From contig OY987227.1 in NCBI GenBank assembly GCA_963920705.1, positions 21,849,434-21,913,433 of the forward strand: 64,000 nt of DNA, written 5' to 3'. A model generated the notes under the pieces. That model ran no database searches, was not told where the DNA came from, and saw only the letters and a program-made list of their open reading frames with translations. Position numbers and translations under genes: made by a program. The stretch's first letter is position 1. Each line of letters begins with the position of its first letter. This stretch comes from Odiellus spinosus (taxonomy: Eukaryota > Arthropoda > Arachnida > Opiliones > Phalangiidae). Positions 1 to 64,000 of the stretch are shown piece by piece.

Positions 1-570
1 TCTAAAAAAACAGTAATTTCGATTGCTAGCTACTTGTTTTCTAACTTTTATTATCTCTTTAAGGTTTTTGGAAGGACAGAAGGGGTTTATTTACTTGGGA
101 ATTCGAGATGCAGTAACAATTGGTTTGGAAAATCCTTTTCTCTACTTCGCAATCTCTAGATTTCCCCCTGTTGTATACAAATCGCCTCTCAGGACTTTCT
201 CCTGCCAGAGAGTTCGCTCGACTATACGATTAATCGCGATAATAAGGCCTAACAAGATGATAAGTTTCGAAGCGCGGTATTATAGGCTAAAGGAAGACGG
301 CGAAATTTACGTTATACAGAATTCGTGCTGGAAAATCAATCCCAATGAAACAAAACCAGCTAAATCCCCGCGAATTCTCCCTATCTGGCCGAATTCGAGC
401 TAGATGATAAGCTCCTATAAGCGAAGAAGACCCCAGGATATCTTTCGCTAACGAGATACTGAGCGAATGTTTCGAAACCGCGACCAACAGAAATTGGTTT
501 TAAAACTGTATAAATCCCATATACTATATATAGAAAAGGTATACAAAGTCACGTCTGGAAAGTTATTTAC
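1..570. other. Intergenic, no gene seen
   Basis: AT-rich sequence with no recognisable exon or repeat. The reading frame over positions 23-403 does not start with a credible ATG and resembles no protein family I know. Confidence 0.5.
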
Positions 571-1017
571 TTAAGCTACGTTCACACTTCACACTTTAGC
601 CGCGTTCATACTAAGACTTGGAATCGATTTCGCTCGAGTCGTGTGAACTGAAAACCGCGTCTTTTCTCGAAACGAATTGATTCGATTTATCGAAACTGCT
701 TCGGGAACCAGTTTCATATCGATTCGGTTTCAACAACCGATAGATGAAGCTACAATAAATCGATTTTTTAAAGATAATGCGTGAACAAGTGACGCTTAAA
801 ACGATTCCTGACAATTTGAATATCGGTTTAATTTTAACGTTTCAAATCGATTAAGATATGCTAGTTTGACCGTATCTATTGTGAAATTTAGGAGTCAACT
901 GTAAAGATATATACTCAATAAACATTATTTAAACGTTCAAGGCGGTTCTTAAGTCTCTAGTGCCTTTCCAAAAAGGTTCAAAATGATTTCGAAATCTTTA
1001 TTGTGAACGCGGCTTTA
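571..1017. mobile_element. Family B inverted-repeat element with a second copy nested in it
   Basis: An outer left end (TTAAGCTACGTTCACACT, from 571) pairs with an outer right end (GTGAACGCGGCTTTA, about 1002-1017). Between them, at about 597-879, lies a near-complete copy of the same family, running from GCCGCGTTCATACTA to CTAGTTTGACCGTATCTA. The interior has the family's CGATTT-rich palindromic body. Other copies lie near 37.8, 49.6, 51.7, 55.4 and 62.6 kb. The element carries no coding capacity, so it is a MITE. The target duplication is not clear; TTAA-like bases often flank the ends. Confidence 0.65.
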
Positions 1018-2579
1018 GAAATAAAGGTACTCTATAACTGTAAGCGCGTTAATATAAGTCTAGATGTTTGGAAATAAATTATATTTTCATATAATATGAA
1101 AAAAATTGTTGAGTTTTTGAAAATCCTGCAAGGATGGGATCGATTTTCATAAAGGGACGGTGAAAAGGATATATCATTACGTAAAGGACGAGTTAAAACC
1201 ACGTTGGTGGCTGCTTAGGACAAAGAATATACTACTTTGGCCTGTTTGCCGTTAGAGGATGCTTAGGAACACCAGATTTTGTTATTCATCTTTATCTATT
1301 AAGGTAAGGGTCCATTGTTAACAGTTCTAGTTTAAACCAATGAAAACAATTTCAAAAATTAAACCTAGACATTAACAATTAATGTTATTAAATGACGATT
1401 CGGACGTCATTGAGATTAGATAACATTCGGACAAAAATAATTTAATAAGAATAAATAAATACTTCCTTTAAAGATAAACAAGTTTCCTTTTCCCAAGATT
1501 TTTGCTTACACGAAATAAAATTATTCAAATTTTTCTTTCGGGAATTTGCACAAATATGTGCAATTGAAATGGCTCTTTCCTTTGGGTAATGAATGCTGCA
1601 CTGCAGTTGAAACGCTTCTACAGGTATCCTTAGTAGATACATTAAGAAAGAAATAGTACCACGTGATATTTTGGGCACGATAAAGTAATTGGGTGTTAAT
1701 TACTTATCTACAATAATTTATCAACTTTTGTCAGAAGTGATATGGAAAAATTCGAAAAAAAAACGCGTAACCACCACGCTAAAACTTTACTTTAAATTGC
1801 TATAAATTAAATTTAGCGAGTTTGAAAGGCGTTAAGGTCAAACAATCAATTCTGTCCCCGCTAAATATTCCCCATAACTCAAAAATAAGACGTTCAACGA
1901 TTTTTCAAGAATATTTCAAAGTTTCCTATATAACTCTTTCCGCGTCTAAGCTGTATAGATACAAAAAGAAAAAGAAAATTCTGTTCGAAAACCCTTCGTG
2001 GCCAGCCTAATTATCGGGTAAATTTTTCCATCAAATTAACCAGACGTCTGCTATTGATTTTTAAGCTTGAAGTGGAAATCAATTAGGCTTATATAAGTCA
2101 GTCGTGTTCGACTAAGTCTAGTTAGTGAAGCGTTTCTTTGTAAGGAAAGAGAAAATAAGAGTTTATATAACGTTAGAGCCAAAATAAATTTACGCCCTCA
2201 AGCTTCGACCTTATATATGATTGGTCAGAATTTAGTCTACGTCTACTGAAATTCAAATCTAACCAACTTCAAAATTTAAATTAAGCGTAAAAATTGAACG
2301 TGGAAGAATTTTTAATTAATAATTTAGGGCGCAGATATTGAAAATAAATTTAAAATGTAAATTTCATTTTTAACTTGTAGTTTCCAAAGGGAGATGATTT
2401 TCGCGTCTGTTTATTATTATTGGCTACAGAAACCATCTCCGTGTACGGGGAAGGACCTGAATACATTTAGCGTATTCCGATACGTGGTCCATATATAGTG
2501 AAAATAGTTGACATTCGTTATTTTGGGTAAATGGGCTTTAGGGAATATTTATTATATTATATTTAATTATAAATATGAT
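1018..2579. other. Intergenic with one dispersed repeat copy (family G)
   Basis: Positions about 1195-1345 match a dispersed repeat containing GTTAGAGGATGCTTA and TTATTCATCTTTATCTATTA. It is seen again near 3.9-4.4 kb and at 48.0-48.14 kb. I see nothing else that I can support. Confidence 0.5.
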
Positions 2580-2918
2580 CAGAAGCCGATGAAACCCTCC
2601 TTTGAAGTCTACTACTCCAATGTTCCATATAGCGCTCCTCTCTGTATGGGTAAAATTCCCAATTTTACGAGTTATAGAAGGGGTCCTACTTCATCCCTCC
2701 TGTCTACGGAAAATTGGAAATTCTCTTTCTCCACAAACGACGACGTTTTTTGGACGAACTCCAAGGCTGCTAGAGATATTCGCTCGACGAGCTGCCTCTC
2801 CGAAAACATCTACCGTTAGGAGGCGTACGAATCGCGCCTTTTGAGAATAACCCATACAGAGAGGGGTAGACAAGACCCGGGAGTAATAGACTTCAAAGGA
2901 GGGTTTCATCGGCTTCTG
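2580..2918 (+). mobile_element. Family A MITE, copy 1
   Basis: A 339-bp element with terminal inverted repeats beginning CAGAAGCCGATGAAACCC. The repeats are near perfect for about 38 bp and then imperfect for about 40 more. It is flanked by a perfect 7-bp target duplication, ATATGAT (2573-2579 and 2919-2925). It has no transposase. Reading frames on both strands here are only translations of the element and recur in every copy. Confidence 0.93.
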
Positions 2919-2925
2919 ATATGAT

Positions 2926-3825
2926 ATAAGTTTTACTGTAATTATTATGAATCATAATTATTGTAATTTCACCTTCGTATCCTATAATACTCTAACCAAC
3001 GACAGCCATCGTCAGAGATTTTTAGAGCAGCGATAAATAATAACACGAAGAATTTCAGTCTAGGTTGATTCATTTCTTAAAATTAGGATATCATTTGTCA
3101 TACACCCTTACTGTCTACAGAAGTTTACAACTCATTCAAGAGAAGTAATTTAAGAGCACCTCTTTTATTATAAAGATAACGGCATAGAGCAATGAAACTA
3201 TTTTAGAAAAAGAAAACATGGCGAGGAGAAGAGACGATCAAACCTTTTTTTAATACTTATGTTCGTATTAAATAAAGAACGCCATTTGAAATAACTTATC
3301 TTTCTCCGCAAACAAACACTCCACCCTTTCATAAGTCATTTATATCGACGTAAATCCATATATATTTATTTATAGAAATAATCGCGGATATAAAAATAGA
3401 TCAGAGTCAGAGCCCCAACCCATCTAGGCAACTATAATCCAATACAGTTCGACATAAACGTCAAATTTGGCCCCCACCAAATATCATCAGCTATACGTAT
3501 ATAGCATTGAAAGAAAAGGAAAAACGCTAGCATTATATAATATATGTGTATTTCTACACGCGAAGGGTGGAAGGAAACTACAATATATAGTCTATAATAT
3601 CGAACAGGAAAGTCAAGAAAAATATATATCGCTCAAATACGAGACAGCCTATATACCCTGGACTGTGAGTGAGAGGTAAAGAGAGCGGGAGAAGAAAATA
3701 AGCCTTTGTAAATATAACTGAAAGGGGATTCCGCGTTTGGCCAATAAATAATTCATTAATATCTCGATATGTATAGCAAGATGCAATCTTGGATGGAACC
3801 ATTATTCACATTCAAAAATAGAGTT
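2926..3825. other. Intergenic, nothing supported
   Basis: AT-rich. The short open frames at 3467-3802 lack splice sites, a codon pattern or recognisable motifs. Confidence 0.5.
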
Positions 3826-4576
3826 TAAGCTACGTTCACACTTTTACAGTTAAATCTTAGACTTAATAGTGATGAATATCAAAATCTGGGGTTCATAAGC
3901 GTCCTCTAACGGCAAATAGTGGCAAAAGTATAGTAAGTAACCAAAGCACGTAAGCGTCTATCTATTCTTTATCCATAGCAGCCACGCACGAGGTTTTGTT
4001 TTCCTGTTGGCCCTTATAGGACGCTTATGAACTCCAGCTTCGGTTATTTCAATTGTTAGTAGTCCTAGTTGAAACCGTTTTCACGGGCGTGCTCAGTTTT
4101 AAGTCATATAAGGAAGCCATGTATAGTTTGTTACCCTTATCACTTCAATCCCTAAATATAGTTAATCCTGTTTCTAACACGCATCTGTAAATTTTGGGCA
4201 TAAATCAAGAATTTCAGAGCTTTATAAGTTTTGTAAGCAATTTTGCCACTGTTGGCCGTTAGAGGACGCTTATGAACCCCAGAATTTGCTATTCCCTTGT
4301 TAATAGCCCAAGTTGAAATCATGGGCGTGCGCATGCAGGTTTTAAGTCAGATAAGGTAGCCCTGTATAATTTGTTAATCTTATAACTTTACTCCCAAAAG
4401 TAAAGACGAACTTATTCCCCACATATGATAAACAGTTACCTAATTCGAGTCATTTTATAGGTTATGTATGAACGGGTCCACGGGGCTTAATTACAAGTTT
4501 TCTAGATCAAAGATCTCTACATATGATCAAACAGTTCAAAGCGGATCTTTCAAAGTTTCTAGCGTGAACGTGGCTT
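3826..4576. repeat. Composite repeat: family B ends around family G inverted copies
   Basis: A family B left end (TTTAAGCTACGTTCACACTT, about 3826) and a right end (CTAGCGTGAACGTGGCTTT, about 4559-4576) enclose two or three family G segments. One G copy is reversed (GGTTCATAAGCGTCCTCTAA, about 3891). The others are forward, near 4019 and 4257 (CCGTTAGAGGACGCTTATGA). The reversed and forward copies form an imperfect foldback. Confidence 0.5.
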
Positions 4577-5067
4577 TCTCGAGTTAGAATTCGGTTCTTT
4601 CCTAGCTTGTAAATCCAACATATAGATCATTTCAATCTACGTTGGAAACGTAAACAGCCTTAAGGCTCTTCTTATAGTATCGCAAACGAGGCCTAAAAGT
4701 TCGGCTTCTTTGCACAATCTGAGTGGAAATATAGACTGCTTCGATTTTAGTCTGAATTTGCATTATTCGAACAAATGCAAATGCCGCAGCTTCGTTAGAA
4801 CGATAAAGCGGAAACATTCTTGGCCATTGAGTCAGAAATTATTTCCCTTCAACTATGCCATGGGGTGTACTTGGTTTTCATAATTATTATTAGATACACT
4901 GTATATATGTATACACTCTATGCCCGAAAATGGATTCTCTAAATATTTCCGCTAACTACTTGAAAGGTCTTCTGAAGTTGCTATTCCCGAGTCAGGATAT
5001 ATTACTTTCCTAGGATAAGTTTCAAAAATCGCTTCATAGTGACGGTATAATTTATCCAGAGCTGGAG

Positions 5068-5242
5068 TTAAAGGCCCTATCTGCTCTAGAATTTACCCCT
5101 TTAAAATGTTCTTCCCGTATGCACACATCCTATCTTTAACTGTACACTGTACAATTTCCTATGGTCAACGTCGTCTGCTAAGCTAGAAAAGAAGGCCGAC
5201 TTTTTAAAGGGATTTAAAAATCGCAGTAAAACAGTAATCCCT
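5068..5242 (+). mobile_element. Family C MITE, copy 1 (TTAA type)
   Basis: It starts TTAAAGGCCCTATCTGCTCT and shares its body with copies at 29.04 and 58.67 kb, including GTCGTCTGCTAAGCTAGAAA. The right end is degraded: AATCCCTT instead of the GTCCCTTTAA seen in the other copies. Confidence 0.75.
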
Positions 5243-7043
5243 TCTCCCAATCAAATATTTTTTACTACGCTTAATTACGCAGTACCTATATGTGTTTTCT
5301 TTAAATACTTATCCTATTTTAGGGTCTAAGAAAAATATACACTCCATTTCCTTCGAGCTCCCTCTAAGGTCCAACTGTGATTCTAAAGATCTCCAGATAG
5401 GGAAATACATTAATGCGTGAGGAGCTCGTATCTGTTCGACCAATACTATTGGGGGAAAATTGTTAGAAGCTAACCCATCAACCAACAATAGGCACGACGG
5501 TAAATCTTTAAAAAAAAGGGGCAGTAAACTATAGGGAATCCCGTATTTGCTGCAAAAAATATCTAACAGCATGGCATGGTCCCACGCGTGATGAAACCCC
5601 TTCCACAGAAATGGGGGAGAAATTTTCTCTAAGGGTGGTAAGAACTAGGCCACTTCCTTGAGACCTAGAGAGGGTAAAGGAGGAAGAAGTACGCTACAAG
5701 ACCTTTCTGATATGTAGAATTATTTACCTATGCACCCTAATAAGGTTCTGAGCCACGTAATACAAACGTAGATTTACGAGCAGATTTCTTGTTCAATTAT
5801 AATTTCTGGCAATATACGCGTCCAAAGAGGCACAGACAATTTGCTACACTGTAACCATTTCCCAGACATAGCAGTTATAGCTCGCTTACTCGACTCGAAT
5901 ATGGAAACAAAATTTCCAATCTTAGTTGACCGTATACCGTGAAACTACGAGTCCTTCAAATCTCTAATATTGTTCGATACCATTTCGAAACGGGTCTATA
6001 ACTCTGGGGTTTATCGCGTTCTACGCGGTTGGTAAAATGGATTCTCTTGACGCGAGTTAGGTCTAAACTACGTGTATATAACCGTCTATTGAGAGAGGAG
6101 GAGGGAGACAGAGAGAAGGGGGGGGGGGGGGAGAAATAGGAAAGGCGTAGGAACCATAGTAGGAACGTAACGCTATAAGGTTTCCCCATAGAGATATATA
6201 TTTGGTATTTGATCGATTCTAGAAGACTACTAGGGTCGTAGCCTCGAAGGGCTCGCGGCCCGGTAGGTGGGCGGAATATTCGACGGAAGATCCCCCGATC
6301 AATCACTGGGAGGTGCCGGGGCCATATAGAGGGTGGGAGAACTAGAAGAGGGCATAGGCCCACGCGTACCCCCGAAAATCCGGAAGGTAATCCCGAGGAA
6401 AAACCTTTCACTGCTAAAACCGTCACGAGGTATTACTTGGCATCCGTTTTTTTTTTTTGTTGTTTTTTTTTTCAAGCTTGCCCGGGATAAAAATACACTT
6501 TTCTCACAGTTGGTTTCATTTTGATAGTTCAACAAGGAATAAGGCTATAAAAGTAATACAAATCAGGCGCCCATTGCCCAAAAAGAGTCCAAGGTATGAA
6601 GAAAATATTGCAAATATTCTCGTACAAGCATATGTTTACTTGTATTATGTTCTTGTATATAAATATTTAAAAAAAACTCAATTAAAAACAAAAGATTTGT
6701 AATATTAACATGATAGTACTAGAAACAATTATCTAACACCAATAAAATAATTTACTGTCTCACGGTAATTTACCAGTATTCATAAAATGACTTTTATTTG
6801 AATTTGGGATTTTAAATGCGTAGTTTCTCATTGTTTTTTATAGTTTTTTAAATTCAAATAACCACTGTTGTCCAGTGGAAAACTACTTCAACTGAAACTA
6901 CAAGTGAAAGTTCCAAAGACTGTCGTATTTAAAAATGTATGGTTAAAGTTAGAAATCATCGACTAAATTATTGAATTCGACAGAGAGATAATCCATTAAA
7001 ATATGTTGTTAACCAAAAGCGTTATTTTAAATGAGGCCCGTCC
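5243..7043. other. Intergenic with homopolymer tracts
   Basis: Contains a G run near 6119, T runs near 6450-6470 and several reading frames (minus strand 5309-5572 and 5956-6426). None shows a family motif or a convincing splice structure. A GC-rich patch lies at about 6235-6330. Confidence 0.4.
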
Positions 7044-7353
7044 TTAAAGTGAGGCTGTCATAATTTTTTTCGAATGTTATATGGAGTCTATTTTAATTTT
7101 ATTCGTCTGGATTGGCGCGTTCTTCAAAATGAAAATTTTCAAAAATTATGTATGTAATTTTTTTTCCCGATATATAACGTAATTTATTTCATACGAAAGG
7201 TAGGACTTTCACGAAAAAGTCAGGCGATTATAAAATATATATTTACTGTTGCGGTAATTTTATCAATGACATATTGAATCATTTTTCAACTATCTTCAAG
7301 AAAAATGCAAATCAATTTGAGTCCAGGAAAAATCCGTGATAGTCTCACTTTAA
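7044..7353 (+). mobile_element. Family D MITE, copy 1 (TTAA type)
   Basis: The ends are inverted: TTAAAGTGAGGCTGTCA on the left and TGATAGTCTCACTTTAA on the right. TTAA is duplicated at both edges, as expected for a TTAA-specific (piggyBac-like) target. A second copy lies at 25.85 kb. No coding capacity. Confidence 0.8.
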
Positions 7354-9126
7354 TTAAATCTCAAGAATATAAGTAGAAGTGGGTACAGAACTGTCAGAGC
7401 CATTTCGACGAGATTTAATATAATCACTATAAGCTATAGCTGCGTGCTATATAATGGCAAAAGAAAAATTTGCGTCTGGAATGCGGGATAAGTTCTGTAA
7501 GCTGATGGCTTTCTCGAAATCGAGGCAGTATTCCACCGAGAATCTGGATATGTTTTTCATTTATCTTAAGCCCGCTAGTACGATACTCTTTGCTTTTAGC
7601 GTAATATCTACATGTGAATCCGTTTTACGCTCGTGTTCAATTGGAGTTTGCATCGACTATTTTATTCTCTGTAACGTTTAAAATAGCGTACTAATCCTCC
7701 CTAGGTTTTCCAAGTATATGCCAACTCCTCTTGAACAGAAGTATAGACGTATATTCATGTACAGTATATTGTTGGAATTACTAGACTACGCTAAAATAGA
7801 GGCGAAAACACAACATAAAATTAGATTTAGCTCTTTCCCTTTTAGATCTAAAGCGTGTTTTGGTCCCACGTCAATTTAAGGGTAATCTACAGGGCATATA
7901 GTTTTCGGGATACCGATGGCATTATATCAAAACACGGTGGAGACGGGTATTTTGAAGATAAAAAATTTACTGAGGATGAAGCCGGGTAAATGTGTTTTTT
8001 TGAAGGGAAGTTAAAGAAGATATTGTGAGCCAGTTTTCTATCCTTAAAGAAATAATGATTTGGGAACCACTTGGGAACTTTAAACGAAATAACATAACCC
8101 ATTCATTTGTAAATACGACAGACTTTTGAATATTCATGGGTAAGTTTCAATGGAAGCAGTTTCAACCAGTCTTCGAAAATAAGGTCAAAATAAAGTTTAA
8201 TAATTAAAAATCTGGGAGTTATTTGTTCCTAGGAACAGTTAATTTGTTTCAATAGTTCAAGGGTCAAACACTTGCCAGAGTCCCGTATACACTTTGGCCG
8301 AAATCCCAAAATCTAAACATCTATCGGATCCTAACCCGTTAATTTGGTTAGAGCTCTAAGTCATCATAAATATGTATTTCGAGACTGATCTCACGAACGT
8401 GCTCGTTAATTAGAGAATAATTTAAATCCAATAGATCGTTAGAACAGATACGAACCAATAGAGACCCAGTTTCAATTTCGTATTAAGATCGTAACGAAGT
8501 AAACGAGATTAAGTTTAATAACATTTGGTTTGAATTTTAGAAGATCATTCGTCTTAATTTTCAGGGGGAACGAATTTTAAAGAAACTCGATTTTCTTCGC
8601 AGCCTCTCTTGAAAAAAAAATTAGGTTTCGAAGCCACTATAGCGCTACATTGGGCTTTGTACCTCGGTACACTTTTCCCGTAGGATATCGAGGTTTATCA
8701 GCTAAGAGTTTTAACTTCTTTGAGTCGAGGACTATAAGGACTAAGAGGACCAAGTATTTCCAACTACCATGCTAGCGGGATTTCCCCTATCTCCGAACCT
8801 TGACTTCATTAACTTAAATCGGATGAAAGATGGGTATAAGAAAATTGGGTATAACGCGACTCTAAGAGAAAATATAAAGTTCTAAACTTGATTTGTCGAG
8901 AGACTCGAAAAAAAGACCCAACAACATCTAAAAAAAAACAGGAGATAAAACAATTATTTTGGGATTCACGTTGTCCCTGAAGTAAGAAACGAAAAATAAA
9001 ACGCTATAAAGCGAAGCTAAGTAATGTAAATCTTTCAAACGAAAACTTCTTTCGAGTTTAAAAGGGCAAGTATAATCTAAATTGATGATTTAAACAACAA
9101 TATAGATTCTAGCTTAACCATCTTAA
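7354..9126. other. Intergenic; one weak exon-like frame
   Basis: An ATG-initiated frame at 7454 (75 codons) contains a good donor-like site (TCTGTAAGC, about 7493-7501). No partner exon is evident and the peptide is not recognisable. Nothing else is supported. Confidence 0.35.
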
Positions 9127-9273
9127 GGAGATCCAAGTGATCGACTGCCAAGAGGTTTTGACCAATTGATCGACTTTCAAATGATCGATTAAGGTTTTTT
9201 CCCCCCAATTGATGGACTTTCAAATGATAGACAATGGCTTATCATTGGCTTATTCAAAATCGATCACTTGGAC
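9127..9273. repeat. Short foldback repeat
   Basis: The left end ATCCAAGTGATCGAC is inverted at the right end as GATCACTTGGA. The interior repeats ATTGATCGACTTTCAAATGA-like units. It is about 147 bp and is possibly a small MITE; no clear target duplication is seen. Confidence 0.45.
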
Positions 9274-11350
9274 CCAAACCCTTCAGGAAACTTCATCTGT
9301 TAAAGAATATTTGAATTGAGGATCGGAGTTCAATGTTTTAAAAGTGAATTTGGCCATGAATATAAATTTCGTTTTTAACCTTCACTCTCTCTTTAAAAAG
9401 AAGTGTAATATTTTTCGTTTCTTCATATTAATGATAAGTCTCAAATGAAGAACCTCGTCAAATTTATCTCGCGCCAAACACTTGAATTCCAACATTTTTT
9501 TTACATGTTCGTGACGTCCGAGTTGCTTTTCAATTCAATGTGCTAACATAGAATAACTCATAGATATAAATATCTATGAGAATACAATTTCAACAGAAGT
9601 GGACCAAAATCGGAAACGTCAAAAACATACTCGTGACTTCAAGATAAGTTAGCAAGTACTGTATTACGTTTTTCCTGAATGAGGTTTGACATTATTTATC
9701 AATTTACCACGCTTTTTCCCATTTTGACAACTTTTTTTCAACCAGACTAAAATCACAAAAAGTAAACTTAACAAAATTCAAGAGAATTAGCTAATTGAGA
9801 AGTTTCTTCTACACCGAAAAAAAAAAAAAAAAAAAAAACACCGTGAAAAGAAAAAAACACTGGCTCTAAGAATTTCTTTTATAAAACTTTGTAGGTATAT
9901 ATATATTCTATGGGTGTTTATTTAAAGGGACAGTTTCACAAGAATTTGTCTAAAAACGTGTAAAATGTCTTGAGTATATGTAACCCAAATGACATCTATA
10001 TTTCGCTATGTTCCCATATCTCCCAATTTTTATTTCTACCAAGGTTATACTAGCAAAAACATGCATTCCCATTTCACCCAAAAAAACCTTAAAAAGTGGA
10101 ATCTTGATGACTGTGATCCTTTAAGACAGTTTTTTTTCTAGAATATATTAACCACTAATTCAAGATAAAATAAGAACGGCGAAAATCTAGAGCTCTATTC
10201 CCAGATATAAGGACTAAAACTTCTAGTTACTAATTCGATTAACTTTTCGGTAATATGGAAAAAAAGAGAGAGAAGAGAGAGAGCTGATGGTATAGCCTTC
10301 GATTCACGTAACCACCAGCTCGTAAACGCGCCCACTAAAGGCCACATAGGGGTATATAAGCGAAAAAGAAGAAAATTATAAAAAAAAATCTCATCGACTA
10401 ACCTAAACTTAGGATAAAAATTCCGTCAAAAAAATAAAATCAAGACCTGGCGAGTTTAGGTGCCCAAATCGAGTAACTGGATTTAAAGTGGTATATATAG
10501 TCACTGTAAATGGCCAAAAACTTTAAAGAGGATCTAATAGTAATAAATATAAGGAGTGAACCCTTAAGAGTTCACACAAACCGTTGTTCTCATACTTTTT
10601 TTTTCTATTTTCTAGTAATTTAATTTTTTATATTTTATTTATATTCAAATTTAAACTGGGCATAGTATAATTATAGATTATTCGATTTACCACGTTATTG
10701 GTGTTAAACAATAACTTCTTGAGCGACTATTCAGTTAATGATGTTAACAAAGCGTATATTTTGAGATATTTCCTAAGCCTTGGTCATCAAAATTGAGGTT
10801 TTTACGTATTTTTCCCCCGAGTTTCAAATGGAATTAGAGTAGCATTTTCAGGAAGATCGTTAAAAAACTATTCAAACTATTTGTCATAGAAAAATTGGCT
10901 ATTTTCGATTGTCATCGCGGAGCGTCATTCTAACTTCAACAGATTTTCTAATAAAAAATACCCATAGCGAAACAAATCTTTCACTTCTATCACTTTAACC
11001 TACAAGATACTATTTTTTGGCTCTCAAATTTTGTATATGGGGCTCTGGGGGACGTAAAGAAATTCCATTCGCCTAAAAGGAGGGTGCTGCTAGGAAAAAG
11101 AAGAGTAAAAACAAATGAAATAGGATGCAGTTGAGGTAATAAAAAGCCATTGGCGGTTCATAGACCTCTATACTCTACGCCAAATCCATAACAAAGACTG
11201 AAGAGGTTTTTCTCGCTTTTATAAATAAATGCAGCAAATAAATAAAAGCCCTAAAAACAAGGTGGACAAGTAAATTTGGCGAGTGGGAAACAATTAAATT
11301 CACATGAATATATCACTATATTATTATAGTGACTTTCCGCTATTTTGTAG
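9274..11350. other. Intergenic, AT-rich
   Basis: Contains a poly(A) tract near 9819-9838 and, at about 10806-10880, a degraded sequence (AGTAGCATTTTCAGGAAGAT) shared with 22.4, 27.0 and 27.8 kb. That sequence is probably a decayed family D relative. No exon is supported. Confidence 0.45.
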
Positions 11351-11580
11351 TGAAAGCCTGTAAAAGAGTTAACTGCCGCGCAATGGTGTTCAAGTAAAAG
11401 ATATATTCGTAGGAGGTCTCAGTTTCGCATAATCGCTATTGAACGCCTGTAAAAGTGTTTTAACTACCACGCCTTGGTGATCAAGAAGAAGAGAAACTCG
11501 TAGGAGGTCTCAGTTTTGCATAATTGCTATTGGGCGCTTGTAAAAGTGTTCTAGCTATAACGCGTTGGTGCTGAGAAAAA
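11351..11580 (+). repeat. 90-bp tandem repeat, about 2.5 units
   Basis: Units begin at about 11351, 11441 and 11531 with GCCTGTAAAAG-type sequence, giving a period of 90 bp. Each full unit contains GTAGGAGGTCTCAGTTT and GCATAATYGCTATTG. A single diverged match to the start of the unit (CGCCTGTAGAAGTGTTCTAA) occurs near 62945. Confidence 0.8.
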
Positions 11581-12521
11581 AAGGGGGTTCTTGCTCATAT
11601 TTTCTACTGTCGAGTTAAATTAAAAGCATATTTAACTTTAAATACCGCCCAGGTTTATCATTACAGTTACACGTACTCCTTAAATAAAAAGTGGATATCA
11701 TTCATTGTAGTGCGCGATAAATGTATTAGATGAAATGGCTTCGAGCTGACATTTTGTTCAATATTGCATTTCATCGAAAGGAAAATTATTGCTTCCTTGA
11801 AGACAGTTTCTATTTGGAATTTCCGGTGCTATTACTGTTTTTCTTCTTCTGAACTATCAATCTCACACGTTACAAATGTACCTACCCGTGAAAAAGATGT
11901 AGGTTTGTTCGGGTACAAACTAACCCGTAATATTTTGGTTTAAAAATAAAAGACATTCTTCATTCGTTTATCTCCAAATTGGTTCACTAATATTTTATAT
12001 AGCGAATTCCACTGGGTCACTCGCAAGAGTACTCTGAATCTAGCTAAAAACGTAATTTATATTGGATCTAGCTCGAACTCGAGCAAAATAGCAGTGCAAT
12101 TTTTAAGAGGAGTAAAGTGCCTAATCAAATCAATGAAAAAAAAAAAGCTTCTTAGCACTTATGGTGTACAAAGAATTCAAGAGTATTGCCCCTTCGATAA
12201 TATGGCATAGAGTTCTTAAATTTCCGGGCAAATATTGTAGTAAATAACACGAAATGTTTTCCGAAAATTAAAAAATAAATAATTGTGAACTTCGAAGATT
12301 TATAATAGAACCATAATTGTTTTTGTCAAATTTGTATAAAAACTAGAAAACTTTAAATACCTTGAATGCATTAAAGTGTATTTTAAATGTTTCAACTGAA
12401 AATTACTTAACCCATTTGAAAAATAAAAACATGTTTTCCGAATTACAGTATACTAATCGGGACCTTGCCGAATTCCAGGCCATTTCGGACCCTAGTCTTT
12501 TACTTAAACTCACCAGGGTTA
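11581..12521. other. Intergenic, nothing supported
   Basis: AT-rich DNA without a recognisable exon or repeat. Confidence 0.5.
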
Positions 12522-12528
12522 GTATAGG

Positions 12529-12867
12529 CAGAAGCCGATGAAACCCTCCTTTGAAGTCTACTACTCCAATGTTCCATATAGCGCTCCTCTCTGTATGGGT
12601 AAAATTCCCAATTTTACGAGTTAGAAGGGGTCCTACTTCATCCCCCCCTGTCTACGGAAAATTGGAAATTCTCTCTCTCCACAAACGACGACGTTTTTTT
12701 GGACGAACTCCAAGGCTGCTAGAGATATTCGCTCGACGAGCTCCCGCTCCGAAAACATCTACCGTTAGGAGGCGTACGAATCGCGCCTTTTGAGAATAAC
12801 CCATACGGAGAGGGGTAGACAAGGCTCGGGAGTAATAGACTTCAAAGGAGGGTTTCATCGGCTTCTG
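12529..12867 (+). mobile_element. Family A MITE, copy 2
   Basis: A 339-bp element in the same orientation as copy 1, with ends CAGAAGCC...GGCTTCTG. It is flanked by the 7-bp duplication GTATAGG (12522-12528 and 12868-12874). Non-coding. Confidence 0.93.
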
Positions 12868-12874
12868 GTATAGG

Positions 12875-14401
12875 GTAGGTGAGTTTTCTATTTATTCTAA
12901 GTTTCCCATATTGGGATAAAGTATGGTATTCATAAATTATATTGTTTCGTTTCACTTCCCTGATCATTTTTCCCAGATTCCAAAAAACCCAGAACTACTA
13001 CATCAAAATCAACACCCCGGGGCACCCTTACGATTTTCGATGGCTTAAATCCATAGAAATAAAAAAAAAAAAATCCAGCCTCCCAAAAAAAAAAACCAAG
13101 TATAATAATAATAAGAAAGGAACTGCAGTGGTTAAAGTTGGTGAGAACGACGATGTGAAAAAAAAAGCAGAGAAAAAAACCCTGCCTAAAAAAATCTATA
13201 AGAGCCTGTAAACCTTATAGCCTTTGCTGAATATACAGGTAACTAACGACGGACATTGAGTGGCGCGCCCGGGTAAAAACTGCGATTCGGGGTGAGAAGG
13301 AGAAACCGATAGAAAGGTGTTGGGTTCACTACTTTAGATGTAATACAATTACAAGTATAAAGAGAAAGAAATACTACCAGCTCTTTCTTTCTCCCTCATA
13401 TTCCCCGAATTACTTCGAAGAAACAAACGGGCAGACCATAAAAGATTGACCGAGATATTCGGACTTTTATGTGTACTTTGGTCGTAGAACTTACACCGGG
13501 GCAGTTAGCTATATAGCAAGGAAATGGGGAGACCAGCGGGTAAAAAGAAAAAAAAACTCTTTGAATAATTGAGTAGCGAATGTGAAGAGCACTTACCATG
13601 TAGGCGTTATAGGCGTGGTAAAACATTTCCTTCGCTTCTTCTCTGCAAAGAAAAAAGACAAAATTGAAGGTTATGAAACAACGTTAAAGTTCATCAATTA
13701 TGGGATGGTAGTTAAGGGTGAAAATGTTTTAGAGAAAAAATGATGTTTAAAAGGAACTAGGCCATCCGTTAAATAATTGTATCTTATAGAATTTTGGGGT
13801 TCCTTAATTAATCCTGATTTCGGGTTATTCACATTTCACAAGCCCATCTGGTTGATGTGGATCAATGGGACATCCTACTGCAGCGTGGGAAATAAGGCGG
13901 TGGCACAGGTTAAAGGACCACTTTAAAAATTATATCAGAAGTGGGTTAGTACACCACGGAACCATTAAAAATTCAAGGGTTTTCAAAATTTTTCTGGATT
14001 CTTAAAGTTTGGACTAGACATTAACTCTTATATTTTAATAAACCACTTCTTTAGCCTAGCAGACGACATGCCCTGGTCAATGGGCATGGACCAGTTTATT
14101 TATTTCAGGCCAGGGTAGGGGTAGCCTGATCATAGATCCACTTTAAAAATTTCATTATTTCCCACCATGTCCCACTGTACTTTTATTCTGTTTAAAAAAA
14201 TTAATACATTATGTACGCCTCCTGGTGACAATTTCTAGAACTCATCTTAGCCTTGTTGATATTAGCTAAAATTCGACTGAGTTTCAATTTTTCAAACCTT
14301 ATAGAAAATAATAAAATATATAACAAGGAATAGAAACTCCAGCCTTCTATTCACGCTTTCTGGTGCATAGCATTTACGTCACGCTAAATTCCTACATTTT
14401 A
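12875..14401. other. Intergenic, nothing supported
   Basis: The lysine-rich frame at 12942-13211 is driven by A runs and is not taken as a gene. No other exon is recognised. Confidence 0.45.
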
Positions 14402-14408
14402 ATTCAAT

Positions 14409-14700
14409 CAAGAAGGATCAGATAAGGAGAGGAAAAGTGGGAACGGCGCGGCTCCTACTGCGTCGGCCTAAACTCCCACTCTGGGAGAACGGGGGACAGA
14501 CGGGGGTAGAGATGCTTCGTGGTAAATTGTTGTCACGTGGGTAAAACGAATCCTTTATGAGACGCGCTAGCTAGCGACCACGTGACAACAGTTTACCTCG
14601 AGAATTTCCTTTTCCCCTTTTCCACCCGAGTGGGAGGTTGGCTCTTCTCTCTCTAACTCAACGCAGCCCCACTTTTCCTCTCCTTATCAGATCCTTCTTG
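14409..14700. mobile_element. Family H foldback MITE with 7-bp target duplication
   Basis: A 292-bp element beginning CAAGAAGGATCAGATAAGGA and ending with its inverse (TCCTTATCAGATCCTTCTTG). The inverted arms are about 35 bp. A second internal inverted pair (TTGTTGTCACGTGG and CCACGTGACAACA) lies inside. It is flanked by the direct repeat ATTCAAT (14402-14408 and 14701-14707). CA...TG termini plus a 7-bp duplication match family A and the nested element at 50 kb, although the sequences are unrelated. No coding capacity. Confidence 0.85.
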
Positions 14701-14707
14701 ATTCAAT

Positions 14708-16110
14708 TGTCTCTTGGGTTTGGCTTTTTCCCTGATTATCGGCGATTGGCGAAATATTTTAACCCTTGGTCAGATTTCTTGAATACGTTTAAATGTAAAA
14801 TTGCGTGATTTAGCTACAGAATATGAAGCACCACTGATTTGTCATAGTTCCGAATAATTCGGGCAAATCCGAATTAAGTCAAATAAAATTAAGCGTTATA
14901 AATTTTTGGGTAATCGTATTTTCTCTTTGATAGAGGTCGGCGTTTGAACAAGATTGTACACAAATGGTTAATCAGTTAATCGTAAAAAATAATCGGTTAA
15001 TTATAATTACGTTGCAATTATCATAGACTTCCCGTGGATAATTTCAAAATATGAATAAAGAGAAAACAAACAGAGATTATCTTATCCAAACCCCGACCTC
15101 TACTCTTTGAGGACCTATAAGTCTTCTAAGACTTGACCCTTGTAGGAATGAATAAGTGAATAGTAAATAGTTCATGATTTTTTGATTTGAAACTTTCACG
15201 AATAAACTTTAAAGTGGCACTTGGAGCTAAAATGGAACAGGTTTAGAATTTATTTTCAGAATCACCGTGCCAAAAAGTATTTTTAAACAATTTTAGACAC
15301 GTTTTTGGTTTTTAAATTAATTTCTAAAGTTTGGTAAAATATCTCCAAAAGTAAATATAAATTCGGACGAATCAGAGGCCTACGTTTGATGAAGTTTATA
15401 AACAATAGCGGTACTAGGCCTAATGACTATCTTAAATTCTAAGCTATAAATACACTAATAAGTTCCATATTCAGAATTGGTCTTAATCAGCCTTAACACA
15501 AAGAGTCTTTATGGAATTAAAACCTTTCCAAGCACGCAGACGATGATAAGAATGTTAAGACTCAAATTACTCCTCATATTAAACCTAACTTCCGGCGACA
15601 TTATATTATATATAAGAGCGAAATATTTAATTAAGTGTAGTGCATATTCACTAAACAAGAATTTGATGAAACTAATCTGAACTTACATTTCGTGAATTTA
15701 CAACTACCGTAAGTGGACTGAGCATTCATACGTACAATTTTGGAGGCTACAGTCTATCCTAAACAAGGTTGTATTACGATACCTCTAGATAAAGCTTGTA
15801 AAAAGTAAGACATAGGGAGCCCGTTCCTACGTTCTCGGGGCTTATTAATTCGTTCTTGGCGTCATATATATTGTGAGGCGTTAAGAAGAACTATATTTAT
15901 TATGAAAGATTTATATTGAAACAAAAGCTTCCTTGATAATTTAAGATAATTAACTGCCTTATCATTAAATCTAATATTTCCATTAGATAAACAAAATATA
16001 TCTTTCACTTTCATTAGCTACAGTAAATTAACTCCGGGCAATAAAATTTACATATTTAATCATGATCTACCATCTAATTTCGTATCCCTAACTTCCTCGA
16101 ATTATATACG
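14708..16110. other. Intergenic, nothing supported
   Basis: AT-rich. The open frame at 15477-15680 has no supporting features. Confidence 0.5.
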
Positions 16111-16174
16111 TACAGGGTGGATAAGATCAAAAACTCAATATGGGAAAAATTACAATGTAATTTGCCATAGAAGA

Positions 16175-19100
16175 TATTTTACGTTTTGACGATTTTTTTT
16201 TAAAAGGAATCTTCCGTTTTGACGATTTTTTTTTAAAAGGAATCTTCCGTTTTGACGATTTTTTTTTTAAAGGAATCTTCCGTTTTGACGATTTTTTTTA
16301 AAAGGAATCTTCCGTTTTGACGATTTTTTTTTTAAAGGAATCTTCCGTTTTGACGATTTTTTTTTAAAAGGAATCTTCCGTTTTGACGATTTTTTTTTAA
16401 AAGGAATCTTCCGTTTTGACGATTTTTTTTTAAAAGGAATCTTCCGTTTTGACGATTTTTTTTTAAAAGGAATCTTCCGTTTTGACGATTTTTTTTTAAA
16501 AGGAATCTTCCGTTTTGACGATTTTTTTTTAAAAGGAATCTTCCGTTTTGACGATTTTTTTTTAAAAGGAATCTTCCGTTTTGACGATTTTTTTAAAAGG
16601 AATTTCCCGTTTTGTCGATTTTTCTTAAAAGGAATTTCCCGTTTTGTCGATTTTTCTTAAAAGGAATTTCCCGTTTTGTCGATTTTTCTTAAAAGGAATT
16701 TCCCGTTTTGTCGATTTTTCTTAAAAGGAATTTCCCGTTTTGTCGATTTTTCTTAAAAGGAATTTCCCGTTTTGTCGATTTTTCTTAAAAGGAATTTCCC
16801 GTTTTGTCGATTTTTCTTAAAAGGAATTTCCCGTTTTGTCGATTTTTCTTAAAAGGAATTTCCCGTTTTGTCGATTTTTCTTAAAAGGAATTTCCCGTTT
16901 TGTCGATTTTTCTTAAAAGGAATTTCCCGTTTTGTCGATTTTTCTTAAAAGGAATTTCCCGTTTTGTCGATTTTTCTTAAAAGGAATTTCCCGTTTTGTC
17001 GATTTTTCTTAAAAGGAATTTCCCGTTTTGTCGATTTTTCTTAAAAGGAATTTCCCGTTTTGTCGATTTTTCTTAAAAGGAATTTCCCGTTTTGTCGATT
17101 TTTCTTAAAAGGAATTTCCCGTTTTGTCGATTTTTCTTAAAAGGAATTTCCCGTTTTGTCGATTTTTCTTAAAAGGAATTTCCCGTTTTGTCGATTTTTC
17201 TTAAAAGGAATTTCCCGTTTTGTCGATTTTTCTTAAAAGGAATTTCCCGTTTTGTCGATTTTTCTTAAAAGGAATTTCCCGTTTTGTCGATTTTTCTTAA
17301 AAGGAATTTCCCGTTTTGTCGATTTTTCTTAAAAGGAATTTCCCGTTTTGTCGATTTTTCTTAAAAGGAATTTCCCGTTTTGTCGATTTTTCTTAAAAGG
17401 AATTTCCCGTTTTGTCGATTTTTCTTAAAAGGAATTTCCCGTTTTGTCGATTTTTCTTAAAAGGAATTTCCCGTTTTGTCGATTTTTCTTAAAAGGAATT
17501 TCCCGTTTTGTCGATTTTTCTTAAAAGGAATTTCCCGTTTTGTCGATTTTTCTTAAAAGGAATTTCCCGTTTTGTCGATTTTTCTTAAAAGGAATTTCCC
17601 GTTTTGTCGATTTTTCTTAAAAGGAATTTCCCGTTTTGTCGATTTTTCTTAAAAGGAATTTCCCGTTTTGTCGATTTTTCTTAAAAGGAATTTCCCGTTT
17701 TGTCGATTTTTCTTAAAAGGAATTTCCCGTTTTGTCGATTTTTCTTAAAAGGAATTTCCCGTTTTGTCGATTTTTCTTAAAAGGAATTTCCCGTTTTGTC
17801 GATTTTTCTTAAAAGGAATTTCCCGTTTTGTCGATTTTTCTTAAAAGGAATTTCCCGTTTTGTCGATTTTTCTTAAAAGGAATTTCCCGTTTTGTCGATT
17901 TTTCTTAAAAGGAATTTCCCGTTTTGTCGATTTTTCTTAAAAGGAATTTCCCGTTTTGTCGATTTTTCTTAAAAGGAATTTCCCGTTTTGTCGATTTTTC
18001 TTAAAAGGAATTTCCCGTTTTGTCGATTTTTCTTAAAAGGAATTTCCCGTTTTGTCGATTTTTCTTAAAAGGAATTTCCCGTTTTGTCGATTTTTCTTAA
18101 AAGGAATTTCCCGTTTTGTCGATTTTTCTTAAAAGGAATTTCCCGTTTTGTCGATTTTTCTTAAAAGGAATTTCCCGTTTTGTCGATTTTTCTTAAAAGG
18201 AATTTCCCGTTTTGTCGATTTTTCTTAAAAGGAATTTCCCGTTTTGTCGATTTTTCTTAAAAGGAATTTCCCGTTTTGTCGATTTTTCTTAAAAGGAATT
18301 TCCCGTTTTGTCGATTTTTCTTAAAAGGAATTTCCCGTTTTGTCGATTTTTCTTAAAAGGAATTTCCCGTTTTGTCGATTTTTCTTAAAAGGAATTTCCC
18401 GTTTTGTCGATTTTTCTTAAAAGGAATTTCCCGTTTTGTCGATTTTTCTTAAAAGGAATTTCCCGTTTTGTCGATTTTTCTTAAAAGGAATTTCCCGTTT
18501 TGTCGATTTTTCTTAAAAGGAATTTCCCGTTTTGTCGATTTTTCTTAAAAGGAATTTCCCGTTTTGTCGATTTTTCTTAAAAGGAATTTCCCGTTTTGTC
18601 GATTTTTCTTAAAAGGAATTTCCCGTTTTGTCGATTTTTCTTAAAAGGAATTTCCCGTTTTGTCGATTTTTCTTAAAAGGAATTTCCCGTTTTGTCGATT
18701 TTTCTTAAAAGGAATTTCCCGTTTTGTCGATTTTTCTTAAAAGGAATTTCCCGTTTTGTCGATTTTTCTTAAAAGGAATTTCCCGTTTTGTCGATTTTTC
18801 TTAAAAGGAATTTCCCGTTTTGTCGATTTTTCTTAAAAGGAATTTCCCGTTTTGTCGATTTTTCTTAAAAGGAATTTCCCGTTTTGTCGATTTTTCTTAA
18901 AAGGAATTTCCCGTTTTGTCGATTTTTCTTAAAAGGAATTTCCCGTTTTGTCGATTTTTCTTAAAAGGAATTTCCCGTTTTGTCGATTTTTCTTAAAAGG
19001 AATTTCCCGTTTTGTCGATTTTTCTTAAAAGGAATTTCCCGTTTTGTCGATTTTTCTTAAAAGGAATTTCCCGTTTTGTCGATTTTTCTTAAAAGGAATT

Positions 19101-19970
19101 TCCCGTTTTGTCGATTTTTCTTAAAAGGAATTTCCCGTTTTGTCGATTTTTCTTAAAAGGAATTTCCCGTTTTGTCGATTTTTCTTAAAAGGAATTTCCC
19201 GTTTTGTCGATTTTTCTTAAAAGGAATTTCCCGTTTTGTCGATTTTTCTTAAAAGGAATTTCCCGTTTTGTCGATTTTTCTTAAAAGGAATTTCCCGTTT
19301 TGTCGATTTTTCTTAAAAGGAATTTCCCGTTTTGTCGATTTTTCTTAAAAGGAATTTCCCGTTTTGTCGATTTTTCTTAAAAGGAATTTCCCGTTTTGTC
19401 GATTTTTCTTAAAAGGAATTTCCCGTTTTGTCGATTTTTCTTAAAAGGAATTTCCCGTTTTGTCGATTTTTCTTAAAAGGAATTTCCCGTTTTGTCGATT
19501 TTTCTTAAAAGGAATTTCCCGTTTTGTCGATTTTTCTTAAAAGGAATTTCCCGTTTTGTCGATTTTTCTTAAAAGGAATTTCCCGTTTTGTCGATTTTTC
19601 TTAAAAGGAATTTCCCGTTTTGTCGATTTTTCTAAAAGGAATTTCCCGTTTTGTCGATTTTTCTAAAAGGAATTTCCCGTTTTGTCGATTTTTCTAAAAG
19701 GAATTTCCCGTTTTGTCGATTTTTCTAAAAGGAATTTCCCGTTTTGTCGATTTTTCTAAAAGGAATTTCCCGTTTTGTCGATTTTTCTAAAAGGAATTTC
19801 CCGTTTTGTCGATTTTTCTAAAAGGAATTTCCCGTTTTGTCGATTTTTCTAAAAGGAATTTCCCGTTTTGTCGATTTTTCTAAAAGGAATTTCCCGTTTT
19901 GTCGATTTTCTAAAAGGAATTTCCCGTTTTGTCGATTTTCTAAAAGGAATTTCCCGTTTTGTCGATTTTT
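16175..19970 (+). repeat. 30-34-bp minisatellite array, roughly 118 units
   Basis: The core unit contains AAAAGGAATTTCCCG followed by TTTTGTCGATTTTTCTT, which totals 32 bp. Three zones run in order. About 13 units of a ~33-bp variant (AATCTTCCG, GACGA, long T run) lie at the left. About 95 almost identical 32-bp units occupy roughly 16.59-19.63 kb. About 11 units of 30-31 bp (TTTCTAAAAGG) lie at the right. There are no unique spacers, so this is not a CRISPR array. Translations of the array are artefacts. Confidence 0.97.
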
Positions 19971-20060
19971 GTCGAATTTAGAAGAAACTTTCAGTTTAGT
20001 CGATTTTTGTCGAATTTAGAAGAAACTTTCAGTTTAGTCGATTTTTGTCGAATTTAGAAA
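19966..20060 (+). repeat. 38-bp diverged flank units of the minisatellite
   Basis: About 2.5 units of a 38-bp repeat (GTCGAATTTAGAAGAAACTT then TCAGTTTAGTCGATTTTT) border the right side of the array. They share GTCGATTTTT with the main unit. They may represent an older form from which the homogeneous array was amplified. Confidence 0.75.
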
Positions 20061-20218
20061 TTTTTCGTTTATTGTTAATTTTCGTCAAAAATTAGTGGTT
20101 TTCATAATTTTAGAAATAATATTATTTTTCCTTGCTTAATTTCTATGGCAAAATTAGACTGGAAATTTTACAATAAATGCATAGAAGCTATTGAGTTTTT
20201 GATCTGAATCACCCTGTA

Positions 20219-20981
20219 TATAACGTTAAGATATAGAGACCAGCACGAAAACCTTGAATAAGTAACGTTAAACCAAAAAAAAAAAAAAAAAAAAAAAATC
20301 ATGATGAGAAAATATTGTAGAGAAAATTAATATTTACAAAAGAAAGAAGAGATGAAGAATGAAGAATAAAAAAAAAAAAGAGGTTAGGCCCGAGTTAGGC
20401 TTAATAATAAGCCTCTCTTTAATCTTGACTACTAAAGGAACAAAGAACGTCAGAAATTAATACAAGTAGTACGCTTTCTTTTTTAGATATATCCCCATCC
20501 CTTCCACCCACCGATCCACTTCGCGGCACCACTCCACCCTATTCTTAATTTGATTAAATTACAATAATCCGATAATCCATTAACAAGGATGGGTGGTGAG
20601 ATAGCATAGGAGGGATATAGTGGGGTGAAACGCTGTCATAATAACACTCTGCCTCCTTTTCAAAAACGCTAATTTTTGCTAAGGCTCTTAAAACTCCACC
20701 CACTTTTTCGAGACTATTCTTCTCCGAGGGGGTTATTAAAGTTTAGGGTTAGCTGAAACGAGATGATGGGGGAGGTCAATGTTAAAAAATTAAAGATAAA
20801 AAAGAACAAAGAATTTAAGAAAGAAAGAAAAAGTGTGTTGTTATATTAGTATAGGCGACAAACATTCTAGTTGCGTACCTATCAATCCATACTTGTTTGA
20901 ACAAGCTCGAACGCACGCGAGCACGAAGAGATTCGACTACGGAGGAAAGATATAAAAGGAGAACCAAACGTATCAAAAAGG

Positions 20982-21021
<40 letters not shown>

Positions 21022-24000
21022 AATGATTCTCTCTGCGCTAGTGACGAGGTAATTCTGTTTCACGGGCTTCGATAGCACGATGGGTCCACAGTCATTCCCA
21101 AAAAAAAGTTACACGCATCATAGGGTGAAGTTCCCAAGTAAGGATTTAATAACAGAGTTATACAATTTTCTACGATGAATTTTGAATTGGACTATCGCTG
21201 TATTGAACTAACACATAAAAATCGTAAATTAATAATAATATTTTAGTAAGAATTTGAAATAATATATCAATACTGGGGGGGATTTCGAAACAAACCGAAA
21301 ACCACAAGTTATGAAATTCCGCTGAATAGTTTAGACTTGGATATTGTCGCTCCGGAAGCTATCAATTCAGGGGGAAGACCTATTTCCCCATTGGTGGAAA
21401 TTCAAAATCCCCCAATTTTGGTAAAAATGAAAGTGAAGTGGTGAAAAATAGAAATTCCCTGAATTGGAATTGAAAGCACTGAAGCGATTTAGACCGAATT
21501 GGAAAATCGATCGTCTCTAAAGAAACCAGCAATTACGGTTCCAATTCGTAACCATTCCAATTCGTAACCATTCCAATCCTCTACTATTCCAAAAACTGGA
21601 AGAAAGCTCCTATCCTCTACTATTCCAATTCTCTTTCAATTTGGGTAAAAACTGGAAGAAAGCTCCTACTTTTACTAGTGGAAAAAAAAAAAAAAAGTTT
21701 TGGATCGACGTCTAGCGCTCCCATTGTATCTTTCCTCCGTGTTCCCACCTTATTTCCTCGTCCTCTAGCTGCCCTCCCTAAGAAAGCTAACTTTCTATCC
21801 CTCTCCTTTTCAACCTACTTTTTCCGAGCATAGGGAGAAGGGAGCTAAAGGAAAAGAGGTTACCACTGCTCCCGGGGAATGTACGCTATTATAATGCAAA
21901 AAGGTTATATGTATAATATGTAAAAGAATCCCAACAGAAAAAAAATGGACATACAAAAAAAATCACAATAAATTATACGTGCACGATGGTGAAAGTTATA
22001 TATAGCATTATTTTTGAGATATCACTAGGGAAATCACGTAGATATTCTTAAGCGTTTTTTATTTTAATATTTCTGGACTTTACGAGGACGCGTATTGATG
22101 ACTAAAGGGATAGTACCAGGATCTCGTCCAAATCATAAATGGAACCAAAAGTCTATAATTTTATTCCATAAAAGTAAACAACGCCACGTAGCTTAATACC
22201 ATCAGCAAAGGGCCAAGTATATAAACATACAAGCCCATCACTTAAAACTAAACAAAAAAGTCAACACCCCTGTTTGCCTCGAGTGGTTTGGACTCTTCCT
22301 CGATATTTTGAGTCAGGAGAGAGGGACTTTTGAAGTTTTGATGGAACAAAAACACTTAGAGGAAGAAAACATAAAAAATATTCGTTACTTTCCCTAAAAA
22401 CCACGGATTTTTCACGAGTTACAAATGGAATATAAGTAGCATTTTTTCAAAGAGATCGTTAAAAAAGCATAGTTTTCACTACAGGGGATAAATGACATTC
22501 TCCCAGTGTTGCCAACCACTTGTGAGCACAAACTGAGGCAGAGAGAGAAAGGATAGCAGTTCAGTTTTGGTACTGATTTGTTCTGAACTACGCTCACAAG
22601 CTCCTGCAATGAAAAGAATGCTGGGAAAGAGAGGTTGGAACTTTCTTTCGCTACTTTATCGAAAAGTATGCCATAGCATCAGTAAAAATTAAATTCCCTA
22701 CAAATTATCCCTCATAAGACAGTTTTTAGGTCACAGATCAAAATAGAAGTGCTTCCTCCTATCAGTATAGTATCAGCGTAACCCTTCCATTAGGCACACT
22801 CTTATACGCACATGACGTCGAGGTAAGAGATAGAAGGGTATCACGATGTAATTAGAACCAAGAATATGATAGATAAGTATACACTATATGAATTCCCAAA
22901 AATCAAGGAACCCATCGTGGGTCAAGTTTCAAGCTGACAACGACTAGCCTACATTTAGTTAAAAGACTTCCCGATTGATTTTTGAAGCCCATCTTCTTAA
23001 CACGCGTAGAGTGACGTAACTATGCCACGTTCCTTGATAAAAAAGGTATCAGATACCAAAAGTAAATTATCTATCATTCTTGATAGTATAGAAATATTTT
23101 TATTCTTCTTAATAGTCAAATCTGAGAAAACATTGTCGGGTCAACTCTTCATAAAGACCAACATAAAAGGTTATTCCAACGCATCTTTAAAGCTTTTTCG
23201 CGCCAATTTTGACTGTATAGTCCACACTCAATGGCATATTCTAGAGACAGGACAAAATAGCCGATAGGAAAAAGGTTTATACACGCAAAAAAAAATCTCT
23301 TAAACCAGATCAATATCTTAAGCGAACTTCCTTGGTTAAACAAAGTTACTACATATTTTCACTCAGGTATATAAGCGGTCTTTTCTCCGCGGCATAACTG
23401 CGGCTATCTCGATATCTATGGGCCGACATTGCCGAGGCGCGTTTAAGCTACTCCAAGAAAACAAAGGGGGATAGGATGAAAAGAGAAGGAGTGGGGTGGG
23501 GCGTGGGTGAGTTCTGTTTATATTATCAGGAAACCCTTGGGTAAGCGAAAAAGGAAAGCTCGCACGCGGTGTAAGGAGGCGGGCCCCGCCACTTGACAGG
23601 AAATCAATTAACAAAACTGGTATAGCCGAGCGCGGACCCCCTGATAGAGCTAGAGCTAGTAAGTATCAAGGAAGGGTGGGCCAAGTAACCATGAAGCTTT
23701 CATTTTTTCGCCTCCGCTTTTGTGTCTCGATAACCTAAGCCAACCCACCACTCCAACTGGAGCGGCGGCAGAAATATCTACTTCCCATGCAAGCCCCTTT
23801 CTCTCAGCTTCGATCAATGCATTTTTAATTAACAAGAGGCGGGGGCGCCAACTAGGAGGGAGACTATATACCCTAGTTTATCGTTTAAAAAGAGGATAGC
23901 TATGATGGGGGGATAAAAACCAACTATTCCGCTTCTCGATCTAATCACATATTTACTCTTTAGATAAATACTGAAACTCTTAATTTTAGGGAAAAGTATT

Positions 24001-24099
24001 GCAGCGCATAAAAGCCTATGTTGTTCGTTAAATATTAGACAAAAAGCATTGATTAAAATAAATCAGTCTCCCTTTTCATGATTCGTACAAAAGATTCCC
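20219..24099. other. Intergenic with A-rich tracts and small local duplications
   Basis: Contains poly(A) runs at about 20276-20298 and 20981-21020. Local duplications lie at 21540-21670 (ATTCCAATTCGTAACC twice; AAAACTGGAAGAAAGCTCCT twice). A fragment near 22405-22465 is related to decayed family D repeats. The GC-richer stretch at 23.36-23.9 kb has frames on both strands but no recognisable motif. No gene is supported. Confidence 0.45.
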
Positions 24100-24790
24100 T
24101 GATTTTCCAGGTTTTACCTGACTGTTTTTTAATATTTTCCTGACCAATATTTAAAAGTTTACGTGATTACATACTCCTATTGGCGAGCTGCTTTGCAATG
24201 CACACTTTTCTTACGTTGTTTGAAATATATATACAAGTTAGGGGCTTTTAGGTATTTAAGGGAACTGGTGGGAGCCCTGTAAGAGTATACACATAATATT
24301 CCCTAACTTTCCCTGACCTTTTGGCTAATTTTCAAATTCCCTTTATTGTCCCTGATCTTTTGGCTAATTTTCAAATTACCTTTATTGTCCCTGACATTTT
24401 AGGTCCATTTTGAAACTAGCTTACTTTTTCCTGACCTTTAGAAGTCCATTTTGAAATTAGCTTCTTCCCCTTCCCCTGACCTTTTAGACTCATTTTCAAA
24501 TTACCTTGCTTTTCTTGACCTTTCAATTTTAGGCTAATTTTCTAATTCCCTTTATTGTCCCTGATCTTTTTACTAATTTTCAAATTCCCTTTATTGTCCC
24601 TGACATTTTAGGTCTATTTTGAAACTAGCTTACTTTTCCCTGACCTTTAGAGGTCCATTATGAAATTAGCTTCTTTCCCTGACCTTTTAGACTCATTTTT
24701 AAATTACCTTGCTTTTCTTGACCTTTTAATTTTAGGTTCATTTTAAAATTTCCCTACTTTTTCAGACCTTTTGGGCCTTCTTTTCCAGTT
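24100..24790 (+). repeat. Degenerate CCCTGACCTTTT tandem array with higher-order period
   Basis: About 16 units of roughly 38-45 bp, each like CCCTGACCTTTT followed by TTTTCAAATT and a T-rich tail. A block of several units (about 24340-24530) recurs at about 24560-24740, so there is a higher-order period near 220 bp. A short related piece (TTTTCCCTGACCTGTGGCAA) lies near 32790. Confidence 0.8.
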
Positions 24791-25850
24791 CCTGTAAATG
24801 TCCATTGCGCAACGAAAGCGTTTTTGTTAACCTTAAAATTTTGACCAAATCTTGGTGCTATTCCTTCAATAAAAAATAAACCGATTTCATTTTTCCTTTA
24901 ATGATTATCTGGCAAATTCTTCCGCACGATTAAGATTGTGTAAGCTAGCGTTACTAAATGGAGAGAATTTAATTTTTTTACTTCTTTTGAGTGTAATTTA
25001 GGGAAACTATTACTGTTTAAAATAAGTTATTGCAACGGCTATTCTTTTGGGCATTAATATATCTTAGCTTTCACACGACTATAAAACTGCTGATCCGGTA
25101 AAAAGAGTGTAAGATTAATCTTTCTTTGAAGTGAAGGTGTCACGAGTTCCAACTTGCGTAGCATTGTCGGAATGATAGTTAAAAAGCAATTCAAATTATA
25201 GAAGAGTAATATTATTGCAACAGTAAAAATATTTTATAATCGCCATCTTCGGCAAAATTCCCGGTCATTCTAAGTCATCACTATGGTCACTTGGCTATTA
25301 TAGAGCCTACAGTGGGTTCTCGTGCGTTCTTTTTCGTCGCGAGGTCTTTTTCGTGAAAGTACTTCGTCCTAATCTTTAATTACGTTCCAGAATAATTCTA
25401 CGTCATCAAGTGGGGAAAAAAGAATAATCTATATATTATTTAATATTTTAATTATGTAGTTCCTCAAACCCACACGGTCAACCCAGCGTTGTAAAGTTTT
25501 TAATTATGCTCAATAAATAATAATTATAACATGGTGTGAGTTTCATTCCCCCTTGACCGCTTGATGTTTCCCTACAGATCGACCTCCAAAAATAATCACT
25601 TTCAAAGGATACAATATCCTTGTTTTAAGAGGTACTTTAATATTTTAATAATATTAAAACAGGGGAAAATGGTTCGAATTACCAGATTACAAAAATGTGA
25701 AAGGGAAAATATAGGTCAATATATAGATAAAAATATAGAAAACAGTATCTGCTGAAGCGTATAGAGGCTGGTTTTAACAAAATTGATGTCCGCAAAGGCG
25801 TAAGTTTCAATAAATTTTAAATATTTTTCGTTTATCATTTTTTTTTTATC
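24791..25850. other. Intergenic, nothing supported
   Basis: AT-rich with no exon or repeat that I can define. Confidence 0.5.
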
Positions 25851-26233
25851 TTAAAGTGAGACTGTCATTTGTTTTTGTTCGAAGGCCAAGGTATTTATAA
25901 GTTTTTTTATACTATTAAAAAATCCATTTTAAAATTTGACGCGTTTTAAAGAAAATTCCGAATATGTCTCGGGATAGTGATTAACATTAAGTTTAAAATA
26001 AAAGGTGGAGTTTCCAAGAAAATTTTCCTGTGGAAACAGACCATATCACGTGACAACAACCAAGAATCGACTGTAAGCTCGCGGGGAATTTTTGTTTTGA
26101 ATAATTTTGAAATAATAACTTTTAATGTATTTTTTTTCCTGTGGCTTCTGTCCTAATTATATTTTGAATCGTTATATAACAATTATTCAGAAAATGCCAA
26201 TTCCCTTTGGAATCCGTAACAGCCTCACTTTAA
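25851..26233 (+). mobile_element. Family D MITE, copy 2 (TTAA type)
   Basis: 383 bp with ends TTAAAGTGAGACTGTCA and, inverted, TTAAAGTGAGGCTGTTA. TTAA is present at both edges. The interior is AT-rich and non-coding. Confidence 0.8.
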
Positions 26234-26407
26234 ATCAAGCAAAAATAATATCTTATTAAAAAAAATTTAAAATACAGTCACATAATTTGGTCAACCTTTG
26301 TACGTGCTTCTAATAATGAAGTGACCATGCAACGTAGCCATAAATATGCTCTTATTGTTTATATTATACTTATAATTATAATCAATTAAAGGGAAAATGA
26401 AAGTTAA

Positions 26408-26746
26408 CAGAAGCCGATGAAACCCTCCTTTGAAGTCTATTACTCCCGGGTCTTGTCTACCCCTCTCTGTATGGGTTAGTTTGAAAAAGCGCGATTCGTA
26501 CGCCTCCTAACGGTACATATTTTCGGAGCGGGAGTTCGTCGAGCGAATATCTCTAGCAGCCTTGGAGTTCGCCAAAAAAAACGTCGTCGCTTGTGGAGAG
26601 AGAGAATTTCTAATTTTGCGTAGACAGGGGGGGATGAAGTAGGACCCCTCCGACCTCGTAAAATTTTGAATTTTACCCATACAGAGAGGAGCGCTATATG
26701 GAACAATAGAGTAGTAGACTTCAAAGGAGGGTTTCATCTACTTCTG
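26408..26746 (-). mobile_element. Family A MITE, copy 3
   Basis: A 339-bp element in the opposite orientation to copies 1 and 2. The flanking 7-bp duplication is AAGTTAA (26401-26407 and 26747-26753). The right terminal repeat has substitutions (CTACTTCTG in place of CGGCTTCTG), so this copy is older or more mutated. Confidence 0.92.
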
Positions 26747-26753
26747 AAGTTAA

Positions 26754-27408
26754 CAATGAAACTTCTGTTTCAGAATTTCAAGAACCACAATGATGAAAAA
26801 AAAAAAAAAATAATGGACACTTTTTGTTAATTTCGAATTTCAGTGGAATTTTTTCGGCTTGATGACTTAGAATTGTTCTGTAATGTAATTAACCGTATCA
26901 TGTATCAGAACGAACTGTAGTCTTTTAAAAATTAAAAAGGCGACGATTATTATAAAATATTTACTTTTCCTGTCATTGCGCAAATTTGTTCTCAGGCATT
27001 TATATAAATATTTTGATTCGTTTTTGACGATCTTTCCGAAAATCCTACTAACATTCCTTTTGGATTAAGCGCATGAGGGAGCAGTGAAAGCCTCACTTTT
27101 AAAAAAAATATGTTGATCAAATATGCGAGATAGTTTTTAAAACACCATTTTAAAAGGAAATTACAATTGAAAAATTGGTTAATAAAATATGGAAAAGTGG
27201 AACGTTTCGATTGCATTTTCAGATAGATATTGAATACCTTACGGTTCCAGTACACAATTGAGACTAGATGTAGAAAACTGATTTGAATTTATTAGGGTCT
27301 GAAGAAATAATTGTTCAATTCAAAATGAAAATTTATTTCTTATCGATTCGGTATTATCATTATGCAACGTAAAATAAGGAATTTTTTATCGATTAATTAT
27401 CGTTCAAA
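26754..27408. other. Intergenic with a decayed family D-like piece
   Basis: GACGATCTTTCCGAAAATCC (about 27027) and GCCTCACTTTT (about 27089) resemble the inside and the end of family D. No gene is seen. Confidence 0.4.
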
Positions 27409-27410
27409 TA

Positions 27411-27722
27411 GGCCTAGTCAAACAGTAAAAAAATTACAAACAAATATTAAACTAGAAATAAATTTAAAACTTACCGAAAAATAGGCTTAGCTATATTCAT
27501 GGAGATCATCAGGACTACTAGGAATATCGACCAATGACATTGATCGATGTCTCATATGGGGAATGCAGGATCACTATGATCAATGTCATTGGTCGATAGT
27601 CCTGATACAGGGGAGTTTAGGATATTTTAATGAATCCAGCTAAGCCTATTTTTAATGGTTAAGTTATAAATTTATTTCTAGTTTAATATTTGTTTGTACT
27701 TTTTTCACTGTTAGATTAGGCC
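27411..27722. mobile_element. Family F foldback MITE (TA type)
   Basis: Long inverted arms begin GGCCTAGTCAAACAGTAAAA on the left; the right end reads inversely GGCCTAATCTAACAGTGAAA. The arms continue for roughly 85 bp and include CAAATATTAAACTAGAAATA. TA lies immediately outside both ends. The central part is itself palindromic (CGACCAATGACATTGATC and ATCAATGTCATTGGTCGA). A fragment of one arm recurs at about 38243-38285. No coding capacity. Confidence 0.8.
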
Positions 27723-27724
27723 TA

Positions 27725-29042
27725 TTTTCCATTTAAAATGACTACCCCTATTTCTTATTAAAACAAAATAGAATTTTAAGTAGCATTTTCGGAAAGATGG
27801 TTAAAATTCGATTTAAAAATATATATACATATGCCATAACATATATAAAGAAATTAACACAACAATAGAAACCATTTAAAAAAAATTGATATCCAAAAAT
27901 CATTGCGTTTCATTTTAATACTCCAGATTAGCTCTCAAGCAAAAATTTTAAATTTTATAAAGAAATTCTGAATTTAATGAATATTTCTTAATTAGCATAT
28001 TAAATCCTGAATACGCTAACTTTACAGGTTTTTTTAGTTTTCCGTCGGTATTTTCGCGGGAAAAAAAGTAATACATAAATGAAACACGCAAAAATTTGGC
28101 TCCGAGAACTCACTCGATCTGTTAATCTGACTAATTTGGTAGATCGGTTTCTAGTGATCTAGGTGATCAATTTTATTAAATTGATGACGCGAAAACTGCT
28201 TGGAGCAGCTCGATCAGTAACAAATGGAACATAAAACGTTGATCGGGTAGTCATAGAACGCTACAGAGCAGCCAAAATGGAAAAAGCACTTAATTAGGAT
28301 AAGTTCAGCAACGGATACCAAAGATACCGCCTCAATTTCTATTAAAGTGGTATCCTACCGTACACTTCGGTATGCATCGCTGAACACGGACATTAAACTA
28401 ACAGTTGATTCTCGCACGTTCTGGCTCGTGATACGGTTGCTTTCGCACGGTCTCTATTAAACCGGAAAGTCATACCTTTCGTGAAAACTTATGGGTCAAT
28501 CACTCATCAAGGGGAAATATATTTTTTTATTTATTTATGTATTTTCTCGTGAAAATATGGCAACCCAAAAATGATAATTTTTCAATGTGGTTTTTAATAT
28601 TACGCAAAGGTTAATCGTACAAATCCCTAGACCTTCAACAATAAAGGCGACATTGCCAATTTAATTAATCTTAATGAAACAACTTTTGAATTTGTCATAC
28701 CTTTAAAATTGTAGGCCAAATGTAAGATTAAAACCTTTTCATAGTCGCTTAGAAACGATTAACTTCAAAATCAAAATTAAAATGAAGGATTTACAGTAAT
28801 CCGTATACGATTTGTTTACTTGGAGATAAAATGAACATAGGTTTGCCCGGGGGGGGGGGGGGGGGGGTTGTCCACGTCGATAAATCAAAAGTGGAATTGA
28901 TTATTGTAAATTGTATGAGCAGGAATAATATAGATTTAAATGAAATAATGCTGTTCGTGAGAAATTTGCAAAATGGGAGACGTTATGACGTATTGAAGTT
29001 GCTAACTTCCACCTTCAACATAAGTATAATGAAAGTTTATTT
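27725..29042. other. Intergenic with a poly(G) tract
   Basis: Contains a run of about 18 G at 28850-28867. The frame spanning it (28831-29133) runs into family C copy 2 and is not accepted as a gene. Confidence 0.4.
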
Positions 29043-29202
29043 TAAAGGCCCTATCTGCTCTTTAATTTGCCCCTTTAAAATGCTTTTCCCTTACGCACAC
29101 AGCCTTCCTTTGACTGTACTATGTTATAATTAACGTCGTCTGCTAAGCTAGAAAAGAAGGCGACTTTAAAGAGGATTTAAAAATCACAGACAGTCCCTTT
29201 AA
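29043..29202 (+). mobile_element. Family C MITE, copy 2 (TTAA type)
   Basis: 160 bp from TTAAAGGCCCTATCTGCTCT to ACAGACAGTCCCTTTAA. Inverted ends and TTAA at both edges. Non-coding. Confidence 0.85.
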
Positions 29203-31214
29203 TCCAATCGATTTTCAGAGGGTTCTGCATTTTATCGAATCCCTGGGAAATTGTACAAGGCATTTGGGAAAAAAACTAGGTTATAGACTGATTCCAAAAC
29301 TCCTTACAGGGAAAATACTTTCAAAGAATCGTATGGGGGGAAAAAATCCGAAAAGGTCGGGTCGGGAACCGAGGTCTATTAAATATTTATCCAAATGATA
29401 AATTTTAAATGTTTTAACGTCGTTTTCTAATGAAAAATTATTTATAACAACGAAAGTACACGGAAGTACTGTTAATCCCTGCTTACATCTTTCGCAGTAA
29501 TCCAAAGAAAAATTCTAATCTAAGAAAAAAAACTATATTGAATGTTTCAGAGCGTTTGGGAGAAATAAATACTTGTAAAAACCAACGTCCAACGTAGATA
29601 GAAGTTCCTAAATTTCTAATCCTAAGTAATTGCAATTTCCTTAGAAGCTTCGCGGCCGCTCCTCCCAAAGCCTGACCCCAAAAGGAAAGTATTATAAGGG
29701 CCCAGAGAGAGAAAAGAGACTGCAAACAATAAAAGATGGAGAAAGGCAAAAACCAATTATTCATTTCTGTCCAACGGAAACGATTATTTCGATTAGGGGC
29801 TTTACGAAGTAATATGGCGGAATCGGTTCTAGGACTATCATTCGTAAAAAAGGGAGAGGGGGGGGGGTGTTCAAGGCTTAGAGCGGTCGAATGGCCGGGT
29901 CGTATGGGCGTCGGGGGAACGTCAAAAAATATCACTCAGTCAATCACGATTATAGCTTGGCTCGAACCAAAAGAAACAAAAAACTGGAACATACCATATC
30001 CCATAGATTTAGAGCAAAAACAACGGATCTCCATTTTGCTAATTTGACTGGTGTCAATTTAAGGTCACTGAGTGCGAATCTTGAGTCGCGTAACACCTAG
30101 AGTGGATAGTTCTTTTTTGGCAACTACGCGGATAGTTCTTTTTTTCGCCACTAATTTTTCCTAAGAAGATTAACGTTGTATATAATAAATCCGCCTCAGC
30201 CTAGTGCTCGTAACTTTTATCACAATAGAATAAACTTGTTCGTTTCGCGTATCAGATATTGTGCAAATAATTTAACTGATAAAAACTGTTTACACGACCA
30301 TTTGTCCATTCAATCTCTTTTTAACTGATTTTTATATCTAAATTATTTGTCTGATCCTATTTTTTGTGAGGATATCTACGGGTTAACCGATTCTTAAACA
30401 GATAATTGTCAATTTAACTCTAATTCTATTAGTTTTTTTGCGAATTAATGCATAATTAATTTGCAATATAGTTCTAATTCATTCTTTAAGCGACTATTCA
30501 TTAAAAAAAACGTTTCACAGTTGGCTGGCAAATGCCAAGCACAGTTTAAAAACAAAAAACAATGTAAATAACTTTCCTTTACAGATAAGAGCTTAACGGG
30601 TATCCGTTTCATGTAGTTAGATTAAAAAATCCGATTATCCGATTTTGAACCAATTAAAAAAACTATCAGTTTTATCTGTGGTCCGTACAGATATCTGGCC
30701 TGTTACTAACCCAATTTTTGAGCTAACTTGTCGAAATACATGGCGTCAAGCGTTTTCTATAATGATTAGGTCCTTTTAAAAATTTAAAGATGAATATTAA
30801 CGTGTGAACGGGAGTTTGGCCAACTATTTGACTCGTGTGAAAAGCCCATTAAAACTCGGACTTAATTTTGCAACAAACTAATGAACCCTTGCCAATCAAA
30901 AACATCTACATAATTGATAATCCAAATACTTTACTCGATTGCGGACCAACTTTTGCGTTAACATATTCTAGCACTAAACTAAACCATCACGAAAACCCAA
31001 TCCAATACGAAGGAACGTAAATTGTTGACGTCTTAAATGCACACTATCAAACAGAGAATTTCGTTGTTTTTGAAGCCCAATAATTATAATTCTTATCTTC
31101 TTATCCAACTTATTTTATCCCGCTGAATACCAAAACTATTTTGGGGAAGTCTACAAAAATGTGGGAATAGCGCGGACGACGCACTTCTAATGTCGTTCTA
31201 GCTTTTGAATAAAA
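29203..31214. other. Intergenic; no supported gene
   Basis: Overlapping frames at 29483-30100 on both strands lie in a slightly GC-richer patch. They have no motif, splice structure or family resemblance. Confidence 0.4.
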
Positions 31215-31221
31215 GTATTCG

Positions 31222-31554
31222 CAGAACCGATGAAACCCTCCTTTGAAGTCTACTACTCCAATGTTCCATATAGCGCTCCTCTCTGTATGGGTAAAATTCC
31301 CAATTTTACGAGTTAGAAGGGGTCCTACTTCATCCCCCCTGTCTACGGAAAATTGGAAATTCTCTCTCCACAAACGACGACGTTTTTGGACGAACTCCAA
31401 GGCTGCTAGAGATATTCGCTCGACGAACTCCCGCTCCGAAAACATCTACCGTTAGGAGGCGTACGAATCGCGCCTTTTGAGAATAACCCATACAGAGAGG
31501 CGTAGACAAGACCCGAGAGTAATAGACTTCAAAGGAGGGTTTCATCGGCTTCTG
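31222..31554 (+). mobile_element. Family A MITE, copy 4
   Basis: A 333-bp element flanked by the 7-bp duplication GTATTCG (31215-31221 and 31555-31561). The left end reads CAGAACCGATG, a 1-base loss relative to the consensus. Non-coding. Confidence 0.92.
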
Positions 31555-31678
31555 GTATTCGTGATATAAATCAAATGGATTAAATTAACTGATTTAAAAT
31601 ATAAAACAATTACGCTTAAGTATTGATAACGCATTTGATCCAAGATGATTCGAAAATTTATAGCGTCGCGAATAACCA

Positions 31679-31990
31679 TTAAGACATATCTTGAACTACA
31701 GTGCGCGTTTGAGGCGACATAAAATAAAGGCGGGGGTACAATTCGAAGAGCAAGACGGCGCAAAACGCGATACTGCCATCAGAAAAAAAAGAACGATCGG
31801 AGAGCAAGCCAGAGGAAAGACTGAGGGTATACTCCGGTATAGAAGGTTTTGAGCCACTTGCAATGACGGATGCGACCACCAACGCGCCACGTGCAACCAT
31901 AATCAATATTCCTTTAGGGTCTACATGGTATTTTTTCACCGCGAGAATGCACCACGCGATAAGGCGAGTCACCATGCTACTTAAAACCAA
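31679..31990 (-). other. Unrecognised open frame in a CpG-richer patch
   Basis: A 103-codon minus-strand frame. Its N-terminal part has alternating basic and hydrophobic stretches (TRLIAWCILAVKKY, then GILIMVARGALVVASVIA). A second minus frame (31696-31896) overlaps it and is also hydrophobic. A plus frame of 73 codons (31863-32084) covers the same DNA. The patch is visibly richer in CpG than its surroundings. It could be a terminal exon or a decayed gene fragment with a frameshift between the two hydrophobic frames. I recognise no family and assign no function. Confidence 0.2.
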
Positions 31991-34900
31991 CTCTTTAAGA
32001 CAAGAAGGTCAAGTCCATAATAATAGCCACACACACTGCCATAATATCTGGCGCTTTGCGTGTAAATTGAAACTTAGTTTTTAACTTGAAAGAAGTTAAT
32101 GCTTTCCATTGGGTTAACAAGACCATTTTGAGCATAACCCGGAGATAATATCGTTATTTTTATCCCTAAGGTATCATCCCATCGCGGAGAATTGAAAGAA
32201 AAGTTTAAAGCTCGCGCTTTTGAGTTCTTAGAATTTTCGGGTGTCAAACACCAGGTGCTAGAACTTGCTCACAAACCTCTAATCCTCTTCCCATTCTCTA
32301 TAATCCCGATAGGAAGGTTTAGCGCGATGTCAATTTCCATCATTTCCACGTGAAAAAGTTGCCGAATCCTATTCTAAGGCGCGTTAACATTACAAAATCT
32401 CCCAATGTACACGCGGTTCCCTCTGCTTCTGATCACCCAATCGGACAAGAAAATATTTTCTTAGAGCAAGAGCTCAGTACAAAACGCAAATACTATAAAT
32501 ATCATATATTACTATAAGCAATACAATCTAATCAAGAGGGGCCTTGCACTAACACATTGGGGACCATCATTTTGAAATTACATACCCGTCGTGACGTCAT
32601 TTTCTTGCCTTTACACAATTGCTACAAATTTGGCAATTGCGTTCGCCGAACTTTTTGCACGCGTATCTTTGTTCTAATCTATACAACTGACACGGTCAGC
32701 TTCAATCTTTTCTGCAGATAATAAATTTAATTTCCAGGCTTCTTTAAATTCACTGCCTTTTTAAAATATCTGAAAATTCCCTGACTTTTCCCTGTTTTCC
32801 CTGACCTGTGGCAACCCTGTTCTTTACGATAACATTCACTGACCATTCTTGACCTTGTACTCGATAGCGCAAGGCATCTGCTACAACTCAACCAGAAGTT
32901 ATTATAACGACGCCAACTACTATATCACTAAACCAAAAAACCAAGGGTAGTGGATAAAAACCCAAATTCTTTGCCCTTAGTATAGAGGTACATGAAAACA
33001 CCGCCTAAATCCTTCTCCAACAGCAATGTCTGGATCTTATATCACACACCCAAAACCTTACCTATAGGAATATTATAGAAATAACACCTATGGTCCTACT
33101 GGGCCCTGAGGGGGGTTTCTCCATCCCATTATATCACCTCTCTTATAGGCACATGCCCTCTCTTTCAGATTCTTTTTTTTTTTTTATTTCTCAGGGCCTT
33201 TCCGTAGCCTTATTTTCTGTGTATGTGTATACTAGTATAGTGTTTGGCCCGCTTTAAGGAGTTTCGAGCGATTTTTTTTCTCACCATATCCCGTTTTCGA
33301 TAGCGCAAAGATATTGAATCCAGAGTCAATTAAGATTGGAATCTATACAGAAAAGAACTTTAGGCCCCCTATTTTTTCTTTGGAAAGGGTAAGGGGTATG
33401 ACTTGATAAGGCTCTTTATTGGTAAAGCATTAAGGGTCGAAAGAGTGATTTATTATACCTTATAAAACTGTCCAGAAAGTTATTGTAAGGGCATTTACAG
33501 CTATGAACCCAGTGTATACCCCTAAAAAAATGACGTGTATCCGTTGCGGGAATATAATACAACTTTAGTGAAGTTGGACCCAAGTAATAATAGACATTCG
33601 ATCAATTCTGGTAAAACTGGTCGCGTTAAAAGCCAAAAAAATGACGTCACGCGCAACCTTCCTATATAGTGGTCATACTTGACTAAAAAACCTTGATTAA
33701 TTTAGCATTGATGGCAATGAAACAAATAAAAAATAATCAAGTACCAAAATGGAGCTGAATGGTTATAATCTGTTGCGAACAAAAAAACACCCTTCAAATA
33801 GCTTAGCTCAAGGTAAACATGATTATTTCAACATGATTTAAATATGTTTGGTAAAATTGGTACTGTTATAGTACTATACCAAAAACACAGTAGCATGATA
33901 GAGTTAGGGGACATTACATCATTCAAATGATCTTATAAATCTGTCACTTAATGCTTTAAACCTAACCACAGGATTCTGAAGTAGTATTCCTTTAAAATAT
34001 TTATATATTAGAGTTATTGTTAAGACCAAGGGAAATTAAATTTTATTCAGTATACTATTATCCCATTTACGCTTAATGATACGCTTATAAAACAGGCGTT
34101 CATTGGCGAACAGCTTCGATCTATATCAATTTGCATACGGTGAGATTTTCAAGGCTGACTAAGATAAAATCGTGTTGATTTGTCAAATTTAATTCCCATT
34201 TTATTTCCCTGCAAAAAGACCTTCCGAGGGACCGAGGTCAAAAGCTTTCTCGTTACTGTTTTTTTTTTAACTTACAACCAATAATCATGTAAGCCTCTAA
34301 ACCTCCGTTATCTCCTCGCGTTTCTTCCTTTAGTAAAATTTTCAAAAATATATACTTTATTACCGATACTGAAGTCGTTAAAATCAGGTACGTGTAGAAA
34401 AGGGGGCGTCACGTGTTGGACGAACAACGTACGTGTACCCGCGGTTAAAAAATAGTGGATATAATTTAGAAGGTTAGGCTAGAATCTCTTCAAACGGCTA
34501 CTGTGTGAAAGGATAACCCCCGCGGCGTTAATACAATGAACCGCGGCACATACACGGGCTAAGTAGCGTTGGCTGCTAAACAAAAGAGCATTTTCATCGC
34601 CTACCAGATAAAGGACTAGCTCCAAAAGGAGCTATTATGGTTTAGGAACATAAAAAAGAAGCCTTAATCGCTCTAAGGAAACGCCTAGGCTTAGGGATTC
34701 TTTATCCTAAACAATTATAAGGCGAGCTTGGTTCGTAAATAGTAAAATAATTAGCCTACTTTAAACGTATCCTTTCTTCCGGAGTGATCCCGAAAACATC
34801 GCCGACGAAGAGCGAAAGGCAGGTTCCAACCAATACGATAGAAACTTTAAACCGGCACATTGTAAAGCTTTAAATTAATTAAACACTAAACGCGATAAAT

Positions 34901-35592
34901 TATATAATTTTCTTTTAAAAAATATTATTAAATAAATAAACCGGGATTCTAGCGTAACCCCGAACGTCCGACATCATTCCGATCCATCTCAGGCTTTCAG
35001 CTAAACCATGGCTAAACTGATATGGTGCCAGATAAAAAAAAAACATAGCCTCCGGAAAATTGTTCCAAAAACCGCCCAATTTGGGCGGGACAGAAAAGAG
35101 TCATACCGCAGTGCTTGAGTTAAAAATAATTTTCAGTACAGAATAATACCTAGTTCCCCTTTTAAAATATTTTGAAAATGATGCTTAGTAACTTAACATG
35201 AAAGGGAAAATAAAGTTCATTTATCACCAAATTATACCACAATTGACTTTTAAATATCGCCCAATATGAGTTTAGCTCGTTCCTCTGGCAACATTGCTTA
35301 ATAAAACAGGAAGTATGGAAAGCTGACGTCATTATTTAATTTTTTAATTCGCGGATAGGGCGGCGTCTACCAGTGACCTTTGAAAACTTGCTTTTCCAAT
35401 TTCCACACCCCGCGCTTTAAAAAGTCGCATTCGTGCAAAAAACTGGGCCTTGGATTCTTATTGACTTTTGTTTCAGTTTAGAGAACTTTAGACCGGTAAA
35501 GTAGCTATGTATTAGTCAGATCAAATTGTATTCCTCCGATTGTTTATAGTTACTGAACTACTACTTCAACCGGCGTTTAAAGTTACCTAATT
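31991..35592. other. Intergenic upstream of the DUF2358 gene
   Basis: AT-rich, with a short CCCTGACTTTTCCCTG repeat piece near 32777-32810 and a T run near 33173. The last few hundred bases should contain the promoter and 5' UTR of the gene starting at 35593. I see no clear TATA box or initiator that I would mark. Confidence 0.45.
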
Positions 35593-37368
35593 ATGGCTTG
35601 CTACATGAAAGTCAAACTGACCCCTCTTGGCTTTTTCAGTAAAAAATTATTACTGAACAATGCATCAATTATCTCTTCCAGACCATCCACATGCTTGTCT
35701 GTTTTAAAATCTCATGAACCCTACAACGAGATATGGTCAAGCCAAATGATCCGTTTAGAGCCAAGGGAAGTAAATTCCTCTTTAAAAGAAGCCGAAAGTA
35801 GGCTAACATTTGACCACACAAACCAAAATGATAATTTGAGTCACTCTGAACAATGGCATTTTGAACTTTTCAAACCATCAGATTCATTCGCTAATCAGTC
35901 TTCTGATCTAGTCAGAATTAGCAACCCCGATACTTTCATTCAAGTAGGGAAGATATGAGAAACTAAGGTTTATCGTAATTAATGTAATAATTCATTTTTA
36001 ATTTTTTTATACGCAGGACACGGACAAACAAGAAATAGTAAACTATCTTCAATCCAATTTCATTCTACACAATTTGAGAAATTCGCATAATGTTCTTAAA
36101 AACTTTGACCCAAAAATTTTGGAAAATCTGAGTGTTTGCAGTCTGGCTACAGATCCGAAAGACAGTGGGAATCTCTACAGTCAAGGAGCTCCTCCTTCAC
36201 CAACCAATGATTTTCCTCAAAAACCATCGAAAGAACAATTAACAGAAATCTTCCAGGGGCTATCAGAAACTGTGAGCCTTTCGGAGTTTTTTAAAACCAA
36301 AAATAACATTTAAAATTCAAAACCTTTGATTTCCAGTTGCCTAGGTTCTTTGTTGATATACACAACTATAAATTGTACAATCCAAACATTGTATTTAAAA
36401 ATGGAATTCGAGGCGTAACGACTAGGTAAAATCAAAGTTCATTTCTCGCAAAGGATACTAGACTCTATAAACAAGTTAAGAATGAGAGTTTGTCTTTGGA
36501 ATGGTGCGTGAAACCAAAGGGATGTTGTTATAAATAACACGCTCTTTGACTTAAATGGGTTCACGCATCATTTTTATAAGATATTTCAATGGTAATTAAC
36601 TTTTCTGGAGAATTTTTACTTTCTGAATTTTTTTAAAACCAGATTTAGGCTTAGCTAAACTAGTTGTGACTTTGATAATTTAAATTACCTCTCTAAATCT
36701 TTGGTGAGTTTTGATACAGTTTTATAAGAGTCTAATATCGCTTTTGAAAGTCCAATAAAAAAATTTGTGTTAAAGATTCCTGAAAATTTAACTTCAAACA
36801 AAATTTAGGGGCCTTTCAGCTTACGTTCAACACATAGCTTGGGTCAAGATTCTCTGCCATTTAAAATATGCTAGAGTCAAAATGGAAATTTTGAAAATCA
36901 CAAAACACGAAGAAGACGGAACAATTAGGGTTAGGTGGCGCATTGTTGGACTATCGGGAATGAGAGCCGTATTTTTTATATGGAAATTACGACCGTGGCA
37001 ATTCAAGAAAAACATTAATACTGACTCAGAGTGCGTAACTAATTAGTCCTTTTTTTCTATTGAAATTAAATAAAACATTTTTTTATATGTTATAGATGGA
37101 TAGATGGCTTTTCAATTTTTCACGTTGGGTCTGATGGATTGATATACAAGCATTTGTGTGATAAGGTTAGGAACTACAAAGTGTAAGTTACATAAGAGAG
37201 CGGAAACTGATTTAATATTAATTTCAGATGATGCCGGATGAACATCGTGAAATGGCGCAACCACCAGGTAGCGTTGGCTTAAAATTAGCTACGCTAATCG
37301 GATTAGCACCTTCGGGAACTACATTAGGCGATTTTTCTATTCTCTCTAACGTTACGCAAAGTTCATAA
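35593..37368 (+). CDS. C6orf136-like protein (DUF2358), six exons
   Basis: Reconstructed exons are 35593-35943, 36017-36271, 36337-36425, 36809-37030, 37096-37165 and 37228-37368. All introns are GT-AG and phases agree, giving 375 residues. The DUF2358-type domain runs from about residue 203 to the end. It includes HNYKLYNPNIVFKNGIRG, then GTIRVRWRIVGLSG, then WIDGFSIFHVGSDGLIYKH, which is the pattern of the animal C6orf136 family. The N-terminus (MACYMKVKLTPLGFFSKK) is basic, lacks acidic residues and is consistent with mitochondrial import. The domain belongs to the SnoaL/NTF2-like group, and its biochemical role is not established. In exon 2, reading through the GTGAGC donor at 36272 would end at a stop after 13 codons, so splicing there is required. 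The gene lies tail to tail with UGDH. The start is the first ATG, in a usable context. Family assignment is from memory of motifs. Confidence 0.88.
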
Positions 37369-37513
37369 GTTCAGAAAATAATTTATTATAAATTATAAGT
37401 AAACTTTCGGGATATCGATGTGCCGCTAGAATTCCTTTTCTGATCTTGAATTTAGATGTTTTGCGTTAAAGTGTATATATTATATACTTCTAGTGTAACT
37501 ATTTCTGTAGTTA

Positions 37514-37519
37514 AATAAA
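37514..37519 (+). terminator. Poly(A) signal AATAAA for the DUF2358 gene
   Basis: A canonical AATAAA about 145 bp after the stop codon on the coding strand. It is the probable cleavage signal. Confidence 0.5.
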
Positions 37520-37807
37520 ATTGTTGGCTTAATTTAAATAACTCTCCAAAATATATTTAAAATAGCTTTATTTAATAATGGTAAATTGAAAGTTTAATTT
37601 CAAATTTTCGTGTAAATATGGATAGTTAAAAAATAATGCCCAATAAGGGGAAAACTGGAAAAGTTTTTCCTTCGGAAGATTTTTACTTTTTAGTTATTAC
37701 TTTTAGAGAAGTTTTGGTCCAATTCATTTACTAAGAAAGATGACCTTCCGTTAGTGTCTTGGGTTTTATTTATCCGAGTTAAAGGGAGAATGCAGCCCGA
37801 AAAAAAA

Positions 37808-37953
37808 CTACGTTCACACTCGATTCTTTGAACATTGACTGTTAAGAGATATTAGTTGTATTTTTTAATGAAAGATCTACATGGATGACCTCAAATTTGA
37901 CCTTTCCAACACGGTTGAAACAGGTTTGAAAGTATCTAGTGTGAACGCAGATA
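37808..37953. mobile_element. Family B short derivative
   Basis: The left end CTACGTTCACACTCGATTC pairs inversely with CTAGTGTGAACGCAGATAG about 145 bp away. It is shorter than the ~280-bp copies and so is probably an internally deleted family B MITE. Confidence 0.55.
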
Positions 37954-38912
37954 GTCATTTTCTATCAATTTAATGCTTAGAGGGATAGTAGATTATGGAA
38001 AGTCGTCATTTTTAAATAGATTTAGACTTGTAATATGCGTAAAAAGTACAAAACTTGCCAAGGTTTAGTGGTTCGTGGTAATTCACAGTTAATTTTAATT
38101 CTATTTAAGTCCAAATTTATTAAAAATAACTTTGAATAGAGTAAAACCTTGTTATAACGAAATTATGGAGAAAATAAATTTTTTATTCATAATTTCATTA
38201 TACATGGTTGGCCCTTGGCTTTTCCACTAGTGAAAGAAACAAATATTAAACTAGAAATTAACTTTAAACTTACTCAAAGTATTGATGGGGAGTTTAATAT
38301 TTCTAGGTTAGACTCTAGCGAAAGCCTAATTTGAAATGTTTTACCGTTAGAGTTAGGCAGCGCTTCTCTTGTCTCACTTATTAAGGGCAAGATATATCAA
38401 ACTTCATTGATTATGGCTAAGCATACTTTCTAATTTTTTTTTACTAGTGGATTATGCCTTTTAAAGGTGTCCTTTATGGCCATGGCGGTTCCCTCATCTT
38501 CCTGAATCTTCCCTCATTTTACCGAAAACATAGGGGGGGGGGGTCATGCCGAGCACAATAAGAGCTCCTTTAAACGATAAGGGTAAATTGATAGAAAATC
38601 ACTTTGTCAGGTTGCGCTCTTTAATACATATGACCCGACCCACTCTTACACATAATTAAATTTATATAAATTTTATTTGTAAATAGAGCAATAGCTTTCT
38701 TTAGATTATTGAAATTTAGTTATACTCGTGTTCAGTTGGAGACGAAATGTCTATGCCTCCTCTTAAACTATAGTATAATTAGTAATTTGGGCTTATTTTC
38801 TAAAGAAATGACTTAATTTGTTAAGTAGGGGGAAATTTTACTAAAGTCTAAACTTAATTTGGAATAAATTGGTTTTCTAGTGATGTTGTAACACCAGGGA
38901 TGTTTACATTAT

Positions 38913-39092
38913 CCCTTACCGAAAAAAGTTAGTCTTAAGAGGTCTTGGGGAAGTCTTTCAGGTGTCTTACGTAGTCTTAAGAGGTCTTCCAATATGTCAA
39001 GAATTCTTGGGGAGGTCTTAATGACTTCTCCAAGACCTTTTTAGTGTTCTTGAGGACCTCTTCACCACAGACTTAACTTTTTTCCGTAAGGG
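38913..39092 (+). mobile_element. Family E MITE, copy 1
   Basis: The left end CCCTTACCGAAAAAAGTT and the right end AACTTTTTTCCGTAAGGG are inverted repeats (one mismatch in 18). The body has repeated GTCTTAAGAGGTCTT-type motifs. A second copy lies at 60.39 kb. A possible 2-bp direct repeat (AT) flanks it. Confidence 0.8.
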
Positions 39093-39579
39093 ATTGGACT
39101 GCTGACACGATATAAGCCCTAAGACTGGCAAAATCCCACCAGTAGTCTATCTAGGGGGAGAGGGCGGCATTTTCACCTTGGCGACCTTTTTTATTCTAGT
39201 GACCCAAAACATTTATGGAAAGGGCGGTAAAATCCTGAAACCAGCCCAGGCGTCAAACCCTCTACATACGCCACCAAATCCCACCCCAGAAGTAAAATAG
39301 TATTACTATTCTAACCTTTATTGCCTACTGGCATAATAGGTCAAACAAAAAGATTACGCTGACATCTACGAGTCCCTGGTGACACTTCTGTAGTCCTGCA
39401 CCAATTCCCAGTTATTGGCGTGATTATTAAAATCAATTAAATCAAAGCCCTTGGTTACTAAAAAAAACTTTTCCCGAGAAAGGCTTCATTGTACCAGTTA
39501 CAAATAATTTTAGAAAATTATGTCAAAAGTGGACGCTGTTGTTTTGTCAAGTATTAACTGTAGATGATATACCTTATAC
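39093..39579. other. UGDH 3' flank
   Basis: This is probably the 3' UTR and downstream DNA of UGDH. A reverse-strand AATAAA (TTTATT at 39317-39322) lies about 260 bp past the stop codon and may be the poly(A) signal. Confidence 0.4.
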
Positions 39580-42044
39580 TCATTTGATTCCGTTCGAAAA
39601 TTTCAACGCTGGAGCAGTTGAGTTTTTCATGCCTATAGTTTCTACGTGAAATCCGATACGTTCAAGTTTTTCCACATCCACCATTTTACGTCCGTCAAAA
39701 AAAAACGCCGGTTTCAACATAATATCATGCATCATCTTATAATCCAATTCCTATTTAAGAAAATTTTTATTGACTTTCAGGTATTTTAATTAAATTTGAA
39801 GGAATAGTAACACTTTTTGTTAGGTTTTTCTTTTTAAATAAGCTAGTGACTAAAATCCTCTGTTCATTATCCAGCGCTTTATTTTAAAGCACTAAGTGGA
39901 GTAGCTTTTTTAGAAACTCCCTCTATCTAAATATCCAATGGGTCCAACCATTTAATTTTCTTTCTCTGTCCCGTGAACGATGAAAGTGTAGGGCCAAACC
40001 AATACGAATATAAGATTTATATCTGTATTAGTTTTAATATCATGGATTTAACGATACATCGGTTTCACATGACACTCCAATCGTAATTTTTTTCAGTGTA
40101 AAAAACTAAAAAATATGAATTTCATCTCAAAAATTGAAATTTTTAAATATTCGAGAGCCAAAACTCTATAGCCTCAAGAATATCGGTTGAAGAAACTATC
40201 TGCTCTTTAAAGTCCCCTTTAGCATACAACTTTGGCAATAACAAGTCAAAGCTAGGTCTTTAACCTCGATATCGGGATCGGTTCAACCTCAATATCGGAT
40301 TCGATTACATAAATAACTATATAAGCCAACACTTTCCATCCCAATTAAAATTTTGAACAAGTCGTGCTACTATCCCTTCAAGTTTTTTTTTTTTAGTTTG
40401 GTTTTTACCAAAAATTCCTCCCATTCTGTGCATATCACTAATGCGTGAGTTCCTTCTGCGGCTGAATAGGGACTGGTATGAATACTTATTCTGGATTTTG
40501 CTAGAAAAAGGATAAATATTTCGTAAGATTAAAATTGAGAGGATGAGAAAATTTAAAACTAACTGCTTTCATCATCAGGCAAATCACGATAAATCTGCTC
40601 TTTTGGCACTTTCGGGTCGTATATGCGAAGATGAGCCCCTTCCTCTAGTAGATATTTGCAAATATATATTGCCGGAGATTCTCTAAAAGTATTTTTTAAA
40701 TACAGTTCGAATAAAAAATCATAATTGTTTTCCTTTTCAAAAATATTAATATACCTGGTATCGCCAGTATTTTTCTTAAAGGCAAAACCTAAGATAGCCA
40801 ATTTTTTATCAGCCAGGGTATTAAACAAGCAATTAATAATTCTTCGAGCAAATCGAGATTTTTGGTAATCATTCATTTCCACGACTTGATACCAATAAGC
40901 CGCCACCTCGGGGAGATTCAAACACTCGCACAAATAAACGAGATTTAGCAAATCTTTTTGGAAGCAACTCCCACCATAACCCACACTAGCTTGAAGATAT
41001 TTTGGCCCTAGCCTCGAATCCATTCCAACAGCGTGGGCAACTTCAGAAACATCAGCTCCAGTAGCTTCGCAAACTGCGGATATGGCATTGATACTAGAAA
41101 TACGTTGAGCTAGAAAGGCATTAGCAGCCTTTCAAGAATATTTTTAGTAATGAGAGCTACTGGTTTCCAATTAAAAAGCTTCGTGAGATAAAAAAACATA
41201 CGAGCTTAGACAATTCAGAAGACCAGGTATTCATAGTGATTATTTTATCCGGCGTAATCCAATGCTCGTAAATGGAACATAGTTTTTTGATAGCAGCTTG
41301 CCCTTCTGGCGTTTTATCCCCGCCAATAAGAATCCGATCGGGGTTTAGAAGATCTTTGACCGCGGAACCTTCGGCCAGAAATTCTGGATTTGAAAGAATC
41401 TAGTTTCGAAAATTTAGAATTTTATGTAAAATAATAGAATTGATTTAGCGGTTATGACCTGGAAATCGATTCCTTCTTTGGTATTCGCCTTCAAAATACG
41501 GCAAATACTCTCGGCAGCTTTAACAGGAACTGTACTCTTTTCTACCACAATTTTACTACTCTCTGAAACATCAGCTATGATTCTCGAACAAGACTCAAGA
41601 TATCTCAAATCAGCGGCTCGTCCCTGATTAAATAAACTTTCAAAATTAATGACATTTAAGGCTTGATGAAACTTTGTTTTAAATTTCATTTACTTTTCCA
41701 AACCCATAGGTTTTAGTCGGAGTATTCACTGATATGAATATTAACTCCGCTTCTTTGATAGCTTTTTCAACATCTTCAGAATAGAATAAATTTCTTCCTC
41801 GACACTCCTTGACAATTTCCTGAAGTCCTGGCTATAGAAAAATATTTAATACCTTTGTCTTTATCAGAATTTTAGAATATAATACCTCATAAATTGGAAG
41901 GTTATCAGAATTCCATTGCTGAATTCGACTGGCATTCTTGTCAACTACAACGACTTTGATATCGGGGCATTTGTAGGCAATTACGCTGCACGTTGGTCCT
42001 CCAACATAACCAGCTCCAATACAGCAAATTGATTTGATAGACAT
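39580..42044 (-). CDS. UGDH: UDP-glucose 6-dehydrogenase, eight exons
   Basis: It oxidises UDP-glucose to UDP-glucuronate with 2 NAD+ in the cytosol, supplying glycosaminoglycan synthesis and glucuronidation. Exons in transcription order are 42044-41886, 41831-41694, 41623-41459, 41399-41202, 41128-40755, 40682-40564, 40500-40409 and 39750-39580. All joins are GT-AG and in phase, giving 471 residues. Visible motifs are the Rossmann motif GAGYVG (residues 10-15), NTPTKTYG, the segment SNPEFLAEG with Glu160, LSKLAANAF with Lys219, and the catalytic Cys275 in [10 protein letters not shown]. Each is one residue before its human counterpart. The C-terminal UDP-binding domain includes [12 protein letters not shown] and [11 protein letters not shown]. 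The tail is about 20 residues shorter than in vertebrates. Introns are mostly 54-73 nt; only the last (658 nt) is long, and it contains a family C fragment near 40198. The gene appears intact. Confidence 0.96.
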
Positions 42045-45000
42045 TTATAATAATAATACGACGACCGACGTTAAGATAAAACCTGGAATGAAACAGAAAT
42101 TATTTACGTTTAACTGGGTGTTCCACATTGTATCTCATAGGAAATAACAAGTTTTATTTAAAAATACCCTAGGAATTGTAAACTGTTATGGTTTAAATTC
42201 TACACTCAAATGATTTGACTATAGAATTATCAACAGATTTATACACCTGTCATATATAGAAATTAGGATTTGAGAACTTCATCTACTTCTACGTGTTAAC
42301 TATACTTTTACATTTTTATAGCCCCAATAAAGTTTTGGGCCTTCTGTACCTAGATAAACTTATATAACTAATTAGAGAGTAAACCATGGCTATTAGAGAA
42401 CTGAGAATGGGAGACCTTTAAAAATATGACGCACGACAATGCCACGTTTCAAACTGTTTAAAAAGGGTCATGCGTTTAATTATACACGTATCAGGATGTA
42501 ATTAAATTAAAAATTATTCACCTATTAAAATGGGTTTTCACAATACAATCATATAATTAATTAAAAAGAAAAAAAATACAACTTTTGACCTAGGCTTAAT
42601 AACTGTCAAAATAAATTATTAGGCTCAAGCTGTCATGGATGCAGGTAGGAAAGCTGGGAACCAAACGACAAGAAAACGTGTTATTTACTACAAGCGACGG
42701 ACAGACAGCAAAAAGTGGAGCCAATATTCGCGCGAAATTCAAATTCTGTATTTCTTGAACATTATAAAAATATATCGTTTTTTTAGTGATTATAATAGTT
42801 TAAATATTTATAAATAGCCAGGTTATATTCTTGTAAACACATAATATTAAATTTATTATATTACCAAACTATAGCTGAAATAATGATAATAATAATGTTT
42901 ACCTTTGGGATGTAAACCGTGTAAACTAAAACTGGTTCAAAACCGTGTACTGTACTAAAATAGACTCCTATAATTTCTATTTCTCAGTCTCCAACACCCT
43001 TTAAAAATCAAGAAACTTCGAAAAACCAAGACCAAAATGTTCTTTAAATTTTTTTTAAGAAAACAGGTTTTGGTAAAGTCCCGAGATTCTTTTAACGTTT
43101 TGGAAAGAGAGAGTGGAGTTTTCTAGCCCGAAGCTAAGGGAGGACGAAACATTTTAGTATGTAGATCCACGTAATAAATTAGGAACACCAAATATTAATG
43201 TTGTTTGAAAGATAATATCAACAGATTTTTGGGATTTATGAAAAAAAACTTTGAATGCCTAATTAAACTACCAATGAAACAAAAGTTAAAATTTCCCTTA
43301 GAGGGATACTAATTCTGCTTCAACTACAAGTTGTAAATTAAATAGAAAACTGTTGGTAAATTTCCAATATCTAAAGCAAAAACATGGTAACTCGAGATAA
43401 TCTGATTTTGCTTTCAGCAGACTTTTTGTTCCCTCCGATTCATTCCCTACCCCCTGTCGTCATCGTATCACTAGTCAAGGCCAAAACTACATTTTCCTGG
43501 TTGGGATGTCAAACCACGTTCGCACTGCCGACAGAAGAACATCAATCCTCGACAAGAAAAAAAAAAAAAAAATGAATTTCGGCTTTATTGCCCTACCATA
43601 GAGATACCATACTTAACTCGAAATATTTAATATAGCTGTAGAGCGGAATGGGAATCTACTATTCTTTTAAAGTGATGATCACCATTAGAGAGTTGCGGGT
43701 AACACTTTCGTACCCATAACTTTCTAAATATAGAGGGGGGACAGGGATAATATTTGCCCCAGATCACACTTAAACCAGGGTCAGTTTACTCGGGGCTGAT
43801 GCACAATTAACGCGAGAAAACAGCGAATTTAACACCAAATTATATTAACAGCGTCAATAGGTGGATGCAAGAGGCTATGTTCACCAGGTTGTGACGCTAG
43901 CCACGTCATTTTGGCATAGCTGTTCTGTTGTTAAATTCGACGTACTGCTGAAGTAGCGGAGATATTTTCAAGGCTCATACTCGTGTTACAACCCGAATAA
44001 ACGTACCCTTACGATTTAAATTTCAAAATCTACTTAAAATTCTTAAAATGATTTAAAATTAACCTTCAATTAAACCTCCATATCTTGAAAACCACTTAAA
44101 TCTCTGATAAAACAAGAGTTTTCTTTATTAATGGAGTTAATCTCATCTGTCAATCTTAAAACGAACTTTAAGAGGTACCTTACATTTTAATTAGAAATAA
44201 TTTCAGCGATCAGTTGAAAACTATTTCGACGACTTTCCTATTGATTTAATAACTAGCGAAACAGGTTGGCTAAACTCAAACCTTAGATTTGCTAAGGCCC
44301 CAATGAACTATGTCCTTAATACAACGTCATTCTGGTATTCTACCAATAAGCGTGTCGTAAGTGTTTAAAGGCACTCTTGTATAATAACAAAATCTAACCA
44401 AAACCAATCTTATCCTAACCGAAATTATATAGTTTTGACTTTATAATCTTTGGGTTCTAACAAATAACTTTCTAGGGGTGCTTTATTCCAACTTGAATAT
44501 ACCTTCAGCATGAGCGTAACATGACCATAGTCTCATACTAACTACAACAAAAACACTTGTATGATAAGAGAAATTAAAATTTGTCTAAAATCATTGAGGA
44601 AATGAAGGTCCGAATTAGACCCCAATTATTTCGTGCCAAAACTGACTCAACTAAAGCTGTAGCCGTTTATTGCGCAACTTTATCGGATAGATAATTTTCG
44701 TAAGAGGACTATAATAGCCATCACAAACGAGCCGGATCATATTCGGTGAGGTATATCTCTTCCAGTGCGATCTACGCTCCAAAGGTAAACAACATTTCGA
44801 CCTAATTTGGAATAAAGAGAATGAGAGAGAAAGAATATTGGCAAAAGCGTGCAGACGCGTTTGGCGAAAGTCAACTCCCTGACTCTCTTTACTGAAGCAG
44901 AATAGGTACCAAATTTTTGTGTTTGAGATGAAAGTAGACTCTTCGTTTTAAATCGTATAAAAAACGCAAAAATAGCAAGAGAAAAGTTTTCTTGATGCTT

Positions 45001-45254
45001 TTTCAAGCAGCGGGAGGTATATACCTGACCGTACCAGTAATATCTCGATCGAATAGAATGACTTTAAAAATATATTAGTGTTTACATTCCCTGTTAATTC
45101 CTAGTTTCGAAGTTAAATCTAATAAATGGGCCGTGTTATGGCGAAGTAAATATAAGAAATTCTATAGAAGTCGTGGGGGAGAGAGTTTTAAACTGAAAAG
45201 AATAGATTTTTTTTGTTTTTTTTTTCTACAATCTTAACCTTGTTTAAGATCGAG
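42045..45254. other. Intergenic between the divergent UGDH and methyltransferase genes
   Basis: A shared upstream region of about 3.2 kb. The frames at 42635-42817, 43384-43575 and 44737-45006 have no recognisable motif. A long A run lies at 43559-43572. Promoters must lie at either end, but no box is clear enough to mark. Confidence 0.45.
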
Positions 45255-46088
45255 ATGATTGAACTCAAAAGCTCGAATTGGGACGTGTGGAGTATATGCG
45301 TCAGTCTGGTTTTAGTCGGTGCCTTAGCGGTCATGTGCGGTAGACGTAAAAAAATGCAAAGAAGATGTTTCGCGTGGTTTTACGGACGTTACGTGGCTCC
45401 CGGCTTCGAAAGCGGTGCTGAGTTGATAAGTCACAAGGAACATCTTTTCTCAACCCTGAAGACTATATTGTCTCGGGACCCGGAATTGAGTACACAGGGT
45501 CAAGGGACAATTCGGTTGTTGGAGATAGGAATCGGAACCGGTATCAATCTGCAATTTTATCCACCAGGATGTCATCTTATCACCGTGGAACCCAATCCGC
45601 ATTTCGAGAATTACTTTCAGAAGAACCGAGAGCGATTCGCCCACGTCACTTTAGAAAGCTCGGTCCTGGGTTCCGCAGAGAACATGAGTCAAATTCCGGA
45701 CCACAGTGTGGACGTTGTCGTGTCCACTTACGTCCTGTGCTCAGTGTCCAACGTACAACGCGTTCTCGAAGAGATAACGCGTATTTTAGTACCGGTAAGT
45801 TGAATTTACGTTTTATTACCACTGAAAATCAAGTTCTTCGATTTTACGTAGGGAGGCAAGTTTTATTACTTGGAGCACGTTCCATTCATAGAGTCCACCT
45901 GGTCCAGAACTTGGCAATGTGTGGTAGAACCATTTTGGAGTTTCCTGTGTGACGATTGCAAACTTACGAGGCTAACGTCGGAGGCCATCGCCAAAGCTGG
46001 ATTCGAGAAGATAGAAGAAGAGAAGCTAGAAGTCCGGAGACTTCCGTTTGTTATGAGACCCCATATTATGGGAATTGCCACCAAATAA
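45255..46088 (+). CDS. METTL7/TMT1-type thiol S-methyltransferase, two exons
   Basis: Class I SAM-dependent methyltransferase of the METTL7A/B (TMT1A/B) family. Mammalian members are ER and lipid-droplet membrane proteins that methylate hydrogen sulfide and other thiols. Exons 45255-45794 and 45852-46088 are joined by a 57-nt GT-AG intron, giving 258 residues (human about 244). Residues about 11-28 form one hydrophobic N-terminal anchor followed by basic residues (GRRKKMQRR). SAM motif I is LEIGIGTG (residues 89-96), followed by NLQFYPPGC. Then come VEPNP (111-115), AENM with SVDVVVSTYVLCSV (151-164), and GGKFYYLEHV (181-190). The C-terminal LPFVMRPHIMGIA matches the family ending. The start is the first ATG in frame. 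The reading frame extends upstream only through a T-rich stretch. An AATAAA follows 280 bp downstream. Confidence 0.93.
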
Positions 46089-46367
46089 TTAAATTAACGC
46101 GTTAGCAATCTATTGAAAGAACTGAATTAGAACTAAAAATTTAAAGGAAGACGGACAACCGATTCCAAATATAAGAGATTCTGATCTTGAAAGACAGCCT
46201 GTAAAAAACTGTTGAAGAAAATGTATAAACTTATACCATCTTCCATCAAAGCGTAATTAGCGGGTTTAATCAGATTTAACCGAAATTTACTGAACTGATT
46301 TAACTGGGTAATTTTGTAAGAGGAATTTCAGTAATTTGAATCTATTTCATATGATTATGCCACAAAG

Positions 46368-46373
46368 AATAAA
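46368..46373 (+). terminator. Poly(A) signal AATAAA for the methyltransferase gene
   Basis: A canonical AATAAA, 280 bp after the stop. It is the nearest one on the coding strand. Confidence 0.5.
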
Positions 46374-46548
46374 TATGAAGAAAGTCCGTCATTATAACGG
46401 GTAATAGCTAGTCTAAATTTTAAAAATTTATGTAACAATGTCTGTCTGTCGGTCACTAACGCTAAAATATAAACGCAACGTTAGCAAAATGAGAAAAGCT
46501 GAGCCTGCTGAGGCGAATTGATTCACAAAAGTCTGTTAAATTGTTTCT

Positions 46549-47213
46549 TTAAAGCGCCTGTAGAACTATGTTCTCTGTAAATAGCAATCTTCCTACATCC
46601 TGTGCCTTCACCATTTTCTCCGGCGAAAAAAGTTCTCCAAGATGAAATTTATTTCCCCATTTTTTGGATGCAGTCCAAAAACGATTAAATTTTAACTGAT
46701 TGTTAACACGTTCCTGCATCAAATTTTTGATAAATGTATTTCTATTTTTCTATAATAAGAATACCCTCCCCATACTAGTATACCAAGAAAGGATAGATGC
46801 TGCATTGGGAATACTTAAGGGACCTGATTTGGTTGCCTTCAGCTTTCCAAATATGGGAGTGGCTTGCAAACCTTTTAAAAACCTCACAAGTATCCAGAAA
46901 TTCAGCGAGAGCCGGAAACGGGACATATCCAGTTTGATAAGCGGCCAGAATTTCCCCAGTCTTCTAGATCTGTACAATGTCTACTGGAATGTTATGAGTC
47001 TCGAAATTAAATTACTGGTATAACTCAAGGCAAACATGATGGCATAACGGTCACTACAATAAAATACTTATGAGAATAGTTCAGTGAATTACAAACTAGC
47101 CCTGACCTTAGAAGTTTTAAGTGCCAGCCGTTTTGGGTCCCTCACGAGTATAATTCGTCCATGATTTACGAAAAATGGAGTGGAAACTTTAATAGGTCGA
47201 ATATAGAAATTGA
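46549..47213 (-). CDS. Unrecognised candidate exons, possibly a gene or pseudogene
   Basis: Three minus-strand segments read like protein and join in phase in part. Segment 1 ends at 47107 on a GT donor and includes VNHGRIILVRDPKRLALKTSK. Segment 2 starts at 46963 after an AG and includes GEILAAYQTGYVPFPALAEF and FKRFASHSHIWKAEG; it either stops at 46775 or splices at about 46784. Segment 3 (46749-46549) includes FWTASKKWGNKFHLGELF and SPEKMVKAQDVGRLLFTE before a stop. The gap between segments 2 and 3 would be only about 34 nt, shorter than any other intron here. No start ATG is found upstream, where a 19-A run interrupts. This fits either a truncated pseudogene or a gene whose model I have not solved. 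I do not recognise the family. Confidence 0.3.
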
Positions 47214-49276
47214 CATTCCATTGGAGAAAACGCGACCATTTTTTTTTTTTTTTTTGAATGATATAAAAAGGGGGACGTAAAATACGTCCTCTTTCTTAAA
47301 TCTTTTAAAAAGAAACAGTCAAACGTTTCAGTACCTACAAGCTAGACTCTTCTATCTAATTATAGGTTTAGCAGAGAAAGAGGGAAGCTTAAGATTTGAA
47401 AGTGATGTAAATGCGCATTGATTTTAATTGTAAGAAAAAAAATTCCCTTATAATAGACGAGATCGAGACGACCGTAAAGTGTTTCCAGAAACGATCGATT
47501 ATGTAAAATCAGAAGTATATTAAATTCAATAAGGAGGGAAGTTCCTATTACACGTGGATTTCTATGAAACAACCAATGTCTATACGTTATTAGGCAATGA
47601 AACAGTCTCAGTTTGGTAATGAAGTCCATAGTGAGGTGCTTCAAGGCATTCATATACGTGATTGCGTAACTACTATGCCTAAATGGACTGTCACACTAGT
47701 TCATTCGTGATAGGGTTATAGCAAGCTTATTTAATAGTTTTTTAAATGGGATATGTCCCGAAGAGTGGAGAAGATTACGTCAATCTGCGCGCGCCTCGTT
47801 TGAAAATTGGACACAGGAAATGTGCTAATTCCCACATGGCTTTAAATTTAAATATTTGTGAATAATATAATGAATCGGGTGACGTTTTTCAGATATCACA
47901 GACTACTGGAAAAATCTGATTTAAATATATTGGAGTTGGAGTTAATATAAATCGAATATGAGGCTACTTAGATTAGAAAAGGCAGACGCGCAAGTGTTAG
48001 TTACTTTCGTCAGCTACTACCTTTGCCATTGTTTGCTGTTAGAGGACGCTTATGTACGCCAGATTTGGTTATTCATCTTCATCTATTAAGGTTCATAGGT
48101 GACCATTGCTAGTCTTAGCTCGAAACTAGAGTACGACACATTTTCCAGGCGAAAGAGAGGCGGTCTGAGCGACCCCTATAGTAAACTTAGTGCCGCCAAG
48201 CGGGTTTCTAGCGAAAAATCTTGATCGGTCACGACATTTCTCCTCCTGTTTACGTAGAATAGTACGTTATTTGATTACGAGATAGTAACTTCCTCCGAAG
48301 TTTTTTATAAGTTTCTGGTAAAAGATATCCTTTTTCTTCCATTACGCTGCACGCTTAAATTGTAACTCCTTATAGAGAAAGCGAATAACTTACCTATTTT
48401 GAGTCGAAACGGAATGTCAGTGAGTAAGACCATCTGGAAAGAAGAAGGTAGAAAGTTTAGATTTTTTAATATATTCAACGCATTTTTAAAGGGAACATGA
48501 CACAATAGTAATATTAATTATCTAAATAAACACCTAGAATTTTTGATCGTAAGGCCTTTCTCTCTATTGCCTCGAATTCAGCGGACGAAGCTGAATCTTA
48601 ATTAGGTACGTAGCTTATTGTTAATATATATTATCCCCAGTTAAAAATAATTATTATGTCACTATCCCTTGCTGATCCAAGTTTTAGAAACTATGCGGTA
48701 AAGAAGCAGCCCGAGGCTTATCGATTTTTTTTCTTTTAAATAAAAGTAGAGAAAAATTTGGGAGGCGCGAGCGTATTATAGAAGACCCCTCTCATCTTCT
48801 TCTTCTTCTTCTCTTATTACGATTGCATAGTACAGCAGGTACGTTCCATAAAAAAAAAATCTCTAGTTTGTTCTAAAGAATCCCGAATTTGTAGTCAAAG
48901 CACGCGCCCATATTTTTATCCAGCTTAACTCCTCCCCTTTTCTCGTGTCTCAGGTAGATTTAGGGTTAGAGAGTAATGACGGCTGACAACTTTAAGGCGG
49001 AGTGACACGCAGTGTTAAAACCATATATACGAAAAAGTAGTACTTATATTGTTGAACAATAGCGAAAAATAATATAAAGGAGGCCCAAATGATGGAGCCT
49101 TTTAGCGAGAGCGTTTAGGATCTTAACCGAAGTATCCATATTTTGAATTTTGATCGTCAGGTTATATAGATAAGGCGTCCGGGATGATTTCCCATCATCA
49201 GATTTTAGACTAAAAGTTTTTTTTAACCTTTACTAAATAACTATATACACGTAATAACGTATCATCATGAAAGACG
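47214..49276. other. Intergenic with a family G repeat
   Basis: A family G copy (CTGTTAGAGGACGCTTATGT and TTATTCATCTTCATCTATTA) lies at about 48010-48140. The short frames at 47360-47653 and 48305-48505 lack motifs. A CTT microsatellite lies near 48797-48814. Confidence 0.45.
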
Positions 49277-49425
49277 AAGGGCCATTTCGAATAGTTTAAG
49301 TTAAAAATCGATTATAATGATTTTTTTTTTCTTTCTTCAACCATTTTAATCAAATATAGGATTGATTATAAGCGTTGAAAGCTTATCAATCAAATTATTT
49401 TTGATTAAAGAAGTTAAAATGGCCC
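49277..49425. repeat. Small inverted-repeat element
   Basis: Ends AAGGGCCATTT and, inverted, AAGGGGCCATTTTAACTTCTTT, about 150 bp. It has an AT-rich, partly palindromic centre. It may be a MITE seen only once in this window. Confidence 0.45.
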
Positions 49426-49570
49426 CTTAAAGCTCACTCATTTTGTCAGATTATGTAAGGAATTTATAGAGAAAATATGATAAAGCCAATGTATAGAAGA
49501 AAAACCTAAATGGTGCTAGAATTGTTTGCGCTGTAACGTAATTTAGTCTAAACCGATTGGAGTTCCTATT

Positions 49571-49879
49571 AGCCGCGTTCATATTAGGCCTTGCATATGG
49601 AATCGATTTAAATCGTTTCCAAACGTTTCGCTAGAGTCGTGTGAACGGGAAAACCGTCTTTTCTCGAATCGATTTGATTCGATTTCTCGAAACTGCCTCG
49701 GGAACCAGTTTCATATAGATTTGGTTTCAACAACTGATAGATGAAGCTACAATAAATCGATTTATAACTAGATAATGCGTGAACACGTGACGCTTAAAAC
49801 GATTCCGGGCGATTTTAATATCGGTTAGATTTTACCGTTTCAAATCGATTAAGAAATGCTAGTGTGACCGTAGCTAATG
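49571..49879 (+). mobile_element. Family B MITE, well-preserved copy
   Basis: Runs from TTAGCCGCGTTCATATTAGG to CTAGTGTGACCGTAGCTAA, about 305 bp. The body contains TTTCGCTAGAGTCGTGTGAA and AACTGCCTCGGGAACCAGTT, shared with the 0.6, 51.7 and 62.6 kb copies. Non-coding. Confidence 0.8.
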
Positions 49880-49977
49880 TTAAAAGTGATTCAAATTATA
49901 TATACAAATGTCAGGGACGGTAAAAATTTCATATTATAAAACTATCATATCCTATTGATGGCCTAAATAAACCAAAA

Positions 49978-50808
49978 CAGAAGCCGATGAAACCCTCCTT
50001 TGAAGTCTATTACTCCCGGGTCTTGTCTATCCCTCTCTGTATGGGCACAAGTAAATCATCCCCAAGTCTACAAGACGACATACTACTGGTTACAATGATG
50101 AAGGTCCGATTTCCTCAGTCAATGATTCCACCCTAAGTATTCCAAATTTCTACAGAAGAGCGGTATGGCCCAGTATTGCTGGTAGAGTAAATCAAACTTG
50201 AACTCGCGACGCCCCGGCGAGGGCCTCTTTCGTTTCGCTAGAGAGAGGGGAAAGCCGAGTTTCTTAGTTACATTTCCTACCCCCCTTAACGATTCTACAG
50301 ACGACGCGCGAAGTCGCGAACGAACTTCAACGAAGGCAAAATAATTAGCACCGCCTACTTAGTTCCTACCTTAACCGCTAGAGAGGGCAATTTCGACTTC
50401 TGTTTCTCGGCCGTTTTACAATTTTGAGATTTTTCCTCTCTCCCCGCGCGAAAGTTGTGACGACACAACTCTCAGACCTTCAGTTCATTCGTTATATGCC
50501 CGGTTGTAGACTTGAAGCATGATTTACCTGTGGTATGGGTTATTCTCAAAAGGCGCGATTCGTACGCCTCCTAACGGTAGAGGTTTTCGGAGCGGGAGTT
50601 CCTCGAGCGAATATCTCTAGCAACCTTGGAGTTCGTCCAAAAACGTCGTCGTTTGTGAAGAGAGAGAATTTCCAATTTTCCTTAGACAGGGGGGATGAAG
50701 TAGGGACCCCTTCTAACTCGTAAAATTGGGAATTTAACCCATACAGAGAGGAGCGCTATATGGAACATTGGAGTAGTAGACTTCAAAGGAGGGTTTCATC
50801 GGCTTCTG
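49978..50808 (-). mobile_element. Family A MITE, copy 5, interrupted by another element
   Basis: Outer ends CAGAAGCC and GGCTTCTG are flanked by the 7-bp duplication ACCAAAA (49971-49977 and 50809-50815). An unrelated 487-bp element sits inside one terminal-repeat region (separate entry). Removing that insert and one copy of its duplication leaves 337 bp, the normal family A length. Confidence 0.93.
50046..50532. mobile_element. Nested MITE (N1) inside family A copy 5
   Basis: 487 bp with imperfect inverted ends. The left end is CACAAGTAAATCATCCCCAA; the right end reads inversely CACAGGTAAATCATGCTTCA. Both continue to AAGTCTAC. It is flanked by the direct repeat GTATGGG (50039-50045 and 50533-50539), which is host family A sequence duplicated on insertion. 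It is GC-richer than its surroundings and has no transposase. I see no second copy in this window. Confidence 0.88.
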
Positions 50809-50977
50809 ACCAAAACTAAAGTTTTTAAACGTTGACAATTTTGACATTTTTAGTAGTCTGACATTCTGCAAATATAATGAGTTCTTGATATAGAACTAAG
50901 ACAATTGTAGCACTTTAAGGTCAGTAATAAATATCGTCTACAATTCCTTTCCCAAGACATCGAAAGGTACATCATAT

Positions 50978-51346
50978 CTAAATACTATAATAAGCTATAT
51001 TAGATTTTGCTTCTAATAGAATTCTGATTTTCTTAAGCTCCGCAACAAGCTCTGGGCTTAAAAATATCAAAAATTCTCTAAATTTTTTAAATTCTTCCTT
51101 TGCCAGCCTATTAGTGTCAATCAGCCAGCTTCTTATTAATTCCCGACATTTAAAATTATTTCTTTTCGGCGAAACCTTCGACCTAAATGCCAACGTGAAA
51201 TCTATATTCCTGTTCTAAAACAATTTTAAAAAATAAATGATATTTTTCAATTTAGCTTTTGCTACTTTACAAACAGCTTCTATAGAAATAAATCGCGTAA
51301 TTAACTGCGCTTTAAAAATATTCCGCAAATGGCAAAGGAGACAAAT
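50978..51346 (-). CDS. Unrecognised candidate 3' exons of a gene
   Basis: Two phase-0 exons fit together. Exon 51346-51266 (27 codons, includes HLRNIFKAQLITRFIS) follows a TATAG acceptor and ends at a GTAGC donor. After a 51-nt intron, exon 51214-50978 has 78 codons and a stop. The second exon is rich in charged helical sequence (CRELIRSWLIDTNR, LAKEEFKKFREFLIFLSPEL, VAELKKIRILLEAK). A further donor (CTCGA|GTAAGT, exon end 51601) lies just upstream. Beyond it a family B element at 51637 hides any earlier exon. No initiator was found, so the locus would be 5'-incomplete. I recognise no family and assign no function. Confidence 0.33.
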
Positions 51347-51636
51347 CTATAAAAAGTCAATAACATTTATCTTTTATTCAGTATGACACTTAATTTAATA
51401 TCCTTAAGTCTAATTGCGGATTAGAGATTACATAATCAAATTAACATATAACCTTTAAACTTTTTAAAGATTGAGTGAATTGAAAAATTATTTTGAATGC
51501 GAGGATCAGGACAAAATAGAAGTATTACTTAATAGCCTAGCTTGCCAGTGTTTTCAATTCAAAGTGCAAAACAATTTAATTTTAATTCGTATTAACTTAC
51601 TCGAGAGCTAATCTTAGGCCGCTTAGCGGAGTTACT

Positions 51637-51877
51637 AAAGCTACGGTCACACTAGCATTTCTTAATCGATTTGAAACGGTATTATCAAACCGATATTCAA
51701 ATCGATTTATTGTAGCTTCATCTATCGGTTGCTCAAATCGAATCGGTATGAAACTGGTTCCCGAAGCAGTTTCGAGAAATCGAATCAAATCGACGGTTTC
51801 CCGTTCATACGACTCTAGCGAAACGTTTGGAAACGATTTAAATCGATTCCAAGGCCTCGTATGAACGCGGCTAAATT
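51637..51877 (-). mobile_element. Family B MITE, reversed copy
   Basis: Runs from AAGCTACGGTCACACTAGCA to CGTATGAACGCGGCTAAA. It carries the same body as the 49.6 kb copy in inverse orientation. It lies immediately upstream of the candidate minus-strand exons ending at 51601. Confidence 0.8.
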
Positions 51878-52479
51878 GAAATTAAATAAAAAAAAAAACT
51901 ACCGCTGATTAGTCTAAGAAAGGGGCTCGAAGTTTTTAATTGTTAATAATTTACGATCGAGTGAGATGTAATCTCGGAAAAAAACTCAAGGCGTTTCTTT
52001 TCGCGCTCCCTTTAAGCACGATTCCTCTTCTCATTTCCCATAGGGTAACTTAAAAAAAAATGTTAATTACGTAACAAAAGACTTTTAGAAAATTTATCGC
52101 TATAATGGTAGGAAGAGTGAAGGAGCAGAGACGGCTTGCAGAATTGAAATGAAAGATAAACATCTTTCCCAGAGAGAATAAAGGGAATAGTAGATGAGTA
52201 TACGCTGTTTTTAAAGAGGGATGCAACATAATTATTATTTTTATAGATGTTAGTTTCCGGTAAATTGGACATATCGAATCATAACTATATTTCAGAAAAT
52301 ACTACTCATTTTACATTTGGAACTCGTGAAAAAAAAAAGTAATAGATAATCTTAAAAAATGTCAGAAATCCGATCCAATTACAGACGACACAAAAAATAT
52401 AATTCAAAATAAAACTCCTTGAGAAACTTGTAGTATAAACACACTTAAATCTAGACGAATTTTTGTACGTCTTAATTAC
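51878..52479. other. Intergenic, nothing supported
   Basis: AT-rich. The minus frame at 52063-52272 has no supporting features. Confidence 0.45.
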
Positions 52480-52486
52480 ATATTAC

Positions 52487-52822
52487 CAGAAGCCGATGAA
52501 ACCCTCCTTTGAAGTCTATTACTCCCGGGTCTTGTCTACCCCTCTCTGTATGGGTTATTCTCAAAAGGCGCGATTCGTACGCCTCCTAACGGTAGATGTT
52601 TTCGGAGCGGGAGCTCGTCGAGCGAATATCTCTAGCAGCCTTGGAGTTCGTCCAAAAAACGTCGTCGTTTGTGGAGAGAGAGAATTTCCAATTTTCCGTA
52701 GACAGGGGGAAGAAGTAGGACCCCTTCTAACTCGTAAAATTGGGAATTTTACCCATACAGAGAGGAGCGCTATATGGAACATTGGAGTAGTAGACTTCAA
52801 AGGAGGGTTTCATCGGCTTCTG
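52487..52822 (-). mobile_element. Family A MITE, copy 6
   Basis: A 336-bp element flanked by the 7-bp duplication ATATTAC (52480-52486 and 52823-52829). Both terminal repeats are intact (CAGAAGCCGATGAAACCC). The 124-codon plus frame here is only the element read through. Confidence 0.93.
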
Positions 52823-52829
52823 ATATTAC

Positions 52830-53449
52830 TCGTATAAAATATTATCAGTAACTTACCCGAATTAACTTTAACAAAACTTTTGGGATTAAAAAATACATTT
52901 TTTCGAGAGATTTCAAAGCCTATCATATTACAATCGCGGAAAGATTATATAAGATAATTACTTTAGCGAGATAAACAATAGTTATATTTCACTCAATACA
53001 GGCATAAAGTGCCAGTATCTAATACTTCTACTTGTAAAGAGTTTGAAGAACACTAACTTGATCAGTAAAAAAAAATAGATATCGCGACTGGACAAGTATA
53101 GTTACGAAAAGAAGTCTTGGCTATATTTTATTACAAAGTTAGGGTAGTCATATTTCAATTGCCAAACGTTATCACGCAACTTAGGTTTGAGAGATAAATA
53201 TTTATAGTTAAAATTATTTTGTAACAACGAGCGAAAAGTCTTGGGCTCGAGAATGAATGTAATTGTCAAATAAGCCTCTAGATACGCATAAACAAGTATA
53301 CTTAACCGACGCATTGTCATAAATGCAAATTATCTAAGACTAGGAATGATCTCATATAGTTCCAAATTCTTCGAAAGATTTCCATTGGACCATTCTGCTC
53401 GCGAAAAGCTGGATTGCAGACTTGATACTTCCCAAGTATAATTCAAATC
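52830..53449. other. Upstream region of the EamA transporter gene
   Basis: Contains a 72-codon minus frame (53320-53102; KYLSLKPKLRDNVWQLKYDY) of unknown meaning. The bases just before 53450 should hold the transporter's promoter and 5' UTR; no distinct box is visible. Confidence 0.4.
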
Positions 53450-55286
53450 ATGGACGGACAAGGACAGGATGAACAAAAATCAGGAAACTTTGAAAAGGTA
53501 AGATGTAGTTCGAAGAAATCAAGATTAACTTAGTTACTGGAATCATGAAAATGTAAATTTCAAATATGATTTTAATTTGAATTCACTTTGGCGCCGTTGC
53601 ACGTACAGCTTTACGTTGACAGTATTATTAATCATACAATTCCAGTGCCAATCCCAAAATTATCAAAAAAAAGTAGTAAGAATAAGTCATTTTTCCACTC
53701 GAACCACCTCAGCCACGAGTCAATAAATTTCTACCGTTACTTTATAACTAAACTCGGTACGATTTTAGCGTTGGCATTTGACAAACAAGGTCATCAGATC
53801 CTAAAGTTTACAGAATTTCTATCGGTAGTATAGGCGTATGTTCGTTACGATGTAGATGTCAGCTTTTCTCCTTCACCACAAAAATTAGATCGAGTTATAA
53901 AATATGGTGTACAGTCGCTTAATACGTAAAATAAAGGTAAGGATACGAAATGATCAACATCAATTCGAGTCAGGACACTAACAAGTAACAACCAAGCATA
54001 GATACACGTGTATGAAAGTATTAATGGGTAACACGTGCCATTTTAATGAATTGCAAAATCCATTTTTATTTTTGATTTCTTGGAAGCTCGACTATTTGAA
54101 AAGCAAACGGATAATATGAAAGTATATAATTCTCCGTGTACGTCTGTCTATCGGTTGAAAACGCTAAGTTTAAAGAGAAAATGCAACCTAACAACAAGTG
54201 ATTTTTTATCCGTTCCTTATGGTTTAAATAGGCCCGTTGTTTTTTTTTTTTTTTTTTTTTTTACAGGGAAGTCCGAATTACCGATATGATCCCGTACCTT
54301 TGAAAGAAGACAATGAGCAAAACGTGAAAAAACTAAATTTTTTCCAGCTTTACTCGGGTTTGCTGTACGCGATTTTGTCGGCCATTTTCCAGCTAATTGC
54401 TAACATCATCGCGCGCCGACTCAGCCATTACCACACCTCGGAATTAATCGCGTACCGCGTCATGGTGGAGATTGTATTCTTGCTTCCAGTCCTGATTCAA
54501 CAACGGATCGAGTTCACCTTCTGGGCGCAGGCACCGTTGCTCCTACTAAGAGGAGCCTTGATGTCGTGTACCTTCTTCTTTCGAATATTCGCGATTCAAT
54601 CTATTACCCTAAGCGAATCGCAACCTATAATCTTCAGCCTACCGATAGTTACGGCCATGTTGGATCGAGTGTTCTTGAAAAATCGATTCACGAACGTCAA
54701 AATTTCGGCTTTAGTTAGCAACATTATTGGACTCTCGTTGGTTTGCCATTTTTGGACCGGATTCGACCCGAAAAGATACCTGGGAATTGGATCCGCTTTT
54801 TTATTCTTACTATTTGCCGCTAGCAGTAGAATCGTGCTGAAGAAACTAACGCTGGACTTGGCACCCAAACTCTTGGTTTTTTACGTCAGCTGCATGCGAT
54901 TGGTCGCCATGTTGTCGGTAACCGAAATGGCCAATGATTTTTCAGTCCCCACAATACCAGATTGTCCTGGTAGTTATCGATGGTATCAATCGGAATTGGT
55001 TCTGATATTTTTAATGGGTATCGTTCAGTTATTCGACGTGACCCTCGATGCCGAAGCTGTTAAACTTGAAAATCCCAGCACTGTTGTGGCAATTAAAACA
55101 TCCATATCTATGCCATTGGCTATAGTTAGTCAGATGATTTTTTTTAAAAATGTACCCAGTGTCATTGTCATTGTAGGAGTGGCTTTAGTTCTGATGACGT
55201 CATTGTTAATAAACCTAGATTCTATTTCTGAGAAACTGTCACCCAAATCGACAATAAGAATAATAGTTTCCAGATTAAATAAGTGA
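53450..55286 (+). CDS. SLC35G1-like EamA/DMT-family transporter, two exons
   Basis: Multipass membrane protein of the drug/metabolite transporter superfamily with two EamA repeats, closest in pattern to SLC35G1-type proteins. The substrate is not known from sequence. Exon 2 (54267-55286, 339 residues) is unmistakable. It starts after a perfect acceptor, a run of about 23 T followed by ACAG. Exon 1 is inferred as 53450-53497: ATG, 16 codons, and a GTAAGA donor in phase 0. The intron is 769 nt and the total 355 residues. About ten hydrophobic segments run from residue 45 to 331. Family features include LLLLRGALMSCTFFFRI, then SESQPIIFSLPIVTAMLDR, and in the second repeat EAVKLENPSTVVAIKTS followed by IVSQMIFFKNVPS. 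A family B element begins right after the stop codon. Confidence 0.9.
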
Positions 55287-55497
55287 ATTAAGTTCATATT
55301 CCTTGGATTCGATTCAACGGGAAACCGTTTTTTCTCGAAACAATTTCAATCGATTTGGCTTCAACAATTTTCAGATGAAACTATAATAAATCGGTTCATG
55401 AACATGAGGCTTCAAACGATTTCCAGCGATTTAAATATCGGTTTGATTTTACTGTAAAAAATTAAGTTTTCGATACGCTAGCATGAACGTAGCTTTA
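55287..55497 (+). mobile_element. Family B MITE abutting the transporter stop codon
   Basis: A degraded copy starting within a few bases of TGA (AATTAAGTTCATATTCCTTG) and ending CGCTAGCATGAACGTAGCTT. The body shows GGGAAACCGTTTTTTCTCGA and ACTATAATAAATCGGTTC. It should form the start of the transporter's 3' UTR, and it contains an AATAAA (about 55385) that could serve as a poly(A) signal. Confidence 0.7.
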
Positions 55498-57615
55498 GTT
55501 AATGCTGAATATATCACATTATTATTAAATTAATTGTAAACGAAAAAGCGTGTCGTATCATTATCACGAATTGCAAATAGCAAACGAAGCTTTTTGGGCA
55601 ATATAATACAGATTATTATTTGTAATAACTTATCAGAAATAAATTCCTCAATTAACTTCATCTTATTAATCAATTAATAATTAATAAAGCTCATGACAAT
55701 AATTAATAATTAAAATTGTGTCCTTTGTAGCCATGGAATTATTGTTGAGCCTAAAAGTTAAAAATTGATTTCAATCTTAAAATCGTTTTGAAAGACGGAC
55801 GTTCGAGGAATTTCGCTATTGTCGCTTAGGAATGTTCCCTGTAAAACAATGTACTTTTAATGAAACTACTACTATATTTTCTTCGATATTAAATCCATTT
55901 AACTTCGTGAAGTACCTTCAGATACGCGAGATCTATTCCCGGGTTTTTTTTTACATTATTAATATATCGGCTCGCGGCTTTTCCGTTAAAATACTGACAG
56001 GGACGGTAAAAAAAGGTATCTTTTTAGCGGATCTTCAAAAAAAATGTAATACATATACTTTTTATACGTAATCTATCAAAATACGTCGGAACAATGAGCG
56101 GCTCTATTTCGAGCTACTCGGAAAATGAAATGTTCTATTTTAATATCTACGGAATTTAACAGCGTTTATAATGCTACCGTCGCGTTGTTCGTTCGATCTA
56201 TTTCAACTGGCCCCCAGGTATAGTTTGTTCTCCGCAGTTTCTCTTCAAAGGGAAAAGATTGAAAATTGTATTTGGAGGCGCTATATAGTCTCGTGATTTT
56301 AAAAGTCTGAGACCCAGACACGCCTTCTTCTTCTTATACATAAAAATAATAATAATTTAATAAATTCCGACGAAGGGGTCTTCTAAAATAATACCTTTCC
56401 GATCAACCCCGATTTATTTATCTTCCATATTTCAAATTATTGATCGTTGTTGTTGACTGCATGATCAAAACGAGGATAATACAACCATGGAACAATAAAA
56501 CAATTAGGGGTCATTTGTAAACTTTGCTCACTGAGAGAAGTAATTATGAGAAAATTCATATATTTTAAAAACTAGTCAACCCAAAGGTGTAAAATTTGTA
56601 TATAAATTTTTAATTGTATGAAAAATATAATCCTTGGAAAATATATCACTTTAAAACTATTAAGGTCTTACTATCAGTAAACTGGTTGATATTGCAAAAA
56701 TTAATTTGAAAATTTCACGGGGTCTTTTAAAAAGACGAGTTCTATAATTTCGTAGGATGAAAATAAAATTTACATACAAACAAATAACTCAACAAGAGAG
56801 AACCCGCATCTTTTCCGTGGGTAAACTAAATTCCAGCACGCGCAAAAGTTTTCCCAGCAAGCAATATGCCCGCCCAAGAGGCCCTATAAGATAGCAAATA
56901 GGGTTATGTTACGACCTTAAACCTCAGACGTAATTTTATTTAAGACTTTAAAAACAACAATAGAAATTTACGTAACAACAAAACGCGGACGTTTGAGAAA
57001 TAGCGAGAGAGAGAGATAGAGAGAAATGAAATACACGAAAAAACCCTTTTTTAACAAATCTATACAAAGCGAGCTAGGGTTTGAATTTTTTTTTTTTTTT
57101 TTCTATTTTTTAACTTTTGAGTGAAAAATCTTTCACTCGTTCGTCTTTCAAGTTTACCGAAGAAGAAAAGGTGAAGCCCTTTTATTTCTTCTTGATCCCT
57201 AACAAGTAGATAATAGTAGACGAATAAGAAGAGGAGAATATTCTAGTCTGAGGAGGAAAAAAAGGCGCGCGCGTCGAGACGGGACGAATGGGAGACGCGA
57301 TGTGCATTACGAATTTTCACTCTTCATTATTATAGACGCCTAAATATATAATTTTTCCACTGGACCAACGCCAAGGCTTAACGCAGCTGCCCCTCTCGGT
57401 TGTGGTGGTGATGATGGCTTGAAGTATCCCCTCTTCCAAACTAGCTTAGTTCTTAAAGGGAAGACTAAACGCGACTTAAGCTACGCTCTTAATTTAACAA
57501 AATGTTTTTTTCGGATTAGCGTAAGATGGAGCTTAGTATAGAAGCATGATTAGACCCTCAAAGTGTAGGAGATTTTCACCATCTATCCATAATAATTGGC
57601 TAGTTTGTCTATGTT
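55498..57615. other. Intergenic, nothing supported
   Basis: AT-rich. The ATG frame at 55832-56071 has no recognisable motif. A GAGA-rich stretch lies near 57004-57026 and a T run at about 57089-57105. Confidence 0.45.
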
Positions 57616-57771
57616 AAAGGCCTAGAATTCTTCCGCTTGTCACCTTCCAGTCGCTCTGGAAGTGGGCTCACCTACTGGGCTTCCATTGGAAATCGAGCCA
57701 AGGCCCAAGGGGAAGCCTGGAGGGTGAGTCTGTTTCCAGGGTGATAGGCAGAAGAAATTCCAGGCCTTTGA
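57616..57771. repeat. GC-rich foldback element (family I)
   Basis: The left arm AAAGGCCTAGAATTCTTCCG with CTTGTCACC is inverted on the right as GGTGATAGGCAGAAGAAATT and CCAGGCCTTT. A second inner pair (GGGCTTCC and GGAAGCC) makes a compound hairpin. It stands out as GC-rich in AT-rich DNA. It may be a MITE or a structured non-coding element; only one copy is seen here. Confidence 0.6.
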
Positions 57772-58670
57772 TGATTAAGTGGAAGCTGAAAGGGATAATA
57801 CTAACGTAAGCAAGTTCCTCCCTCAACTAAAATGCAGGAATTTTTATTATTAAAAAGATCGACATAATTCTCAATCTAATAATTTGCAATTAGATTAAAG
57901 CATTAAATACATTTACCAATCATTAAAAATTATGTAATTATTAAAATTTTCACAGCGTTTCATCCATCTTCCCTTAAAAGAAGGCCTTTTTACTTAATGG
58001 TTAAACTATGCTTATTAAGAAAAGAACCACTTTCGTAAGTTAAAGAATGGTCCTCTAGTCTTTCTATCCACGCCTATTTTTTTAGACTTCCTAGGGGTAT
58101 TGGGGGTCAATTTTGGTAACAAAATCCTGACTATCTGTCCAAAAAAATTCGCGTCCCTCAAAGTTATTACAGGCGTTGTCCAATCACGAAGAGTATCAGC
58201 ATCTTTACCAATACACAAAGACAAACAATTATATTTTCTCTTTAGTCTTTCAAGTTTTTAGGTAGAAAGCTACCCCGCTGATTTAATTACAAGCTGTGGG
58301 TTGTAGGCAAAAAAAACTGAGAAATTTAAAATTCTTTAGACCCGAAGAAGGCGCAGACTCTTTGTAGACCTATATTTATGGTTCGTTCTAACCGCGAGGC
58401 TCGAACCTATTGATTATATGGCGATTTTATTTTTAATTTAAGGTTTTGAGTGCAAAGCGTGTAGTTGTTAAAAATTTAACTGTCTGACGTAAAAAACGGC
58501 TTCTGGTAGTTAAAACAAAAGGTCAAGTCTACTGTACCAAATAGTTTCGCCATAAATAAAAGTTATTGCTCCAAATAGGTTCTTTATAGAAAAATATTCA
58601 CAGCACCAAGTGTGTGAGTTATAGATAAATGGCTACTGCGCCAAGCGCTTATTCCAGCAACTAGGGGAGC
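57772..58670. other. Intergenic, nothing supported
   Basis: The minus frame at 58015-58224 (69 codons) has no family match that I recognise. A tRNA-like B-box sequence at about 58399 lacks a partner A box. Confidence 0.4.
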
Positions 58671-58835
58671 TTAAAGGCCCTATCTGCCCTGAAATTTGCC
58701 CCCTTTAAAATATTCTTCCCTTATGTACACATCCTAACAATTGACTGTACAATTTGTTACGGTCAAGGTCGTCTGTTAAGCTGGAAAAGAACGAGACTTT
58801 AAAGGGGCTTTGAAAAATAACAGATAGTCCCTTTA
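58671..58835 (+). mobile_element. Family C MITE, copy 3 (TTAA type)
   Basis: 165 bp from TTAAAGGCCCTATCTGCCCT to ACAGATAGTCCCTTTAA. Inverted ends and TTAA at both borders. It is the clearest family C copy for the terminal structure. Confidence 0.88.
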
Positions 58836-60386
58836 AAAAAACAATTACTGCAACAAGTTAAGCTAAAAAAATGGATACTGAAAAAGGTTCGATTGATTTT
58901 CAAATAAGTGACACCTACAGATGCCTACATGAGTATTTAAACCTTAAATTCTCTTCCTAATTTGGCTTTTAAAAATTCATACTTCTTAGGTACTTAACAC
59001 GAGAAAATTACGAAAACAATTTCAAATGTACACTAATATAAAACTGGACTTCAGTTAAGAAATTGTATTATTTCCCTTAGTTTTAGTTTTGCCAGAAAAT
59101 TAATAAAACATTGTCTGCTCTTATCGCCTCGATGCTCAATTGATATTTAAGGGGTTTTCAAATCAGGTTTATTCTTGGAACCGAGTCAGACACTCTTGAA
59201 TTCGCTGTACACCTGAGTTCAGCTTTGACATTGCAAAGAGTTCGAACTCTTATGAACTCTCTGGTAATGCTAAACACGTACTCAGTTACGTAATGATTTT
59301 AGTACAGTCAAAATCTAGGCTTGTTCACCGATTACGTGGAGTATACAGCCCCTCAATTGTTTTATGATTTGACCTTTCACGGTACGAAAATGAAATGTGT
59401 TAAGACCCTTCATATATCCAACTTTGGATCCTTTTAAATATAATTTACGGATATGTATAATATTGCAGTTTAGGGTTAACATAATTAGGACCAAATCTTC
59501 AATTAAAAAACAGAGTAATTATGTAATATATATATATATATATATATTGTATGCAAAGGAAAAGAAATTAATTGGAATCAATTAGAATATTTTTTTAATT
59601 ACGACATGGTCGTGCAACGCTACGCGAGTAATTAAAATAGGAACAGGTCTGATTGACGGAATAATTTGATTGTCCTCGTATATAAGCTCTAGCTAATAAG
59701 AAATTCCGACATATTACACGAAAGAGAGGGGGGGGGTCTTTGAAATATGTAGAGGGTAAACAGTTTAGTGACCTTTATAATATAGTACAGTTATTATTTA
59801 ATTATATTACCAGCAGATAACGAGTAAAGTGTATATTTTTTATTATTTCGCTACCTTTCAGCTTTTAATGTTAATTACGATAGAAGAAAAAAGAAAAAAA
59901 AAACCGAAACTGGTTTAATCTTAACGAAGAATCGGTCGAAATTAGGCGCGGAACAACTTAGTTTTAAAACACGGAAGCTTATAAAACTGATTATAGCCAG
60001 AGCAATTACCGAAAAGACTTTTTACATGCTGTTGGTGGTTTGAAAAATCTTATTGCCGACAAGGGGTACCGCAAAACTTAATTTCTATACGTTCCCAATA
60101 TTTTTCAAACCAAGAAAATTAACGCCCTGTTAATAGATAAGAAAGAAACTAGAGAAATCATAAGAAACGTACGATAATAAGTGTGACAATAGTATCGTTA
60201 GTAAAGAGAGGGCGAAGGGAAAGATTAGGGTACTTTTTATTGCTTCTAAAAATTAGACATCTTTGCGTGATAAAACATCCAGACAATATATCTCCGAATT
60301 GTACAAAAAAAAATTAGGAATAAAATTAAAGGAGAACCTCCGACAATCACGCGTACAGCAGCGCGTGTCGCGGGTATTTTATGAAG
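58836..60386. other. Intergenic with AT microsatellite
   Basis: An (AT)n tract of about 22 bp lies at 59526-59547, and a G run near 59728. No gene is supported. Confidence 0.45.
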
Positions 60387-60576
60387 CCCTTACCAAAAAA
60401 AATTTGTCTTAAGAAGTCTTGGGGAAGTCTTTCAGGTGTCTTACGTAGTCTTAAGAGATCTTGAAGAGGTCTTCCATTATGTCAAGAATTCTTGGAGAGG
60501 TCTTAAAGACTTCCCCAAGACTTTTTTAGTGTTCTTGAGGACCTCTTCGCATCAGAATATATTTTTTCGGAAAGGG
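60387..60576 (+). mobile_element. Family E MITE, copy 2
   Basis: The left end CCCTTACCAAAAAAAATT and the right end ATATTTTTTCGGAAAGGG are inverted with decay. The body (GTCTTGGGGAAGTCTTTCAG, GTGTTCTTGAGGACCTCTTC) is shared with the 38.9 kb copy and contains a ~10-bp extra segment. A possible 2-bp direct repeat (AG) flanks it. Confidence 0.78.
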
Positions 60577-62569
60577 AGGTAAATAAAGGTGGAGAGTCTT
60601 TCGATTAGTCGGGGGCTCTCCTTTAAATTCAATGCCAAATTCTGAATCTTTTCAGATTTTTTGCAGAATTCAGAGACAAATTTTCCAAATGTTTTAATAC
60701 GCGAATAAGATTTATTTTTTATAGTAAAATCGATAAAAAATATATCCATTTCATTATTCACCCCCCTTTAATACTTTTTATATACAATATACCGTAGCTA
60801 AAATTGAATTTACTCCAAATATTGAAGTTTTATAAACACACTTTTTATATTAAACGAGAGACAGATGCTCTTCGCTTCAGATTCAATTTATGGAAGGTAC
60901 TATGTAACTCAATTTTAATCCAATTTAATCAGGATTTAATCGATGAAGGCGCGTAATTATTAATGGGAGTGACCTGACCAAAAATTGTCAGTTTGAGACC
61001 TATTTAGCGTTTTAAACTAACATCGATTTTTACACTGACAGTGGCGGTAGGCTGAGTAGGCTGTAGCCTAAGTGTAAATTTCAAGGGGATACATTAAAAA
61101 ACCTAGCCCTTATAGGTTAGTCTACGCAGAAAAAAATTATGGTACCGTCATGCACTGTCGAGCAGGGGCTGAACATGTAATCGTTGTACAAATTTGAGTA
61201 CTAATTAAGTATAACCAATCAGTTTCGTTAATCTCGTAGAAAATCTAACTTATAACCCCCTGTACAAAGGACTTGAAGTCCTGCACAGTTAGTGAGACTA
61301 AATTTCATTGTTGACCTTTTTTTTTTATTCTTTCATCTCAAATTTTGGAAAAAAAGCTATCTCCGAGCCAGGGCCCTAGCTAGGCAGGGGTGATAAGGCA
61401 TAGGGGCGCCAAAATTGGTCTGGTTTTGATATATTAATTAGGGGGTGCCATAAACATTTGTTCACCCCGGGCGCATACAGCCCTGCTCCGAGCCAAAAAT
61501 CGGTCGAATAATCCTTATAATTTTTAAGGGGAGACTCCGGATTTAATTTAAAACATGATTCCAGAAAATCATTTAACGCCCATTAGCGTAATACTACTCC
61601 ACCAACCGAAAACTCCAGCGTAAGGAGTACGCACAAACGGCTGCCGAGAGAAATTTAGCCTCAAAGATAAGAGGATGGAAAATAAAAGAAAAAAATTAAA
61701 CAATGAGTTTCCATATAAAACGCCAACCTGTCTACTTCTGTACATCGACTTCTGATCTCACAGATGTATATAATTTTATCTGTTAGCTTTTTTTTTTTTT
61801 TTTTAATATCTAAAAAGAGCGTCAAATCTTCGTATCTCTTGTCTAGAGAGACTCTTGTTTAACATATAACCTATAAGTTCAGCATTGGTGCATGGTTTTG
61901 GTTTTAGAACGTTATTGGAATTTTTAAACTTGAAACTTAATTCTGTTAGAAAACGAGCTAGAGGGTTGAATCACCTTCCTATAAACTAATATAATATAGA
62001 AAATATATATACCGGTATCTTCCTGTTTGAAATTGGGAGCTTTAAGTTTTCAAAAGATCACCTTTTAGTTTGAGAGGTCGTGTTTTTTAGATGATGTATG
62101 TGAAGGGTGTGATTTGCCCGAGGCTTTCAGATATCTCCAAGCTTTTCTGCAAGACGTGGGATATCTGGGTACATATTAAGTATCCTTATTGTTGATTACG
62201 ATTGAAAAAAAGGAAGTTAAATCCTATGGGAAACCGTGTTTAATCAAATTTACAGGGCCACCCTATGGCGTCGCTACTGGTCAAAGATAAAATTCTACCT
62301 GGGATTATACAGGTTTACAGTGACAGTCAAAGAACAATGTTTCAAAATTTGAACATTTTGGAGCCCCCATCCAAAAAACGGTAAACTAATTTCATCTTAT
62401 AAAAATTAAGTTACACCATGAATTTATAAATTCATGGTTACACGCAGAACACGATGGTGCAATTCTTAATTGGATAACAACCGATGGAAAGCTTAAGATA
62501 AAATTATTAAAAGCTAGCACTGCAGATGAAGAGCATCTACATGAACCCTAAAAGAAAAATATTAATTGA
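60577..62569. other. Intergenic, nothing supported
   Basis: AT-rich, with a T run near 61788-61804. No exon is recognised. Confidence 0.45.
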
Positions 62570-62866
62570 GCTGCGTTCATACTAGGCCTTAGAATCGATT
62601 TAAACAGTTTCAAAACGTTTCGCTAGAGTCGTGTGAACGGGAAAGCGTCTTATCTCGAATCGATTTGACTCGATTTCTCGAAACTGCTTCGGGAACCAGT
62701 TTATAACTGATTCGATTTCAATAACCAAGAGATGAAGCTACAATAAATCGATTTATTAAGATAATACGTGAACATATGACGCTTAAAACGATTTCTAGCG
62801 CTTTGAATATCTGTTTGATTTTACCGTTTCAAATCGATTAAGAAATGCTAGTGTGACCGTAGCTTA
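62570..62866 (+). mobile_element. Family B MITE, last copy
   Basis: Runs from TTGAGCTGCGTTCATACTAG to GCTAGTGTGACCGTAGCTTAA, about 297 bp. The body matches the 49.6 kb copy closely (TTTCGCTAGAGTCGTGTGAA). Confidence 0.8.
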
Positions 62867-64000
62867 AGATTGATACCATGTGCGCGTCGTTTTCATCCTG
62901 AACGCCGGTGCGCTGCAGTTAAAATCCTTTAAAATCTTTCTACGCGCCTGTAGAAGTGTTCTAACGGTAGATCTTGGTTGCTTAGGGTGCAGACCGCCAA
63001 TAGGGGCAGATTTATTAATGCGGTATAAGTACCGCATCCTTAATACATATTTTCCAAAAAAATTAAACAAACTTTCATTGGTTGTGATTTTTAAAAATTA
63101 TACCATCGTGAACAGCATATAAAGGGATTTTGTGCACAAAGCTTTTGAACTAATTGAAACGGCTATTCCAGTAAATTTCGTTGCTCCTTCCTTTTGAAGC
63201 TTAAAATTTTGCTAGCGTTGCTTATGTGATAAATGATCCATATGCAGTGCATTGTTAAAATTTGGGTCTTAAGGCAAAATATATAGAAATATAATTTTAA
63301 ATTTTCATAATATCAGCAATTTTCATTAAAAATACTGAAGATTAAATTAAAGAGTTTAGTACATATAATTTCTATATTTTTTCACCTTTGTTTTCTAAGT
63401 TATAAATGTGTAAATATAGTTTTGCCAATACGCTCCGACCTCAATCAGTATTACTCATTTTTAAAGCTTATAGCCTTAGAAATTCTTTCGTTGGTAACTG
63501 GCATCTTTGTGGAAGAAAAATTCCACCTTTGAGTAAAAATTCGTAAACTACAATAACATCTAAGAGATTTATTCCGAAAAATGATGAAAGATGGGGTTGC
63601 ATATTGGGAATTGTTGAGAATGAAGGAAGCCAAAAAATAAGGACCACGCAAATCGTTTCGGCTGTCCCACGGAGGAAATACACCAGAGTCAAATACCAGA
63701 TCTTTATCTACATTATAACGATCCCTGATCTCAAACCTTCAAAACTATAGCTTATTTTCGTTGCACTCTACGAATGGATCGAACTCGTTCTAAGTTCCCC
63801 GCTGCGTAAAACTCCGCCACCACACACCTGCAGAACTAAAGCTTCTATGTAGGGAGGATAGTGGACTGGGCCAAGCCATCCCAGGGAGAGAAAGAGAAAA
63901 TATTCCAAGAGCGACCAGCATGCGGCTGGGATACGAATTTTTAAGAAAGATGGTGGTGCGATGGTTTCATTTCAAAAAAGAGAGGGGGTACGCGACGTAC
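62867..64000. other. Intergenic to window end
   Basis: A diverged piece of the 90-bp repeat (GCGCCTGTAGAAGTGTTCTA) lies at about 62944. A minus-strand frame of about 100 codons at 63451-63740 has no ATG near its start and no family resemblance. The final 200 bases show no feature. Confidence 0.4.

Follow-up and report, generated by a model that had tools for sequence, protein, structure and literature searches.

The segment at positions 16111-20218 of the 64-kb window (the whole stretch of DNA that was analysed) is probably a non-autonomous DNA element which is bounded by terminal inverted repeats (TIRs) with TA at each end, is most likely of the Tc1/mariner type, and contains a minisatellite that expanded in place; this explanation covers both the birth of the first repeat unit within the element and its capture. 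The observed parts are the paired ends, a subterminal 12-mer, one homologous lineage of units in block-wise order, and a block of 94 identical units (Table 1).

Table 1. Positions of the element, its parts and other features within the window
Feature	Positions	Strand	Remarks
Left terminal inverted repeat, TACAGGGTG...AGATCAAAAACTCAATA	16111-16140	+	Starts with TA, the putative target-site dinucleotide
Left subterminal arm	16141-16181	+	Contains TTTGCCATAGAA at 16161-16172, inverted in right arm too
5' block, 12 units of 32-33 bp, CGTTTTGACGA...GGAATCTTC type	16182-16576	+	Unit split
Single 31-bp hybrid unit	16577-16607	+	First half 5'-type, second half main-type
Main block, 94 identical 32-bp units	16608-19615	+	Unit split; exact period-32 run
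3' block, nine 31-bp units then two of 30 bp	19616-19954	+	Unit split
Edge block, hybrid 39-bp, 38-bp and last 44-bp unit	19955-20075	+	44-bp unit continues into right arm
Right subterminal arm	20076-20188	+	Sequence; collinear 12-mer common with left arm
Right terminal inverted repeat, ends CACCCTGTA	20189-20218	-	27/30 against left end
Dispersed MITE copies	2580-2918, 12529-12867, 26408-26746, 31222-31554, 52487-52822
Dispersed MITE, split copy	49978-50808
Insert in the split copy	50046-50532
Second dispersed family, copies	628-886, 49569-49875, 51635-51883, 55306-55502, 62558-62868	both orientations
Degenerate array	24306-24772
UDP-glucose 6-dehydrogenase gene, several exons	40562-42044	-	Pfam; split across several frames

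Ends, boundaries and class of the element

The boundaries proposed in a preliminary description of this DNA proved exact, and its terminal repeat of about 30 bp was recovered as an inverted pair, TACAGGGTG...CACCCTGTA (of the CAGGGTG..AGATCAAAAACTC kind), in which 27 of 30 positions are identical when the left end is compared with the reverse complement of the right one. Further inwards, TTTGCCATAGAA of the left arm has a collinear inverted match of 12/12 in the right arm (20152-20141); among 20,000 arm pairs drawn at random, 29 share an inverted 12-mer of any sequence. Aligned in inverted orientation, the 200-bp flanks score 46 at best, a value that was reached at none of 2,038 other positions in the window with identical spacing (25-base steps, excluding positions that touch the element region). 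Among random 200-bp pairs from outside the region (20,000 drawn, 132 discarded as too close together, 19,868 left) it was reached by 32, with a maximum of 220, and we take these 32 to be putative copies of the dispersed repeats of the window. Considering that the 30-bp pair and the collinear 12-mer are each rare among controls, the pairing of the ends is not ascribed to chance, and the two together make a TA-ended TIR element well supported as a reading of the sequence. The alternative without an element, in which a satellite array lies by coincidence between two short sequences that resemble each other, is accordingly most improbable: TACAGGGTG by itself is indeed common when up to one mismatch is allowed (seven found in the window for 5.4 expected), but such coincidences do not extend to the full end pair and the 12-mer.

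At both ends of the element TA adjoins CAGGGTG, TA being common in AT-rich DNA, and no target-site duplication longer than TA is visible at the flanks. Longer duplications are detectable in this window, since a dispersed MITE family, members of which are 333-339 bp long and have CAGAAGCCGATGAAACCC or a close variant of it at their ends, shows a perfect 7-bp duplication in all six copies found.

The likeliest class is Tc1/mariner, a plausible assignment derived from the TA ends and the CAGGGTG start, which are weak evidence in AT-rich DNA. The best hint from outside is MITE_83.0 of Rhodnius prolixus, labelled ‘Tc1-like ?’ and 489-1073 bp long, whose ends begin with TACAGGGTG as they do here; the bases that follow differ from those of the present element, and the table passage in which it appears mentions no array (PMC4678618). 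The segment had originally been called a mariner-like MITE filled by a minisatellite, and of this the TIR boundaries and the nearly all-array interior stand, while the miniature size does not: at 4,108 bp, or 214 bp once the array is removed, the element lies as it stands outside the hundreds of bp of a small MITE and is better termed non-autonomous and MITE-like than miniature. A Pfam scan that covered 20 out of 104 listed reading frames (at least 70 codons each) found no transposase. Six of the 20 gave matches, these being four pieces of UDP-glucose dehydrogenase, one EamA transporter and one methyltransferase, and neither Rfam at gathering thresholds nor ARAGORN returned a match. The best solved relatives of the dehydrogenase are animal enzymes, so that the DNA probably comes from an animal and perhaps from an insect.

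Apart from the element, the window contains several other repeats. The CA ends and 7-bp duplications of the dispersed MITE family presumably recall the P/Galileo/Hoppel group; a search for host contamination with this MITE as the probe gave no match, nor did its end in the literature. One copy is split by a nested MITE-like element of 487 bp, which has inverted ends of its own, albeit imperfect ones (CACAGGTAAATCATG... / ...GATGATTTACTTGTG), and a 7-bp duplication, CCCATAC. A second dispersed family has members of approximately 200-310 bp, and a degenerate array is composed of units of about 39-41 bp (TCCCTGACCTTTT...) with a 248-bp higher-order duplication.

Anatomy of the internal array

Tandem Repeats Finder reported a period of 32, 118.5 copies and 99% matches at 16182-19970. 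Splitting of the array at the unit start yielded 121 units with 10 distinct sequences; 118 of the units measure 30-33 bp (16182-19954), and after them come three related ones of 39, 38 and 44 bp that extend to 20075. This agrees with the previously estimated 118 or so units of 30-34 bp and, together with the 214 bp that remain outside the array, with the view that the interior is nearly all satellite. Being made of tandem units tens of bp long, the array is a minisatellite, and open stretches within it reach up to 129 residues.

The unit types mostly occupy contiguous blocks, of which the 5' block is a mixture of three close variants, and hybrid units are located at two of the block borders. 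In the main block the 94 consecutive units are letter-for-letter identical, with zero differences over 3,008 bp; this identity could in part be a product of assembly or polishing. Single-strand folding of three unit pairs gave stabilities no better than those of shuffled sequences (z 0.12, 0.01 and -0.25).

As a separate observation, made post hoc and possibly due to chance, the minus strand of 16577-19954 carries 106 matches to GGGAAATTCC, which fit the Rel/NF-kB consensus GGGRNNYYCC. This consensus has six matches elsewhere in the window, and the 12 units of the 5' block, judged by their sequence, are without the GGGAAATTCC site.

History of the array and mobility of the element

Homology between the 32-bp and the 38-bp unit is shown by their alignment score of 60, which was equalled by none of 1,000 shuffles and none of 3,000 window segments. 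When the seven unit types are taken in their observed order, the path through them has a length of 22 for a minimum of 21, and only 18 of the 5,040 possible orders are as short (reversals counted). Homologous units in contiguous blocks that are nearly ordered by similarity fit a single lineage which was amplified locally inside the element and underwent a recent burst; judged from the letters, the block order fits what serial local amplification would leave. In the course of events that we propose, the element would have been inserted by a transposase acting in trans, the array would have grown through unequal exchange, slippage or gap repair, and a single 32-bp unit would have given rise to the main block in the recent burst; any mobilisation would likewise have occurred in trans. 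If mutation rates between 1e-8 and 3e-9 per base are assumed, the zero differences in 3,008 bp imply that the main block was homogenised within approximately 1e5 to 3e5 generations, unless assembly contributed to its uniformity. This possible contribution of assembly or polishing is counted against the favoured explanation, as are the lack of a sibling in the window, a target-site duplication that consists of TA only, the lack of a transposase in the 20 frames, and the 32 of 19,868 random pairs that score as high as the flanks.

The arms of the element were considered as a source of the first unit; their similarity to the units is not significant against dinucleotide shuffles and, for the right arm, is borderline against window segments. 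Shuffles as good as the observed match with the right arm numbered 354 of 1,000 for the 38-bp unit and 508 of 1,000 for the 32-bp unit, and 97 of 1,000 when the 38-bp unit was compared with the reversed arm; for the left arm three tests gave 94, 60 and 596 of 1,000. Among 3,000 real window segments, 140 and 123 were as good in the direct right-arm tests, which is borderline, 292 in the reversed test, which is weaker than the direct ones, and 616 to 1,621 in the left-arm tests, which is weak. On these comparisons the likeness of the unit to the arms is borderline at best. A minisatellite that already existed elsewhere may have entered the element, either through gap repair or as an insertion, and have expanded later, a tentative reading to which we give somewhat less than an even chance and which, overlapping the main explanation, is a variant of it concerning the origin of the first unit. 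It draws on the six shuffle tests (60 to 596 of 1,000) and on the same route having been proposed for the ancestor of miDNA4 (see below), but with the two borderline right-arm values the unit may instead descend from the arm, and it is without a close copy elsewhere in the window, where only short chance matches to it were found.

The preliminary description suggested that transposition could plant the array at new loci, which is a hypothetical route of dispersal. No convincing second copy of the element exists within the window, and a BLAST search of the masked window, with the arms and the units as queries, recovered besides the element itself short matches only. The subterminal 17-mer, with up to three mismatches, has four matches in the window for 1.0 expected, a number reached by none of 100 shuffles. 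Two of them belong to the element; the other two (40154-40170 and 50875-50891, three mismatches each) have no adjoining TACAGGGTG-like end and were dismissed as chance. In IMG/VR the 17-mer occurs at nine loci, which is about the chance level (an estimate with an assumed collection size), TACAGGGTG is absent ahead of ATCAAAAACTC from all 10 matched loci, and a 23-base stretch of the 32-bp unit has no match. The one IMG/VR locus that matches the TIR pattern (L010) was rejected as chance, since 401 bases at this locus hold no partner end and the match itself is the only CACCCTG in the locus. A stricter TIR pattern found no match across prokaryote genomes, and among the literature matches listed, as far as their titles and abstracts tell, none has transposon ends as its subject.

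It could equally well be right or wrong that a host minisatellite grew within a MITE-like element that was dead and fixed, its ends being fossils and its array never having been cargo; this overlaps the main explanation and differs from it only by denying that the array travelled. The ends differ at three of 30 positions and the main block at none, so that the present form of the array may be younger than the ends, and the window has no sign of movement. Nothing decisive speaks against such a dead element, but three differences in 30 are also compatible with activity. The opposite proposal, that the element is an active seeder of satellites, its array being carried along by mobilisation in trans and copies with differing unit counts being planted throughout the genome, is unlikely; gap repair after each excision would in that case lengthen or homogenise the array.

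Tandem repeats in known transposons

The source study of miDNA4 is said to be that of Scalvenzi and Pollet (2014), and Satovic and Plohl (2013) reportedly described MITEs containing tandem repeats in the clam Donax trunculus. According to the cited passages, miDNA4 is a Tc1/mariner MITE of Xenopus with a satellite inside, which is either a single monomer or an array (PMC12628747; PMC9659126), for which array growth inside the element and the capture of a minisatellite by its ancestor have been proposed (PMC9659126; PMC12628747). As in miDNA4, whose array varies in copy number (PMC9659126; PMC12628747), TIRs here flank an internal tandem array; the present locus differs in its approximately 120 short units at a single site, the comparison being one of anatomy and not of sequence. 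Xstir, a further Xenopus MITE carrying tandem repeats (PMC12628747), and the Donax trunculus MITEs resemble the element in having MITE ends around tandem repeats and are unlike it in taxon, units and ends, as far as the sources at hand describe them. Tetris, a foldback element of Drosophila virilis with 220-bp repeats within its TIRs, is similarly non-autonomous with internal tandem repeats, and these are described as seeding satellite arrays (PMC4079207); its repeats lie in the TIRs, in contrast to the one short-unit array between short TIRs found here.

Since array-carrying MITEs are described in reviews, the anatomy of the element belongs to a known kind, and the principle has been published for several animals in the passages cited (PMC9659126; PMC12628747). 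The array is strikingly long and homogeneous, but no record is claimed for it relative to the known cases. It has long been asked how satellites arrive at new sites on chromosomes, and a long, apparently freshly homogenised array within a TIR element would be one whose growth could be followed stepwise; copies within one genome would reveal whether transposition carries such arrays.
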